Below, piece by piece: positions 1-44,187 of a stretch of 44,187 nucleotides of DNA (position 1 is its first letter; each line of letters begins with the position of its first letter). The notes beneath the pieces were generated by a model that ran no database searches, had not been told where the DNA came from, and worked only from the letters and a program-made list of their open reading frames with translations. The translations under genes and the position numbers were made by a program. This DNA is from Clostridiaceae bacterium (lineage in GTDB: Bacteria; Bacillota; Clostridia; Saccharofermentanales; Saccharofermentanaceae), in assembly GCA_012718915.1 (NCBI GenBank), contig JAAYBI010000014.1:1-44187 (forward strand). Direction: 5' to 3'.

Positions 1-100
1 AAGGGGGTAAAACAGTCATCTGGAATTGTCTCGCCAATTGCGACTTGTTCTTCAATGTGCATATAATGAAGAGATTATACTAACCGATGAGGAGTTAAAA

Positions 101-487
101 ATGACAAAAGAATTAACCCGATTGACAACTGAAGATCAGGTGGCCAAATTGCTTGGATTCGAACTGCTGGAAGTATCGCCGGGATATGCCAAGGCAGAAA
201 TGCAAATTCAGTCTTCTCACCTTAACGGCATCGGAACCCTTCACGGCGGCATTATGTTCTCGCTTGCAGATTATGTTTTCGCAGTAGCGGCGAACAGTTA
301 CGGCACCCCCACGGTAGCTGTACAGGCAGGAATTTCATACTATAAAACGCCATCCGGACCGATAGTTTCGGCAGAATCTAAAGAGTTATCTAACGGGCGA
401 AAAATTTGCTCGTATGAGGTCGAAATCAGAGATCCGGACGGCACACTCGTTGCAAAGTTCATCGGAACGGGCTATCGCAAGATATAA
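101..487 (+). CDS. PaaI-family hotdog-fold acyl-CoA thioesterase
   Basis: Probably hydrolyses an acyl-CoA or aryl-CoA thioester in the cytoplasm. The 128-residue product is a single hotdog domain of usual length for the family. The PaaI signature is visible: N42-G43 followed by LHGG at 47-50 and the acidic catalytic position D57 in SLAD. The frame is open upstream to a TTG at 26, but GAGGAG at 89-94 lies six bases before the ATG at 101, and this start gives a normal N-terminus, so I chose it. The gene is followed by an AT-rich gap and a signalling gene, so context does not reveal the substrate. Substrate identity is unknown. Confidence 0.85.
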   Translation: MTKELTRLTTEDQVAKLLGFELLEVSPGYAKAEMQIQSSHLNGIGTLHGGIMFSLADYVFAVAANSYGTPTVAVQAGISYYKTPSGPIVSAESKELSNGRKICSYEVEIRDPDGTLVAKFIGTGYRKI

Positions 488-620
488 AATCGAAAATTTA
501 TATTACTTATTAATAAATTCTTATTTGATTAATCGCCCGAAAAGCATTTTTGCAATGTATAATAGATATATGTAATGTGAAGCATGAATTTTTGCCGGCT
601 CGTTTGTGGGGAATATCAGC

Positions 621-3137
621 ATGTCTATATCATCAAGGCCCTCTAAGAACAGCAACTTCATCTACAAGATGATAGTGACAGTTTTTGTTTTGATAGTCAT
701 CGTTGCCGGCATGGCATATATTCTCAAAACAAAAGACAATTATATAGATAAGACCAATCAAAAATTATCTGAGCAATCTCGTGTTGCGGTCTCTTTTATC
801 TCGCTTTCCGATTTCGCGGATGTTTTTTCCGAAGATTCGAGCATATCGAATCGCGCTCATTCTCGGCTGGAGTCTGAACTTATATATTTTGCGAAATCTA
901 TTGATGAAGTGAGATATGTTTATATTGAAGAGGTGGTTGGTGAAGAGAGTCGAATAATTGCCGACTCTACTTCTAACAACCCTATTCAAGTGACGTCCTT
1001 TTCCGACGATAACTTTCTGACAAATGCCTTTCTCGCATCAGACTTCATTCTTCCGCAAACTCAGATTGAGGGTCCTTTTGAGTCGACAACGCGCAAAGGT
1101 GATCGTTATATGCGCGTCACGACCCCGATTGAAAGCTCGCTCGCTTCCGGCGGCAAGTTGAACCTGGTCTTTGAATACGCTTCCGAGGCATATTATGGTG
1201 AGATCAATGAGCACGTTTTTCATGCAATAATAATGGTCGCTTGTGTCCTGATACTCGCGCTGATCTTGGTCTGGTTTGTCTTCAAGAATTTAGCATTGGC
1301 AGAGCGAAATCGATCAATTAAGGCGCGCGAAAAGCTTATAAACGCAATTTTTCAACGTTCACCGATTGGCGTTGCGCTAATGTATGAAGATCGTATTGTC
1401 ACGGGTGTTAACCCTGCGTTTGAGAGCATTCTCGATCGTACGGAAACCGAACTCAAAGAAATCACATGGGATGATCTGACGTTTGCCGATGATCATGATG
1501 CGGAAAGATTGCTAATTGAAAAATTTCGATCTCGTGAGATTGATGAGTATGAGATCGAAAAGCGTTTTGTTCGACCGAATGGTGAAGAAATATGGTGCCG
1601 GGTGAGCATTATTCGTTTTGAACTGAGCAACAGAAATGATTTGACGCATCTGTGTCTGATTCAGAATATCAATCAGCGAAGGTCCGCTGAACGGGCCTTG
1701 AAGGAATCCGAACGGAGCAAATCCGTTTTGCTGTCGCATTTGCCCGGCATGGCGTATCGATGTGACAATGATTCGGATTGGACCATGCGTTTTGTTTCGG
1801 AGGGATGCCGTGAACTTACCGGATATAATTCTGAAGAATTAATTAACAATTTCTCTCTCTCGTTTAACGACTTAATCGTTCCGGAATATCAGGGGGTTCT
1901 CCGCAAGGAGTGGGATCGAGTCCTGGCGCTGCACGTGCCTTTTCACGCCGAGTACGAGATTCTTACTAAGCTCGGCTCTCGAAAATGGGTGTTAGAAATG
2001 GGGCAGGGCATATACGATGATTCTGATGAAGTGATTGCGCTTGAGGGCATTATTATTGACATGACCGCAAGGAAAAAGCAAGAAGAACGGATTCGCTACC
2101 TTAACGACCACGATTTTTTGACCGGCTTATACAATCGCCAGTTTTTTGAAAAAGAAAAAATGCGTATGGATAAGCTCAAATATATGCCGCTTACCTTTAT
2201 GATCTGTGATATCAATGGATTAAGGTTGATTAATGATGCGTTCGGTCAGAATGTCGGTGATACGGTGATCATCGAAACGGCTCGATTTCTTGAACAGTAT
2301 TGCTCGAAAAACGGCTTGATTGCTCGAACCGGAGGTAATGAATTCTCGATGTTGCTTCCTAATACCTCACTTGAGGAAGCTCATGCGCTTTGCACAAAAA
2401 TTCAAAGCAATATCGAAATGAGAAATCAGACAATCGGTGAGATGACTTTCGATATGAGCGTGTCCATCGGCTATAGTACGAGAGTGTCTCACGCAACTTC
2501 GTTTTCGGATATTATTCGTGAAGCGACGGAATACATGTACAAGCGGAAGCTTCTGGACCGTAAAAGTTCGCACAGTGCCATTGTGTCGTCGATTATGACG
2601 ACGCTTTATGAGAGAAGCCAAGAGACGAAGAATCATGCCATACGTCTTGCCGAGATCTCAAAGGCCATTGCAAGACGGTTTAATCTGAGTCAAAGCAGCC
2701 TTGATGACCTTGAGTTATTTGCGATGTTGCACGATATCGGAAAGGTCGGCATAGACGACCGCATTTTAAATAAGCCGGGAAAATTAGATGACGACGAGTG
2801 GAAAATAATGAAAAAACACCCCGAGATCGGCTATCGAATCGCGATGTCGACGCCGGATCTCGAGCGTATTGCCGACTATATTCTGTCTCATCACGAGAGA
2901 TGGGATGGCAAGGGTTATCCCAGAGGATTAAAAGGTGATGAGATTCCTTTGCCTGCAAGAATTTTAGCGGTAGCAGACACATATGATGCGATGATCGAGG
3001 ATAGAGTTTATCGCAAAGGAGTGCATCGAGACGAGGCCATAGAAGAAATACTTCGAAATCGCGGCTCGCAATTTGATCCTGAAGTAGCGGATCTTTTCGT
3101 GGAGGCGCTTCAGGAATATGAACAGTCAAATATGTAA
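621..3137 (+). CDS. Membrane PAS-PAS-GGDEF-HD-GYP protein (probable c-di-GMP phosphodiesterase)
   Basis: Likely senses an external or membrane signal and degrades cyclic di-GMP. In the 838-residue form there is a membrane helix at about 12-35, an extracytoplasmic region to about 200, a second helix at about 202-222, two PAS domains (about 240-355 and 365-485), a GGDEF domain (about 490-645) and an HD-GYP domain (about 650-830). The HD-GYP part is intact: HDIGK at 704-708, HH at 757-758 and GYP at 765-767. The GGDEF signature reads GGNEF (571-575), so that domain is probably not a cyclase and may bind GTP or be structural. The frame opens at GTG 606, but GTGGGGAA (606-613) looks like the ribosome site for ATG 621. 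Confidence 0.88.
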   Translation: MSISSRPSKNSNFIYKMIVTVFVLIVIVAGMAYILKTKDNYIDKTNQKLSEQSRVAVSFISLSDFADVFSEDSSISNRAHSRLESELIYFAKSIDEVRYVYIEEVVGEESRIIADSTSNNPIQVTSFSDDNFLTNAFLASDFILPQTQIEGPFESTTRKGDRYMRVTTPIESSLASGGKLNLVFEYASEAYYGEINEHVFHAIIMVACVLILALILVWFVFKNLALAERNRSIKAREKLINAIFQRSPIGVALMYEDRIVTGVNPAFESILDRTETELKEITWDDLTFADDHDAERLLIEKFRSREIDEYEIEKRFVRPNGEEIWCRVSIIRFELSNRNDLTHLCLIQNINQRRSAERALKESERSKSVLLSHLPGMAYRCDNDSDWTMRFVSEGCRELTGYNSEELINNFSLSFNDLIVPEYQGVLRKEWDRVLALHVPFHAEYEILTKLGSRKWVLEMGQGIYDDSDEVIALEGIIIDMTARKKQEERIRYLNDHDFLTGLYNRQFFEKEKMRMDKLKYMPLTFMICDINGLRLINDAFGQNVGDTVIIETARFLEQYCSKNGLIARTGGNEFSMLLPNTSLEEAHALCTKIQSNIEMRNQTIGEMTFDMSVSIGYSTRVSHATSFSDIIREATEYMYKRKLLDRKSSHSAIVSSIMTTLYERSQETKNHAIRLAEISKAIARRFNLSQSSLDDLELFAMLHDIGKVGIDDRILNKPGKLDDDEWKIMKKHPEIGYRIAMSTPDLERIADYILSHHERWDGKGYPRGLKGDEIPLPARILAVADTYDAMIEDRVYRKGVHRDEAIEEILRNRGSQFDPEVADLFVEALQEYEQSNM

Positions 3138-3240
3138 TATACAGCTGATGATTGCATCTGAAATAATTCTGTGTTTTCCCGTTGCCGGGTAATAGGGTGA
3201 TGTAATTACACCTCCAAAGTGTTAAAATATATTTAGGTTT

Positions 3241-3249
3241 GGAGGTGAT
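3241..3249 (+). promoter_or_regulatory. Strong ribosome binding site deciding the lipoprotein start
   Basis: GGAGGTGAT sits four bases before ATG 3254. The longest open frame starts at TTG 3239 and would include this site inside the coding region, so the TTG is rejected. Confidence 0.85.
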
Positions 3250-3253
3250 CATT

Positions 3254-4018
3254 ATGAATGACAGATTGCGAAGAATTTGCGTTCGAGGATTTAGGGCCTC
3301 TTTCGGGCGATTTCTCGGTCTTGCGATGATTATTGTCGTTTTAATTTCTTTCTGCGGATGCAAGTATCTTTTCGATAATTACAGATCCGGATCTTCTGCC
3401 CAAAGGGCTTCTGAGGCTTCCCCATCAGGTATAACAGATAGTACAAGCGCTTCGGATAGTGATTTGCCTGCCAATGGCGATGCGGTGGATTCGACCTCTT
3501 TGTCCTCTGAAGAGACGAGCGCTTCCGATACTTCGGATGCGACTTCCACAGAGAGTGAGACGGTAGAGACGACGGTCAATCGACTTCCGGCGAATCCTTC
3601 AAGTATGTACTCGAGTTATGCATTTATGAAGTCTTTTGATCCGGAAACCGGAGTTGCGGCGTTTGATTATTTCGACATGTTAAGAGGACAAGATGCAATC
3701 GATTTTTTGGTGAGCAACAAGGGCTATACCCCTGAAGCCGCTGCTGAAGAGGTTAATGAGTACGCGGATGGTGAATTTGTTCTGAAAAACGTAAATCCGC
3801 AGTTGAGATATGCCGATATGAGCGTTGTCTCAATCTCTATGATGTATGACGCAGCAGGAGTAATTAGCACAGATGCTAATACATTTTCTCTGAACTATGC
3901 GGATTTTCTTTTATTATTTCAAAGTCATCCGGGAGATGTAGTTGATGGCATCTTTTTCTATTATGTAACCGTTGCGAACGGACAAATTACGGCTGTTGAT
4001 CAAGTTTATTGGCCATAA
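3254..4018 (+). CDS. Ser/Thr-rich secreted lipoprotein of unknown function
   Basis: I do not recognise the family. The 254-residue product has a basic N-terminus, a hydrophobic stretch at about 22-35 and a lipobox-like FCGC, so it is probably lipid-anchored outside the membrane. Residues about 45-115 are a low-complexity Ser/Thr/Asp/Glu-rich linker. The C-terminal 135 residues look folded, with alternating hydrophobic stretches ending DQVYWP. It follows the HD-GYP gene by about 115 bases with its own strong ribosome site. The linker-plus-small-domain layout suggests a surface-exposed binding domain, but that is inference. F at the -3 lipobox position is unusual; the same arrangement (FSGC) occurs in the first serpin here. 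Confidence 0.7.
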   Translation: MNDRLRRICVRGFRASFGRFLGLAMIIVVLISFCGCKYLFDNYRSGSSAQRASEASPSGITDSTSASDSDLPANGDAVDSTSLSSEETSASDTSDATSTESETVETTVNRLPANPSSMYSSYAFMKSFDPETGVAAFDYFDMLRGQDAIDFLVSNKGYTPEAAAEEVNEYADGEFVLKNVNPQLRYADMSVVSISMMYDAAGVISTDANTFSLNYADFLLLFQSHPGDVVDGIFFYYVTVANGQITAVDQVYWP

Positions 4019-4045
4019 AGGTATTTGAGTACGATTTTCTATGGT

Positions 4046-4060
4046 TAAATAGCCTATTTA
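4046..4060. promoter_or_regulatory. 15-bp inverted repeat upstream of the GH3 gene
   Basis: TAAATAG and CTATTTA form perfect 7-base arms around one C. The site lies about 110 bases before the GH3 start, in the 4019-4170 gap, and could be an operator. No clear -35/-10 pair was found beside it, so the role is open. Confidence 0.3.
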
Positions 4061-4170
4061 GCTCTTGTTTGTTAACATTCTTTTAAAGACCTGAATTAAT
4101 CCGGTATCATGCCTCAAATTACTGTCGAGTATGGCATAATAACATCATCTCGTTTTTATGGAGGCATCAG

Positions 4171-6288
4171 ATGGATAAGCATGATCGTAATCGTTTGAGA
4201 GCGCAGGAACTGGTTGCGCAGATGACGATAGAAGAACGAATAGACCAATTAACCTATCACGCACCTGCAATTCCCCGTCTTAATGTTCCTTCATATAACT
4301 GGTGGAATGAGGCATTACATGGTGTTGCCAGGGCCGGAACGGCGACTGTTTTTCCTCAGGCGATTGCTTTGGCGGCAATGTTTGATAAGGCGTTTCTTGA
4401 AGAAATCGCGGATGCAATAGCGGCCGAGGGGCGCGCAAAGTTCAATCAAGCCTCCGCCCATGGAGACCGGGACATATACAAAGGACTGACCTTTTGGTCA
4501 CCGAATGTCAATATTTTCCGTGATCCGAGATGGGGCCGAGGGCATGAGACTTATGGAGAGGATCCGTATCTATCATCTCAACTTGGCATCGCCTTTATCA
4601 GAGGACTTCAAGGTTCCGGTGAGTTTTTGAAGAGCGCTGCTTGTGCGAAGCATTTTGCTGTTCACAGTGGTCCTGAGTCGCTCCGGCATGAATTTGATGC
4701 CGTCGTTTCGGATAAAGATCTTTGGGAGACATATCTGCCGGCGTTTGAAGCGTGCGTTCGTGAAGCTGACGTGGAATCGGTGATGGGAGCTTATAATCGG
4801 ACTAACGGAGAACCGTGTTGTGGCAGTCACACATTACTGGCAAATATTCTGAGAGATAAGTGGGGCTTTAAGGGGCATGTCGTATCGGATTGTTGGGCAA
4901 TTCGAGATTTCCATGAACATCACCGAGTGACTAAGACTCCGGTTGAATCTGCTGCATTGGCGCTGGATGCCGGGTGCGATCTGAATTGCGGCAACATGTA
5001 TTTGCATCTCAAGTCTGCTTGGATGCAGGGCTTGGTGACCGACGAGCAGGTGACGGAAGCCGCTGTTCGCCTCTTTACGACTCGATACAAACTTGGTCTT
5101 TTCGATAAGACCGATTTTGATGATATTGCATATGACATTGTCGCTTGCAAGGCTCATTTGGACATGAGTGTGCGTGCGGCAGAGAAATCTATGGTTCTTT
5201 TGAAAAATGACGGTATCCTGCCTCTTAATCCGAATGCACTCAAGACGGTTGCGGTTATCGGCCCTAATGCCGACAGTCGCAAGGCACTCATTGGTAATTA
5301 CCACGGTACTTCGCCCCGATATGTGACCCCGCTTGAAGGTATAGAGGATTTCTTGGGTGACGCGGTTCGGGTACTGTATTCTGTTGGGTCAGAATTATCA
5401 TTTAATCGCAGTGAGTTTTTAGCACAGCCTAACGATCGGATAGCCGAAGCGGTTTATACTGCGGAGCAAAGTGATGTTGTCATACTATTTGTAGGCTTGG
5501 ACGAGACGCTTGAAGGCGAAGAGGGTGACACCGGTAACAGTGATGCATCTGGAGATAAAAAATCCCTGTACTTACCTGATGTTCAGAATCATTTAATTGA
5601 GAAAGTTACTGCTGTCGGTAAGCCGGTCATTGTTTGTCTGTTGGCCGGAAGCAGTATTGATTTGACATATGCCGATGAGCACTGTGCTGCTGTGATTCAG
5701 GCATGGTATCCCGGTGCGCTTGGCGGTCGGGCAATCGCTAATGTTCTTTTCGGTAAATCTGCTCCGAGCGGCAAACTTCCTGTCACCTTCTACAGGCAGG
5801 ATCAGGATCTTCCGGACTTTACGGACTATTCGATGCAGGGAAGAACATACAGATATCTGAGCAACATGCCGTTGTATCCTTTCGGATATGGACTGACTTA
5901 CGGAAGAGCACAAATTGAATGTGAAGGTATCGACAGAGAGCTTGCGGTAGGGAACGCGTTGGAATTGTCTTTGACGATTAAGAATCCGGGGGACAGATCA
6001 ATTGACGAAGTGATTCAGGTCTATAGCCGCCCCATCAATTGCAAAGATGCGCCGCCAAATCCTGTGTTGGTTGCATTTGAGCGCGTTTGCGTTGAAGCGG
6101 GGCAATCCGTTCATTTGGACCTGTCTTTAGAATCAGAGCGCTTCAGTGTCGTCGATGAAGAGGGCAAACGATATATTGCAGAAGGCCAATGGGACGTCTT
6201 TGTCAGTTTTTCACAACCGGATCTGAGAAGCAAGCAATTATTGGGAGCTGAACCGATTGCTCTTCGGGTGTCTGTGAATCGTGCATAA
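4171..6288 (+). CDS. Glycoside hydrolase family 3, probable beta-xylosidase
   Basis: Probably releases xylose from the non-reducing end of xylo-oligosaccharides inside the cell. The 705-residue protein has no signal peptide. It shows the GH3 TIM barrel, with KHF at 160-162 and the nucleophile region VVSDCWA, where D240 is the expected catalytic Asp. SDC rather than SDW is typical of the xylosidase/arabinofuranosidase side of the family. An alpha/beta sandwich domain (about 340-550) and a C-terminal fibronectin III-like domain (about 590-700) follow. The acid/base Glu is probably among the Glu residues at 448-451. GGAGG (4160-4164) lies six bases before ATG. xylA and xylB next door support a xylose-releasing role; beta-glucosidase or arabinofuranosidase activity remains possible. 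Confidence 0.88.
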   Translation: MDKHDRNRLRAQELVAQMTIEERIDQLTYHAPAIPRLNVPSYNWWNEALHGVARAGTATVFPQAIALAAMFDKAFLEEIADAIAAEGRAKFNQASAHGDRDIYKGLTFWSPNVNIFRDPRWGRGHETYGEDPYLSSQLGIAFIRGLQGSGEFLKSAACAKHFAVHSGPESLRHEFDAVVSDKDLWETYLPAFEACVREADVESVMGAYNRTNGEPCCGSHTLLANILRDKWGFKGHVVSDCWAIRDFHEHHRVTKTPVESAALALDAGCDLNCGNMYLHLKSAWMQGLVTDEQVTEAAVRLFTTRYKLGLFDKTDFDDIAYDIVACKAHLDMSVRAAEKSMVLLKNDGILPLNPNALKTVAVIGPNADSRKALIGNYHGTSPRYVTPLEGIEDFLGDAVRVLYSVGSELSFNRSEFLAQPNDRIAEAVYTAEQSDVVILFVGLDETLEGEEGDTGNSDASGDKKSLYLPDVQNHLIEKVTAVGKPVIVCLLAGSSIDLTYADEHCAAVIQAWYPGALGGRAIANVLFGKSAPSGKLPVTFYRQDQDLPDFTDYSMQGRTYRYLSNMPLYPFGYGLTYGRAQIECEGIDRELAVGNALELSLTIKNPGDRSIDEVIQVYSRPINCKDAPPNPVLVAFERVCVEAGQSVHLDLSLESERFSVVDEEGKRYIAEGQWDVFVSFSQPDLRSKQLLGAEPIALRVSVNRA

Positions 6289-6331
6289 TCGTGCCGACGA
6301 GGATTTCTTTTCCGAAAGAGGCTGAAGGTTA

Positions 6332-6360
6332 TTGACATCTTATTCGCAGGGTTGTAATCT
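6332..6360 (+). promoter_or_regulatory. Strong sigma-70-type promoter for xylA-xylB
   Basis: TTGACA (6332-6337), a 17-base spacer and TAATCT (6355-6360). The expected start of transcription is near 6367, about 160 bases before the xylA start. Confidence 0.75.
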
Positions 6361-6374
6361 GTAATAGACATAGG

Positions 6375-6390
6375 CCGTGCTCGAGCACGG
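6375..6390. promoter_or_regulatory. Perfect 16-bp palindrome, probable xylose-operon operator
   Basis: CCGTGCTCGAGCACGG is an exact even palindrome with a central CG, a pattern typical of LacI/GalR-family operators. It lies about 8-23 bases downstream of the predicted transcription start of xylA, a standard repression position. No regulator gene is in the window. Confidence 0.6.
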
Positions 6391-6493
6391 AAGATGTTCG
6401 AAATGACAATCATAGTATAGTAACGATGCCAGAAATCGATATGAATACACCATGATTGTCTCGAAATATAAGGTAAATTGTTTTTTTGAAGTG

Positions 6494-6507
6494 GGCCGCT
6501 TGCGGCC
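6494..6507 (+). promoter_or_regulatory. GC-rich inverted repeat just before the xylA ribosome site
   Basis: GGCCGC-TT-GCGGCC, preceded by a run of seven T (6481-6487) and followed within a few bases by the AAGGAAGGA ribosome site. As RNA it would form a small hairpin that might protect the 5' end or tune translation; function unknown. Confidence 0.4.
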
Positions 6508-6527
6508 GAAGAAAGGAAGGAACGAAC

Positions 6528-7841
6528 ATGACCGAGTTTTATCCAAACATTCCCAAGATCCGCTACGAGGGCAGTAAGTCTAAGAACCCACTTTCTTTCC
6601 GTTTTTATAACCCGGAGGAAGTTATCGCCGGCAAGACCATGAGAGATCACTTGAGATTTGCTATGTCATATTGGCATACCATGGTTGCTGAAGGAACAGA
6701 TATTTTCGGATCCGGAACCATTGATAAAAAGTATGGTGCGACTGATCCGCTCGAACAGGCTAAGAATAAGGCAAGAGCTTCTTTTGAGTTGATGGATAAG
6801 CTCGACATCGATTTCTTCTGTTTCCACGACAGAGATATCGCTCCTGAGGGCGCAACGCTTGAAGAGTCGAACAAGAATCTTGATGCTATTGCCGATGTTC
6901 TCGAAGAGGGCATGAAGAAGTACAATAAGAAGCTTCTCTGGGGCACGGCAAACCTTTTCAGCAATCGCCGTTATATGAATGGTGCCGGAACTTCTCCGAA
7001 TGCCGATGTATTTGCATATGCTGCGGCACAGATTAAGAAGGCGCTCGAAGTAACTGTCCGTTTAGGCGGCGAGGGTTATGTTTTCTGGGGTGGTCGTGAA
7101 GGTTATGAGACTCTTTTGAACACCGATATGGCTTTTGAGCAAGCAAATATGGCTCGCCTGATGAGAATGACTGTCGATTACGGCAGAAGCATCGGATTCA
7201 CCGGCGATTTCTATATCGAGCCGAAGCCGAAGGAGCCCATGAAGCACCAATACGATTTTGACGTAGCAACGGTTATGGCATTCTTGAAGACCTACGGTCT
7301 CGAGAAAGATTTCAAGATGAATGTCGAAGCTAACCACGCAACTTTGGCACAACACACATTCCAACATGAGCTTCGTGTTGCTGCTATCAATGGTGCTTTC
7401 GGTTCCGTTGACGCGAACCGCGGCGATACGCTCCTCGGATGGGATACGGATCAATTCCCGACGGATGTTTACGATAGCACTTTAGCGATGTACGAGATCA
7501 TTAAGGCCGGTGGTTTCACCAAAGGCGGGTTGAACTTTGACTCCAAGGCACGTCGTGCATCCAATGCACCGGAAGATGTTTTCTACAGCTATATTTCCGG
7601 TATGGATTGCTTCGCACTCGGTCTGAAGATGGCTTACAAGCTCATCGAAGACGGAAGAATTGACAACTTCGTATCTGATCGTTACGCCACATTCAAAGAA
7701 GGTATCGGCGCCAAGATTGTTGCCGGTGAAGTTTCAATGGCTGATCTTGAGAAGTATGCACTGGAGAAGGGCGAAGTCAAAGCACAGAGCGGACGTCAAG
7801 AACTTCTTGAGAGCATCCTCAACGACATTCTATTCGGTTAA
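6528..7841 (+). CDS. xylA: Xylose isomerase
   Basis: Interconverts D-xylose and D-xylulose in the cytoplasm using divalent metal. The 437-residue length is normal for class II enzymes. The catalytic region [12 protein letters not shown] places the His-Asp pair at H100/D101, [10 protein letters not shown] follows at about 185-194, and YIEPKPKEP supplies a metal-binding Glu at 231. I start at ATG 6528 because AAGGAAGGA lies about seven bases upstream; the frame is open to 6486, but that part runs through the GC-rich hairpin. xylB follows after 30 bases with its own GGAGGT, so the two are co-transcribed from the promoter at 6332, probably under the palindrome at 6375. Confidence 0.97.
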
Positions 7842-7871
7842 TAAAAACACGCATTCAGCGGAGGTAATATC

Positions 7872-9392
7872 ATGGCATATCTGATTGGTGTTGACATTGG
7901 TACTTCCGGCACAAAGACCGTCATTTTTGACGAAGCCGGCAAGACGATTGCACAGGCCACCATAGAGTATCCCATGTATCAACCCGAAAACGGCTGGGCA
8001 GAGCAGCATCCCACTGACTGGTGGGATGCTGTTGTCGGTACTTTGCAAAAAGTTATCACCGATTCGGGCATTGATACTTCAGACGTTCGAGGCATCGGTC
8101 TTTCGGGACAGATGCACGGTCTGGTTATGTTAGATCGACAAGATCGCGTTATTCGCCCTGCAATCATCTGGTGTGACCAGAGAACGACGGCGGAATGTGA
8201 TCAGATTACCAGCCTTGTCGGCGCGGAACGCTTGATCGAGATCACTGCGAATCCTGCTCTTACAGGTTTTACGGCTTCAAAGATTCTTTGGGTTCGGAAC
8301 AACGAACCGCAGAATTACGAGAAGTGCGTGAGCATCTTGTTGCCCAAAGACTACATTCGCTTGCGTCTGACCGGCGAGCGTGCCACTGAGGCCTCGGATG
8401 CTTCGGGCATGCAGCTGTTGGATATCGGCAAGCGATCCTGGTCTGATGAAGTATTGACGAAGCTTTCTATCGACAAGTCGCTGCTGGCACCAGTATATGA
8501 GTCACCGGAAGTCACGGGTGCGATTACTCAGGAAATTGCTGATTTGACCGGATTGAAGGCGGGTACGCCCGTTGTCGGTGGTGCTGGTGATAATGCGGCA
8601 GCTGCTGTCGGTACCGGTGTTGTTGCTGACGGACAGTCCTTTACGACGATCGGGAGTTCCGGCGTTGTATACGCACACACAGCAGAAATGCACATCGATC
8701 CTAAGGGACGGGTTCATACTTTTTGTTGTGCCGTTCCGGGTGAATGGCATGTTATGGGCGTGACGCAAGGGGCTGGATTGTCACTGAAGTGGTTCAGAGA
8801 TAATTTTCTGGAATCATTTTCCGATACCGCTAAGGCGATGGGTGTGAGTCCTTACTATCTGATGGATCAAGCCGCAAGCAAGATTCCGATCGGATCAAAC
8901 CGCTTATTGTTTCTTCCGTATCTGATGGGAGAAAGAACGCCGCACTTAGATCCTTATGCGCGAGGCGTGTTCTACGGACTATCCGGGGTTCACGGCAAAG
9001 CAGATCTGATACGTGCCATTATGGAAGGCGTATCTTACTCTTTGAAAGATTGCCTTGAAGTGATTAAGGGCATGGACATCGATGTCAAAACGATGCGTGC
9101 GTGTGGTGGTGGTTCCGGTCCGTTCTGGCGTCAAATGTTAGCGGATGTCTATAACTGTGAAGTTGAGACAACAGATTCCAGTCAGGGACCTGCATTGGGT
9201 GTAGCCCTATTGGCCGGTGCAGGCACAGGTGTTTACGGTAGCGTGCGTGAGGCGTGTGAGGCAGCAATTCATACCAAGAGCAAGAACCCTCCCGGTCCTG
9301 CTGCAAGTAAAGACTATCAAAAGTTTTATGATCTCTTTGTACGAATTTATCCGCAGCTTAAGGACACCTACAAGACACTTTCGACGCTTTAG
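7872..9392 (+). CDS. xylB: Xylulokinase (FGGY family)
   Basis: Phosphorylates D-xylulose to xylulose 5-phosphate with ATP, feeding the pentose phosphate or phosphoketolase route. The 506-residue protein has the FGGY N-terminal phosphate loop DIGTSGTKT (8-16), the substrate contact MHGLV (81-85), the catalytic base in GGAGDN (D240) and the C-terminal ATP-site GGGSGP motif near 413. GGAGGT (7860-7865) lies six bases before ATG. It is the last gene of the xylA operon: a strong hairpin follows at 9427. Coupling to xylA favours xylulose over other sugars used by the family. Confidence 0.96.
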   Translation: MAYLIGVDIGTSGTKTVIFDEAGKTIAQATIEYPMYQPENGWAEQHPTDWWDAVVGTLQKVITDSGIDTSDVRGIGLSGQMHGLVMLDRQDRVIRPAIIWCDQRTTAECDQITSLVGAERLIEITANPALTGFTASKILWVRNNEPQNYEKCVSILLPKDYIRLRLTGERATEASDASGMQLLDIGKRSWSDEVLTKLSIDKSLLAPVYESPEVTGAITQEIADLTGLKAGTPVVGGAGDNAAAAVGTGVVADGQSFTTIGSSGVVYAHTAEMHIDPKGRVHTFCCAVPGEWHVMGVTQGAGLSLKWFRDNFLESFSDTAKAMGVSPYYLMDQAASKIPIGSNRLLFLPYLMGERTPHLDPYARGVFYGLSGVHGKADLIRAIMEGVSYSLKDCLEVIKGMDIDVKTMRACGGGSGPFWRQMLADVYNCEVETTDSSQGPALGVALLAGAGTGVYGSVREACEAAIHTKSKNPPGPAASKDYQKFYDLFVRIYPQLKDTYKTLSTL

Positions 9393-9426
9393 TGCGACAT
9401 AATCAGAAGTATTTTTCATGACAGTT

Positions 9427-9453
9427 GAGAGCCGGCATTTTTGCCGGCTCTTT
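9427..9453 (+). terminator. Rho-independent terminator of xylA-xylB
   Basis: Stem 9428-9437 paired with 9442-9451 (ten base pairs, GC-rich core GAGCCGGCA), TTTT loop. The T tract after the stem is short (TTT, then CC), so termination may be partial. Confidence 0.75.
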
Positions 9454-9512
9454 CCATTCCGATATTTGATAGGTTAAGATGAGACAGAGCGATGCGAAAA
9501 GGAGATTATCTG

Positions 9513-10142
9513 ATGAATATAATCGAGACTGAGGCTATCACGTTTGCCGGTATTTTGAATTACCCTCCGGTTCAGATTCCTGAGGGTTCGGTTACATTTT
9601 TAACCGGAGATAGTGGTTCAGGAAAGACAACGTTTTTACGATTATTGAATTCTACGCTGACGCCTGTATCCGGACGTGTATTCTATCGCGGAAAGGATAC
9701 CGGTTTCGAAGATCCGCTTGAAATTCGTCAAAAGATGCTCTTAACCGGTCAATCTGTATATTTGTTTGACACGACCATCAGAGATAATTTCCGTATGTAC
9801 TATGAATATCGTGATCTGAAGCCACCGAGTGACGAGTTCATTAAGGAATATCTCTCGTTGTGCATTGCCCCTTTTCCGATTACATCATCGTGCAATACAT
9901 TGTCCGGGGGAGAGCGTCAGAGAGTCTATCTCTCGATATTTCTCTCTTTTGGAGCGGATGCGTTTCTGCTTGATGAGCCGACATCGGCGCTTGATCGGAA
10001 TTTGAGCGACTCTGTTTTCTCAAACATTGTCTCGTTCGCGAAAAAATCAAATATTTCTCTTGTTGTTGTCAGTCACGATACAGAGCTTGTGCGCAAATAT
10101 GCCGAATACGAAGTAAGTTTATCGAAAAGGGTGATGGTATGA
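9513..10142 (+). CDS. ABC transporter ATPase, FetA/YbbL-like
   Basis: Energises the permease encoded by the next gene. The 209-residue single nucleotide-binding domain shows Walker A GDSGSGKT (32-39), a Q-loop at Q80, signature LSGGE (130-134), Walker B FLLDE (151-155) and H-loop H188. AAGGAG (9499-9504) lies eight bases before ATG 9513, so I reject the ATG at 9492. It overlaps the permease start by four bases (ATGA), indicating translational coupling. The pair matches the family of E. coli FetAB (YbbLM), linked to iron homeostasis; the real substrate here is unknown. Confidence 0.88.
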   Translation: MNIIETEAITFAGILNYPPVQIPEGSVTFLTGDSGSGKTTFLRLLNSTLTPVSGRVFYRGKDTGFEDPLEIRQKMLLTGQSVYLFDTTIRDNFRMYYEYRDLKPPSDEFIKEYLSLCIAPFPITSSCNTLSGGERQRVYLSIFLSFGADAFLLDEPTSALDRNLSDSVFSNIVSFAKKSNISLVVVSHDTELVRKYAEYEVSLSKRVMV

Positions 10143-10927
10143 ACGGTGTTGTCGAACTGCAAATATGGCAATTTCTGTCGATTTACTTATTATTGATTGT
10201 TGTCTTGGTTATCTTTTTGAAGATGCGGCTCAGCCAGACCAAAAGGTTGCTGATTTCGAGTCTGATGATGACGATTCAGTTAATTGCAGCCGGTTTTGTA
10301 CTGACCTATATTTTTGAAAATCCACACCCGGTGTATACGATGATTTATCTGTCAGCGATGCTTATTTTCGCGTCGTATCAAGTCGTCGGCAAAAATAAAA
10401 TCTTGAATCGCAAATTTAAACTGGCCATTGTTCTTTCTTTATCGACATCCGGCGCAGTAGTGTTAATCATGTTTGTGGGCGTCATCGTCGGAGTCAGCAT
10501 GTTTAATCCACAGTACACCATCCCGTTGGGAGGAATGATTATCGGAAACGCCATGACCGGGATCAATCTCGGTCTTAAAAATTTTTCGGAGAGTATATCG
10601 ACACAAAGGAACAAGTTGGAGAATCTTCTGAATCTGGGGGTCGATCCCAAACGGATTTTGCTGCCGCATGTGAATCAAGCCTTGGAAACGGCATTGATGC
10701 CGACGATTAACTCTATGATGGGCATGGGAATTATCTTTTTGCCGGGTATGATGACCGGTCAAATTCTCTCGGGGACGATTCCGACAACGGCGATACTCTA
10801 CCAGATCGCCATCATGATTGCTATCTGCAGTACGGTATGTCTGGCTGTTTTCGGATCGCTGATTTTCGGATATCGCACGTTATATAATGATCGCAAACAA
10901 TTCGTATCATTTCTTCAAGATTCGTAA
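10139..10927 (+). CDS. ABC permease, FetB/UPF0014 family
   Basis: Membrane partner of the preceding ATPase. The 262-residue protein has six to seven hydrophobic helices and the family's conserved stretches: GMIIGNAMTG near 132-141 and the PTINSMMGMG...LPGMMTGQ region near 184-206. Family members are implicated in metal (iron) export or homeostasis; no substrate can be read from the sequence. The gene ends 13 bases before a convergently transcribed gene, with no obvious terminator between them. Confidence 0.88.
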   Translation: MNGVVELQIWQFLSIYLLLIVVLVIFLKMRLSQTKRLLISSLMMTIQLIAAGFVLTYIFENPHPVYTMIYLSAMLIFASYQVVGKNKILNRKFKLAIVLSLSTSGAVVLIMFVGVIVGVSMFNPQYTIPLGGMIIGNAMTGINLGLKNFSESISTQRNKLENLLNLGVDPKRILLPHVNQALETALMPTINSMMGMGIIFLPGMMTGQILSGTIPTTAILYQIAIMIAICSTVCLAVFGSLIFGYRTLYNDRKQFVSFLQDS

Positions 10928-10940
10928 CGAAGAGCATGTT

Positions 10941-11825
10941 CTACTTGAACCAGCTCCGTTCTCGAAAATGAAGCAGGAAAATATTGCATACTAACGCTAA
11001 GACGACGCCTATGACAAACGATATCCAATAATATGTGGACAAATCGTATCGATCAAGATAATTCTTAATAAAGAAAACGGCTTCAAAATAATGAAGGTCG
11101 GAAGTGGCTGCATAAATAATAAACGCGTAGGATATGTGATTTGATACGAATATGGCTGAGAGAGTAATGGGAAAAGACATAAAAAAGGAGGCTTTTCGCG
11201 TCGCATCGGATAACAACAAAAATCCCCAATATGACCCGAAAGTGATTATGACAGAAAATACAAACCACGGTGAGAGCCTTGCGGTTCTTGATGGAAATCT
11301 TGCCAGATACTCGTAATTGCTGATCATTGAAAAAATGAACCAGAGCAAAGCCCCGGGAATTGCTCCGAGAATAGAACCGAACAGACCGAGGAAATAGCGT
11401 GGCTGATGATTGCCTGATATCATGTCGGATTTTTGCGCCCAATCGGAAGTGCTTGCGGAAGTTGTCTCGATAATATCGGCAGTGACGCCACGATCCATAA
11501 GAAATGTAGTCACACGCAATAGTACGTTCTGGAAACCCGGAACCGTGTTGTGAATAATTGGCAAATAGATGGTTATCTGCGTATCATCAACGACAATGGC
11601 ATGTGAAGAGGGGTGCTCTTGACGATTGAGGTACTCTTCCATCTGTTCAATTAATTCGCGATCAAGTCCGAACGCAAAAATCGAAAGCGATAGACGAGAA
11701 AGGTGAGACTGAATTTCTGCCTTCGTAAAATAGCCATTGCATCGACCCGCCAGGTGAGACGAGTCAATAAGGTTCAGACCGGTTTGAGCGGTCAATTGCT
11801 CGGTTAATTCAGAAGTTATTGTCAT
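10941..11825 (-). CDS. Membrane protein of unknown function
   Basis: I do not assign a family. The first 150 or so residues of the 294-residue product are soluble and mixed alpha/beta. The C-terminal half has about four to five membrane helices, opening with a Gly-rich helix GLFGSILGAIPGALLW that resembles one seen in many uncharacterised clostridial membrane proteins. The frame runs to TTG 11870, but nothing like a ribosome site precedes it. ATG 11825 has GGGGGG about 15 bases upstream and a weak AAGAGAT nearer, so the start is uncertain by 15 residues. It is transcribed towards fetB and divergently from hsp20. Confidence 0.65.
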   Translation of the reverse strand: MTITSELTEQLTAQTGLNLIDSSHLAGRCNGYFTKAEIQSHLSRLSLSIFAFGLDRELIEQMEEYLNRQEHPSSHAIVVDDTQITIYLPIIHNTVPGFQNVLLRVTTFLMDRGVTADIIETTSASTSDWAQKSDMISGNHQPRYFLGLFGSILGAIPGALLWFIFSMISNYEYLARFPSRTARLSPWFVFSVIITFGSYWGFLLLSDATRKASFFMSFPITLSAIFVSNHISYAFIIYAATSDLHYFEAVFFIKNYLDRYDLSTYYWISFVIGVVLALVCNIFLLHFRERSWFK

Positions 11826-12073
11826 GACTTTATCTCTTACCCCCCCGGATAGATATTGGCCCTGACGCAAATGAACGTGCTAATAATGATAACAGGTAGG
11901 TATTAAAAATACAATAAATTTTAGTAAGAGCGTCAATATTTGACAATTATAGGTTTGATTATTGTTACTTGTAGAAACGATAATCTTGAGAATTGCAGTT
12001 AATTGACGTTTAACAATATTTTCTCGATTTTTTAAAGTTCATAACACAGATTTTTTACATCACAGAGCGATAA

Positions 12074-12108
12074 TATAATTGCTGGCAGTCGATTGGAGAG
12101 AGTGCCAA
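12074..12108 (+). promoter_or_regulatory. hsp20 promoter with CIRCE-like (HrcA) operator
   Basis: A -10 box TATAAT (12074-12079; poor -35) is followed by CTGGCAGTC (12082-12090), nine bases, then GAGTGCCAA (12100-12108). CIRCE is TTAGCACTC-N9-GAGTGCTAA. The right half and the nine-base spacer match well; the left half departs at two positions from a perfect mirror of the right half. The remaining DNA, 11826-12070, is AT-rich and I see nothing else in it. Confidence 0.65.
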
Positions 12109-12143
12109 AAATCAACAATAATTATGAAGGGAGGTTGTTTTGT

Positions 12144-12590
12144 ATGGCAGGATTAGTACCATTTAACAGAAGAAACAACAGCTTACGCTCAGGTGCATCG
12201 GATGGCTTTGACAGCATGCTTGATGACTTCTTCTCAGATGCGTGGCCTTTTCGCAGAAGCTTGATGGCAGATACGTTTAAGATTGACGTCGAGGATTGCG
12301 AAGATCATTATCAAGTTGAAGCAGAGCTTCCCGGCGTCGAAAAGAGAGATATCGAATTGTCTATAGATTTGGGCCGACTTACGATTAAAGTAGCTCAGAG
12401 TCGGGAGAGCGAAGATATGAAGAAGAACTATATTCATAAAGAGCGTCGTTACAGTTCGATGAGCCGAAGTGTATATCTTGCAGATGCAATTTCGGAAGGG
12501 GTAAAAGCGAAATTAGATAATGGCGTACTGTGCATTCAAGTACCAAAGCAAAAAATGGATAACAATAGATCTAGTATTACAATTGAATAA
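12144..12590 (+). CDS. hsp20: Small heat-shock protein, Hsp20/alpha-crystallin family
   Basis: ATP-independent chaperone that holds unfolding proteins in the cytoplasm. The 148-residue product has a short N-terminal arm rich in Phe/Arg, an alpha-crystallin domain (about 43-140) with the family motif AKLDNGVL (122-129), and the C-terminal I-X-I anchor (ITI at 145-147) used for oligomer assembly. AAGGGAGGT (12127-12135) lies eight bases before ATG 12144. The longer frame from TTG 12093 is rejected because it runs through the CIRCE-like site. Control by HrcA is inferred from that operator. Confidence 0.95.
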   Translation: MAGLVPFNRRNNSLRSGASDGFDSMLDDFFSDAWPFRRSLMADTFKIDVEDCEDHYQVEAELPGVEKRDIELSIDLGRLTIKVAQSRESEDMKKNYIHKERRYSSMSRSVYLADAISEGVKAKLDNGVLCIQVPKQKMDNNRSSITIE

Positions 12591-12639
12591 ATAGCGGCTA
12601 ATAACTCTTGTCACCTTTATGTATTGCTAGCTATGAACG

Positions 12640-12668
12640 ACAACGGGCGCCCACAGGGCGCCCGTTGT
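12640..12668. terminator. Long perfect hairpin between hsp20 and the polyamine operon
   Basis: Thirteen perfect pairs (12640-12652 with 12656-12668) and an ACA loop, between two converging genes. It would act in both directions, but there is no T tract on either side, so it may instead stabilise 3' ends or stop polymerase weakly. Confidence 0.55.
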
Positions 12669-12749
12669 CCGGCGTGTGCTACGCGTGGCACTTTGCTCGA
12701 CGGTGAAAGTTCGTTATGGGGGGATTTCGGTTTATGACAGACTATTAGC

Positions 12750-13418
12750 TTAGAAGTGAAATCGCTTCTTGATCTCATTTTTCACGGTCTTGTCACCTAG
12801 AATTGTCGTACCAATAAGCGTTAAAAGGGAAACCGCGGCGGAGATAATGACCATGGCCGGGTGCCCGATTCGCGTGATTAAAAACAAGACCGTGGGAAAC
12901 ATTCCTAACAAAGCAATCGCAAATTGATAGAGCAAGTAATTTCGAAAGTCCATCCGATTGACCAAAATCAATATGACAACGGCAAGATCAGCGACAATGA
13001 ATATACTCGGAATGACAAAGCTGACCGACCATCCCCGATACCCGACTAAGAAATCAATCAGGACGATAAACAGAGAGCCCAAGATACTCTGGGCCAGAAT
13101 TTTTGATGCGATGTTGATATGGTGGCCGAGCGAGTGCGATATACCGACCCACAAGTAAATGATTGCGGCAATAGTAATCAGTGACCATAGGAAGCCGTTA
13201 TAGAAAATAACGTTGAGAACCACAGAAGTTAATACGGCAACAACTGAAAGAAACAAGAAGATGCGCTTCAAAAAATGGAATTTTCTGTAATCGATATTAG
13301 TTTCAGGATAATAGGACTCGAACTTTTCGCCGCCCATATCCTCGGTGACGGCTTTGCACAAAGGGCAAACGATGGAATCATCGCGAATTTCCAGTTGGCA
13401 CTTATTACAGTATTTCAT
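12750..13418 (-). CDS. DUF6320 zinc-ribbon membrane protein
   Basis: A 222-residue protein with an N-terminal zinc ribbon (CNKC near 3-6 and CPLC near 17-20), a linker, and about six membrane helices from residue 50 to 210. This matches DUF6320, which I recall as a frequent neighbour of the condensation-type acyltransferase found just upstream; function unknown. TGGAG lies six bases before ATG 13418, inside the end of the acyltransferase gene, giving a 14-base overlap and probable translational coupling. I reject the TTG at 13439. It is the last gene of the long minus-strand run; the hairpin at 12640 follows. Confidence 0.75.
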   Translation of the reverse strand: MKYCNKCQLEIRDDSIVCPLCKAVTEDMGGEKFESYYPETNIDYRKFHFLKRIFLFLSVVAVLTSVVLNVIFYNGFLWSLITIAAIIYLWVGISHSLGHHINIASKILAQSILGSLFIVLIDFLVGYRGWSVSFVIPSIFIVADLAVVILILVNRMDFRNYLLYQFAIALLGMFPTVLFLITRIGHPAMVIISAAVSLLTLIGTTILGDKTVKNEIKKRFHF

Positions 13419-14697
13419 AGTTGGCTCCATTGGTCTCAATTTGTACTTTTAGTCCGTCGGATGAAAGCTTTCGAAAAAAGGCCTTCTGAAGATACGTGTC
13501 CTGTAACTGAGATGTGACGGTGATGATTAAAGAGCGCTCATATGAGCAAACCGCAAACTTGAGCGCTTCGACGTTGGTCGCACCCATTACGAGCTCTGCA
13601 CTCTCGACACGATCCTTATATTCATCCGGCAACTTAATACGTCCGATGTTAGAAAGAGTAATGGTATTTGCGTGAGAAGAACGTACATATGTATACTTGA
13701 GCCCGATATTCTTAATAAATAATGGCAAAATGCGCAGATACCATTTCTTCCCGAATGAGACATTATAAGCAATTTTGGACTCGAAATATTCTCTGGTCAA
13801 GGATTTTTCAAATTGATCCTGTACCATTTTCAAAATTTCTTCGAAGGTATGCTCGGTACTGGACGGGTGAAAAATGATGGGCACGATCGAAAAGAAATTC
13901 ATCGTTGAAGTGGAGTCGAAATAGGGTCGAAGATTAACCGGAACAGAGACGCTGATCGGTTTTTTGCTGGGCTGCCCGTTTAAGTTTGCCTTGTAAATAC
14001 ACCAAAGAACATTAGCGACCAGATATTGCGTAATCGTCATATTGTGTTCTCGGCAGTAGGCAATTATTTCCTTGATAGACACATATCCATGGATAACGCC
14101 GGTGGTATAGATCGGCATCTTTTCACCGCGGATACGATAGGCCGAAGCGGCGTTGTAACCGACCGGATTCTGGCCGGTGAAATTCTTGTTGTAACTGTCC
14201 TCAATATCTGAGAAAACATCGACGGCGGGCTTGACGGGAATAGCAGAATCCGACTCATCAGCAGCGACAAGATCCAGGTAACGACAGACTAATTCACGAA
14301 GGAAGTTGACAGCGCCGGCTCCGTCCGTTAATACATGATAGACCTCAAGGTTGATGCGTGACTTATAATACGATACGCGAAACAGGTAATGGTTGTTGTG
14401 AGATCTTGGAAAGTAAGCACAAGGCTTAGACATTTCTTCGCTGACCAAACACGGCTTGTCGTTGGATTCGAAATAGTACCAGAAAAATCCGTGTCGGAGC
14501 CTTACCTTGAAACTTCCGAAACGCGGTAAAGTGGTGTCGAGAGCACTCTGCAAAAGAATCGGATTGATGTCGCTTTTCAGTCGCATTGAAATCCGGTACA
14601 TATTACTGTAGTTGCTGTTGGTAATGACCGGAAACAAGTTCGCGGTATTATCCAAACGATGCCATCGTATTTCCTGACGATTATATTTTTTTGCCAT
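13405..14697 (-). CDS. Condensation-type acyltransferase (alcohol acetyltransferase-like)
   Basis: A 430-residue member of the CoA-dependent acyltransferase/condensation superfamily. The active-site motif HxxxDG is present as HVLTDG (H121 to G126), and SVPVNLRPYF near 243 resembles the second conserved region. Such enzymes transfer an acyl group from a thioester to an alcohol or amine; the substrates here are unknown. AAAAGGAT precedes ATG 14697. It overlaps the DUF6320 gene by 14 bases and follows the LarA-like gene by 27 bases. Placement after six polyamine genes makes a polyamine acceptor conceivable, but that is inference; a sugar, lipid or alcohol acceptor is equally allowed. Confidence 0.78.
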   Translation of the reverse strand: MAKKYNRQEIRWHRLDNTANLFPVITNSNYSNMYRISMRLKSDINPILLQSALDTTLPRFGSFKVRLRHGFFWYYFESNDKPCLVSEEMSKPCAYFPRSHNNHYLFRVSYYKSRINLEVYHVLTDGAGAVNFLRELVCRYLDLVAADESDSAIPVKPAVDVFSDIEDSYNKNFTGQNPVGYNAASAYRIRGEKMPIYTTGVIHGYVSIKEIIAYCREHNMTITQYLVANVLWCIYKANLNGQPSKKPISVSVPVNLRPYFDSTSTMNFFSIVPIIFHPSSTEHTFEEILKMVQDQFEKSLTREYFESKIAYNVSFGKKWYLRILPLFIKNIGLKYTYVRSSHANTITLSNIGRIKLPDEYKDRVESAELVMGATNVEALKFAVCSYERSLIITVTSQLQDTYLQKAFFRKLSSDGLKVQIETNGANYEIL

Positions 14698-14724
14698 AAT
14701 GCATCCTTTTCGTATTCGTTGATT

Positions 14725-15975
14725 CTATAGCGAGCATTTCGGTAAAGTAGAACCGCCGAAGGGCATGAGAATTATTTTCGACCGAGAGCCCATGATTCGC
14801 AAAGCCTCGTCAACTGCTGTCTGAGCATCCGAATAAGGCTCGAGAAACAGACCCTTCACATATTCCGGATCGAAGTCTGAGACCAAAAATATACGTGCAT
14901 TTTGAAGTACCATGGCGATGGCGGCGGCTTTATGTCCGCCGAGCACAAAGTCACGGCGAATATGTTCAATCATATCCTCGCTTTTTTCGTGACCGGTCAG
15001 CCAATCCTCGAAATGGGATTCTCCCAGGCCTTCGCTGCAAGCCGCCAGCCAGACGATAATTCCGCCGTTTCTGACCGCGTGCTTGGCGTTGTCGAGTGCT
15101 TTTTGCGCCTGATACATATTGATATCTTTGGGAAAACCTCCGGCACTGACGATGACAATATCCGCACGCTCGGCTGCGCAGACTTTATAAAAAGAGTCCA
15201 GAAACTCACAGCCGGCTCGATGAGCATGAACCGGATGGCCGGAAAAACTCTTGATGATTTGCTTTTTCTCGTCCAGGACGACATTGATGATAAAATCGAT
15301 ACCGCAGATTCGACCCGCTTCTTCGATATCCTCGCGAACCGGATTACCCTGCAGTCGACCTGCGGCGGCCTCGGGAATCACCATTGCGCTGTGGTTGGAT
15401 TGAATGGCATCACGGGTGGATACACCCGGCATAATTGCTTTGGCGCCTCCGCTGTATCCGGCAAAGTAATGAAACTCAATATTACCCAAACAAATACGGC
15501 GATCCGCCTGCGCCACCGGTGTAAAGATATCAACCGGTGTACCGCGAGAGGTGGTGCCGAGATGAACATAATCATCAACGTCTGAATCTATACAGCGAAT
15601 GCGATCATACACCGCGTCACCGACCAGTTGCCTCATTCGCTCAGGGCTGTGACCTTCGTGACTTCCGAGTCCGAAGACGATGATAATATCCTCGTCGGGA
15701 ATGCCCGCCCGACTCAATTCATCCAATACGCAAGGAAGAATTTTATAGCTTGGAAGAGGACGGGTGATATCGCTGGTGACAATGGCAATCTTTTCGCCGG
15801 GATGAACCAGCTCATGCAAGGGTTTACTTTCAATCGGTTCAGACAGAGATCGAATCACTTCGTCTACACCCGTTAATTGTAACTCGGTCTCGTTCGGTCG
15901 CATGACAGTCATGACAAGTTCTTCGGGCAAATCAATCTCAATCGTCTCTTTGCCGTATCCAAAAGGGTATTTCAT
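14725..15975 (-). CDS. LarA-like nickel-pincer racemase family protein (DUF2088)
   Basis: Homologous to nickel-dependent lactate racemase. The 416-residue protein keeps the LarA landmarks: TRPLPS (71-76), a His pair region GSHEGH (H106, H109) and FHYFAGYSGGAK (168-179), where H169 and K179 correspond to the His and the Lys that carries the nickel-pincer cofactor. Many homologues act on other 2-hydroxy acids, so lactate should not be assumed. Cofactor genes larB, larC and larE are not in the window. GGAGGAT lies about six bases before ATG 15975. A possible extended -10 promoter lies just upstream at 16005-16013, so this gene and the next two may also be transcribed apart from the polyamine genes. 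Confidence 0.82.
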   Translation of the reverse strand: MKYPFGYGKETIEIDLPEELVMTVMRPNETELQLTGVDEVIRSLSEPIESKPLHELVHPGEKIAIVTSDITRPLPSYKILPCVLDELSRAGIPDEDIIIVFGLGSHEGHSPERMRQLVGDAVYDRIRCIDSDVDDYVHLGTTSRGTPVDIFTPVAQADRRICLGNIEFHYFAGYSGGAKAIMPGVSTRDAIQSNHSAMVIPEAAAGRLQGNPVREDIEEAGRICGIDFIINVVLDEKKQIIKSFSGHPVHAHRAGCEFLDSFYKVCAAERADIVIVSAGGFPKDINMYQAQKALDNAKHAVRNGGIIVWLAACSEGLGESHFEDWLTGHEKSEDMIEHIRRDFVLGGHKAAAIAMVLQNARIFLVSDFDPEYVKGLFLEPYSDAQTAVDEALRIMGSRSKIILMPFGGSTLPKCSL

Positions 15976-16004
15976 GAAAGATCCTCCGAAAATATCGATA
16001 ATAT

Positions 16005-16013
16005 ATTATAACA
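16005..16013 (-). promoter_or_regulatory. Possible internal extended -10 promoter before the LarA-like gene
   Basis: On the minus strand TGTTATAAT reads as TG-N-TATAAT, lying between the nspC stop (16023) and the LarA-like start. The -35 region is weak. If active it would make the last three genes a sub-operon. Confidence 0.4.
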
Positions 16014-16022
16014 TGAGCCACA

Positions 16023-17162
16023 TCAGGATAAACGACTCTCAAAATCGGAATAATTAAATCGACGAATCAGATGATAGCTTCCGCTCTCGTCCGTCACGCC
16101 GATATCCGGAAGAGGTATACCGTTAAAAGTGTTGTTCTTGACCATGGAATATATTGCCATATCGCAAAAAATCAGACGGTCGCCCGGAGAAAGCGGTGAA
16201 TCGAAAGCATAGTCGCCGATGATATCGCCTGCAAGACAAGTCGGACCGCCCAATCGAAATGTGTAAGGTTTTTCTCCCGGTGAGCCGGCGCCGATAATAT
16301 TCGGCCGATAGGGCATTTCGATTACATCCGGCATGTGACAAGCAGCGGAAGTATCGAGAATGGCAATTGGCATACCGTTTTCAAAAACATCAACGACGGT
16401 CGATACCAGATATCCGGCATTCAGAGCAACGGCTTCGCCGGGCTCAAGGTAAACCTCGACGGCGTATTTTGACTTGAATGACTTAATCAGTGCGATGAGT
16501 TTCCCGACATCGTAATCGGCCCGTGTTATATGATGACCACCACCGAAATTAATCCATTTCATTTGGGGAATGAAGCGGCCGAACTTCGACTCGAATGCGG
16601 TCAAAGTGGATTCGAGTGCGTCCGAATTTTGCTCGCAGAGGGTGTGAAAATGAAGTCCTGAAATACCCTCAAGGAGGTCTTCGCGAAAATTATCGATGGT
16701 CACGCCCAACCGCGAAAACGGAGAACAGGGGTCATATATCGCATGGTCCTGTGTAGAACACTCCGGGTTGACCCGGATTCCGCAGGACTTACCCGCAGAC
16801 AATGCCTTATCTCTATACGTTATCCACTGCGAAAATGAATTAAAAACAATGTGATCGGACACCTTAATGATCTCGCTAAAATTCTCGTCGGTGTATGCCG
16901 GCGAAAAAATATGCGTCTCACCGCCGAATCTTTCATGTCCCAACCGTGCCTCATAAAGACCACTGGCTGTCGTACCGTGAAGATATTTGGCAATTAGAGG
17001 ATAGAGATGGAACATTGAGAAGGCTTTTTGTGCCAGCAAAATTCGAGCGCCCGAACGCGCGGATACGTCAGCCAGGCACTTGAGATTTTTTTCTAAAGCA
17101 ACCGGGTCGACGACGTAAGCCGGGGTTCTGATTTTTTCAGTGAATTCAAATGCATCGGTCAT
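16023..17162 (-). CDS. nspC: Carboxynorspermidine/carboxyspermidine decarboxylase
   Basis: PLP enzyme (alanine-racemase fold) that decarboxylates carboxyspermidine to spermidine, or carboxynorspermidine to norspermidine. The 379-residue product shows the PLP lysine in LLAQKAFSMF (K46), the Gly-rich phosphate site EPGEAVALNAGY and the C-terminal CDMAIYSMVKNNTFNG segment typical of NspC. It starts at ATG 17162, sharing one base with the stop of the dehydrogenase gene (TGATG), so the two are translationally coupled. With agmatinase making putrescine and no diaminopropane genes nearby, carboxyspermidine is the more likely substrate. Confidence 0.93.
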   Translation of the reverse strand: MTDAFEFTEKIRTPAYVVDPVALEKNLKCLADVSARSGARILLAQKAFSMFHLYPLIAKYLHGTTASGLYEARLGHERFGGETHIFSPAYTDENFSEIIKVSDHIVFNSFSQWITYRDKALSAGKSCGIRVNPECSTQDHAIYDPCSPFSRLGVTIDNFREDLLEGISGLHFHTLCEQNSDALESTLTAFESKFGRFIPQMKWINFGGGHHITRADYDVGKLIALIKSFKSKYAVEVYLEPGEAVALNAGYLVSTVVDVFENGMPIAILDTSAACHMPDVIEMPYRPNIIGAGSPGEKPYTFRLGGPTCLAGDIIGDYAFDSPLSPGDRLIFCDMAIYSMVKNNTFNGIPLPDIGVTDESGSYHLIRRFNYSDFESRLS

Positions 17163-18361
17163 CAATCAACGATCTCCGGTGAAAAGCTTTCTTGCCATGG
17201 CAGGCCCCAAATATTCAGTGCATCCATAAACGGATCCGGATCAAATTCCTCGACGTTAAATACGCCGGGCTTGCGCCACTTTCCGTTCATGACGAGCATG
17301 GCGCCAATCATCGCCGGCACGCCCGTGGTATAGGAAATGGCCTGAGAGCCGACTTCCCGATAACATTCCTGGTGATCGCAGACGTTATAAATGTAATAGG
17401 TTTTTTCTTTGCCGTCTTTGATGCCTTTGAAAATGCATCCGATATTCGTCTTTCCGACAGTTCTCGGGCCTAAAGATGCCGGATCCGGCAAGACAGCCTT
17501 GAGGAACTGAAGAGGAATAATGGGTCGGCCTTCGTACATAATGGGCTCAATCGATGTCATTCCGACATTTTCGAGGCACTTCAAATGGGTCAGATAGCTC
17601 TGGCCAAAAGTCATAAAGAAGCGAATGCGCTTGATTCCCGGTACGTTTTTAGCTAAAGACTCGATCTCCTCGTGGTGGAGAAGATACATATCTTTTGGAC
17701 CGATTTCCGGAAAATCATAGACGCGTTTAATTTCCATCGGCTCGGTCTCGACCCATCGGCCGTCCTGCCAATAACTGCCGTTCGCCGTGACCTCTCGAAT
17801 GTTAATCTCAGGATTGAAATTGGTCGCGAAGGGATAACCGTGATCGCCCGCGTTTGCATCGAGAATGTCGATTTCGTGAATCTCATCAAAGTGATGCTTG
17901 AGCGCATAAGCAGTGAAAACACCGGTAACTCCGGGATCAAAACCACTTCCGAGAAGAGCGGTTATGCCTTTTTCCCGGAAACGATCGTGATACGCCCATT
18001 GCCATTTATATTCAAATTTTGCGGTATCCTTTGGCTCATAGTTGGCCGTATCAATGTAGTGCGTGCCGGTTTCCAAACAGGCATCCATAATGGTCAAATC
18101 CTGATAGGGTAAGGCCAGATTTAAGACCACATCCGGATGATAAGAGCGAATGAGCTCCACAAGAGCCGCCGTGTCATCGGCATCGACTTGCGCGGTTTGA
18201 ATTTTGACTTTGCCGCCGTCGAGCTTGGTTTTGAGTGCGTCGCACTTCGATACGGTTCGGCTTGCTATCATCATCTCGTCAAACACAGAATCATTTTGAC
18301 ATATTTTGTGGATGGCTACCGAAGCCACACCACCGCAACCAATAACCAGAATCTTTCCCAT
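17162..18361 (-). CDS. Carboxynorspermidine/carboxyspermidine dehydrogenase
   Basis: Saccharopine-dehydrogenase-family enzyme that condenses aspartate semialdehyde with putrescine (or diaminopropane) and reduces the Schiff base with NADPH to carboxyspermidine. The 399-residue protein begins with a Rossmann motif, VIGCGGVAS (6-14), and has the family's GFDPGVTGVF stretch near 139-148. GGGGGT lies about ten bases before ATG 18361. Overlap with nspC distinguishes it from saccharopine dehydrogenase of lysine metabolism. It provides the second half of a SAM-independent spermidine route encoded in the same run as speD and speE. Confidence 0.92.
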   Translation of the reverse strand: MGKILVIGCGGVASVAIHKICQNDSVFDEMMIASRTVSKCDALKTKLDGGKVKIQTAQVDADDTAALVELIRSYHPDVVLNLALPYQDLTIMDACLETGTHYIDTANYEPKDTAKFEYKWQWAYHDRFREKGITALLGSGFDPGVTGVFTAYALKHHFDEIHEIDILDANAGDHGYPFATNFNPEINIREVTANGSYWQDGRWVETEPMEIKRVYDFPEIGPKDMYLLHHEEIESLAKNVPGIKRIRFFMTFGQSYLTHLKCLENVGMTSIEPIMYEGRPIIPLQFLKAVLPDPASLGPRTVGKTNIGCIFKGIKDGKEKTYYIYNVCDHQECYREVGSQAISYTTGVPAMIGAMLVMNGKWRKPGVFNVEEFDPDPFMDALNIWGLPWQESFSPEIVD

Positions 18362-18393
18362 AGAAGAATACCCCCTTTATATATTTGATGTCA

Positions 18394-19260
18394 TCAGTCT
18401 TGTTCCGCTTTGACTATGGTCAAGCACAGTTCCCGTAATGCTTTGATTGCAGCTGCGACGGAGATGCCGCCGGGATCGTATGTCGGAGAGAGTTCGCACA
18501 AATCGGCACCAATCACATTTGAGCCGGAAAGAGAGTGAATAGCTGTCAGCAATTCTTTGAATGATATTCCGCCGGCTTCCGGAGTGCCGGTACCGGGGAA
18601 GACACCGGGGTCCAATACATCCAGGTCAATGGAAACATACACCGGACGATTTGACAGTGTGGCGACGACTCGCTCAAATCCTTCCAAATCAAAACGTCTG
18701 CATCGCGTATGATTGGCTGCAAATCGGAACTCCTCGACGGTGCCGGAGCGAATGCCGAATTGAAAAATTGAACCGTCGCCGATTAAGTCATGACATCTGC
18801 GCATGACCGTCGCATGTGAAAATTTTTCCCCGATATATTCATCACGTAAGTCGGCATGTGCATCCAGGTGAAGAATACAAAGATCCGGGAAACGCTCAGC
18901 CGCTGCCGATACAGCACCGAGCGTCACAAGATGCTCACCGCCCAGCATGATCGGCATTTTTCCGGAATTATATATCTTCGCCGTGCGTTCTTTTATCATA
19001 GATAAGGTCTTTTGCTTGTCGCCAAAAGGCAAATCCAAATCTCCCGAATCGTATATTGGAAGATCTAAAATATCTTTTTCCAGATAGGGACTATAACTCT
19101 CAAATCCGTAGCTCTCAGCGCGAAAAGCTCGTGGACCGAATCGCGTGCCCGGTCGATACGAGGTCGTACCATCATATGGAGCTCCGAAAATGACCGCTTT
19201 GGCCCGCTTAAGATTACAGTTCAAGCCAAAAATCGATTGACTGCAAATTTCATTCTTCAT
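18394..19260 (-). CDS. speB: Agmatinase (ureohydrolase family)
   Basis: Hydrolyses agmatine to putrescine and urea using two Mn ions. The 288-residue product has all ligand motifs: GGEH (H110), DAHAD (D133, H135, D137) and SIDLDVLDP (D210, D212). GGAGGCA lies about 11 bases before ATG 19260. Direct linkage to an arginine-type decarboxylase and spermidine synthase favours agmatine over arginine, guanidinobutyrate or other ureohydrolase substrates. Confidence 0.94.
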   Translation of the reverse strand: MKNEICSQSIFGLNCNLKRAKAVIFGAPYDGTTSYRPGTRFGPRAFRAESYGFESYSPYLEKDILDLPIYDSGDLDLPFGDKQKTLSMIKERTAKIYNSGKMPIMLGGEHLVTLGAVSAAAERFPDLCILHLDAHADLRDEYIGEKFSHATVMRRCHDLIGDGSIFQFGIRSGTVEEFRFAANHTRCRRFDLEGFERVVATLSNRPVYVSIDLDVLDPGVFPGTGTPEAGGISFKELLTAIHSLSGSNVIGADLCELSPTYDPGGISVAAAIKALRELCLTIVKAEQD

Positions 19261-19289
19261 CGGTAATTATGCCTCCGTATTTGGCGATT

Positions 19290-20171
19290 TTAAGCATTAA
19301 GATCGGTCGTCTCATCAACGTTCTCTACGTTCTCTAATAATTCTTGCACATAAACCGGCAATGCAAAAGCACCTCGATGCAAATTCGTGTTGTAGTAACG
19401 TGCTTGTATTCCCCTCGACTTCCATTCCTTGGCGCCTAAATCGCTGATCGGATGGTATTTCTTGGAGGCAAAACCGAAAAGCCAATGTCCGGACGGATAG
19501 GTTGGAATGTGTGCCTGATAAACCCGGCTGATTTTGAAGGATTCAACAATCCGCTTGTGTGCACGTTGCATGGCAATGGCATCATTTTTATAGAAAGGGC
19601 TCTCGTGCTGATTCACCATAATTCCGTCGTCACGAAGAGCACGATCGCAGTTTCCGTAAAATTCTCTCGTGAAAAGACCTTCTCCGGGTCCGAAAGGGTC
19701 GGTGGAATCGACAATAATTAGGTCATAGGCATTTTCGCAATGACGGATATATTTGAGACCGTCCTCGGCATGTACTTTTAGACGTGGATTGTCGTAGCCA
19801 CAAGCCGTGAACGGCAAATACTTTTTGCTAACCTCAATGACTTCTTCGTCAATTTCCACTAAATCAATATGTTCGATTTCCGGATAGCACTTAAGCTCTC
19901 GCAAAATGCCGCCGTCGCCTCCTCCGATAATCAAGACGTCCCGTACATGCGGATGTACGGCCATGGGGATATGAACGAGCATCTCGTGATAAATAAATTC
20001 GTCTTTTTCCGTGAGCATAACAAAGCCATCAAGAGCGAGAATGCGCCCGAGTTCCGGGGAAGAAAAAACATCGATACGTTGAAAATCACTTTGCAAACTG
20101 CAGAGCTGTTGGTCTACGCGAAAAGATAATCGAACGTCCTGCGTATGATATTCAGAAAACCATAGATCCAT
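19290..20171 (-). CDS. speE: Spermidine synthase (polyamine aminopropyltransferase)
   Basis: Transfers the aminopropyl group of decarboxylated SAM to putrescine. The 293-residue protein has the Rossmann nucleotide motif GGGDGG (83-88), acidic LVEIDEEV (104-111) binding the SAM-derived substrate, and VDSTDPFGPGEGL with the catalytic Asp. I start at ATG 20171: GGAGGAT lies about six bases before it, whereas ATG 20192 lacks a site and overlaps the speA stop. The gap to speA is 17 bases. SpeD, two genes upstream, supplies its aminopropyl donor. Confidence 0.95.
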   Translation of the reverse strand: MDLWFSEYHTQDVRLSFRVDQQLCSLQSDFQRIDVFSSPELGRILALDGFVMLTEKDEFIYHEMLVHIPMAVHPHVRDVLIIGGGDGGILRELKCYPEIEHIDLVEIDEEVIEVSKKYLPFTACGYDNPRLKVHAEDGLKYIRHCENAYDLIIVDSTDPFGPGEGLFTREFYGNCDRALRDDGIMVNQHESPFYKNDAIAMQRAHKRIVESFKISRVYQAHIPTYPSGHWLFGFASKKYHPISDLGAKEWKSRGIQARYYNTNLHRGAFALPVYVQELLENVENVDETTDLNA

Positions 20172-20188
20172 GAAAAATCCTCCAATTC

Positions 20189-21637
20189 TCATTTCATGAC
20201 ATTAATAGAACCGACTTTCGGGTCTTCGGTTCCCGTCAAGAAGCTGCCTTTTTCTTTAACGTAACGGATATAATCGATAATCTCTCGGGTCACCATTTCA
20301 CCGGGCGCCAAGATCGGAATTCCCGGTGGGTAACACATGACGAACTCGGCACACACACGACCGGCACTGTCTTCAATCGCAACCGATGTCTTCTCCGAAA
20401 AAAAAGCATCACGGGGCGTATGACGAACCGTTGGGGCAATATACTCCTGGTTGAGCATGCCTGCTCGGCTACGCTTGTGCCGTCGGCGAATCTCGGATAG
20501 TGCACTGACCAAGCGCTCGATATCCCGAAGACGATCCCCGACCGAAAGATAGGCTAAAACATTCCCGACATCACCGAACTCAATTTGAATATCGTACTCG
20601 TCTCTTAAAATGTCATAGACCTCAACGCCGGCCAATCCGATATTAAGTGTATTCACGGAGAGCTTGGTAGTGTCAAAATCAAACACCGTATCACCGTTAA
20701 TACATTCTTTTGAAAATGCGTAATAATCACCGATGCTGTTGATTTCATCGCGTGCGTACTGTGCCATGTCGGCAACTTTAGCAAAAATCGAATCGCCGTT
20801 AAGAGCAAGGTTTTTTCTCGACAGGTCAAGGCTCGAGAGTAAAAGGTAAGAACCGCTCGTCGTCTGGGTCAAATTAATGATCTGACGGACCTGTTCGCCT
20901 GCCACGCGCGGGCCACACAACAAAAAAGAGCTTTGTGTCAAAGATCCGCCGGACTTGTGCATACTGACCGCTGCCATGTCGGCTCCGGCTTGCATGCCCG
21001 ACAGAGGCAGAAGATCTGAAAAACCAAAATGAGTTCCGTGAGCTTCATCGGCCAAAACCAACATATTATTAGCATGAGCCAGCTCGACAATAGCCTTAAG
21101 ATCAGAGCAAACACCATAATAAGTGGGGTTATTTACCAGAATTGCCTTGGCGTTCGGGTGGGTTAGAATCGCTTCTTTCACATCGTTAAGCGCCATGCCG
21201 AGCGGTATTCCCAGGCGCTGGTCAATTCCCGGGTTGACGTAGACCGGAATAGCTCCGGACAAAATCAGTGCGTTAATCGTACTGCGGTGGACATTTCTTG
21301 GAAGAATAATCTGATCGCCTGCCTGACAAGCCGAAATGACCATTGCCTGCACAGCCGAAGTTGTACCGTTGACCATGAAGAATGCGGAAGAGGCCCCGAA
21401 AGCGTCGGCGGCCAATTCTTCAGCCTCGCGAATTACTGAAACCGGGTGGCATAGATTGTCCAGCGGTTTCATGGAATTAACGTCTAAACTCATGCATTTG
21501 GCACCGAGAAAATCCGTCAGCTCGCGATTACCGTGCCCGCGCTTGTGTCCGGGTACGTCAAAAGGCACGACACGAAGCGCCGAAAAATCAGACAAAGCCT
21601 CCGCAATCGGCGCGCGATTGTGGTCAAGACGCGTCAT
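20189..21637 (-). CDS. speA: Orn/Lys/Arg decarboxylase family, probable arginine decarboxylase
   Basis: PLP-dependent fold-I decarboxylase of the short Gram-positive type (482 residues, lacking the wing domain of the E. coli acid-inducible enzymes). The PLP lysine is K228 in [17 protein letters not shown] (195-204) supplies the cofactor Asp D197. B. subtilis SpeA has the same layout. Arginine is favoured because agmatinase lies two genes downstream; lysine or ornithine cannot be excluded from sequence. Its ATG overlaps the speD stop by four bases (ATGA). Confidence 0.9.
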
Positions 21638-22416
21638 CGATCCACGCCCTCGTAAACATTCGAGCCGGAAAAAACTTCTATCATTTCGCGACGAAGGTTG
21701 CTGGTAATCTCAAGCCGTTTTTGAGGCGACACTTCGTAAACATCAGTCTTAAAAAGATAGTTCTGCAAATCGATGTCTTTGATCAGCATTTTAGTGTGAA
21801 AAATATTCGCCTGGTAAACGTTGATATCTATCGCATCATAGCGAGACAAAATTCGGTGGTCTATATAGTCTTGAATAGAGACAATTTTGCGGTCGTTAAA
21901 CAATTTGTGCCCGTCGACATCACGAGTAAATCCGCGCACGCGATAATCCATTGTAATAATATCAGAGTCAAAACTGTTAATGAGATAGTCAAGCGTCGAT
22001 AACGGCGAAATTTCGCCGCAGGTTGCCACATCAATATCAACGCGAAATGTCGCGATAGCCGTCTCCGGATGAAATTCGGGGTAGGTGTGCACGGTAACAT
22101 GACTCTTATCAAGATGGGCCACAATCGTGTCGCTCTCAATGTGAGGAATCATGGCTTCCTCAGCAATCATCAATGTAACACTGGCGCCCTGTGGCTCATA
22201 ATCCTGCTTAGACACGCTGAGTACTTGAGCACCGATCATTTCGGTAAGTGTGGTCAGGATATGCGTCAAACGATCCGAATTATATTGCTCGTCGATATAC
22301 GCAATATAATCGCGCTGCTCACGTTCGGAACGTGCGTAACATACGTCGTATATGTTAAAACTCAAGGACTTCGTTAGGTTGTTAAAGCCATAAAGGCGGA
22401 GTTTTTCGTGCGTCAT
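21634..22416 (-). CDS. speD: S-adenosylmethionine decarboxylase proenzyme
   Basis: Makes decarboxylated SAM, the aminopropyl donor for SpeE. The 260-residue protein matches the E. coli-type (class 1A) enzyme rather than the short Bacillus type. Self-cleavage should occur before S105 in [13 protein letters not shown], leaving a pyruvoyl cofactor on the C-terminal chain. [17 protein letters not shown] is the standard family start, so I use ATG 22416 (GAAAGG about ten bases upstream) rather than the longer frame to 22476. It is the first gene of the minus-strand run, behind a leader of about 365 bases and a good promoter at 22789-22817. Confidence 0.95.
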
Positions 22417-22782
22417 TGCGGTTTGCCTTTCTCGTACAGATAAAAAAACGCCAGTCTTTCCTGCCTGCGGCAACAAAACTTGCGTATGTCATCTAGTAGG
22501 GACATAAAGAGGGAAAAATCCGCAATCCATATCCAGACATGTCCAGAGTCGATGCAGCTAACGCCTTCATACTCTTATTGACCATTCACAAGTTAAGTTG
22601 TGCGCGAGCACAATGGTTATAAAGTAACCAACTTATAAACTTGGGCTTTGAACCCAATCAATAAGGCAACATGAGTTGCCGATCGGCGTTTGACCCGGCT
22701 GTCCGTATGGCCTATTCACCAAAGCCTCAAAGCGATGGCGGTCAAATTGCTCTGTCCTTCTCATCGATAAGAAGAACATAAC
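22417..22782 (-). ncRNA. Long hairpin-rich 5' leader of the speD operon (candidate regulatory RNA)
   Basis: From the predicted start near 22782 to the speD ATG there are about 365 transcribed bases. Read on the minus strand it contains: a long-range stem TTTGACC/GGTCAAA (22740-22746 with 22689-22695) enclosing GGC/GCC helices; GGCAAC-TCAT-GTTGCC; TTGGG-TTCAAAG-CCCAA; GGTTA-CTTTA-TAACC; TTGTGC-TCGC-GCACAA; an ACCATT/AATGGT stem around the last; and TATGTC/GACATA with a 10-base loop. CACAA can pair alternatively with downstream TTGTG, so two exclusive folds are possible. A run of seven T occurs at 22442-22448. I match it to no known riboswitch class. A 48-codon open frame (22633-22779) overlaps part of it. 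Confidence 0.45.
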
Positions 22783-22788
22783 GTTCAA

Positions 22789-22817
22789 AACATATCACGT
22801 TTAGATACTCAAGTCAA
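22789..22817 (-). promoter_or_regulatory. Promoter of the speD polyamine operon
   Basis: Minus strand: TTGACT (22817-22812), 17-base spacer, TATGTT (22794-22789). Good -35, fair -10, ideal spacing. Expected start about 22782, giving the long leader. Confidence 0.7.
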
Positions 22818-22926
22818 CAGATATAAAAGAATCGCTCTTCGTCTGCGCTCTTCGTCTATCTCAGTGAAAATCATGAATCAACTTATTACGCGACATCACA
22901 CGGAAACTGCCGTTAACGGATTTTGA

Positions 22927-23051
22927 CGGTAATTGCGGCTCGGACCGGATTATATATCACAATCTAATGTGTGCGAAATGGCTGGATTTGTGCTGTTATG
23001 CATATATTTGCCGCCAAATCCTGATGTTTTACAACTTATGGCGGTAATTGC
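22927..23051. repeat. Pair of 10-bp direct repeats
   Basis: CGGTAATTGC occurs at 22927-22936 and 23042-23051, 115 bases apart, in the non-coding stretch upstream of the speD promoter. They might be protein sites or chance. Confidence 0.35.
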
Positions 23052-23056
23052 CTGGG

Positions 23057-23070
23057 GCGAAACGTTTCGC
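23057..23070. promoter_or_regulatory. Perfect 14-bp palindrome with central CG
   Basis: GCGAAACGTTTCGC resembles LacI/PurR-family operators in symmetry. No promoter or gene start was found next to it; it directly abuts the 18-bp repeat array. Confidence 0.35.
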
Positions 23071-23157
23071 GTCGTCGTCACACCCAGCGTCGTCGTAACG
23101 CCCGGCGTCGTCGTCACGTCCAACGTCGTCGCCACTCACACCGTCACCGACACCGAC
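23068..23157. repeat. Imperfect 18-bp GTCGTCGTC tandem array
   Basis: Units begin at 23068, 23086, 23104 and 23122, each built on GCGTCGTCGTCACGCCC; a decayed fifth starts at 23140. In the plus frame it reads VVVTP-type hexapeptides, in the minus frame VTTT-type ones. The stretch is C-rich compared with its AT-rich surroundings. The rest of the 22818-23342 gap holds no gene I can support. Confidence 0.7.
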
Positions 23158-23342
23158 ACCTCCAACACCCTCACAACCTCCGCTGCCTCGCCCGTGAGCC
23201 ATGCTGATTTCCAGTTAATATTTCTACTGCGAAGTGGTTAATACACGCTGCTTAATCTCTAAACCAACAACTCATTTGTGTGCCCCAAAGCATTATCTAT
23301 TACACTTTTCACGGAAATAGATAAGGAAGCAAAAGACTCGCG

Positions 23343-23390
23343 AAAAAAGAAAATCACCGTGCGTTCGATGGGGGGAAAAACGCACGGTGA
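23343..23390 (-). terminator. Rho-independent terminator of the serpin operon
   Basis: Twelve perfect pairs, 23379-23390 with 23354-23365, a 13-base loop, then on the minus strand TTTTCTTTTTT (23353-23343). It lies 35 bases after the serpin stop. Confidence 0.85.
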
Positions 23391-23425
23391 CGGAGTAAAT
23401 AATTCAGGAAACACAAGTCAAGATA

Positions 23426-24706
23426 TCAGCCGAGATCCGAAACGATGCCGATAAATAATATTGTGTTGTCCAGTCGGTCATAGATCGCAAAGATAAACGG
23501 GCGGTCTGCGGTAAATACTTTATATTCATCTTCAACAGGCATCGCGGTGGTGCCTACCATGACTGCCGTAGCTGCAGCGGCCTCCGCGCCTTTTTCGTCG
23601 ACGCGGATATATGTTTTATGAAGAATGTCGGAGATAAACAAATCATTCGGCGAGCCGGTCATCAAGTCAAATTCGGCAGCATCTGTGAACGCAGCATCGA
23701 CACCTAAATCCCGCATCGGGCCGACCATGCCGGTCGAGTAGTCAAATTCAAATTTCGGAAGAGCAATTTTAGTTTCTTCAATACGGCTTCCGTTGATTGC
23801 GGCATCAAATCCGCCGTTTGAGAGATCGAAGATCAGATTTTCAATATCCGAATTTTCGTCTGGGAGAATGAATGCCATCTCAAAAGTGTTATCTTTCTGA
23901 TTATCCAAAGATGCGAACGGAAGACTGATGAGAGAGAAATTATCAGAAGCATAATAGGAAGTGTCAAATTTTGCGTGCATGAAATCTGTCTCATTATCGG
24001 CCGAGTGACCGTGAAATGTTTCCTCATAGGTGTTCTCCGAAATAAAAGGTGTCTCCCACTCTCCGAGAAAAAACACGGCGTTGACCAATACTAATCGGGT
24101 CATCGGATCCAATGGTCCGTCGATAATCGAAGGGATTCTTTCGTTGGTCCTGTCGGATGTCCAAGTATTGATATCCTTTTTCGCGGTATCGGCGTCATTT
24201 TCAAAGTCAACCATGAATATGTCGCTCATGAAAGACCTGGTACAGATATCTAAGTAATCTGAATCAAACTCGAAATCATTTTGCAACCAAATCGAGTTTC
24301 CGGTTTCCATGCCGTTTTGGTTGAGACGCCACATAAGTTGACCGGCGGACTCTTGAATATCCCGACTCGTCAAGTTGCTCATTACAAGCGCATCAAGCAA
24401 CTCATCTCGAGTGTCTCCCTGTGCTCCTTCGGTGGTCATGAGCAAAGCCAGTTGAAGACTTGCAGGGGAGACACAGACGTTGCCACCGTCATATAGCAAA
24501 GCTAATACGTCAAGTCCGTATTGGTTCATCCCTTCAGAAAAGTCAGCGGGGAAAGCCGTGTGTGCTTGTTCTTTTACCTTCGCAATATACTTATCTGTAT
24601 TCTTCCCGGAGGACCCTCTGCTTTCTTTTTCGGACAATTGGCATCCGGAGAAAGCAAATGCGACGGCTGTGAGAATGCTAATTATCGTTGTTAACTGTTT
24701 CTTCAT
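23426..24706 (-). CDS. Serpin lipoprotein (serine protease inhibitor), copy 1
   Basis: Secreted, lipid-anchored serpin of 426 residues. The signal peptide ends in a lipobox-like FSGC. The serpin core is complete: NAVFFLGEWE (s3A), the hinge EKGAEAAAATAV of the reactive loop, and the C-terminal ADRPFIFAIYD signature. The Ala-rich hinge means loop insertion is possible, so it is probably inhibitory. Counting from the hinge Gly as P15 puts P1-P1' at Thr-Ala, which suggests a small-residue-preferring (elastase-like) target; this is a prediction. I start at ATG 24706 (AAAGGA eight bases upstream) rather than 24715. It follows the second serpin gene by about 50 bases. Confidence 0.92.
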   Translation of the reverse strand: MKKQLTTIISILTAVAFAFSGCQLSEKESRGSSGKNTDKYIAKVKEQAHTAFPADFSEGMNQYGLDVLALLYDGGNVCVSPASLQLALLMTTEGAQGDTRDELLDALVMSNLTSRDIQESAGQLMWRLNQNGMETGNSIWLQNDFEFDSDYLDICTRSFMSDIFMVDFENDADTAKKDINTWTSDRTNERIPSIIDGPLDPMTRLVLVNAVFFLGEWETPFISENTYEETFHGHSADNETDFMHAKFDTSYYASDNFSLISLPFASLDNQKDNTFEMAFILPDENSDIENLIFDLSNGGFDAAINGSRIEETKIALPKFEFDYSTGMVGPMRDLGVDAAFTDAAEFDLMTGSPNDLFISDILHKTYIRVDEKGAEAAAATAVMVGTTAMPVEDEYKVFTADRPFIFAIYDRLDNTILFIGIVSDLG

Positions 24707-24757
24707 ATCGTTCATCCTTTCATTTTTTATCGCGAGCAGGTCACGTTAATGGAAATA

Positions 24758-26119
24758 CTATAGTGTTGAGAGTATACCAGAAAACATCATGATGCCGTCA
24801 TTCGTGTCACAAATAGAGAACCAAAACGGACGATTGGCATTGAACTCAAGAACGACTTCCGGCTCGGGAATAGCGGTTTCGTACATGATGACTGCAGTTG
24901 CGGCCGCGGCTTCGGCACCTCCCTCGTCGATTTTGATGTAAGTCTTATGAATAATGTCAGATATGGCAAGTCCGTTATCGCCGTCAGTCATTCCGCTGAA
25001 ATCCGCATCGTCAAAAGCTAGGTTCATCCCGAGAGACCTCATTGTCGACACCATAGATGTGCTGTATTCGTATTCAAACTTTGGGATAGAGATATCGACT
25101 TCTTGGATTGTTGCTGAAGTGACAACTTCAGCAAATGTCATTTCTTCCACTTCGGATATGGCATCATCCATGTCATATCCCGATTTGGGCAAAATGAAAG
25201 ACATTGCATTGGACGATAAGGAATCATCTCCGACAAACGGTAAAGCCAAATATTGAAATGTGTCTCCTTCGAAATACGGTACATTAAACCGGGCATGCAT
25301 AAATGGAACCGAATTTGTTGAATTTACGCCTTTGAAATCTTGATCATATGTATTATCGACGGCAAATTCGTATTTCCAATCGCTCAGAAAATGAAGCGTA
25401 TTGATCAGCACCATTCGCGTGTCGGGGGATAAGTCTTCGACGATTTTAGGGATTTTGTCGTTAGTGTTTTCGGAGGTCCATGAATTGATGTATTCTTCCG
25501 CTTGTTTTGCGTTCGAAATGTAATCGACTTCGAAAAGCTCGGACGCAAATACTTTGGCGCATCGCTCGGCGTAATCGCTTGAAACACCATAATCTTTCTG
25601 GAACCAAATTGAATTCGCTGCATTGAGTCCGTTTTGGTTTGCCCGCCACATGAGTTGGGATATCGTATTATCGAATTCTGCACTCTCAATGTCGGAGATA
25701 TGAAGTGCGCTCAGCATTTCTTCGCGTGTGTCGCCTTTGGCTCCGGTTGCGGTCATCAGTAAAGCCAATTCCAAACTTACCGAAGATATCATTAAATTTT
25801 CGCCGTTATAAAGCGCTTTCAAACTGTTGATACCAAATTGATTCATACCGTCGACTGTATCCGCGTCCATGCTCCGGTAGAATTGTTCAGACAGCGTCGA
25901 TTTTTCTGCCAACGGCGTTGCCAGTAAAGTCGTCGCGTTGGAATTTTTGATTTTGCTGGTTTTCGAGACTTCGGTTATCGAGATTTCGGTTTTCGAGACT
26001 TCGGTTTTCGATTTTTCGGATAGAAGTGTCATGTTATTACATGAACTCAATATACCCATCAATAGAGTAAGAGTTAGTGTAAGAGCCAGTAACTTTGGTC
26101 GTTTATTATGATTATTCAT
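24758..26119 (-). CDS. Serpin lipoprotein, copy 2
   Basis: First gene of the serpin pair: 453 residues with signal peptide and lipobox LSSC near residue 27. A repeated linker follows, built from four 15-bp units. The serpin domain shows NTLHFLSDWK, the hinge DEGGAEAAAATAV and the signature NANRPFWFSICD. Predicted P1-P1' is again Thr-Ala (YET-AIP), while flanking loop residues differ from copy 1, so the two may inhibit different proteases. AGGAGAGGT precedes ATG 26119 and a promoter lies at 26171-26199. The two proteins are clearly paralogues produced by an old duplication. Confidence 0.93.
   Translation of the reverse strand: MNNHNKRPKLLALTLTLTLLMGILSSCNNMTLLSEKSKTEVSKTEISITEVSKTSKIKNSNATTLLATPLAEKSTLSEQFYRSMDADTVDGMNQFGINSLKALYNGENLMISSVSLELALLMTATGAKGDTREEMLSALHISDIESAEFDNTISQLMWRANQNGLNAANSIWFQKDYGVSSDYAERCAKVFASELFEVDYISNAKQAEEYINSWTSENTNDKIPKIVEDLSPDTRMVLINTLHFLSDWKYEFAVDNTYDQDFKGVNSTNSVPFMHARFNVPYFEGDTFQYLALPFVGDDSLSSNAMSFILPKSGYDMDDAISEVEEMTFAEVVTSATIQEVDISIPKFEYEYSTSMVSTMRSLGMNLAFDDADFSGMTDGDNGLAISDIIHKTYIKIDEGGAEAAAATAVIMYETAIPEPEVVLEFNANRPFWFSICDTNDGIMMFSGILSTL
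25960..26019. repeat. Four 15-bp in-frame tandem repeats in the serpin 2 linker
   Basis: Units at 25960, 25975, 25990 and 26005, each a variant of TTTTCGAGACTTCGG. On the coding strand they give a KTEVS-type pentapeptide between lipid anchor and serpin domain. Unit number could change by slippage without shifting frame. Confidence 0.8.
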
Positions 26120-26170
26120 TGTTATTACCTCTCCTGAATTACTTTCTTACTTATTAGACGAATCAATTTC

Positions 26171-26199
26171 ATTTAATGTTTCGTTTTTCTCGTTGTCAA
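26171..26199 (-). promoter_or_regulatory. Promoter of the serpin operon
   Basis: Minus strand: TTGACA (26199-26194), 17-base spacer, TTAAAT (26176-26171). The expected start is near 26164, about 45 bases before the serpin 2 ATG. Confidence 0.65.
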
Positions 26200-26254
26200 T
26201 CCCGATATTGTTTGTCGAACCTTGTCGCGACTGCTTTTTTCGTGCGTTTTATAG

Positions 26255-26263
26255 TGATAAAAT
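26255..26263 (+). promoter_or_regulatory. Possible extended -10 for the ATP-grasp fusion gene
   Basis: TGATAAAAT reads TG-N-TAAAAT, about 70 bases before ATG 26334; no good -35. Divergent from the serpin promoter. Confidence 0.35.
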
Positions 26264-26333
26264 GGGATTAAGCATTTTCCGCCCGCATTCGGCAATGGGG
26301 TCGTTTCGGTTACTTGTCAATGAGGTGGCGCTT

Positions 26334-28877
26334 ATGAATATACAGAAACGTGTCAGTACCGGACATGTCGGATTAGATCAGGTCATTGATCAATTGCGCT
26401 TGGGCGATAATGTTGTCTGGCAGGTCGATTCACTGCCCGATTATCGCGATTTAGCCGGAGCTTTTGTCAATAAGGCAAATCAAGATGGTCGCAGAATCAT
26501 TTATGTGCGGTTTGGGCATCATGCGCCTCTGTTTGAAGAAGCGGATGGTGTAGCCATTTTTGAAGCAAATCCGGAGGATGGGTTTGAGTCTTTCACGACG
26601 TCGCTTTATGCCATGGTTGGGAGAGAAGGAGAACAGGCGTTTTACGTTTTCGATTGTCTTTCGGATTTGTTGTCTTCTTGGCACTCCGACCTCATGATTC
26701 GTAATTTTTTCAATATCATGTGTCCGTACTTGTATGTGCTGGATACTGTTGCATATTTCGCCCTCCGTCGGGGTGCGCATACGAACACGACAATTGCGGG
26801 TATTCGCGAAACGACACAGCTGCTCCTGGACCTTTATCATATGGAGCCGTTTCCTTGTGTTCACCCATTGAAGGTTTGGAAAAGATATTCGTCGACGATG
26901 TTTTTACCTCATCAACTTGAGGACTCAAATGCTAGAAGTATTACCTCGAGTGCGGAAGCGTCGGCATTATTTTCGGAGTTATCGCGAAGCGGGCGTGAGG
27001 AAGATTATTGGCGTCAGATTTTGGAGCGTGCGGCGACAATACCCGGCGCTCAAACGGAAGCACAAGAAGAGATTCGGGAACTTTTGATTACCATGCTTTT
27101 TGGCGCGCAGTCTCGAATGTATGACTTGTGTCTCAGGTTTTTCAAACTTAAGGATTTGATTCGCATCGCTGAGCGCGAAATCGGAACCGGTTTTATCGGA
27201 GGGAAAAGCGTCGGCATGCTTGTTGCAAGAAAGATATTACGTGCGGCAGATTCGGAACGATTTTCGAAATTACTTGAGGCGCATGATTCATACTATCTCG
27301 GCGCGGATATTTTTTATTCCTATATTGTGCAAAATGGATGGTGGGGGTTACGAACACAGCAAAAGGAAGAGGATGGATATTTCAGATTGGCGCCGGAATT
27401 TCAAGAAAAGCTGCGTGGCGGGAATTTTTCGGAGGATATCAAAGAGCAATTCTGGCAAATGCTTGAGTATTTTGGACAGTCGCCGATTATCGTTCGTTCC
27501 AGTTCGCTTCTTGAGGATAATTACGGCAATGCTTTTGCAGGCAAGTATGATAGCGTATTTTGCGTGAATCAAGGGACACCCGAGGAGCGATACCGGGCAT
27601 TCGAGCAAGCAGTGCGCGATATTTACGCCAGTACGATGAATAAGGATGCGCTGAGGTACCGATTGAATCGCGGTTTGTCGGATAAGGACGAGCAGATGGC
27701 CATTCTGGTTCAACGCGTTTCCGGTGATTATCACGGCTCTGACTTCTACCCGCATGCCGCCGGTGTCGGCAATTCATATAATTTGTACGTATGGGATGAG
27801 CAAGTAGATCCGACAGCCGGAATGCTTCGGTTGGTTTTTGGGCTCGGGACCCGAGCGGTGGATCGTACCGAGGGGGACTATGTCCGTATGGTAACGCTTG
27901 ATCAACCGATGCGTGGTTTGCCTGTTCATCCCGAAGAGCGACAAATGTATTCCCAGCATGGCGTCGATGTTCTTAATCTTCCGCGAAATACACTTTGTGA
28001 AAAGCTGGTTTCGGATGTCATATCCCAAGACCTAAAGGCAGACAAAAGCCTTTTTGTCACGCCTGATTTTGATACCATGCAGCGCCTTCGCGAGCGTGGT
28101 CACGCGATGAAAAGCATCCCGGAAATCGTCGATTTTGACGGGCTCTTTCGCCACACCGATTTTGCGTCAACGATGAAATCAATGCTGGCGATCTTGACAG
28201 AGGCTTACGATTATCCTGTCGATATTGAGTTCACTTTGAATTTCGATCGTGACGGAACATATCGGATTAATTTATTGCAGTGTCGTCCCCTTCAGACAAG
28301 AAGCGTTGGCGAGGCGCTTCCGTTTCCTGAGGATGCAAAAAAACGACCTTGTTTTTTCTATAGTCACGGTCATTTTATGGGCGGAAATATTCGTCAACTC
28401 ATTGATTATGTTATCTTTGTTCAACCTCAGAAATATGCGGGATTATCTTCCCGAGACCAATACGAAGTGGCGCGAATCATTGGCGCGCTCAATCAAAAAC
28501 TTAAAACGGATTCGGTCCTTCTTGCCGGCCCGGGACGTTGGGGCACGATGACTCCCTCTCTCGGCGTGCCGGTTCATTTTGCTGAAATATCATCGGTAGA
28601 AGTGCTGTGTGAAATCTCATCCGACGGATTCAGTCCGGAATTATCCTATGGAAGTCACTTTTTCCAGGATTTGGTTGAAAGCGGCATTTTTTATGTTGCC
28701 CTGTTTTCGGGTGAAGAAGAAACGATATTCTCGCCGGATTTTATTACCGGTCTGCCGAATATTATTGAGGGAATTATCGATTTAGATCCCAGGTTTCAAG
28801 ACGTCATCCATGTATCAAAAATGGATGCCTTATGCGTTTACTCAGATGTTCCTTCTCAGGGCGTTCTCTGTCGTTAA
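26334..28877 (+). CDS. KaiC-like domain fused to PEP-synthase ATP-grasp domain
   Basis: An 847-residue protein often named PEP synthase, but not a whole one. Residues about 1-200 resemble the KaiC/RadA fold (STGHVGLDQVIDQL at 8-21), yet the expected Walker A GxxGxGK is replaced by a VDSLPDYRD segment, so this domain probably does not bind ATP normally. Residues about 280-655 form the pyruvate phosphate dikinase N-terminal ATP-grasp domain: GGKSVGM near 286-292, IVRSSSLLED near 385-394, and QCRPLQTR at its end. A family-specific tail follows (SYGSHFFQDL). The phosphohistidine swivel and PEP-binding barrel are absent. GAGGTGG (26322-26328) supports ATG 26334 over the earlier frame, which crosses the serpin promoter. 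Role unknown. Confidence 0.82.
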   Translation: MNIQKRVSTGHVGLDQVIDQLRLGDNVVWQVDSLPDYRDLAGAFVNKANQDGRRIIYVRFGHHAPLFEEADGVAIFEANPEDGFESFTTSLYAMVGREGEQAFYVFDCLSDLLSSWHSDLMIRNFFNIMCPYLYVLDTVAYFALRRGAHTNTTIAGIRETTQLLLDLYHMEPFPCVHPLKVWKRYSSTMFLPHQLEDSNARSITSSAEASALFSELSRSGREEDYWRQILERAATIPGAQTEAQEEIRELLITMLFGAQSRMYDLCLRFFKLKDLIRIAEREIGTGFIGGKSVGMLVARKILRAADSERFSKLLEAHDSYYLGADIFYSYIVQNGWWGLRTQQKEEDGYFRLAPEFQEKLRGGNFSEDIKEQFWQMLEYFGQSPIIVRSSSLLEDNYGNAFAGKYDSVFCVNQGTPEERYRAFEQAVRDIYASTMNKDALRYRLNRGLSDKDEQMAILVQRVSGDYHGSDFYPHAAGVGNSYNLYVWDEQVDPTAGMLRLVFGLGTRAVDRTEGDYVRMVTLDQPMRGLPVHPEERQMYSQHGVDVLNLPRNTLCEKLVSDVISQDLKADKSLFVTPDFDTMQRLRERGHAMKSIPEIVDFDGLFRHTDFASTMKSMLAILTEAYDYPVDIEFTLNFDRDGTYRINLLQCRPLQTRSVGEALPFPEDAKKRPCFFYSHGHFMGGNIRQLIDYVIFVQPQKYAGLSSRDQYEVARIIGALNQKLKTDSVLLAGPGRWGTMTPSLGVPVHFAEISSVEVLCEISSDGFSPELSYGSHFFQDLVESGIFYVALFSGEEETIFSPDFITGLPNIIEGIIDLDPRFQDVIHVSKMDALCVYSDVPSQGVLCR

Positions 28878-28973
28878 GGAAAGAGAGCGGATTCCAAAAT
28901 CAAAGCTATTTCGGGCTATGTCATAAAGGATCGAGTCTTCCGAAAATCGTGTGCAACTTTCACGGCATTTGAG

Positions 28974-28979
28974 TATAAT
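28974..28979 (+). promoter_or_regulatory. -10 box of a probable cysK promoter
   Basis: TATAAT, with a weak GTGCAA -35 at 28951-28956 (17-base spacer). Expected start near 28986. Confidence 0.5.
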
Positions 28980-29014
28980 GATTTAATCAGTTGCATATGA
29001 AAGGTCGATATTTC

Positions 29015-29968
29015 ATGATTTATGATAATATTCTTCAAGCGGTCGGGCACACACCGATGGTTCGGTTGTCTCGCATGACACCGCCCGGTGCCGCCCAAAT
29101 CCTGGTCAAGTATGAAGGCCTTAATGTCGGCGGATCGATTAAGACACGCACTGCGCTAAATATGATTGAGGATGCAGAAAACAAGGGGCTCTTGTCTGCA
29201 GATAGTATCATTGTCGAACCGACGAGCGGAAACCAAGGCATCGGATTAGCTTTAGTCGGAGCGGTTAAGGGTTATAAAACGGTAATTATCATGCCGGACT
29301 CCGTGAGTTGCGAGCGGCAAAAGCTGGTCGAGCACTATGGTGCGCAAGTGATTCTCATACATGACGATGGTGATATCGGCAAATGTATTCAGGCTTGTTT
29401 GGATTGCGCAATCAAGATGAAAAATGAAAATGATAAAGTGTTCGTGCCCCAACAATTCACAAACCCGGCAAATCCTACGGTGCATCGCAATCATACAGCT
29501 CTAGAGATTTTAGAGGCGGTGGCGGGACCGATTGATGGGTTTTGTGCGGGCATCGGTACAGGAGGTACCTTGTCGGGTATAGGAGAGGTTTTAAAGGCTC
29601 AGAATCCGCAAATCCGGATTTGGGCCGTCGAACCTGAGAATGCAGCGATTTTAGCCGGAGGAAATATCGGCACACATTTACAGATGGGTATTGGAGACGG
29701 ACTGATTCCGGAGAATCTGAATATGAACATCTATGATGAAATCTATGTGGTGACCGACGACGAAGCGATCGGGACTGCCAAGGACTTGGCCCGACATGAA
29801 GGGCTATTGTGTGGTATTTCCGCTGGCTCAAATGTTGCGGCTGCCATTCAGATGGCGCGCCAACTCGGTTCGGGCAAGACGGTGGTTACGGTACTTCCGG
29901 ACACAGCAGAGAGATATTTCAGTACGCCGCTATTTGAAGATTGCCGATTGCCTCAGAAAGATTATTGA
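29015..29968 (+). CDS. cysK: Cysteine synthase (O-acetylserine sulfhydrylase family)
   Basis: PLP enzyme that makes L-cysteine from O-acetylserine and sulfide. The 317-residue protein has the PLP lysine K43 in GGSIKTR, TSGNQGIG (70-77) binding the carboxylate, and GTGGT (about 180-184) binding the cofactor phosphate. SIKTR replaces the more common SVKDR, so a related substrate (for example O-phosphoserine, or a cystathionine beta-synthase-like reaction) is possible. AAAGGT (29000-29005) lies nine bases before ATG 29015; TTG 28991 is rejected. It has its own probable promoter and converges on the patatin gene. Confidence 0.9.
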   Translation: MIYDNILQAVGHTPMVRLSRMTPPGAAQILVKYEGLNVGGSIKTRTALNMIEDAENKGLLSADSIIVEPTSGNQGIGLALVGAVKGYKTVIIMPDSVSCERQKLVEHYGAQVILIHDDGDIGKCIQACLDCAIKMKNENDKVFVPQQFTNPANPTVHRNHTALEILEAVAGPIDGFCAGIGTGGTLSGIGEVLKAQNPQIRIWAVEPENAAILAGGNIGTHLQMGIGDGLIPENLNMNIYDEIYVVTDDEAIGTAKDLARHEGLLCGISAGSNVAAAIQMARQLGSGKTVVTVLPDTAERYFSTPLFEDCRLPQKDY

Positions 29969-29998
29969 TAAATATGCGATTCGGCCACGATGGTCGTA

Positions 29999-30838
29999 CT
30001 ATTCCGCGAACAGATTTTTGATTGACTCGATTTGTGCGTTGCATAGGTCGTAACCGTGATGGTATGCCTTTTCGAGTTGTGAAAAGTCGCTCTCAAGGCT
30101 GTTGATAGGATATTCCGGCCTGAGGATCACAGCGTTCCCGAGGATTTCCTGCTCTTCGCACAGTGCCACTGACTGATTATAGACAAGATGACGATTGCGA
30201 AGTACATCCGGCATTAAGGGATATTTACGCCCAATCAACGAAATAGCACGGTCATATTTCTCGTTGTATGTTTTGACAAAACCTTTCGGTTGCGTCAGTA
30301 TGACAAGATTTTTAGTGTTGCCGTCGATAATAGATTTTTTGAGTGGGATCGAGTCGGCCAGGCCGCCGTCATAATATATACGTCCGTTCCATCTGACCCC
30401 GGGGAAGATCACAGGAATCGCGCAAGTGGCTTTGAGTATGGAGTGATGTTCGTCGTCATCACGGCAATCCACAAACTCGACTTCGCCGGTTTCTGCACAG
30501 GTGATACCGGCAAGAACTTTGCCGTTGAAAGCACGAAAAGTCCTATGGTCGAAGGGTACCAGTACATTTGGGATTTTTTCAAATATAAAGCAAACGCCAA
30601 ACATACTTCGATCACGAAGCAGATTTCGTTTTCCGTAATATCTCGGATCGTTGCGATATTGCCTGAGAATTTCAAGATTGCGTCCTTTTTGTTGAGAGAT
30701 GTATGAGACCCCGTTGCTGATTCCGGCTGAAACCCCAATGCAGTAAGGGAACATAATATGATGATCTAATAGGCAATCCATTGCCCCGGCACTAAAAATC
30801 GGACGCATAGTGCCACCTTCTAAAACGAGTCCGGGCAT
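29999..30838 (-). CDS. Patatin-like phospholipase/lipid acyl hydrolase
   Basis: Serine-Asp dyad hydrolase probably acting on membrane lipid esters. The 279-residue, YjjU/RssA-like protein has the oxyanion loop EGGTMR (7-12), the nucleophile elbow GVSAG with S37, and the Asp of YYDGG (D157). No signal peptide is present. GGAGGAG lies just before ATG 30838 within the end of maf, and the two genes overlap by 19 bases, so they form an operon. Substrate unknown. Confidence 0.9.
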   Translation of the reverse strand: MPGLVLEGGTMRPIFSAGAMDCLLDHHIMFPYCIGVSAGISNGVSYISQQKGRNLEILRQYRNDPRYYGKRNLLRDRSMFGVCFIFEKIPNVLVPFDHRTFRAFNGKVLAGITCAETGEVEFVDCRDDDEHHSILKATCAIPVIFPGVRWNGRIYYDGGLADSIPLKKSIIDGNTKNLVILTQPKGFVKTYNEKYDRAISLIGRKYPLMPDVLRNRHLVYNQSVALCEEQEILGNAVILRPEYPINSLESDFSQLEKAYHHGYDLCNAQIESIKNLFAE

Positions 30839-31518
30839 ATTTTCTCCTCCTGGGCCGATTCGGTCGAACAGACATTCGGATCGGTAATGAATAATTTATT
30901 GATGCGCCTTAATTCCCGACACACACGTGACAGCGGAAGTCCCATCACATTGTAATAATCTCCGTCGATACTATCAATCAAAACCGCCCCCAAATCTTGA
31001 ATGCCGTACGCTCCTGCTTTGTCTATCGGAGAGCCGGTTTGAAGGTATCGATCGATATAATATAGTTGGTCTTCATCTAAAGGGCAGAATGTAACTTGTG
31101 TTTTTTCGCAAAACAAGCACGAGCCCATTTTTGATTCAATCGCGACACCGGTATACACGTCATGTGTCTTTCCGCTCAGATGAATAAGCATCTCTCTCGC
31201 CTCGGCTAACGAATTGGGTTGACCCAAAATACGGTCCGGAGTAACGACCACCGTATCTGCTCCGATTACTATAGAATTTGGATGAGCGAGGTGTATTAGT
31301 CCGGCTTTTTTCTTTGCAAGTTCGGTACATAATCGTTCTGCTTTAAAAAAGACACTTTCCGTTATGTAATCGCGGTTGATATCGCGAGCAACGGTGATTT
31401 CATCAAGGTCAGCGATCATAATAGAGAATGTAATACCACTGAGTTCGAGAATTTGCCGCCTGCGCGGTGATTTGCTCGCAAGAATAATCGGTGTCGCCGA
31501 ATTACCCCAAAGTGTCAT
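30820..31518 (-). CDS. maf: Maf-family nucleoside triphosphate pyrophosphatase
   Basis: Hydrolyses non-canonical or modified nucleotides, often dTTP/UTP or m7GTP, as a house-cleaning enzyme. The 232-residue product has SKSPRR (15-20), GADTVV (86-91), the LSGKTHDVYTG segment and DKAGAYGIQ near 160. The last 20 or so residues extend past the usual domain and encode the patatin ribosome site. GGAGG directly abuts ATG 31524, so ATG 31518, six bases away from it, is the better start. It is first of two genes with patatin and divergent from the YbgC gene. Confidence 0.92.
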   Translation of the reverse strand: MTLWGNSATPIILASKSPRRRQILELSGITFSIMIADLDEITVARDINRDYITESVFFKAERLCTELAKKKAGLIHLAHPNSIVIGADTVVVTPDRILGQPNSLAEAREMLIHLSGKTHDVYTGVAIESKMGSCLFCEKTQVTFCPLDEDQLYYIDRYLQTGSPIDKAGAYGIQDLGAVLIDSIDGDYYNVMGLPLSRVCRELRRINKLFITDPNVCSTESAQEEKICPDSF

Positions 31519-31727
31519 GTTCATCCTCCATGTCGAAAAAATCGAAGTTGTTGTCTGCTGATGCCTTGTGAACTGCTGACGGGTCCCAAGGCAACGATGC
31601 TACTATAGCACATCTAATACATTTCCGGGGAGGATCAGCAAAAGGATAATAATCGCGAAAAAGATGACAACAGAGCAGTTTGCGCATACGGGCTGCGATC
31701 AAATGTAGTCGCATTTTTTCTCGTTGA

Positions 31728-31746
31728 ATTGAGAATTAATCTCAAT
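31728..31746. promoter_or_regulatory. 19-bp inverted repeat in the maf/ybgC divergent region
   Basis: ATTGAGA and TCTCAAT are perfect arms around ATTAA. It sits mid-way in the 381-base gap 31519-31899 and could serve either gene. I cannot name the regulator. The rest of the gap is AT-rich near 31800-31860 with no confident promoter. Confidence 0.4.
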
Positions 31747-31899
31747 ATTTACATTGCCGGATAATGATGTGTGAATATCTCCCTCAAAATGATCAGAGCA
31801 CATAATTTTGCAGTTAACTTAATAACATTGTACTATTGTTTTTATTGATTTGATATATTGCTGAGAATCGAAACCTATAACATCAAAGGAGATAAGGCA

Positions 31900-32328
31900 A
31901 TGCAAGATTATTATCATCTTACACAATATTATGAGACAGATCAGATGAGGATTGTTCACCACTCGAATTATATCCGATGGTTTGAAGAAGCGAGAACGCA
32001 TTTTCTGAAGGAAATTGGCTTTGGCTATGATCGAATGGAAGAGGAAGGCCTGACTTGCCCGGTTATGGAGGTCCAATGTCGATATCTTTCGATGGTCCGA
32101 TTTCCGGATCGTGTACGAATTCACTGCGCCATATATGAGTATTCCGGAGTACGCTTGGGTATCAGATACATCGTTTATGACGAGCTCGGAGAAACAGTTC
32201 GCGCAACGGGTCAATCATTGCATTGTTTTCTGAACGACAAAGGACGACCGGTTCACCTATCCAAAGCGAATCCTAACTTACATATGCTTTTTGAAAAGTA
32301 CTCGATGAGAGACGATGAGTCGAATTAA
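31900..32328 (+). CDS. YbgC/4-hydroxybenzoyl-CoA-thioesterase-like acyl-CoA thioesterase
   Basis: Hotdog-fold thioesterase of 142 residues. The family signature is clear: YYETDQMRIVHHSNYIRWFEEAR (starting at 10), with D14 as the catalytic Asp position. AAAGGAGAT (31885-31893) lies seven bases before ATG 31900; the longer frame from 31858 is rejected. It stands alone, divergent from maf. The acyl substrate is unknown; it is unrelated in subfamily to the PaaI-type enzyme at 101. Confidence 0.88.
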   Translation: MQDYYHLTQYYETDQMRIVHHSNYIRWFEEARTHFLKEIGFGYDRMEEEGLTCPVMEVQCRYLSMVRFPDRVRIHCAIYEYSGVRLGIRYIVYDELGETVRATGQSLHCFLNDKGRPVHLSKANPNLHMLFEKYSMRDDESN

Positions 32329-32373
32329 GTTTACAAGTTATTTTCATACATTCATGATTCGGTCAAAAAAACA

Positions 32374-32396
32374 TGCTATAATTGTAAACGTTATCA
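32374..32396 (+). promoter_or_regulatory. Peroxiredoxin promoter with perfect cre (CcpA) site
   Basis: An extended -10, TG-C-TATAAT (32374-32382), is directly followed by TGTAAACGTTATCA (32383-32396), which fits the Gram-positive cre consensus TGWAANCGNTNWCA at every fixed position. The site would cover the transcription start (about 32389). Confidence 0.65.
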
Positions 32397-32429
32397 TATT
32401 AAAATCATTACATATTATGGAGGTGTACA

Positions 32430-33101
32430 ATGGAAGAAATTAGAAACGCTATGCCGCTAATCGGAGAAGCGGCACCATCGTTTACTGCGGTAACGACACA
32501 AGGACCGATTAATTTTCCGGAAGACTACAAAGGAAGCTGGGTTATCTTGTTTTCTCACCCTGCAGATTTTACACCGGTATGTACGACAGAATTCATGACA
32601 TTTGCGTCGATGGCAGATGAATTTAAATCATTGAATACGGAGTTGGTTGGTCTGTCCGTCGATTCTCTTTATGCTCATATTGCTTGGTTGCGTAAGATTC
32701 AGGAGATTGAGTGGAATGGATATAAGAATGTGGAAGTCAAGTTTCCCCTCATTGAAGATATCCGGATGGATGTCGCAAAGAAGTACGGAATGATTCAGCC
32801 GGGTCAATCCAATACTCAGGCGGTTCGGGCTGTGTTTGTCGTAGACCCTAAAGGCATTATTCGTACGATCCTTTATTATCCACTGTCAATGGGGCGCAAC
32901 TTTGATGAGATTAAGCGCATTATCCAGGCCTTGCAGAAAGCAGACGCCGATTCTGTTGCGACTCCTGCAGATTGGAGGCCGGGTGATGATGTAATTATTC
33001 CGACGGCCGGTTCGTGCGGCACAGCTAAGGAACGCATGGAGACGAAGTCAGACGACCAGTATTGTCTGGACTGGTTCATGTGCTTCAAGAGAGAGAAATG
33101 A
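32430..33101 (+). CDS. Peroxiredoxin, Prx6/archaeal AhpC-like type
   Basis: Reduces hydrogen peroxide and organic peroxides in the cytoplasm. The 223-residue length and long C-terminal arm fit the Prx6-type group common in archaea and anaerobes. The peroxidatic cysteine is C51 in FTPVCTTEF; RAVFVVDP carries the conserved Arg. Extra cysteines at C196, C212 and C218 in the C-terminal arm could act as resolving residues, so it need not be a strict 1-Cys enzyme. GGAGGTGT precedes ATG 32430. A promoter with a perfect cre site lies just upstream and a good terminator follows, so it is a single-gene transcript. Confidence 0.94.
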   Translation: MEEIRNAMPLIGEAAPSFTAVTTQGPINFPEDYKGSWVILFSHPADFTPVCTTEFMTFASMADEFKSLNTELVGLSVDSLYAHIAWLRKIQEIEWNGYKNVEVKFPLIEDIRMDVAKKYGMIQPGQSNTQAVRAVFVVDPKGIIRTILYYPLSMGRNFDEIKRIIQALQKADADSVATPADWRPGDDVIIPTAGSCGTAKERMETKSDDQYCLDWFMCFKREK

Positions 33102-33129
33102 TTACGGTATTTGTATAAAGAGGTCAGAT

Positions 33130-33157
33130 GGGTCGGGAGAAATCTCGACCCTTTTCT
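33130..33157 (+). terminator. Rho-independent terminator of the peroxiredoxin gene
   Basis: Nine pairs (33130-33138 with 33143-33151, one G-U), a GAAA tetraloop, then TTTTCT. Confidence 0.88.
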
Positions 33158-33177
33158 ATTGTGATAATATATAAAAG

Positions 33178-33206
33178 TTGATTTAGATATCGTTATGCAA
33201 TAATAT
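33178..33206 (+). promoter_or_regulatory. Promoter of the zinc-ribbon membrane protein
   Basis: TTGATT (33178-33183), 17-base spacer, TAATAT (33201-33206). Transcription should begin near 33213, after the ATG at 33208, which argues for the TTG start at 33229. Confidence 0.6.
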
Positions 33207-33228
33207 CATGGTTACGGAGGAATATAGA

Positions 33229-35577
33229 TTGAAGTGTCATGAATGCGAGCGATTAATCAGCGACGAGAGCGTATTTTGCATGTATTGCGGTACGCCGATT
33301 GACTTTGAAGAAACCAAAATGAGTGATATTCGTTCACAGACGGATGATTTGCGTGCACCTCAGCGTCTATTGCCCGGTGAGTCGGAAGAAATGAGACTCA
33401 AGACAGTTCAAAAGCGCCCGGGACATCTTTTTCAGGATCCTCTGACGCTTGCATTGGCTTGCTTGTCGACGATGTTAATCGTTGCCTTAGGTGTTTTGTT
33501 ATTTGGGAAAACGATTCGACAATATTTGATTGAGAAGATTAATCCGCAGGCTACATCGTTATCCGTCCGGAGTATTGGGGATTCTTATGAGACTTCAGAA
33601 GTGACTGTTCCTAAGGCAAAGCTTACGCTGGAGTTTGATTCTCCGCAGGTTCAACTTCGCGCCGGTGAGTACATATTATTGTCCGATTACTTGAAGGGCG
33701 ATACCGGAGAAGCGGTGAGTTGGGAAAGTTCCGATACGAGCCGGATTTCGATTGATTCATCTGGTGTAGTGACATCCTCTCTTCCCGGAACTGAGGCGAT
33801 CATTACGGCGCGCTTTATCTCTAATCCCGAAGTTAGTGCATCTGTCAAAGTCGTATGTATTTCGGATTCTGCGATTGCTCTTTCAGAAATTCTTTCCGAT
33901 ATCAACGACGGAGAAGCTAATATATCAACAATAACGTACGAGCAAGTCATTTATTCTCCAAAGCCCCGAATGGATACGCTCACTTGGGACAAGTCCGTTT
34001 TCTACACTCTTGAGGATTCGATGCCGAACAGTGAAGAAGATGGTCTGATAAACTCCTATCGCATAGAAAAAAGAAGAATGGTAGATGCCACAACAGGGAA
34101 CAGCATCGACTTCGAAATCTTCAGAAGTCCGGCGCTTGGCATTATCAACAAAATAACTTCCATAGAATACCTTAAAGATAATACACTTCGTATTACGGAT
34201 TACTATTATCAGGATGACGGCAAATTGAACTTTGTGTTTACACATATCGACAGTACATATACACCGACATACGCCTCACCCGCGATGGCCGGTGAGCGAT
34301 ACTATTTCAATGACGACGTGATGGTTAAGTGGCGACAAGTAGACGAGGAGCAACAGCTGACGGACATCGTCATCGGTGAAAATGAACTCAACAACACGAG
34401 CGGTTCTGAGCCGTTACTTTACAGTCAGCTTGAACCCGAAATATGTGATGCTTATGATCTAAAAGAAAAGAGCATATTGAATCGTGCTTATATTACTTAC
34501 AACAGCGTTATCCAAGAACCACAAAGTCGACGGATTATCGGTTCGGTAGCGGATACATCAGGAGTCCCGATATCGGGTGCTACCTATAGATTAATTGCAC
34601 TCAACCACAATCGAGTGGAAGTCTATGTCGGCCTGACAGATGAAAATGGCATGTATAGTATCCAAGTGCCGGAGGACGGCAATCTATACGGACTAATCGT
34701 GTTCAAAGACGGATATGAAGAGGTCGAATGTCACCGGCTCATTCAGACTGCTTTGGTTCCGGATGAGTTTCAGCCGACCATTGTTCTCTCGGAATCAGAT
34801 GAGGAAAATAAGGAAGTTTGTATATTGGTTGTCGATGCGGTTACGATGACAACTGTGTTATGGGATGACGGAATAAAGTCTCAGATGCAAAGAATATCTG
34901 CGGCAACCATTCATCTTCGTTCAGGCCTTGAGAATTTTGACGGAGAAATTATTGAAACTTTGAAATCAGACGGACACGGCATAGCATGTACCGCTTTGCC
35001 TCCGGGTGCCTACACGGCAGAAATTATTGCGCCGAATCGGACGACATTATATCAGACCGTTGTTGCTTCGGATGCGGCGACTACCATCCGTGCGGTAATG
35101 AACCCGATTCCGGACCCCGGAGAGATCAGAATCGTGCTGACATGGGACAAGGCACCTCAGGACCTAGACGCGCACTTATTTACGCCATTTAATGAGTCGG
35201 ATGCCGGAACTGCTTATCATATATGGTTCGGTAATAGACAAGACCAAAGTGGAAATCGTCTGGATATCGACACAACCGAAGGCTATGGACCTGAGACAGT
35301 GACTATTGACTCGCTCCAAGACGGCGTATACAAGTATTATGTTACGGATTACACTAACTGTATACTCGACCAAACCGCATCCCAAGAGTTATCGCGCTCC
35401 GGAGCGACGGTCAGCCTTTACACCCAAGACGGACTTGCGGGGCGATTTTACGTTCCGGTGCTTCAGAACGGTGTTATTTGGGAAGTTTTCGAAATCAGAA
35501 ACAAATCCGTAGTTCCCATTCAGCGATATTATTCAAATATTGCCGACAAGCCTTGGTGGACAACCGATAAGAGCTAG
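33229..35577 (+). CDS. Zinc-ribbon, single-pass membrane protein with Ig-like and YfaP-like domains
   Basis: A 782-residue protein probably exposed outside the cell. Order: cytoplasmic zinc ribbon (C3, C6, C17, C20), a membrane helix at about 72-93, a bacterial Ig-like (Big2) domain at about 130-211, an unassigned region to about 430, a carboxypeptidase-regulatory-like beta sandwich (about 433-515), a second similar region, and a YfaP/DUF2135-like domain (about 635-768: LTWDKAPQDLDAHL). It ends KPWWTTDKS. ACGGAGG (33214-33220) lies eight bases before TTG 33229, giving the usual MKCxxC zinc-ribbon start; ATG 33208 lacks a site and lies before the predicted transcript. Ligand unknown. Its last codons are the first of three tandem copies. 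Confidence 0.78.
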   Translation: MKCHECERLISDESVFCMYCGTPIDFEETKMSDIRSQTDDLRAPQRLLPGESEEMRLKTVQKRPGHLFQDPLTLALACLSTMLIVALGVLLFGKTIRQYLIEKINPQATSLSVRSIGDSYETSEVTVPKAKLTLEFDSPQVQLRAGEYILLSDYLKGDTGEAVSWESSDTSRISIDSSGVVTSSLPGTEAIITARFISNPEVSASVKVVCISDSAIALSEILSDINDGEANISTITYEQVIYSPKPRMDTLTWDKSVFYTLEDSMPNSEEDGLINSYRIEKRRMVDATTGNSIDFEIFRSPALGIINKITSIEYLKDNTLRITDYYYQDDGKLNFVFTHIDSTYTPTYASPAMAGERYYFNDDVMVKWRQVDEEQQLTDIVIGENELNNTSGSEPLLYSQLEPEICDAYDLKEKSILNRAYITYNSVIQEPQSRRIIGSVADTSGVPISGATYRLIALNHNRVEVYVGLTDENGMYSIQVPEDGNLYGLIVFKDGYEEVECHRLIQTALVPDEFQPTIVLSESDEENKEVCILVVDAVTMTTVLWDDGIKSQMQRISAATIHLRSGLENFDGEIIETLKSDGHGIACTALPPGAYTAEIIAPNRTTLYQTVVASDAATTIRAVMNPIPDPGEIRIVLTWDKAPQDLDAHLFTPFNESDAGTAYHIWFGNRQDQSGNRLDIDTTEGYGPETVTIDSLQDGVYKYYVTDYTNCILDQTASQELSRSGATVSLYTQDGLAGRFYVPVLQNGVIWEVFEIRNKSVVPIQRYYSNIADKPWWTTDKS

Positions 35578-35735
35578 CGGCGCAACATTTACTGCGAGAA
35601 GATACGGACGTTCGCCAAGCCTTGGTGGACCACGGACAAGAGCTAGCGGCCTGTCATTTGGCGGTGATCAATTACGGACGTTCGACAAGCCATGGTGGAC
35701 CACCGATAAAAGCTAGCGGCGCAACATTCTAACTC
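35545..35735 (+). repeat. Three tandem 69/70-bp copies of the gene's 3' end
   Basis: Copies begin at 35545 (the gene's own end), 35614 and 35684. Each encodes D/A-KPWWTTDKS followed by TAG (35575, 35644, 35714) and then GCGGC; copies 2 and 3 are preceded by TACGGACGTTC. In the ten aligned codons almost all differences fall at third positions (CCT/CCA, ACA/ACC, ACC/ACG, GAT/GAC, AAG/AAA), with one amino-acid change (Asp/Ala). Copy 2 is in frame with the first stop; copy 3 is shifted by one base. Confidence 0.85.
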
Positions 35736-36415
35736 AATGGTGTCTCTTCGAGTCCGGACATGCCGATGGCGCGCTCAACCTCTTGAACGAATATGATGCC
35801 GCGTCCGGGGGAGTCTATATCTAAATCTCGGCGTATCGACTCAACGATAGCCGATGCATCTTTATCGGGGCAAAGCACCAAAATAATCTCTTTTTCAGGC
35901 TCAATGGCAATTGAGAACAGGACTTCCGATTCGTGAATGCCGGAGCCGCGTCCTTGTATCACGGTACCGCCTTTGGCGCCTGCTTTTTTTGCGGCTTCGA
36001 TGACGTTTTCTGCATTTCCGCGATCGACAATAGTGTAAATTGCACGGTATTTCATAATGGTATCTCCTTTTGAGGTAGCGTTGCAAAAACCTTCGCAACT
36101 TTTAATGCCGGTGATTGATGAGACTGGAATACAAAATGCATAGCCGTGATGGAGTTTGTGAAATTTGAATGCTTGATCGAGTTCCCTCATGGCACTCAGA
36201 ACAATTGATTTTTCGGCCAACATAATAACCATCTCCAGAGAGACATCAGACAGGGAAAGGGCTCGAAGCACCGGATTGGAAGAGAATCCGGATGCGTAAT
36301 GAATGGTAAATCCGGTAACGCCGCATTTCTTCGAAATACGTATTACGCGTTCAGCAGAATCTCGGTGAACCACAACCGTCAAAATAGCATAGTCTTTAGT
36401 GATATCCGCTATCAT
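35729..36415 (-). CDS. Tandem PII-like signalling protein linked to DUF1538 transporter
   Basis: A 228-residue protein made of two PII-like halves (about 1-105 and 118-225), the second opening KYRAIYTIVDRGNAENVIEAAKKAGAKG and carrying the T-loop-like GRGSG. PII-like proteins bind small ligands and often gate a partner transporter. Here the ATG overlaps the DUF1538 stop by four bases (ATGA), strongly suggesting such a pair. The T-loop Tyr site of classical GlnB/GlnK is not seen, so nitrogen control should not be assumed. It is the last gene of a two-gene operon and converges on the repeated tail at 35545. Confidence 0.82.
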   Translation of the reverse strand: MIADITKDYAILTVVVHRDSAERVIRISKKCGVTGFTIHYASGFSSNPVLRALSLSDVSLEMVIMLAEKSIVLSAMRELDQAFKFHKLHHGYAFCIPVSSITGIKSCEGFCNATSKGDTIMKYRAIYTIVDRGNAENVIEAAKKAGAKGGTVIQGRGSGIHESEVLFSIAIEPEKEIILVLCPDKDASAIVESIRRDLDIDSPGRGIIFVQEVERAIGMSGLEETPLS

Positions 36416-37902
36416 GTCGACACCCCTTTGTTCTTTCGTGATTTGATTTTGAAGAGCGTACCAAGGATTTGAATCGTAATGATGGGCATCATTGCAACCA
36501 TCGCAATCATACCAAAGCCGTCAGAGAGCGCATTGGCACCCTCGACCGCTGAGGCCGCCCCCGAGGTAAATGCGAGAATAAAGGTTGCTGCCATTGGGCC
36601 GGAGGCGACACCTCCCGCGTCAAAAGCCATACCTACAAAAATCTTCGGTGTGAAAAATGTCAACGCCAAAGCAATGGCGTATCCGGGAACAAGAAAATGC
36701 CACAGCTGTAATTCCGGAATTATGATACGAAGAACCGAAAAGGAAATCGCGAGCGCAACGCCGAGCGACAAAGAAACCATCACCGCTTTTCGCTTGACGT
36801 ATCCGCCCGTTACGCTCTCGATGTCAGCGGTGAGAACGTGTACGGCCGGCTCGGCCAATACGGTGATGAGTCCTAACAAGAAAGAGACAATCAATATCGG
36901 GGCTCGATTGGGGATTAATGCGGCATGTAAGCCAATGCTCCTGCCTACATCTAAGAAACCCGTGTGAACACCGCAGAGAAACAAAGAAAGGCCGATGAAC
37001 GCGTACCCGAGACCTTTGAGCGCGCGCTTGATGTCTTTTTTTGGCATTGCGTTTTTTCGAAGAGCAAAAACCAGAAAAAAAGCGATGATCGGTACAAGCG
37101 ACAAAAAGGTTTCGATCAGGGATGATTTGAATGATGACAGAAAGGGCGCTATGATGGCGTCTTCCGCAGTATGAGTCGCGACGTCAGGGCCTGTAGCAGA
37201 GAAATTTGGGCGCATAATCAGACCGAGTGTCAATACGGCCAAAATCGGACCGGTTGAAATTATACCAACTAAGCCAAAACTATCTTTTTCTGATGCTTTC
37301 GAATTCTTTTTCAGCGTTGAAGCACCGATTGAAATTGCCAGAATTACAGGAACGGCCAGAGCTCCGGTCGTCGCTCCGGAAGAGTCAAATGCGACAGACA
37401 GAAATTCGGGAGAAACAAAAAGTGAAAGGATTAGGATGACACCGTAAATAAGAATCATGACGATATAAAGCGGAATATTCTTGATGATACGAATCATACC
37501 AACTGACATGAGTAAAGCAAACCCTAAAGAAACAACGATCACCAACAGAAACTTTGGGATGGCTCCGCCGGAAAATAAGTCCACCTGAGAAGCGAGGATG
37601 CGCAAGTCGGGCTCAGCCACCGAAATAAAAAACGCTAAGGCAATACTAAGGGACAATAGGATATAAAGTTTTCCGCTGCGGAGTAATCTTCCGCCAAGAA
37701 AATGACCTATTGGCGTTATGCCGATTTCGGCACCGGAGAGAAATAAGGCTAAACCGATGATGATTAGAATGGAACCCAAGAGAAACCGAATCATCTCGCT
37801 GTCCGTTATCGGAACAAAGATGAATCTCGCGAGCAATACGAGTATTACAATCGGGACCACCGAAAAGAGCACTTCCTTGAATTTATCGAATAAAAGTGTC
37901 AT
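36412..37902 (-). CDS. DUF1538 family membrane transporter (two fused repeats)
   Basis: A 496-residue polytopic protein of about twelve helices formed by two homologous halves. Matching motifs mark the repeat: AEPDLRILASQVD (about 96-108) and AEPAVHVLTADIE (about 353-365), then AFDSSGATTGALAVP (about 173-187) and AFDAGGVASGPMAAT (about 429-443). The family is little characterised; cation antiport has been proposed for some members, which I cannot verify here. GAGGAGA precedes ATG 37902. It is co-transcribed with the double-PII protein, its likely regulator. A hairpin and an extended -10 lie upstream. Confidence 0.85.
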   Translation of the reverse strand: MTLLFDKFKEVLFSVVPIVILVLLARFIFVPITDSEMIRFLLGSILIIIGLALFLSGAEIGITPIGHFLGGRLLRSGKLYILLSLSIALAFFISVAEPDLRILASQVDLFSGGAIPKFLLVIVVSLGFALLMSVGMIRIIKNIPLYIVMILIYGVILILSLFVSPEFLSVAFDSSGATTGALAVPVILAISIGASTLKKNSKASEKDSFGLVGIISTGPILAVLTLGLIMRPNFSATGPDVATHTAEDAIIAPFLSSFKSSLIETFLSLVPIIAFFLVFALRKNAMPKKDIKRALKGLGYAFIGLSLFLCGVHTGFLDVGRSIGLHAALIPNRAPILIVSFLLGLITVLAEPAVHVLTADIESVTGGYVKRKAVMVSLSLGVALAISFSVLRIIIPELQLWHFLVPGYAIALALTFFTPKIFVGMAFDAGGVASGPMAATFILAFTSGAASAVEGANALSDGFGMIAMVAMMPIITIQILGTLFKIKSRKNKGVST

Positions 37903-37931
37903 TGTTTCTCCTCAAAATAATCCAATCGAAA

Positions 37932-37953
37932 AAAACTGTATTACTACAGTTTT
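37932..37953 (-). terminator. Hairpin with T run between niaR and the DUF1538 gene
   Basis: Nine perfect pairs (37945-37953 with 37932-37940), four-base loop, then on the minus strand seven T in all ending at 37929. It would end the nadABC-niaR transcript. A -10 element lies upstream of it, so the DUF1538 transcript also crosses it. Confidence 0.65.
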
Positions 37954-37965
37954 GAATACCATTTA

Positions 37966-37974
37966 ATTATATCA
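37966..37974 (-). promoter_or_regulatory. Extended -10 of the DUF1538 operon
   Basis: Minus strand TGATATAAT reads TG-N-TATAAT (-10 at 37971-37966); -35 weak. Predicted start near 37959, a few bases before the hairpin at 37953. Confidence 0.45.
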
Positions 37975-38030
37975 TAAGAATGCATCCGCCTCGGGTCAGT
38001 AAAGAATGATCACGGAAGAACAATCAGAGA

Positions 38031-38543
38031 TCAGTCAAGAATGTAGCCTCTGCTTTTTAGCGCATCGACAATGGCGTCAAGAACATCCTGGCTCTCTGCC
38101 GTTATGGTATGAGCGTGGACTGCTCCCGTGAGTTCTAAAAGGGGCTTGGTCTTGTTGTTATGGATATCTTCAAGAAATCGATCTGCATCTTTTCGATTGC
38201 GAACTGAAAGTTCCGCCGAAATTTTGCCGTATACCGGATGAATGACGAAGACATCTTGAATTCGCCCACCGAAGTCAACAATGGTATATAGTTCATCTTG
38301 AATTTCTTCTGCATTATGCCGAACATACACAACGCGCGAAAAGCCATCATGGGAGATACCTCCGGGTAAGTATCCTCTTCCTGTCGATAGAATTGATTCA
38401 CCGGATGCACGGAGAAATGCTATATCCTGAACGATGACTTGCCGACTCACATTCAGGTCACGTGCCAAATCGCTTCCGGAAATCGGCTCGGTGCGATGAT
38501 CAATGATCTCCTTGATTCTCTTCCTTCTGGTTCCGTTGTCCAA
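38031..38543 (-). CDS. niaR: NiaR-type niacin-responsive transcriptional repressor
   Basis: Represses NAD synthesis genes when nicotinate is plentiful. The 170-residue protein has an N-terminal HTH_11 helix-turn-helix (SGSDLARDLNVSRQVIVQDI, about 22-41) and a C-terminal 3H domain with its conserved His residues (HPVYG; AVHAHTIT). GGAGG lies about seven bases before TTG 38543, which I prefer to GTG 38576, which has no site. It is the last gene of the nadA operon, so it should autoregulate through the palindrome at 41689. Confidence 0.9.
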   Translation of the reverse strand: MDNGTRRKRIKEIIDHRTEPISGSDLARDLNVSRQVIVQDIAFLRASGESILSTGRGYLPGGISHDGFSRVVYVRHNAEEIQDELYTIVDFGGRIQDVFVIHPVYGKISAELSVRNRKDADRFLEDIHNNKTKPLLELTGAVHAHTITAESQDVLDAIVDALKSRGYILD

Positions 38544-38588
38544 TCGGTTGCCTCCGCTGATGTTCGGGTTGTTCACGGTGCGGTGAAT

Positions 38589-39431
38589 TTACTTGATGGG
38601 GTGAAGATTCTTCATGGATAGATCCAGGATAGGCGCAGAGTGTGTCAATGCTCCCGCGGAGATAAAGTCCACCCCGAGCTTTGAGAGCTCTTCCAGCCTT
38701 GAAAGAGTGACATTACCGGACACCTCGGTTTGGGCCTTGCCGCGAACCATTTCGACGGCTTTCTTTATTGTCTCGTTATCCATATTGTCGAGCATTATGA
38801 TGTCCGCTCCGGCTTCGATTGCCTCGCTGAGCATCTCGAGATTCTCAACTTCGACTTCGATTTTTCGAACAAAGGGCGCATATTCGCGTGCCATTTCAAT
38901 TGCCCGCTTAACTGAACCGGCGGCATCAATGTGATTATCTTTAAGGAGTATACCATCGGAAAGATTATAGCGGTGATTGGTCCCGCCGCCGCACTTTACG
39001 GCATATTTTTCGAAGACCCGCATGTTGGGGGTCGTCTTTCTGGTGTCCAATAAACGTGTGCCGGATCCCTTGAGCACTTTTACCATTTGAGCAGTGAGCG
39101 TAGCAATCCCGCTCATCCGTTGCAAAAAATTGAGAGCGGTGCGTTCTCCGGACAAAATTACGCGTCCGTCGCCTGTAAGCACACCGATTTTACTTCCGGC
39201 TTTGACCGGATCTCCGTCCTCCGCAAATCGCTTAAAAATCACTTTTGAATCCAAAAGGGTAAATACTCTCTCGAAAACGTCCAACCCGCAGATGACACCG
39301 TCTTGTTTGCATATCAAGTCGACGCTGACAGCGGTCGGATGGGGCATGACAGCCTGCGTGCTGATATCTTCATAAGTAATATCTTCCTTGAGCGCGCTGA
39401 TGATGGCATCATCCCATTTTACTATTGTCAT
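38589..39431 (-). CDS. nadC: Quinolinate phosphoribosyltransferase (nicotinate-nucleotide pyrophosphorylase)
   Basis: Converts quinolinate and PRPP to nicotinate mononucleotide, CO2 and pyrophosphate. The 280-residue protein has the family landmarks ALKEDI near the start, TRKTTPNMR, the CGGGTNHRYNLSDGILLKDNH block and MLDNMDNETIK. Length is normal. Start codon is not firmly fixed: ATG 39431 gives the usual N-terminus and lies inside the end of nadB (23-base overlap), while 39446 is also possible. It sits between nadB and niaR in a four-gene operon. Confidence 0.94.
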   Translation of the reverse strand: MTIVKWDDAIISALKEDITYEDISTQAVMPHPTAVSVDLICKQDGVICGLDVFERVFTLLDSKVIFKRFAEDGDPVKAGSKIGVLTGDGRVILSGERTALNFLQRMSGIATLTAQMVKVLKGSGTRLLDTRKTTPNMRVFEKYAVKCGGGTNHRYNLSDGILLKDNHIDAAGSVKRAIEMAREYAPFVRKIEVEVENLEMLSEAIEAGADIIMLDNMDNETIKKAVEMVRGKAQTEVSGNVTLSRLEELSKLGVDFISAGALTHSAPILDLSMKNLHPIK

Positions 39432-40734
39432 TACACCATTCTTCATAAAAATTTGTATCCCTTCTTTTGATTTCGTCGAGGACGATGTTTTTGTATTCCT
39501 GATCAAAATCCCTTCCTACATAATAAGACAAATCAATATCGATTGGTTCGGTCGGTCGGTAGGGGATGTTTTGAGTAATATCCGAAGCCGCTCGTTGTGC
39601 GAATACAAGACTCTCGAGCAAAGAATTGCTTCCGAGACGGTTTTTGCCGTGAACACCGGTGCAACTGGTCTCTCCGATCGCATATAAATAGGGCATTGAG
39701 GTCTGTCCTTTTAGGTCGACCTTTATGCCGCCCATGAAATAGTGCTGTGCCGGCGTGACGGGAATGGGCTCTTTGGTCAAGTCAAATCCAGCTTTCAAGC
39801 AGTGTTGATAGATATTTGGAAATCTCGACTTAATCATATCAGCAGGTAAATGGGTCAATGATAAATACACATATTCACGCCCGTCCTTTTTCATCTGTTT
39901 ATGGATCGCGTCTGAAACGACATCGCGAGGTTGCAATTCATCTGTGAAGCGTTCCATCGCGGCATTCAAGAGGTAGGCGCCTTCACCTCTGACGGCTTCG
40001 GAAATTAAAAAACGCCGTCCCGGCTTTTCGGAGTACAGGGCAGTAGGGTGGATCTGAATGTAGTTGACATCGCGAAGCTTCACGTTGTGCTTAACGGCGA
40101 CGGCCAATGCGTCGCCAGTAATATGGGAGAAAGCAGTAGAATGTTTAAATAGTCCTCCGATGCCGCCTGTTGCCAGCACGACCGCTTTTGCAAAAAGTAC
40201 TTTTGGAGTGCCGCTTTTATCGATAGTAACGACGCCGACACATTGCTCGTCACGGACGACGATATCGACCATTCTTGTATATTCTTCAATGTTGATATTG
40301 CTTTTCTTCCGAAGACTGTTTAACAGTTTACTTGTAATTTCTTTGCCGGTGATGTCGTCATGGTGGAGAATTCTGGATTGCGAGTGACCGCCCTCCTTTG
40401 TATAGGCTAAATCATCTCCGGTGCGATTGAATCTGACATGATAGTCAAGAAGTTCTCGAATAATTAGCGGAGATTGGCGAATCATCGTATCGACGGCTTT
40501 GCGCGAATTTTTGTAGTGACCCGCTCTGAGCGTATCCTCAAAATAGTCGTCGTAATCGGTGGCGTCACGAAGCGCGGCAATGCCGCCTTGTGCCAGATAA
40601 GAGGCACTGTTCTCAAGACTGTCCTTGGTGACCATGTGGATGGACAAAGTATCCGGCAGGTTCAGGGCGCAGAATATACCGGCAGCACCGGTACCAACGA
40701 TAATAACGTCAATTGCATTTGAATTATCTTTCAT
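39409..40734 (-). CDS. nadB: L-aspartate oxidase
   Basis: FAD flavoprotein oxidising L-aspartate to iminoaspartate, the NadA substrate; in anaerobes fumarate is the likely electron acceptor. The 441-residue protein has the FAD motif VGTGAAG (13-19), ASYLAQGG (44-51), ISEAVRGEGAYLLN and HGKNRLGSNSLLE. It lacks much of the C-terminal helical domain of the roughly 530-residue proteobacterial enzyme, as in other clostridial NadB proteins. It starts four bases after the nadA stop and overlaps nadC. Confidence 0.94.
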   Translation of the reverse strand: MKDNSNAIDVIIVGTGAAGIFCALNLPDTLSIHMVTKDSLENSASYLAQGGIAALRDATDYDDYFEDTLRAGHYKNSRKAVDTMIRQSPLIIRELLDYHVRFNRTGDDLAYTKEGGHSQSRILHHDDITGKEITSKLLNSLRKKSNINIEEYTRMVDIVVRDEQCVGVVTIDKSGTPKVLFAKAVVLATGGIGGLFKHSTAFSHITGDALAVAVKHNVKLRDVNYIQIHPTALYSEKPGRRFLISEAVRGEGAYLLNAAMERFTDELQPRDVVSDAIHKQMKKDGREYVYLSLTHLPADMIKSRFPNIYQHCLKAGFDLTKEPIPVTPAQHYFMGGIKVDLKGQTSMPYLYAIGETSCTGVHGKNRLGSNSLLESLVFAQRAASDITQNIPYRPTEPIDIDLSYYVGRDFDQEYKNIVLDEIKRRDTNFYEEWCNDNSKMG

Positions 40735-40738
40735 AATC

Positions 40739-41647
40739 TTAACCGGCCAGCTCGTGCATTCTGATTAACGCCTGCTGTGCTGCCTTTCTCAGTGATTCGG
40801 GAACTTCAATTGGGCTTGCCATCGTTTCGAGCGAACGTACGGCTTTCTCTAAAGTGATTAATTTCATATCTTTGCATACCGGAATGGGTGACGGGAAAAG
40901 AAATGTCTTGTCCGGGTATTTCTGCTTCAAGATGTGAGCGACACCATGTTCGGTGTAAATGATATAGTTATTCGCTTTGGAATGAGCCGGAAAGTCGATA
41001 ATTTCAGAGGTGCTTCCGACGAAGTCAGATAGTCCTACTATTTCCGGTTCGCATTCCGGATGAGTTAATACCAAAGTCTCGGGGTCATTTTGCTTTATTG
41101 AGAGGAGGTCTTCCGTGGTTAAGTCACTGTGCACGGGGCAACAACCCTTTGGGAGAATGAAATTCTTTTCAGGAAAAAATCCTTGAAGATAGGAACCAAG
41201 ATTACGATCGGGAATGAACAGGATGTTTTTGGTGCTGGTGGCGGAAATGATTTTTTTTGCATTTGATGATGTAACGCATACATCAGAAACCGCCTTAATT
41301 TCAGTGGTTGAATTGATGTAACAAACGACGGTCAGATCGGAATAAGACTCGCGAATGTTGTTGACATACTCCGGAGAAACCATATGAGCCATGGGGCAGT
41401 CCGCCATCGTATCGGGCATGACTACAGTTTTTTCGGGGCTTAGTATCTTGGCACTTTCCGCCATAAATTTGACGCCGCAAAAAAGAATAGTCTGATGAGG
41501 GCTGTTCTTGGCAATGGTGCTGAGGTAGTATGAGTCTCCGACATAATCAGCGGCATCTTGTACAGAACCGTCGACGTAGTAATGCGCCAAAACGACTGCG
41601 TCACGCTCCGATTTGAGCGTCTCGAGTCGCGAAATCAAATCATTCAT
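40739..41647 (-). CDS. nadA: Quinolinate synthase
   Basis: 4Fe-4S enzyme that condenses iminoaspartate with dihydroxyacetone phosphate to quinolinate. The 302-residue length is normal. Cluster cysteines are expected at C57 (FCGVKFMAE), C169 or C170 (PKGCCPVH) and C258 (IPVCKDM). ATG 41647 gives the standard MNDLISRLETLK start with GAGG about ten bases upstream. The frame is open to 41785, but that extension covers the promoter and operator. First gene of nadA-nadB-nadC-niaR. Confidence 0.95.
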   Translation of the reverse strand: MNDLISRLETLKSERDAVVLAHYYVDGSVQDAADYVGDSYYLSTIAKNSPHQTILFCGVKFMAESAKILSPEKTVVMPDTMADCPMAHMVSPEYVNNIRESYSDLTVVCYINSTTEIKAVSDVCVTSSNAKKIISATSTKNILFIPDRNLGSYLQGFFPEKNFILPKGCCPVHSDLTTEDLLSIKQNDPETLVLTHPECEPEIVGLSDFVGSTSEIIDFPAHSKANNYIIYTEHGVAHILKQKYPDKTFLFPSPIPVCKDMKLITLEKAVRSLETMASPIEVPESLRKAAQQALIRMHELAG

Positions 41648-41681
41648 GTGGGTCGTCCTCGTTATTTCATAGAGTAAGTGT

Positions 41682-41710
41682 ATTTTAGCACCTGTCTTGA
41701 CAGGTGACAA
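41682..41710 (-). promoter_or_regulatory. nadA promoter with NiaR-type operator in the spacer
   Basis: Minus strand: TTGTCA (41710-41705), 17-base spacer, TAAAAT (41687-41682). The perfect inverted repeat CACCTGTC-TT-GACAGGTG (41689-41706) fills the space between the boxes, resembling the known NiaR box as I recall it. A further partial half-site, GACAAGACAG, follows at 41706-41715. Confidence 0.8.
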
Positions 41711-41904
41711 GACAGCCATAGCATCAACAATATTTACATTGTAAAGCATATTTTTGGACAATGTTAACAAGGTCTTGTTTGACATCTAAAAAATCAGTCG
41801 GTATATTTATTCATAAGATAAATACTCTGCTCTATTTCTTATGCCATTTGTTGTGTTTGTCTGGATATAACGAGTGCGTGTTCAATCATTAAGGGGAGGA
41901 TGGC

Positions 41905-42441
41905 TTGGCGGATATTTCAGTGATGCGACGTCTTCGGACAAAAACGTCGCTTCGATTAAAGCATATATTACTCAACGAGCCGACGGTTCTCGAAATGGCG
42001 AATTATTGCCAACACGGCAATACGTCTACGCTTGAGCATGTATATGCCGTTGCGCATTACAGTCTTTATATTTCCCGGTTGCTGAATATTCGTATTGATG
42101 AAGAGAGTATGATTAGAGGGGCCTTGCTGCACGATTTTTTCTTATACGATTGGCACATTCCGGTTGAGGGAAGAAAACTTCACGGTTTCAGTCACCCGGT
42201 CACCGCTCTTCGCAACGCCAAGACATATTTTCGGCTCAACGAGAAAGAGGCTGATATTATTGGAAGCCACATGTGGCCGCTAACATTGAGACGCTGCCCT
42301 CGTTATAAGGAATCTTTTCTGGTTTGCATTGTGGACAAATGCTGCTCTTTAGCTGAGACTCTTGGGCACAAATATAGTAATGCTTTGCTGAGCGCGTTGC
42401 GTTCTCAAACGGGAGGAAACGAATGGATCAACCTTTGCTGA
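41905..42441 (+). CDS. HD-domain phosphohydrolase
   Basis: A 178-residue metal-dependent phosphohydrolase-type protein. Ligand candidates are H45 in LEHV, H76-D77 in LLHDFF, H97 in FSHP and H122 in GSHMWP, an HD layout without the GYP extension. GGGGAGG (41893-41899) lies five bases before TTG 41905; the nearby ATG 41900 opens only a seven-codon frame, and ATG 41923 has no site. It overlaps the following diguanylate cyclase by 19 bases, so the two are co-expressed. Substrate unknown. Confidence 0.8.
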   Translation: MADISVMRRLRTKTSLRLKHILLNEPTVLEMANYCQHGNTSTLEHVYAVAHYSLYISRLLNIRIDEESMIRGALLHDFFLYDWHIPVEGRKLHGFSHPVTALRNAKTYFRLNEKEADIIGSHMWPLTLRRCPRYKESFLVCIVDKCCSLAETLGHKYSNALLSALRSQTGGNEWINLC

Positions 42442-43358
42442 ATCCGATTGATTCCGGAGTGATGTCCGAGTGTGATTTGTGTCGCACTATGTTGGATTAT
42501 TCTCAAGAGGGCGTGTATTTTATTGATCGCAAATTTGTTCTTCGCTTTTGGAATGACAGTGCTGAAAGAATTACGGGCATTCCGGCGTCCGAGATGATCG
42601 GTATGACCATAACTGAGAATATTTTGTCGCCAATAAACGAAAACGGAGAGCCAATCCACGAAGGACGTTCTCCGCTGAAGATGGCTATGCTGGACGGCAA
42701 AATACGTGAGAGTGAAGTCTGGATTCGTCATCGTAACGGATATCGGGTTCCTGTGAGTCTAAAGACGGTGCCCATTAAGAAATTTTCCAAGATATTGGGG
42801 GTTATGGAATCATTCGTAGATCTCAGTAAGAGACAGGAAATTGAGAACGAGGCAGAGAAATACAAGGCGTTGGCGTTTACAGATAAGCTGACGGGTCTGT
42901 TCAACCGAAGATATATAGAAGATTTTATTAAGTCGCGTCTGGACGATTTCAAAAGACTTTCGTTGCAGTTTTGTGTGATGTTTATTGACATTGATCATTT
43001 CAAAGCTTTCAATGACAACTACGGTCACGAACTCGGCGATGAAGTCATTAAGATGGTTGGAGAGTCCTGCCAACTGATGATTCGTTCCTCGGACTTGTTT
43101 GGACGCTTTGGCGGCGAAGAATTTGTTGCGGTATTGTCCGGTACGAATGAGCAGAACATGTATGTCATTGCGGATGCGATGCGAACGATTGTCGAAAATA
43201 CAGGACTTCGCTCAAATGGGGATGCATTAAAAGTTACGATTTCTATCGGTGCATCGATGGTTCGACCGGATGATTCTCTCGAATCCATCCTCAAGAGAGC
43301 TGATGAGTTGCTTTATAAGAGTAAAGAAGCGGGTCGAAATCAGGTGACAACCGGATAA
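42423..43358 (+). CDS. PAS-GGDEF diguanylate cyclase
   Basis: Makes cyclic di-GMP from two GTP. The 311-residue soluble protein has a PAS sensor (about 18-130), a short coiled connector and a GGDEF domain (about 145-311) with an intact active site, GGEEF at 230-234, plus the DIDHFKAFND metal/substrate segment near 180. No membrane helix, so the signal is cytoplasmic. GGGAGG lies six bases before ATG 42423, inside the end of the HD gene. It is the only clearly active cyclase in this window; the HD-GYP protein at 621 would oppose it. Confidence 0.92.
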   Translation: MDQPLLNPIDSGVMSECDLCRTMLDYSQEGVYFIDRKFVLRFWNDSAERITGIPASEMIGMTITENILSPINENGEPIHEGRSPLKMAMLDGKIRESEVWIRHRNGYRVPVSLKTVPIKKFSKILGVMESFVDLSKRQEIENEAEKYKALAFTDKLTGLFNRRYIEDFIKSRLDDFKRLSLQFCVMFIDIDHFKAFNDNYGHELGDEVIKMVGESCQLMIRSSDLFGRFGGEEFVAVLSGTNEQNMYVIADAMRTIVENTGLRSNGDALKVTISIGASMVRPDDSLESILKRADELLYKSKEAGRNQVTTG

Positions 43359-43420
43359 TGATTGTTCGGGATTCAATCAAGAATTCTGCAAATGTATATT
43401 TTTTTTAACAACAAAAGTAA

Positions 43421-43448
43421 TTGATTTTATGCTCATTCGGCTTATAAT
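43421..43448 (+). promoter_or_regulatory. Promoter of the histidine phosphatase gene
   Basis: TTGATT (43421-43426), 16-base spacer, TATAAT (43443-43448). The start would be near 43455, leaving a leader of about 100 bases. Confidence 0.6.
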
Positions 43449-43557
43449 GTTAATAGTGGTTGACAAAAGATTTCCATGCTTATCCGCAACAGGTTGAGCA
43501 CTTGAATGCTTTTGAGAGACGTTTTCGTGACTCTATCTGATTTCGGGGGGTGCGATA

Positions 43558-44124
43558 ATGACAACAATCTATTTTATTAGACATGCAGAGCCGGATTTGA
43601 GCCAGAAGGACGAACTTCACCGTCCGCTAACTCCTAAGGGCAAGGCCGACAGTATTCGTTTGTCGGAGTTCTTTGGTAGCAAGGATGTTGATTTTGTCTA
43701 CTCCAGTCCGTTTCGTCGAGCGGTAGAGACCGTGAAGCCTCTTGCCGAGAAATTTTCGAAGACGATTTATCTTGAGCGTGATTTTAGAGAGCGCAAAATT
43801 GCTGATGCATGGATAGACGACTATGAAGATTTCCTTGAACATCAGTGGACCGATTTTCTCTACCACAGAAGAGAAGGAGAATGCTTAGAGACGGTAAAGG
43901 CACGTAGCGTCGCAGCTACGAACATGCTGTTGATCAAGCACATGAATAAGAACATAGTTGTCGGTACACACGAGAACGCTTTGGGTACAGTTATTAAGCA
44001 CTATACCGATCGCTTCGGCTTTGACGAGATTAATCGTGTTCGTACGCTTCGTCCGTGGATTGTTGAATTCAAGTTCAATGGCATTGAGTGTGTAGACCTT
44101 GCAGATTATTGCTTGGACGCTTGA
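43558..44124 (+). CDS. Histidine phosphatase family protein (phosphoglycerate-mutase-like)
   Basis: A 188-residue branch-1 histidine phosphatase. RHAEPD (8-13) carries the phospho-accepting His H9, SSPFRRAVET supplies the second Arg, and GTHENALG (about 140-147) holds the second catalytic His. Length and layout fit a broad phosphatase rather than glycolytic phosphoglycerate mutase; substrate unknown. GGGGGGT lies before ATG 43558. It is a single-gene unit with its own promoter and terminator. Confidence 0.9.
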   Translation: MTTIYFIRHAEPDLSQKDELHRPLTPKGKADSIRLSEFFGSKDVDFVYSSPFRRAVETVKPLAEKFSKTIYLERDFRERKIADAWIDDYEDFLEHQWTDFLYHRREGECLETVKARSVAATNMLLIKHMNKNIVVGTHENALGTVIKHYTDRFGFDEINRVRTLRPWIVEFKFNGIECVDLADYCLDA

Positions 44125-44147
44125 CAATATTTTTCGCAACGTAAACT

Positions 44148-44184
44148 AAAGAGGATGCAAGCTATTCGCTCGCATCCTCTTTTT
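44148..44184 (+). terminator. Rho-independent terminator after the histidine phosphatase
   Basis: Stem 44148-44158 paired with 44172-44182 (GAGGATGC/GCATCCTC core with A-T extension), inner AGC/GCT pairs, and a T run at 44180-44184. Confidence 0.88.
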
Positions 44185-44187
44185 AGT

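Follow-up and report, generated by a model that had tools for sequence, protein, structure and literature searches.

Polyamines are among the most abundant cations of the cell. Of convincing natural polyamine riboswitch classes, only one has been reported, and it is rare (PMC10853860). It is a variant of the SAM-I class that responds to spermidine (Salvail et al. 2023, PMC10853860), a transcription-terminating OFF switch located upstream of speB, speD, speE, and ldcC-type genes, and 13 representatives were aligned. Other polyamine gene leaders were described for potE (Veillonella), odc1 (alpha-proteobacteria), speF (Salmonella), potC (marine bacteria), and potABCD, i.e., the ABC-leader of Pasteurellaceae (PMC8632094, PMC2864571, PMC2965389, PMC6386406). 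In Streptococcus pneumoniae, the interval between SP0915 and SP0916 contains an RNA named F59, srn235, SN20, or Spd_sr49, which was described as a small RNA (PMC3395615, PMC12323649). Its length is approximately 327 nt by the longer annotation (PMC12323649), and it is among the sRNAs for which a lung phenotype was listed (PMC4387999). In the open-access literature, no description of this RNA as a riboswitch was found, and the motif surveys consulted there name potE, odc1, and potC polyamine gene motifs, not this RNA.

The RNA considered here is the leader of speD in a window of 44,187 nt, i.e., the whole stretch of clostridial DNA that was analysed. We regard the leader as a member of a Bacillota-wide RNA class of approximately 210-240 nt, which would be a riboswitch of the transcriptional OFF type with a polyamine, most likely spermidine, as its ligand, and we give this reading a probability of about 0.65. 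Like the switch proposed here, the SAM-I variant class terminates transcription in the presence of spermidine, and it likewise precedes polyamine genes. However, the present leader differs from it in sequence, fold, and size, and its class is widespread, whereas the SAM-I variant is rare. The potE, odc1, speF, potC, and Pasteurellaceae leaders also belong to polyamine genes, but they occur in other taxa and have other structures. The features of the leader and the operon are as follows.

22789..22817, minus strand, promoter (-35 TTGACT 22817-22812, 17-nt spacer, -10 TATGTT 22794-22789)
~22786-22782, minus strand, transcription start predicted from the promoter
~22786 to 22442, minus strand, whole RNA element, within the initially annotated interval 22417-22817
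22747..22754, minus strand, proposed P1 5' strand (CAGAG 22754-22750, GCAA 22750-22747)
22690..22745, minus strand, P2 stem (TTGACC 22745-22740 with GGTCAA 22695-22690), enclosing P2a and the invariant core
22683..22744, minus strand, RF02440 match, model positions 1-54, by covariance-model search
22683..22712, minus strand, near-invariant core GGCCATACGGACAGCCGGGTCAAACGCCGA, putative ligand pocket
22665..22680, minus strand, P3 hairpin GGCAAC/GTTGCC
22575..22664, minus strand, P4 closing stem of the 3' domain (TTATTGA 22664-22658 with TCAATAA 22581-22575)
22641..22657, minus strand, P5 hairpin
22585..22639, minus strand, P6 stem (TTTATAAGTT 22639-22630 with AACTTGTGAA 22594-22585), from constrained folding of the window
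22629-22615, minus strand, P7, within P6
22613-22598, minus strand, P8 variable hairpin, within P6
22545..22574, minus strand, 3' element GAGTATGAAGGCGTTAGCTGCATCGACTCT, which in relatives (GAGTAGTAAAAGTA..TTTGCTATATAGACTCT) forms the 3' side of the closing helix P1
22462..22612, minus strand, antiterminator (P8/P6 3' strand 22612-22587 with the terminator 5' arm 22485-22462)
22442..22485, minus strand, intrinsic terminator (stem 22485-22449, then T7 22448-22442; hairpin of -13.6 kcal/mol)
21634..22416, minus strand, speD, S-adenosylmethionine decarboxylase (TIGR03331, 399 bits)
20189..21637, minus strand, speA, Orn/Lys/Arg decarboxylase family (PF01276, 227.9 bits)
19290..20192, minus strand, speE, spermidine synthase (TIGR00417, 319.7 bits)
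18394..19260, minus strand, speB, agmatinase (TIGR01230, 270.4 bits)
17162..18361, minus strand, CASDH, carboxy(nor)spermidine synthase (top match NF043000 at 408 bits, below its cut-off of 800; saccharopine-dehydrogenase fold)
16023..17165, minus strand, CANSDC/nspC, carboxynorspermidine decarboxylase (TIGR01047, 497.2 bits)

The gene order downstream of the leader is thus speD-speA-speE-speB-CASDH-CANSDC. The initial annotation had assigned the leader to no known class and proposed an Rfam search. In that search, the family RF02440, i.e., SpF59_sRNA or ldcC RNA, matched the leader with 50.3 bits and an E-value of 3.2e-06, above the family gathering score of 37.2. It was the only family found in the leader at E<=5 and the sole Rfam match in the entire 44-kb window. 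The leader was also compared with known classes in Rfam 15. A SAM-I-type spermidine riboswitch and a T-box leader were rejected, as neither RF00162 nor a T-box matched the window leader at E<=5; RF00162 was also absent from 20 relatives at the gathering score. The polyamine leaders modelled in Rfam gave no match in the window leader (E<=5) or in the 20 relatives tested.

The window leader and the pneumococcal F59/SpF59 share a common conserved 5' core. The family name implies an sRNA of Streptococcus only, and this does not hold; RF02440 occurs across Clostridia, Negativicutes, and Bacilli. The 54-nt model covers no more than the 5' part of this multi-helix RNA, whose full size is approximately 210-240 nt. 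Conservation in relatives runs far past 54 nt, reaching ...UCAAUAAGAGUAGUAAAAGUA..UUUGCUAUAUAGACUCU, and the RF02440 region always lies upstream of polyamine genes and is continued by a second conserved domain. In Rfam, SpF59 is a streptococcal entry of 54 nt, whereas the RNA here is a leader in cis that also comprises a second domain, the closing helix P1, and a terminator platform. Unlike that filing, it spans Bacillota and also precedes potABCD, speD, and CASDH. In the Streptococcus-like genomes of the survey, the RNA sits ahead of speA.

The second domain was INDEPENDENTLY found with the covariance model R1, which describes the 3' domain alone (126 positions). R1 matched the window at 22546-22665 with 97.9 bits and an E-value of 1.1e-16, as a single copy in the genome. 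In a survey of 398 genomes, each of the 18 with an RF02440 match was also found by R1, at the same place, so the two domains belong to one RNA. Seven more genomes were found by R1, and the RNA preceded speD or speA in all of them. Divergent members detected by R1 only (L195-L199) have altered 5' domains or no P5, and all are placed before speD or speA. A Lactococcus-like subtype (L200, L202, L205, L218-L222) carries another arrangement, CTATGAGG..CCTCACCCAAGAAAACACGCTTGCGC, in place of P6-P8 and retains P2, P3, P4, and the 3' element.

The TTTGACC/GGTCAAA stem noted earlier in the window is real; it corresponds to the conserved P2, which is UGACC/GGUCA in the class and shows compensatory changes. 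The core domain alignment of 58 diverse sequences had 15 invariant and approximately 30 nearly invariant columns, and the core sequence contains GGACAGCC. In P4, six of seven pairs were invariant among 56 sequences. The P6 strands of the class are UUUAUAAGU/ACUUGUGAA, with 97.7% of cells paired and little variation, and those of P7 are GGUUA/UAACC. Because P4, P6, and P7 are nearly invariant, covariation gives no support either way for these helices.

For the other helices, a phylogeny-aware test was used, in which a tree was built from unpaired columns and compensatory double events were compared with 300 null simulations. P2a showed 23 double events against 1.1 in the null, P3 showed 17 (0.9 +- 1.0), P5 showed 5 (0.2 +- 0.4), and P2 showed 2 (0.0), each at P<=1/301. 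The compensating changes that had been suggested as a check on homologous leaders were therefore found in P2, P2a, P3, and P5. In alignment A2, 151 compensatory cells were counted, against 50.5 +- 7 in shuffled controls and at most 47 when slid. When all column pairs of a rougher full-length alignment were compared in the manner of R-scape, fast unpaired columns dominated the signal.

A long-range helix, P1, closes the RNA by pairing CAGAGUCU..GCAAAUAUU with AAUAUUUGC..AGACUCUG. A local GAGU/ACUC hairpin considered for the 3' element was displaced by this pairing with the upstream CAGAGUCU/GCAAAUAUU. In a swap test on 66 relatives, each 5' strand formed a better helix with the 3' strand of the same RNA than with 3' strands taken from other species (z -10.4). 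The P1 of the window and that of its sister L014 have drifted and are weak, and the core is intact in both. By analogy with relatives, CAGAG and GCAA of the window would pair, weakly, with CTCTG (22548-22544) and TTAGC (22561-22557).

The promoter TTGACT-N17-TATGTT of the initial annotation (minus strand, 22817-22789) was confirmed by the consensus scan as a sigma-70-type promoter with 9 of 12 consensus positions and an extended -10 TG. From its position, the predicted start lies approximately 365-370 nt ahead of the speD ATG (22416), in agreement with the earlier estimate. A promoter at the matching place was found in 65 of 70 diverse relatives with at least 9/12 positions (13 expected), and in 58 of 70 with at least 10/12 (2.4 expected). 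The leader of approximately 370 nt folds more stably than shuffled sequences (z -3.9).

The terminator at 22485-22442, just before speD, was absent from the initial annotation. It ends approximately 26 nt upstream of the speD ATG. Among 71 relatives, 67 had a terminator within 200 nt after the RNA, against 6.4 +- 2.6 in shuffles. In genus g4 of the family of the window (L003-L012, L072, L091, L102, L140), the RNAs before speD lack an intrinsic terminator. They have a hairpin, CCATC..GGAAAGGATGG, that overlaps the ribosome-binding site of speD and, judged from its position, may be a translational version of the switch.

In the window, the antiterminator pairing amounts to -22.9 kcal/mol. In a swap test on 97 loci, the P6/P8 strand paired with its own terminator arm at -15.1 kcal/mol and with swapped arms at -12.8 +- 0.25 kcal/mol (z -9.3), and a control segment in the same test showed no effect. 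The two strands also differ together, i.e., Lactococcus-type RNAs have CGCUUG where the others have AACUUG, and their terminators have CAAGCG where the others have CAAGUU. Because the terminator 5' arm of each RNA can pair with the P6/P8 strand of the same aptamer, aptamer folding and antitermination are mutually exclusive, and when P4 was forced, the antiterminator was lost in all 94 models. The computed folds thus contain a mutually exclusive expression platform, as is expected of a riboswitch. Exclusive pairing had been proposed earlier for a CACAA segment and two TTGTG segments. The idea of exclusive pairing stands, but the conserved pair is the P6/P8 3' strand and the terminator arm. The CACAA/TTGTG alternative is present in the window and not conserved in relatives, where the hairpin is the variable P8; the ACCATT/AATGGT stem is likewise present in the window and not conserved.

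In the window leader, the unliganded minimum free energy (MFE) structure is the antiterminated state (-115.6 kcal/mol), and the aptamer with terminator reaches -109.8. In this model, the gap of 5.8 kcal/mol could be bridged by a ligand. By nearest-neighbour folding, however, the antiterminator was favoured in only 11 of 94 truncated transcripts, and the unforced MFE of the full transcript was the terminator in 90 of 94. The thermodynamic model thus disfavours the antiterminator in most relatives, so that the ON state outside the clade of the window would be kinetic. This preference is the chief computational weakness of the reading.

In total, 222 loci (177 distinct) were collected from Clostridia, Negativicutes, Bacilli, and Streptococcaceae. 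RF02440 was present in 14 of 58 near relatives, 18 of 398 genomes drawn across the phylum, 28 of 349 genomes of class Bacilli, and 23 of 117 genomes of the Streptococcaceae-like family. A sequence-pattern scan of named genomes gave at least 118 loci. The hosts listed include Paenibacillus, Bacillus, Neobacillus, Acidaminococcus, Phascolarctobacterium, Blautia, Faecalibacterium, Flavonifractor, Gemmiger, Lachnospiraceae, and Oscillospiraceae, and also MAGs labelled Spirochaetes and Synergistaceae.

The first recognised gene was a polyamine gene in all 170 distinct loci with readable downstream genes, i.e., speD in 52, speA in 50, CASDH in 37, and the importer gene potA in 31, and the RNA was upstream of it and co-oriented in 170/170. 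A conserved, structured cis RNA thus precedes functionally coherent genes, as riboswitches do. The other 7 of the 177 distinct loci had no downstream match in the context count; six had at most approximately 500 nt downstream, and L147 is a speD locus. Three Lactococcus-like genomes carry two copies each, one before speA and one before potA (potABC), and the speA copy precedes speA-speE-speB wherever enough sequence could be read. At L095, a small PII/GlnK-like gene (132 aa) follows the RNA, approximately 197 nt past the core, and precedes a potA-like ATPase gene.

The in silico analysis establishes, with high confidence, that the RNA is structured, cis-regulatory, and linked to polyamines; it shows the RNA with its helices, a promoter and a terminator, antiterminator strands that are complementary, and a gene context of polyamine functions only. 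The candidate riboswitch of the initial annotation is strongly supported by the covarying structure, the polyamine-only context, and the terminator/antiterminator platform, and judged from sequence, the class likely functions as a riboswitch. We infer direct binding of a small molecule, its identity as spermidine, and the sign of regulation. Transcription would begin just upstream of the RNA. When the polyamine is scarce, the P6/P8 3' strand would pair with the terminator 5' arm, and transcription would read through into the polyamine genes. When it is plentiful, the ligand would bind the conserved core (GGCCAUACGGACAGCCGGGUC..GCCGA together with the P4-P6 domain) and hold the P4/P6/P8 fold, and the terminator would form and end transcription ahead of the gene.

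The ligand is probably a polyamine. The CASDH/CANSDC route to spermidine uses neither SAM nor agmatine, and putrescine is its substrate. Because the RNA controls this route and the potABCD importer as well, SAM and agmatine are unlikely ligands, whereas spermidine, also suspected in the initial annotation, is favoured; SAM-dependent synthesis, SAM-independent synthesis, and import have only the polyamine end product in common. From these gene contexts, we lean towards spermidine. The same architecture with another ligand of the pathway, i.e., putrescine, agmatine, carboxyspermidine, dcSAM, or SAM, is a minor possibility. It is encouraged by speA or speD being often the first gene, with agmatine/putrescine and dcSAM as products, and by the size of the core, which would suit a larger ligand. 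However, SAM and agmatine play no part in the CASDH/CANSDC operons or in potABCD import, and spermidine alone is common to all four contexts. Putrescine as the common denominator is less likely than spermidine; it is a substrate, not a product, in the CASDH operons.

Some attenuators act through RNA-binding proteins. A protein that reads the polyamine state and sets terminator against antiterminator could use the same platform, but this is improbable; the element is large and multi-helical, with many near-invariant positions outside the variable helices, and so resembles an aptamer more than an operator, and no regulator gene recurs beside the loci, with an extra PII-like gene at L095 only. 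It is very improbable that the RNA acts in trans as a small RNA, in line with its Streptococcus filing (F59/srn235/SN20), and that its gene position is incidental. Such a role would agree with the short transcript detected in S. pneumoniae (PMC3395615, PMC12323649) and the link to lung fitness (PMC4387999), but in all 170 loci the RNA lies ahead of a polyamine gene in the same orientation, with a terminator between. Given that terminator, a short transcript is the expected product of the leader in the OFF state, and the S. pneumoniae copy could have a secondary trans role. Ribosome-mediated attenuation by a leader peptide, as for speF or odc1, has a negligible probability. Translated uORFs are used by proteobacterial polyamine leaders (PMC6386406, PMC8632094), whereas an SD-preceded ORF of at least 8 codons starts in the leader in only 4 of 72 diverse members, and core length is evenly distributed over the three frames. 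Long leaders fold somewhat by chance, but the covariation, the conservation across classes, and the matched promoter and terminator make an ordinary structured spacer scarcely credible.

As a spermidine riboswitch, the RNA would be a second polyamine class, structurally unrelated to the first and far more widespread, controlling import and synthesis with and without SAM, which we consider somewhat more probable than not. The class would then have escaped notice because all that had been catalogued of it was a 54-nt fragment, under the label of a streptococcal sRNA. If the reading is true, it would be a main polyamine feedback sensor in many gut Clostridia, in Paenibacillus and Bacillus relatives, and in lactococci, and the pneumococcal 'small RNA' with a lung phenotype would be recast as an aborted speA leader. 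The size and the near-invariant core would also pose a structural question, i.e., how an RNA selectively recognizes a flexible polycation.

Two serpin (serine protease inhibitor) genes lie side by side next to the polyamine operon, at 23426-24715 and 24758-26119 (minus strand), and both proteins have lipoprotein-like N-termini. Between the serpin gene and the leader, 18-nt tandem repeats (CGTCGTCGTCAC...) were found at 23058-23147.
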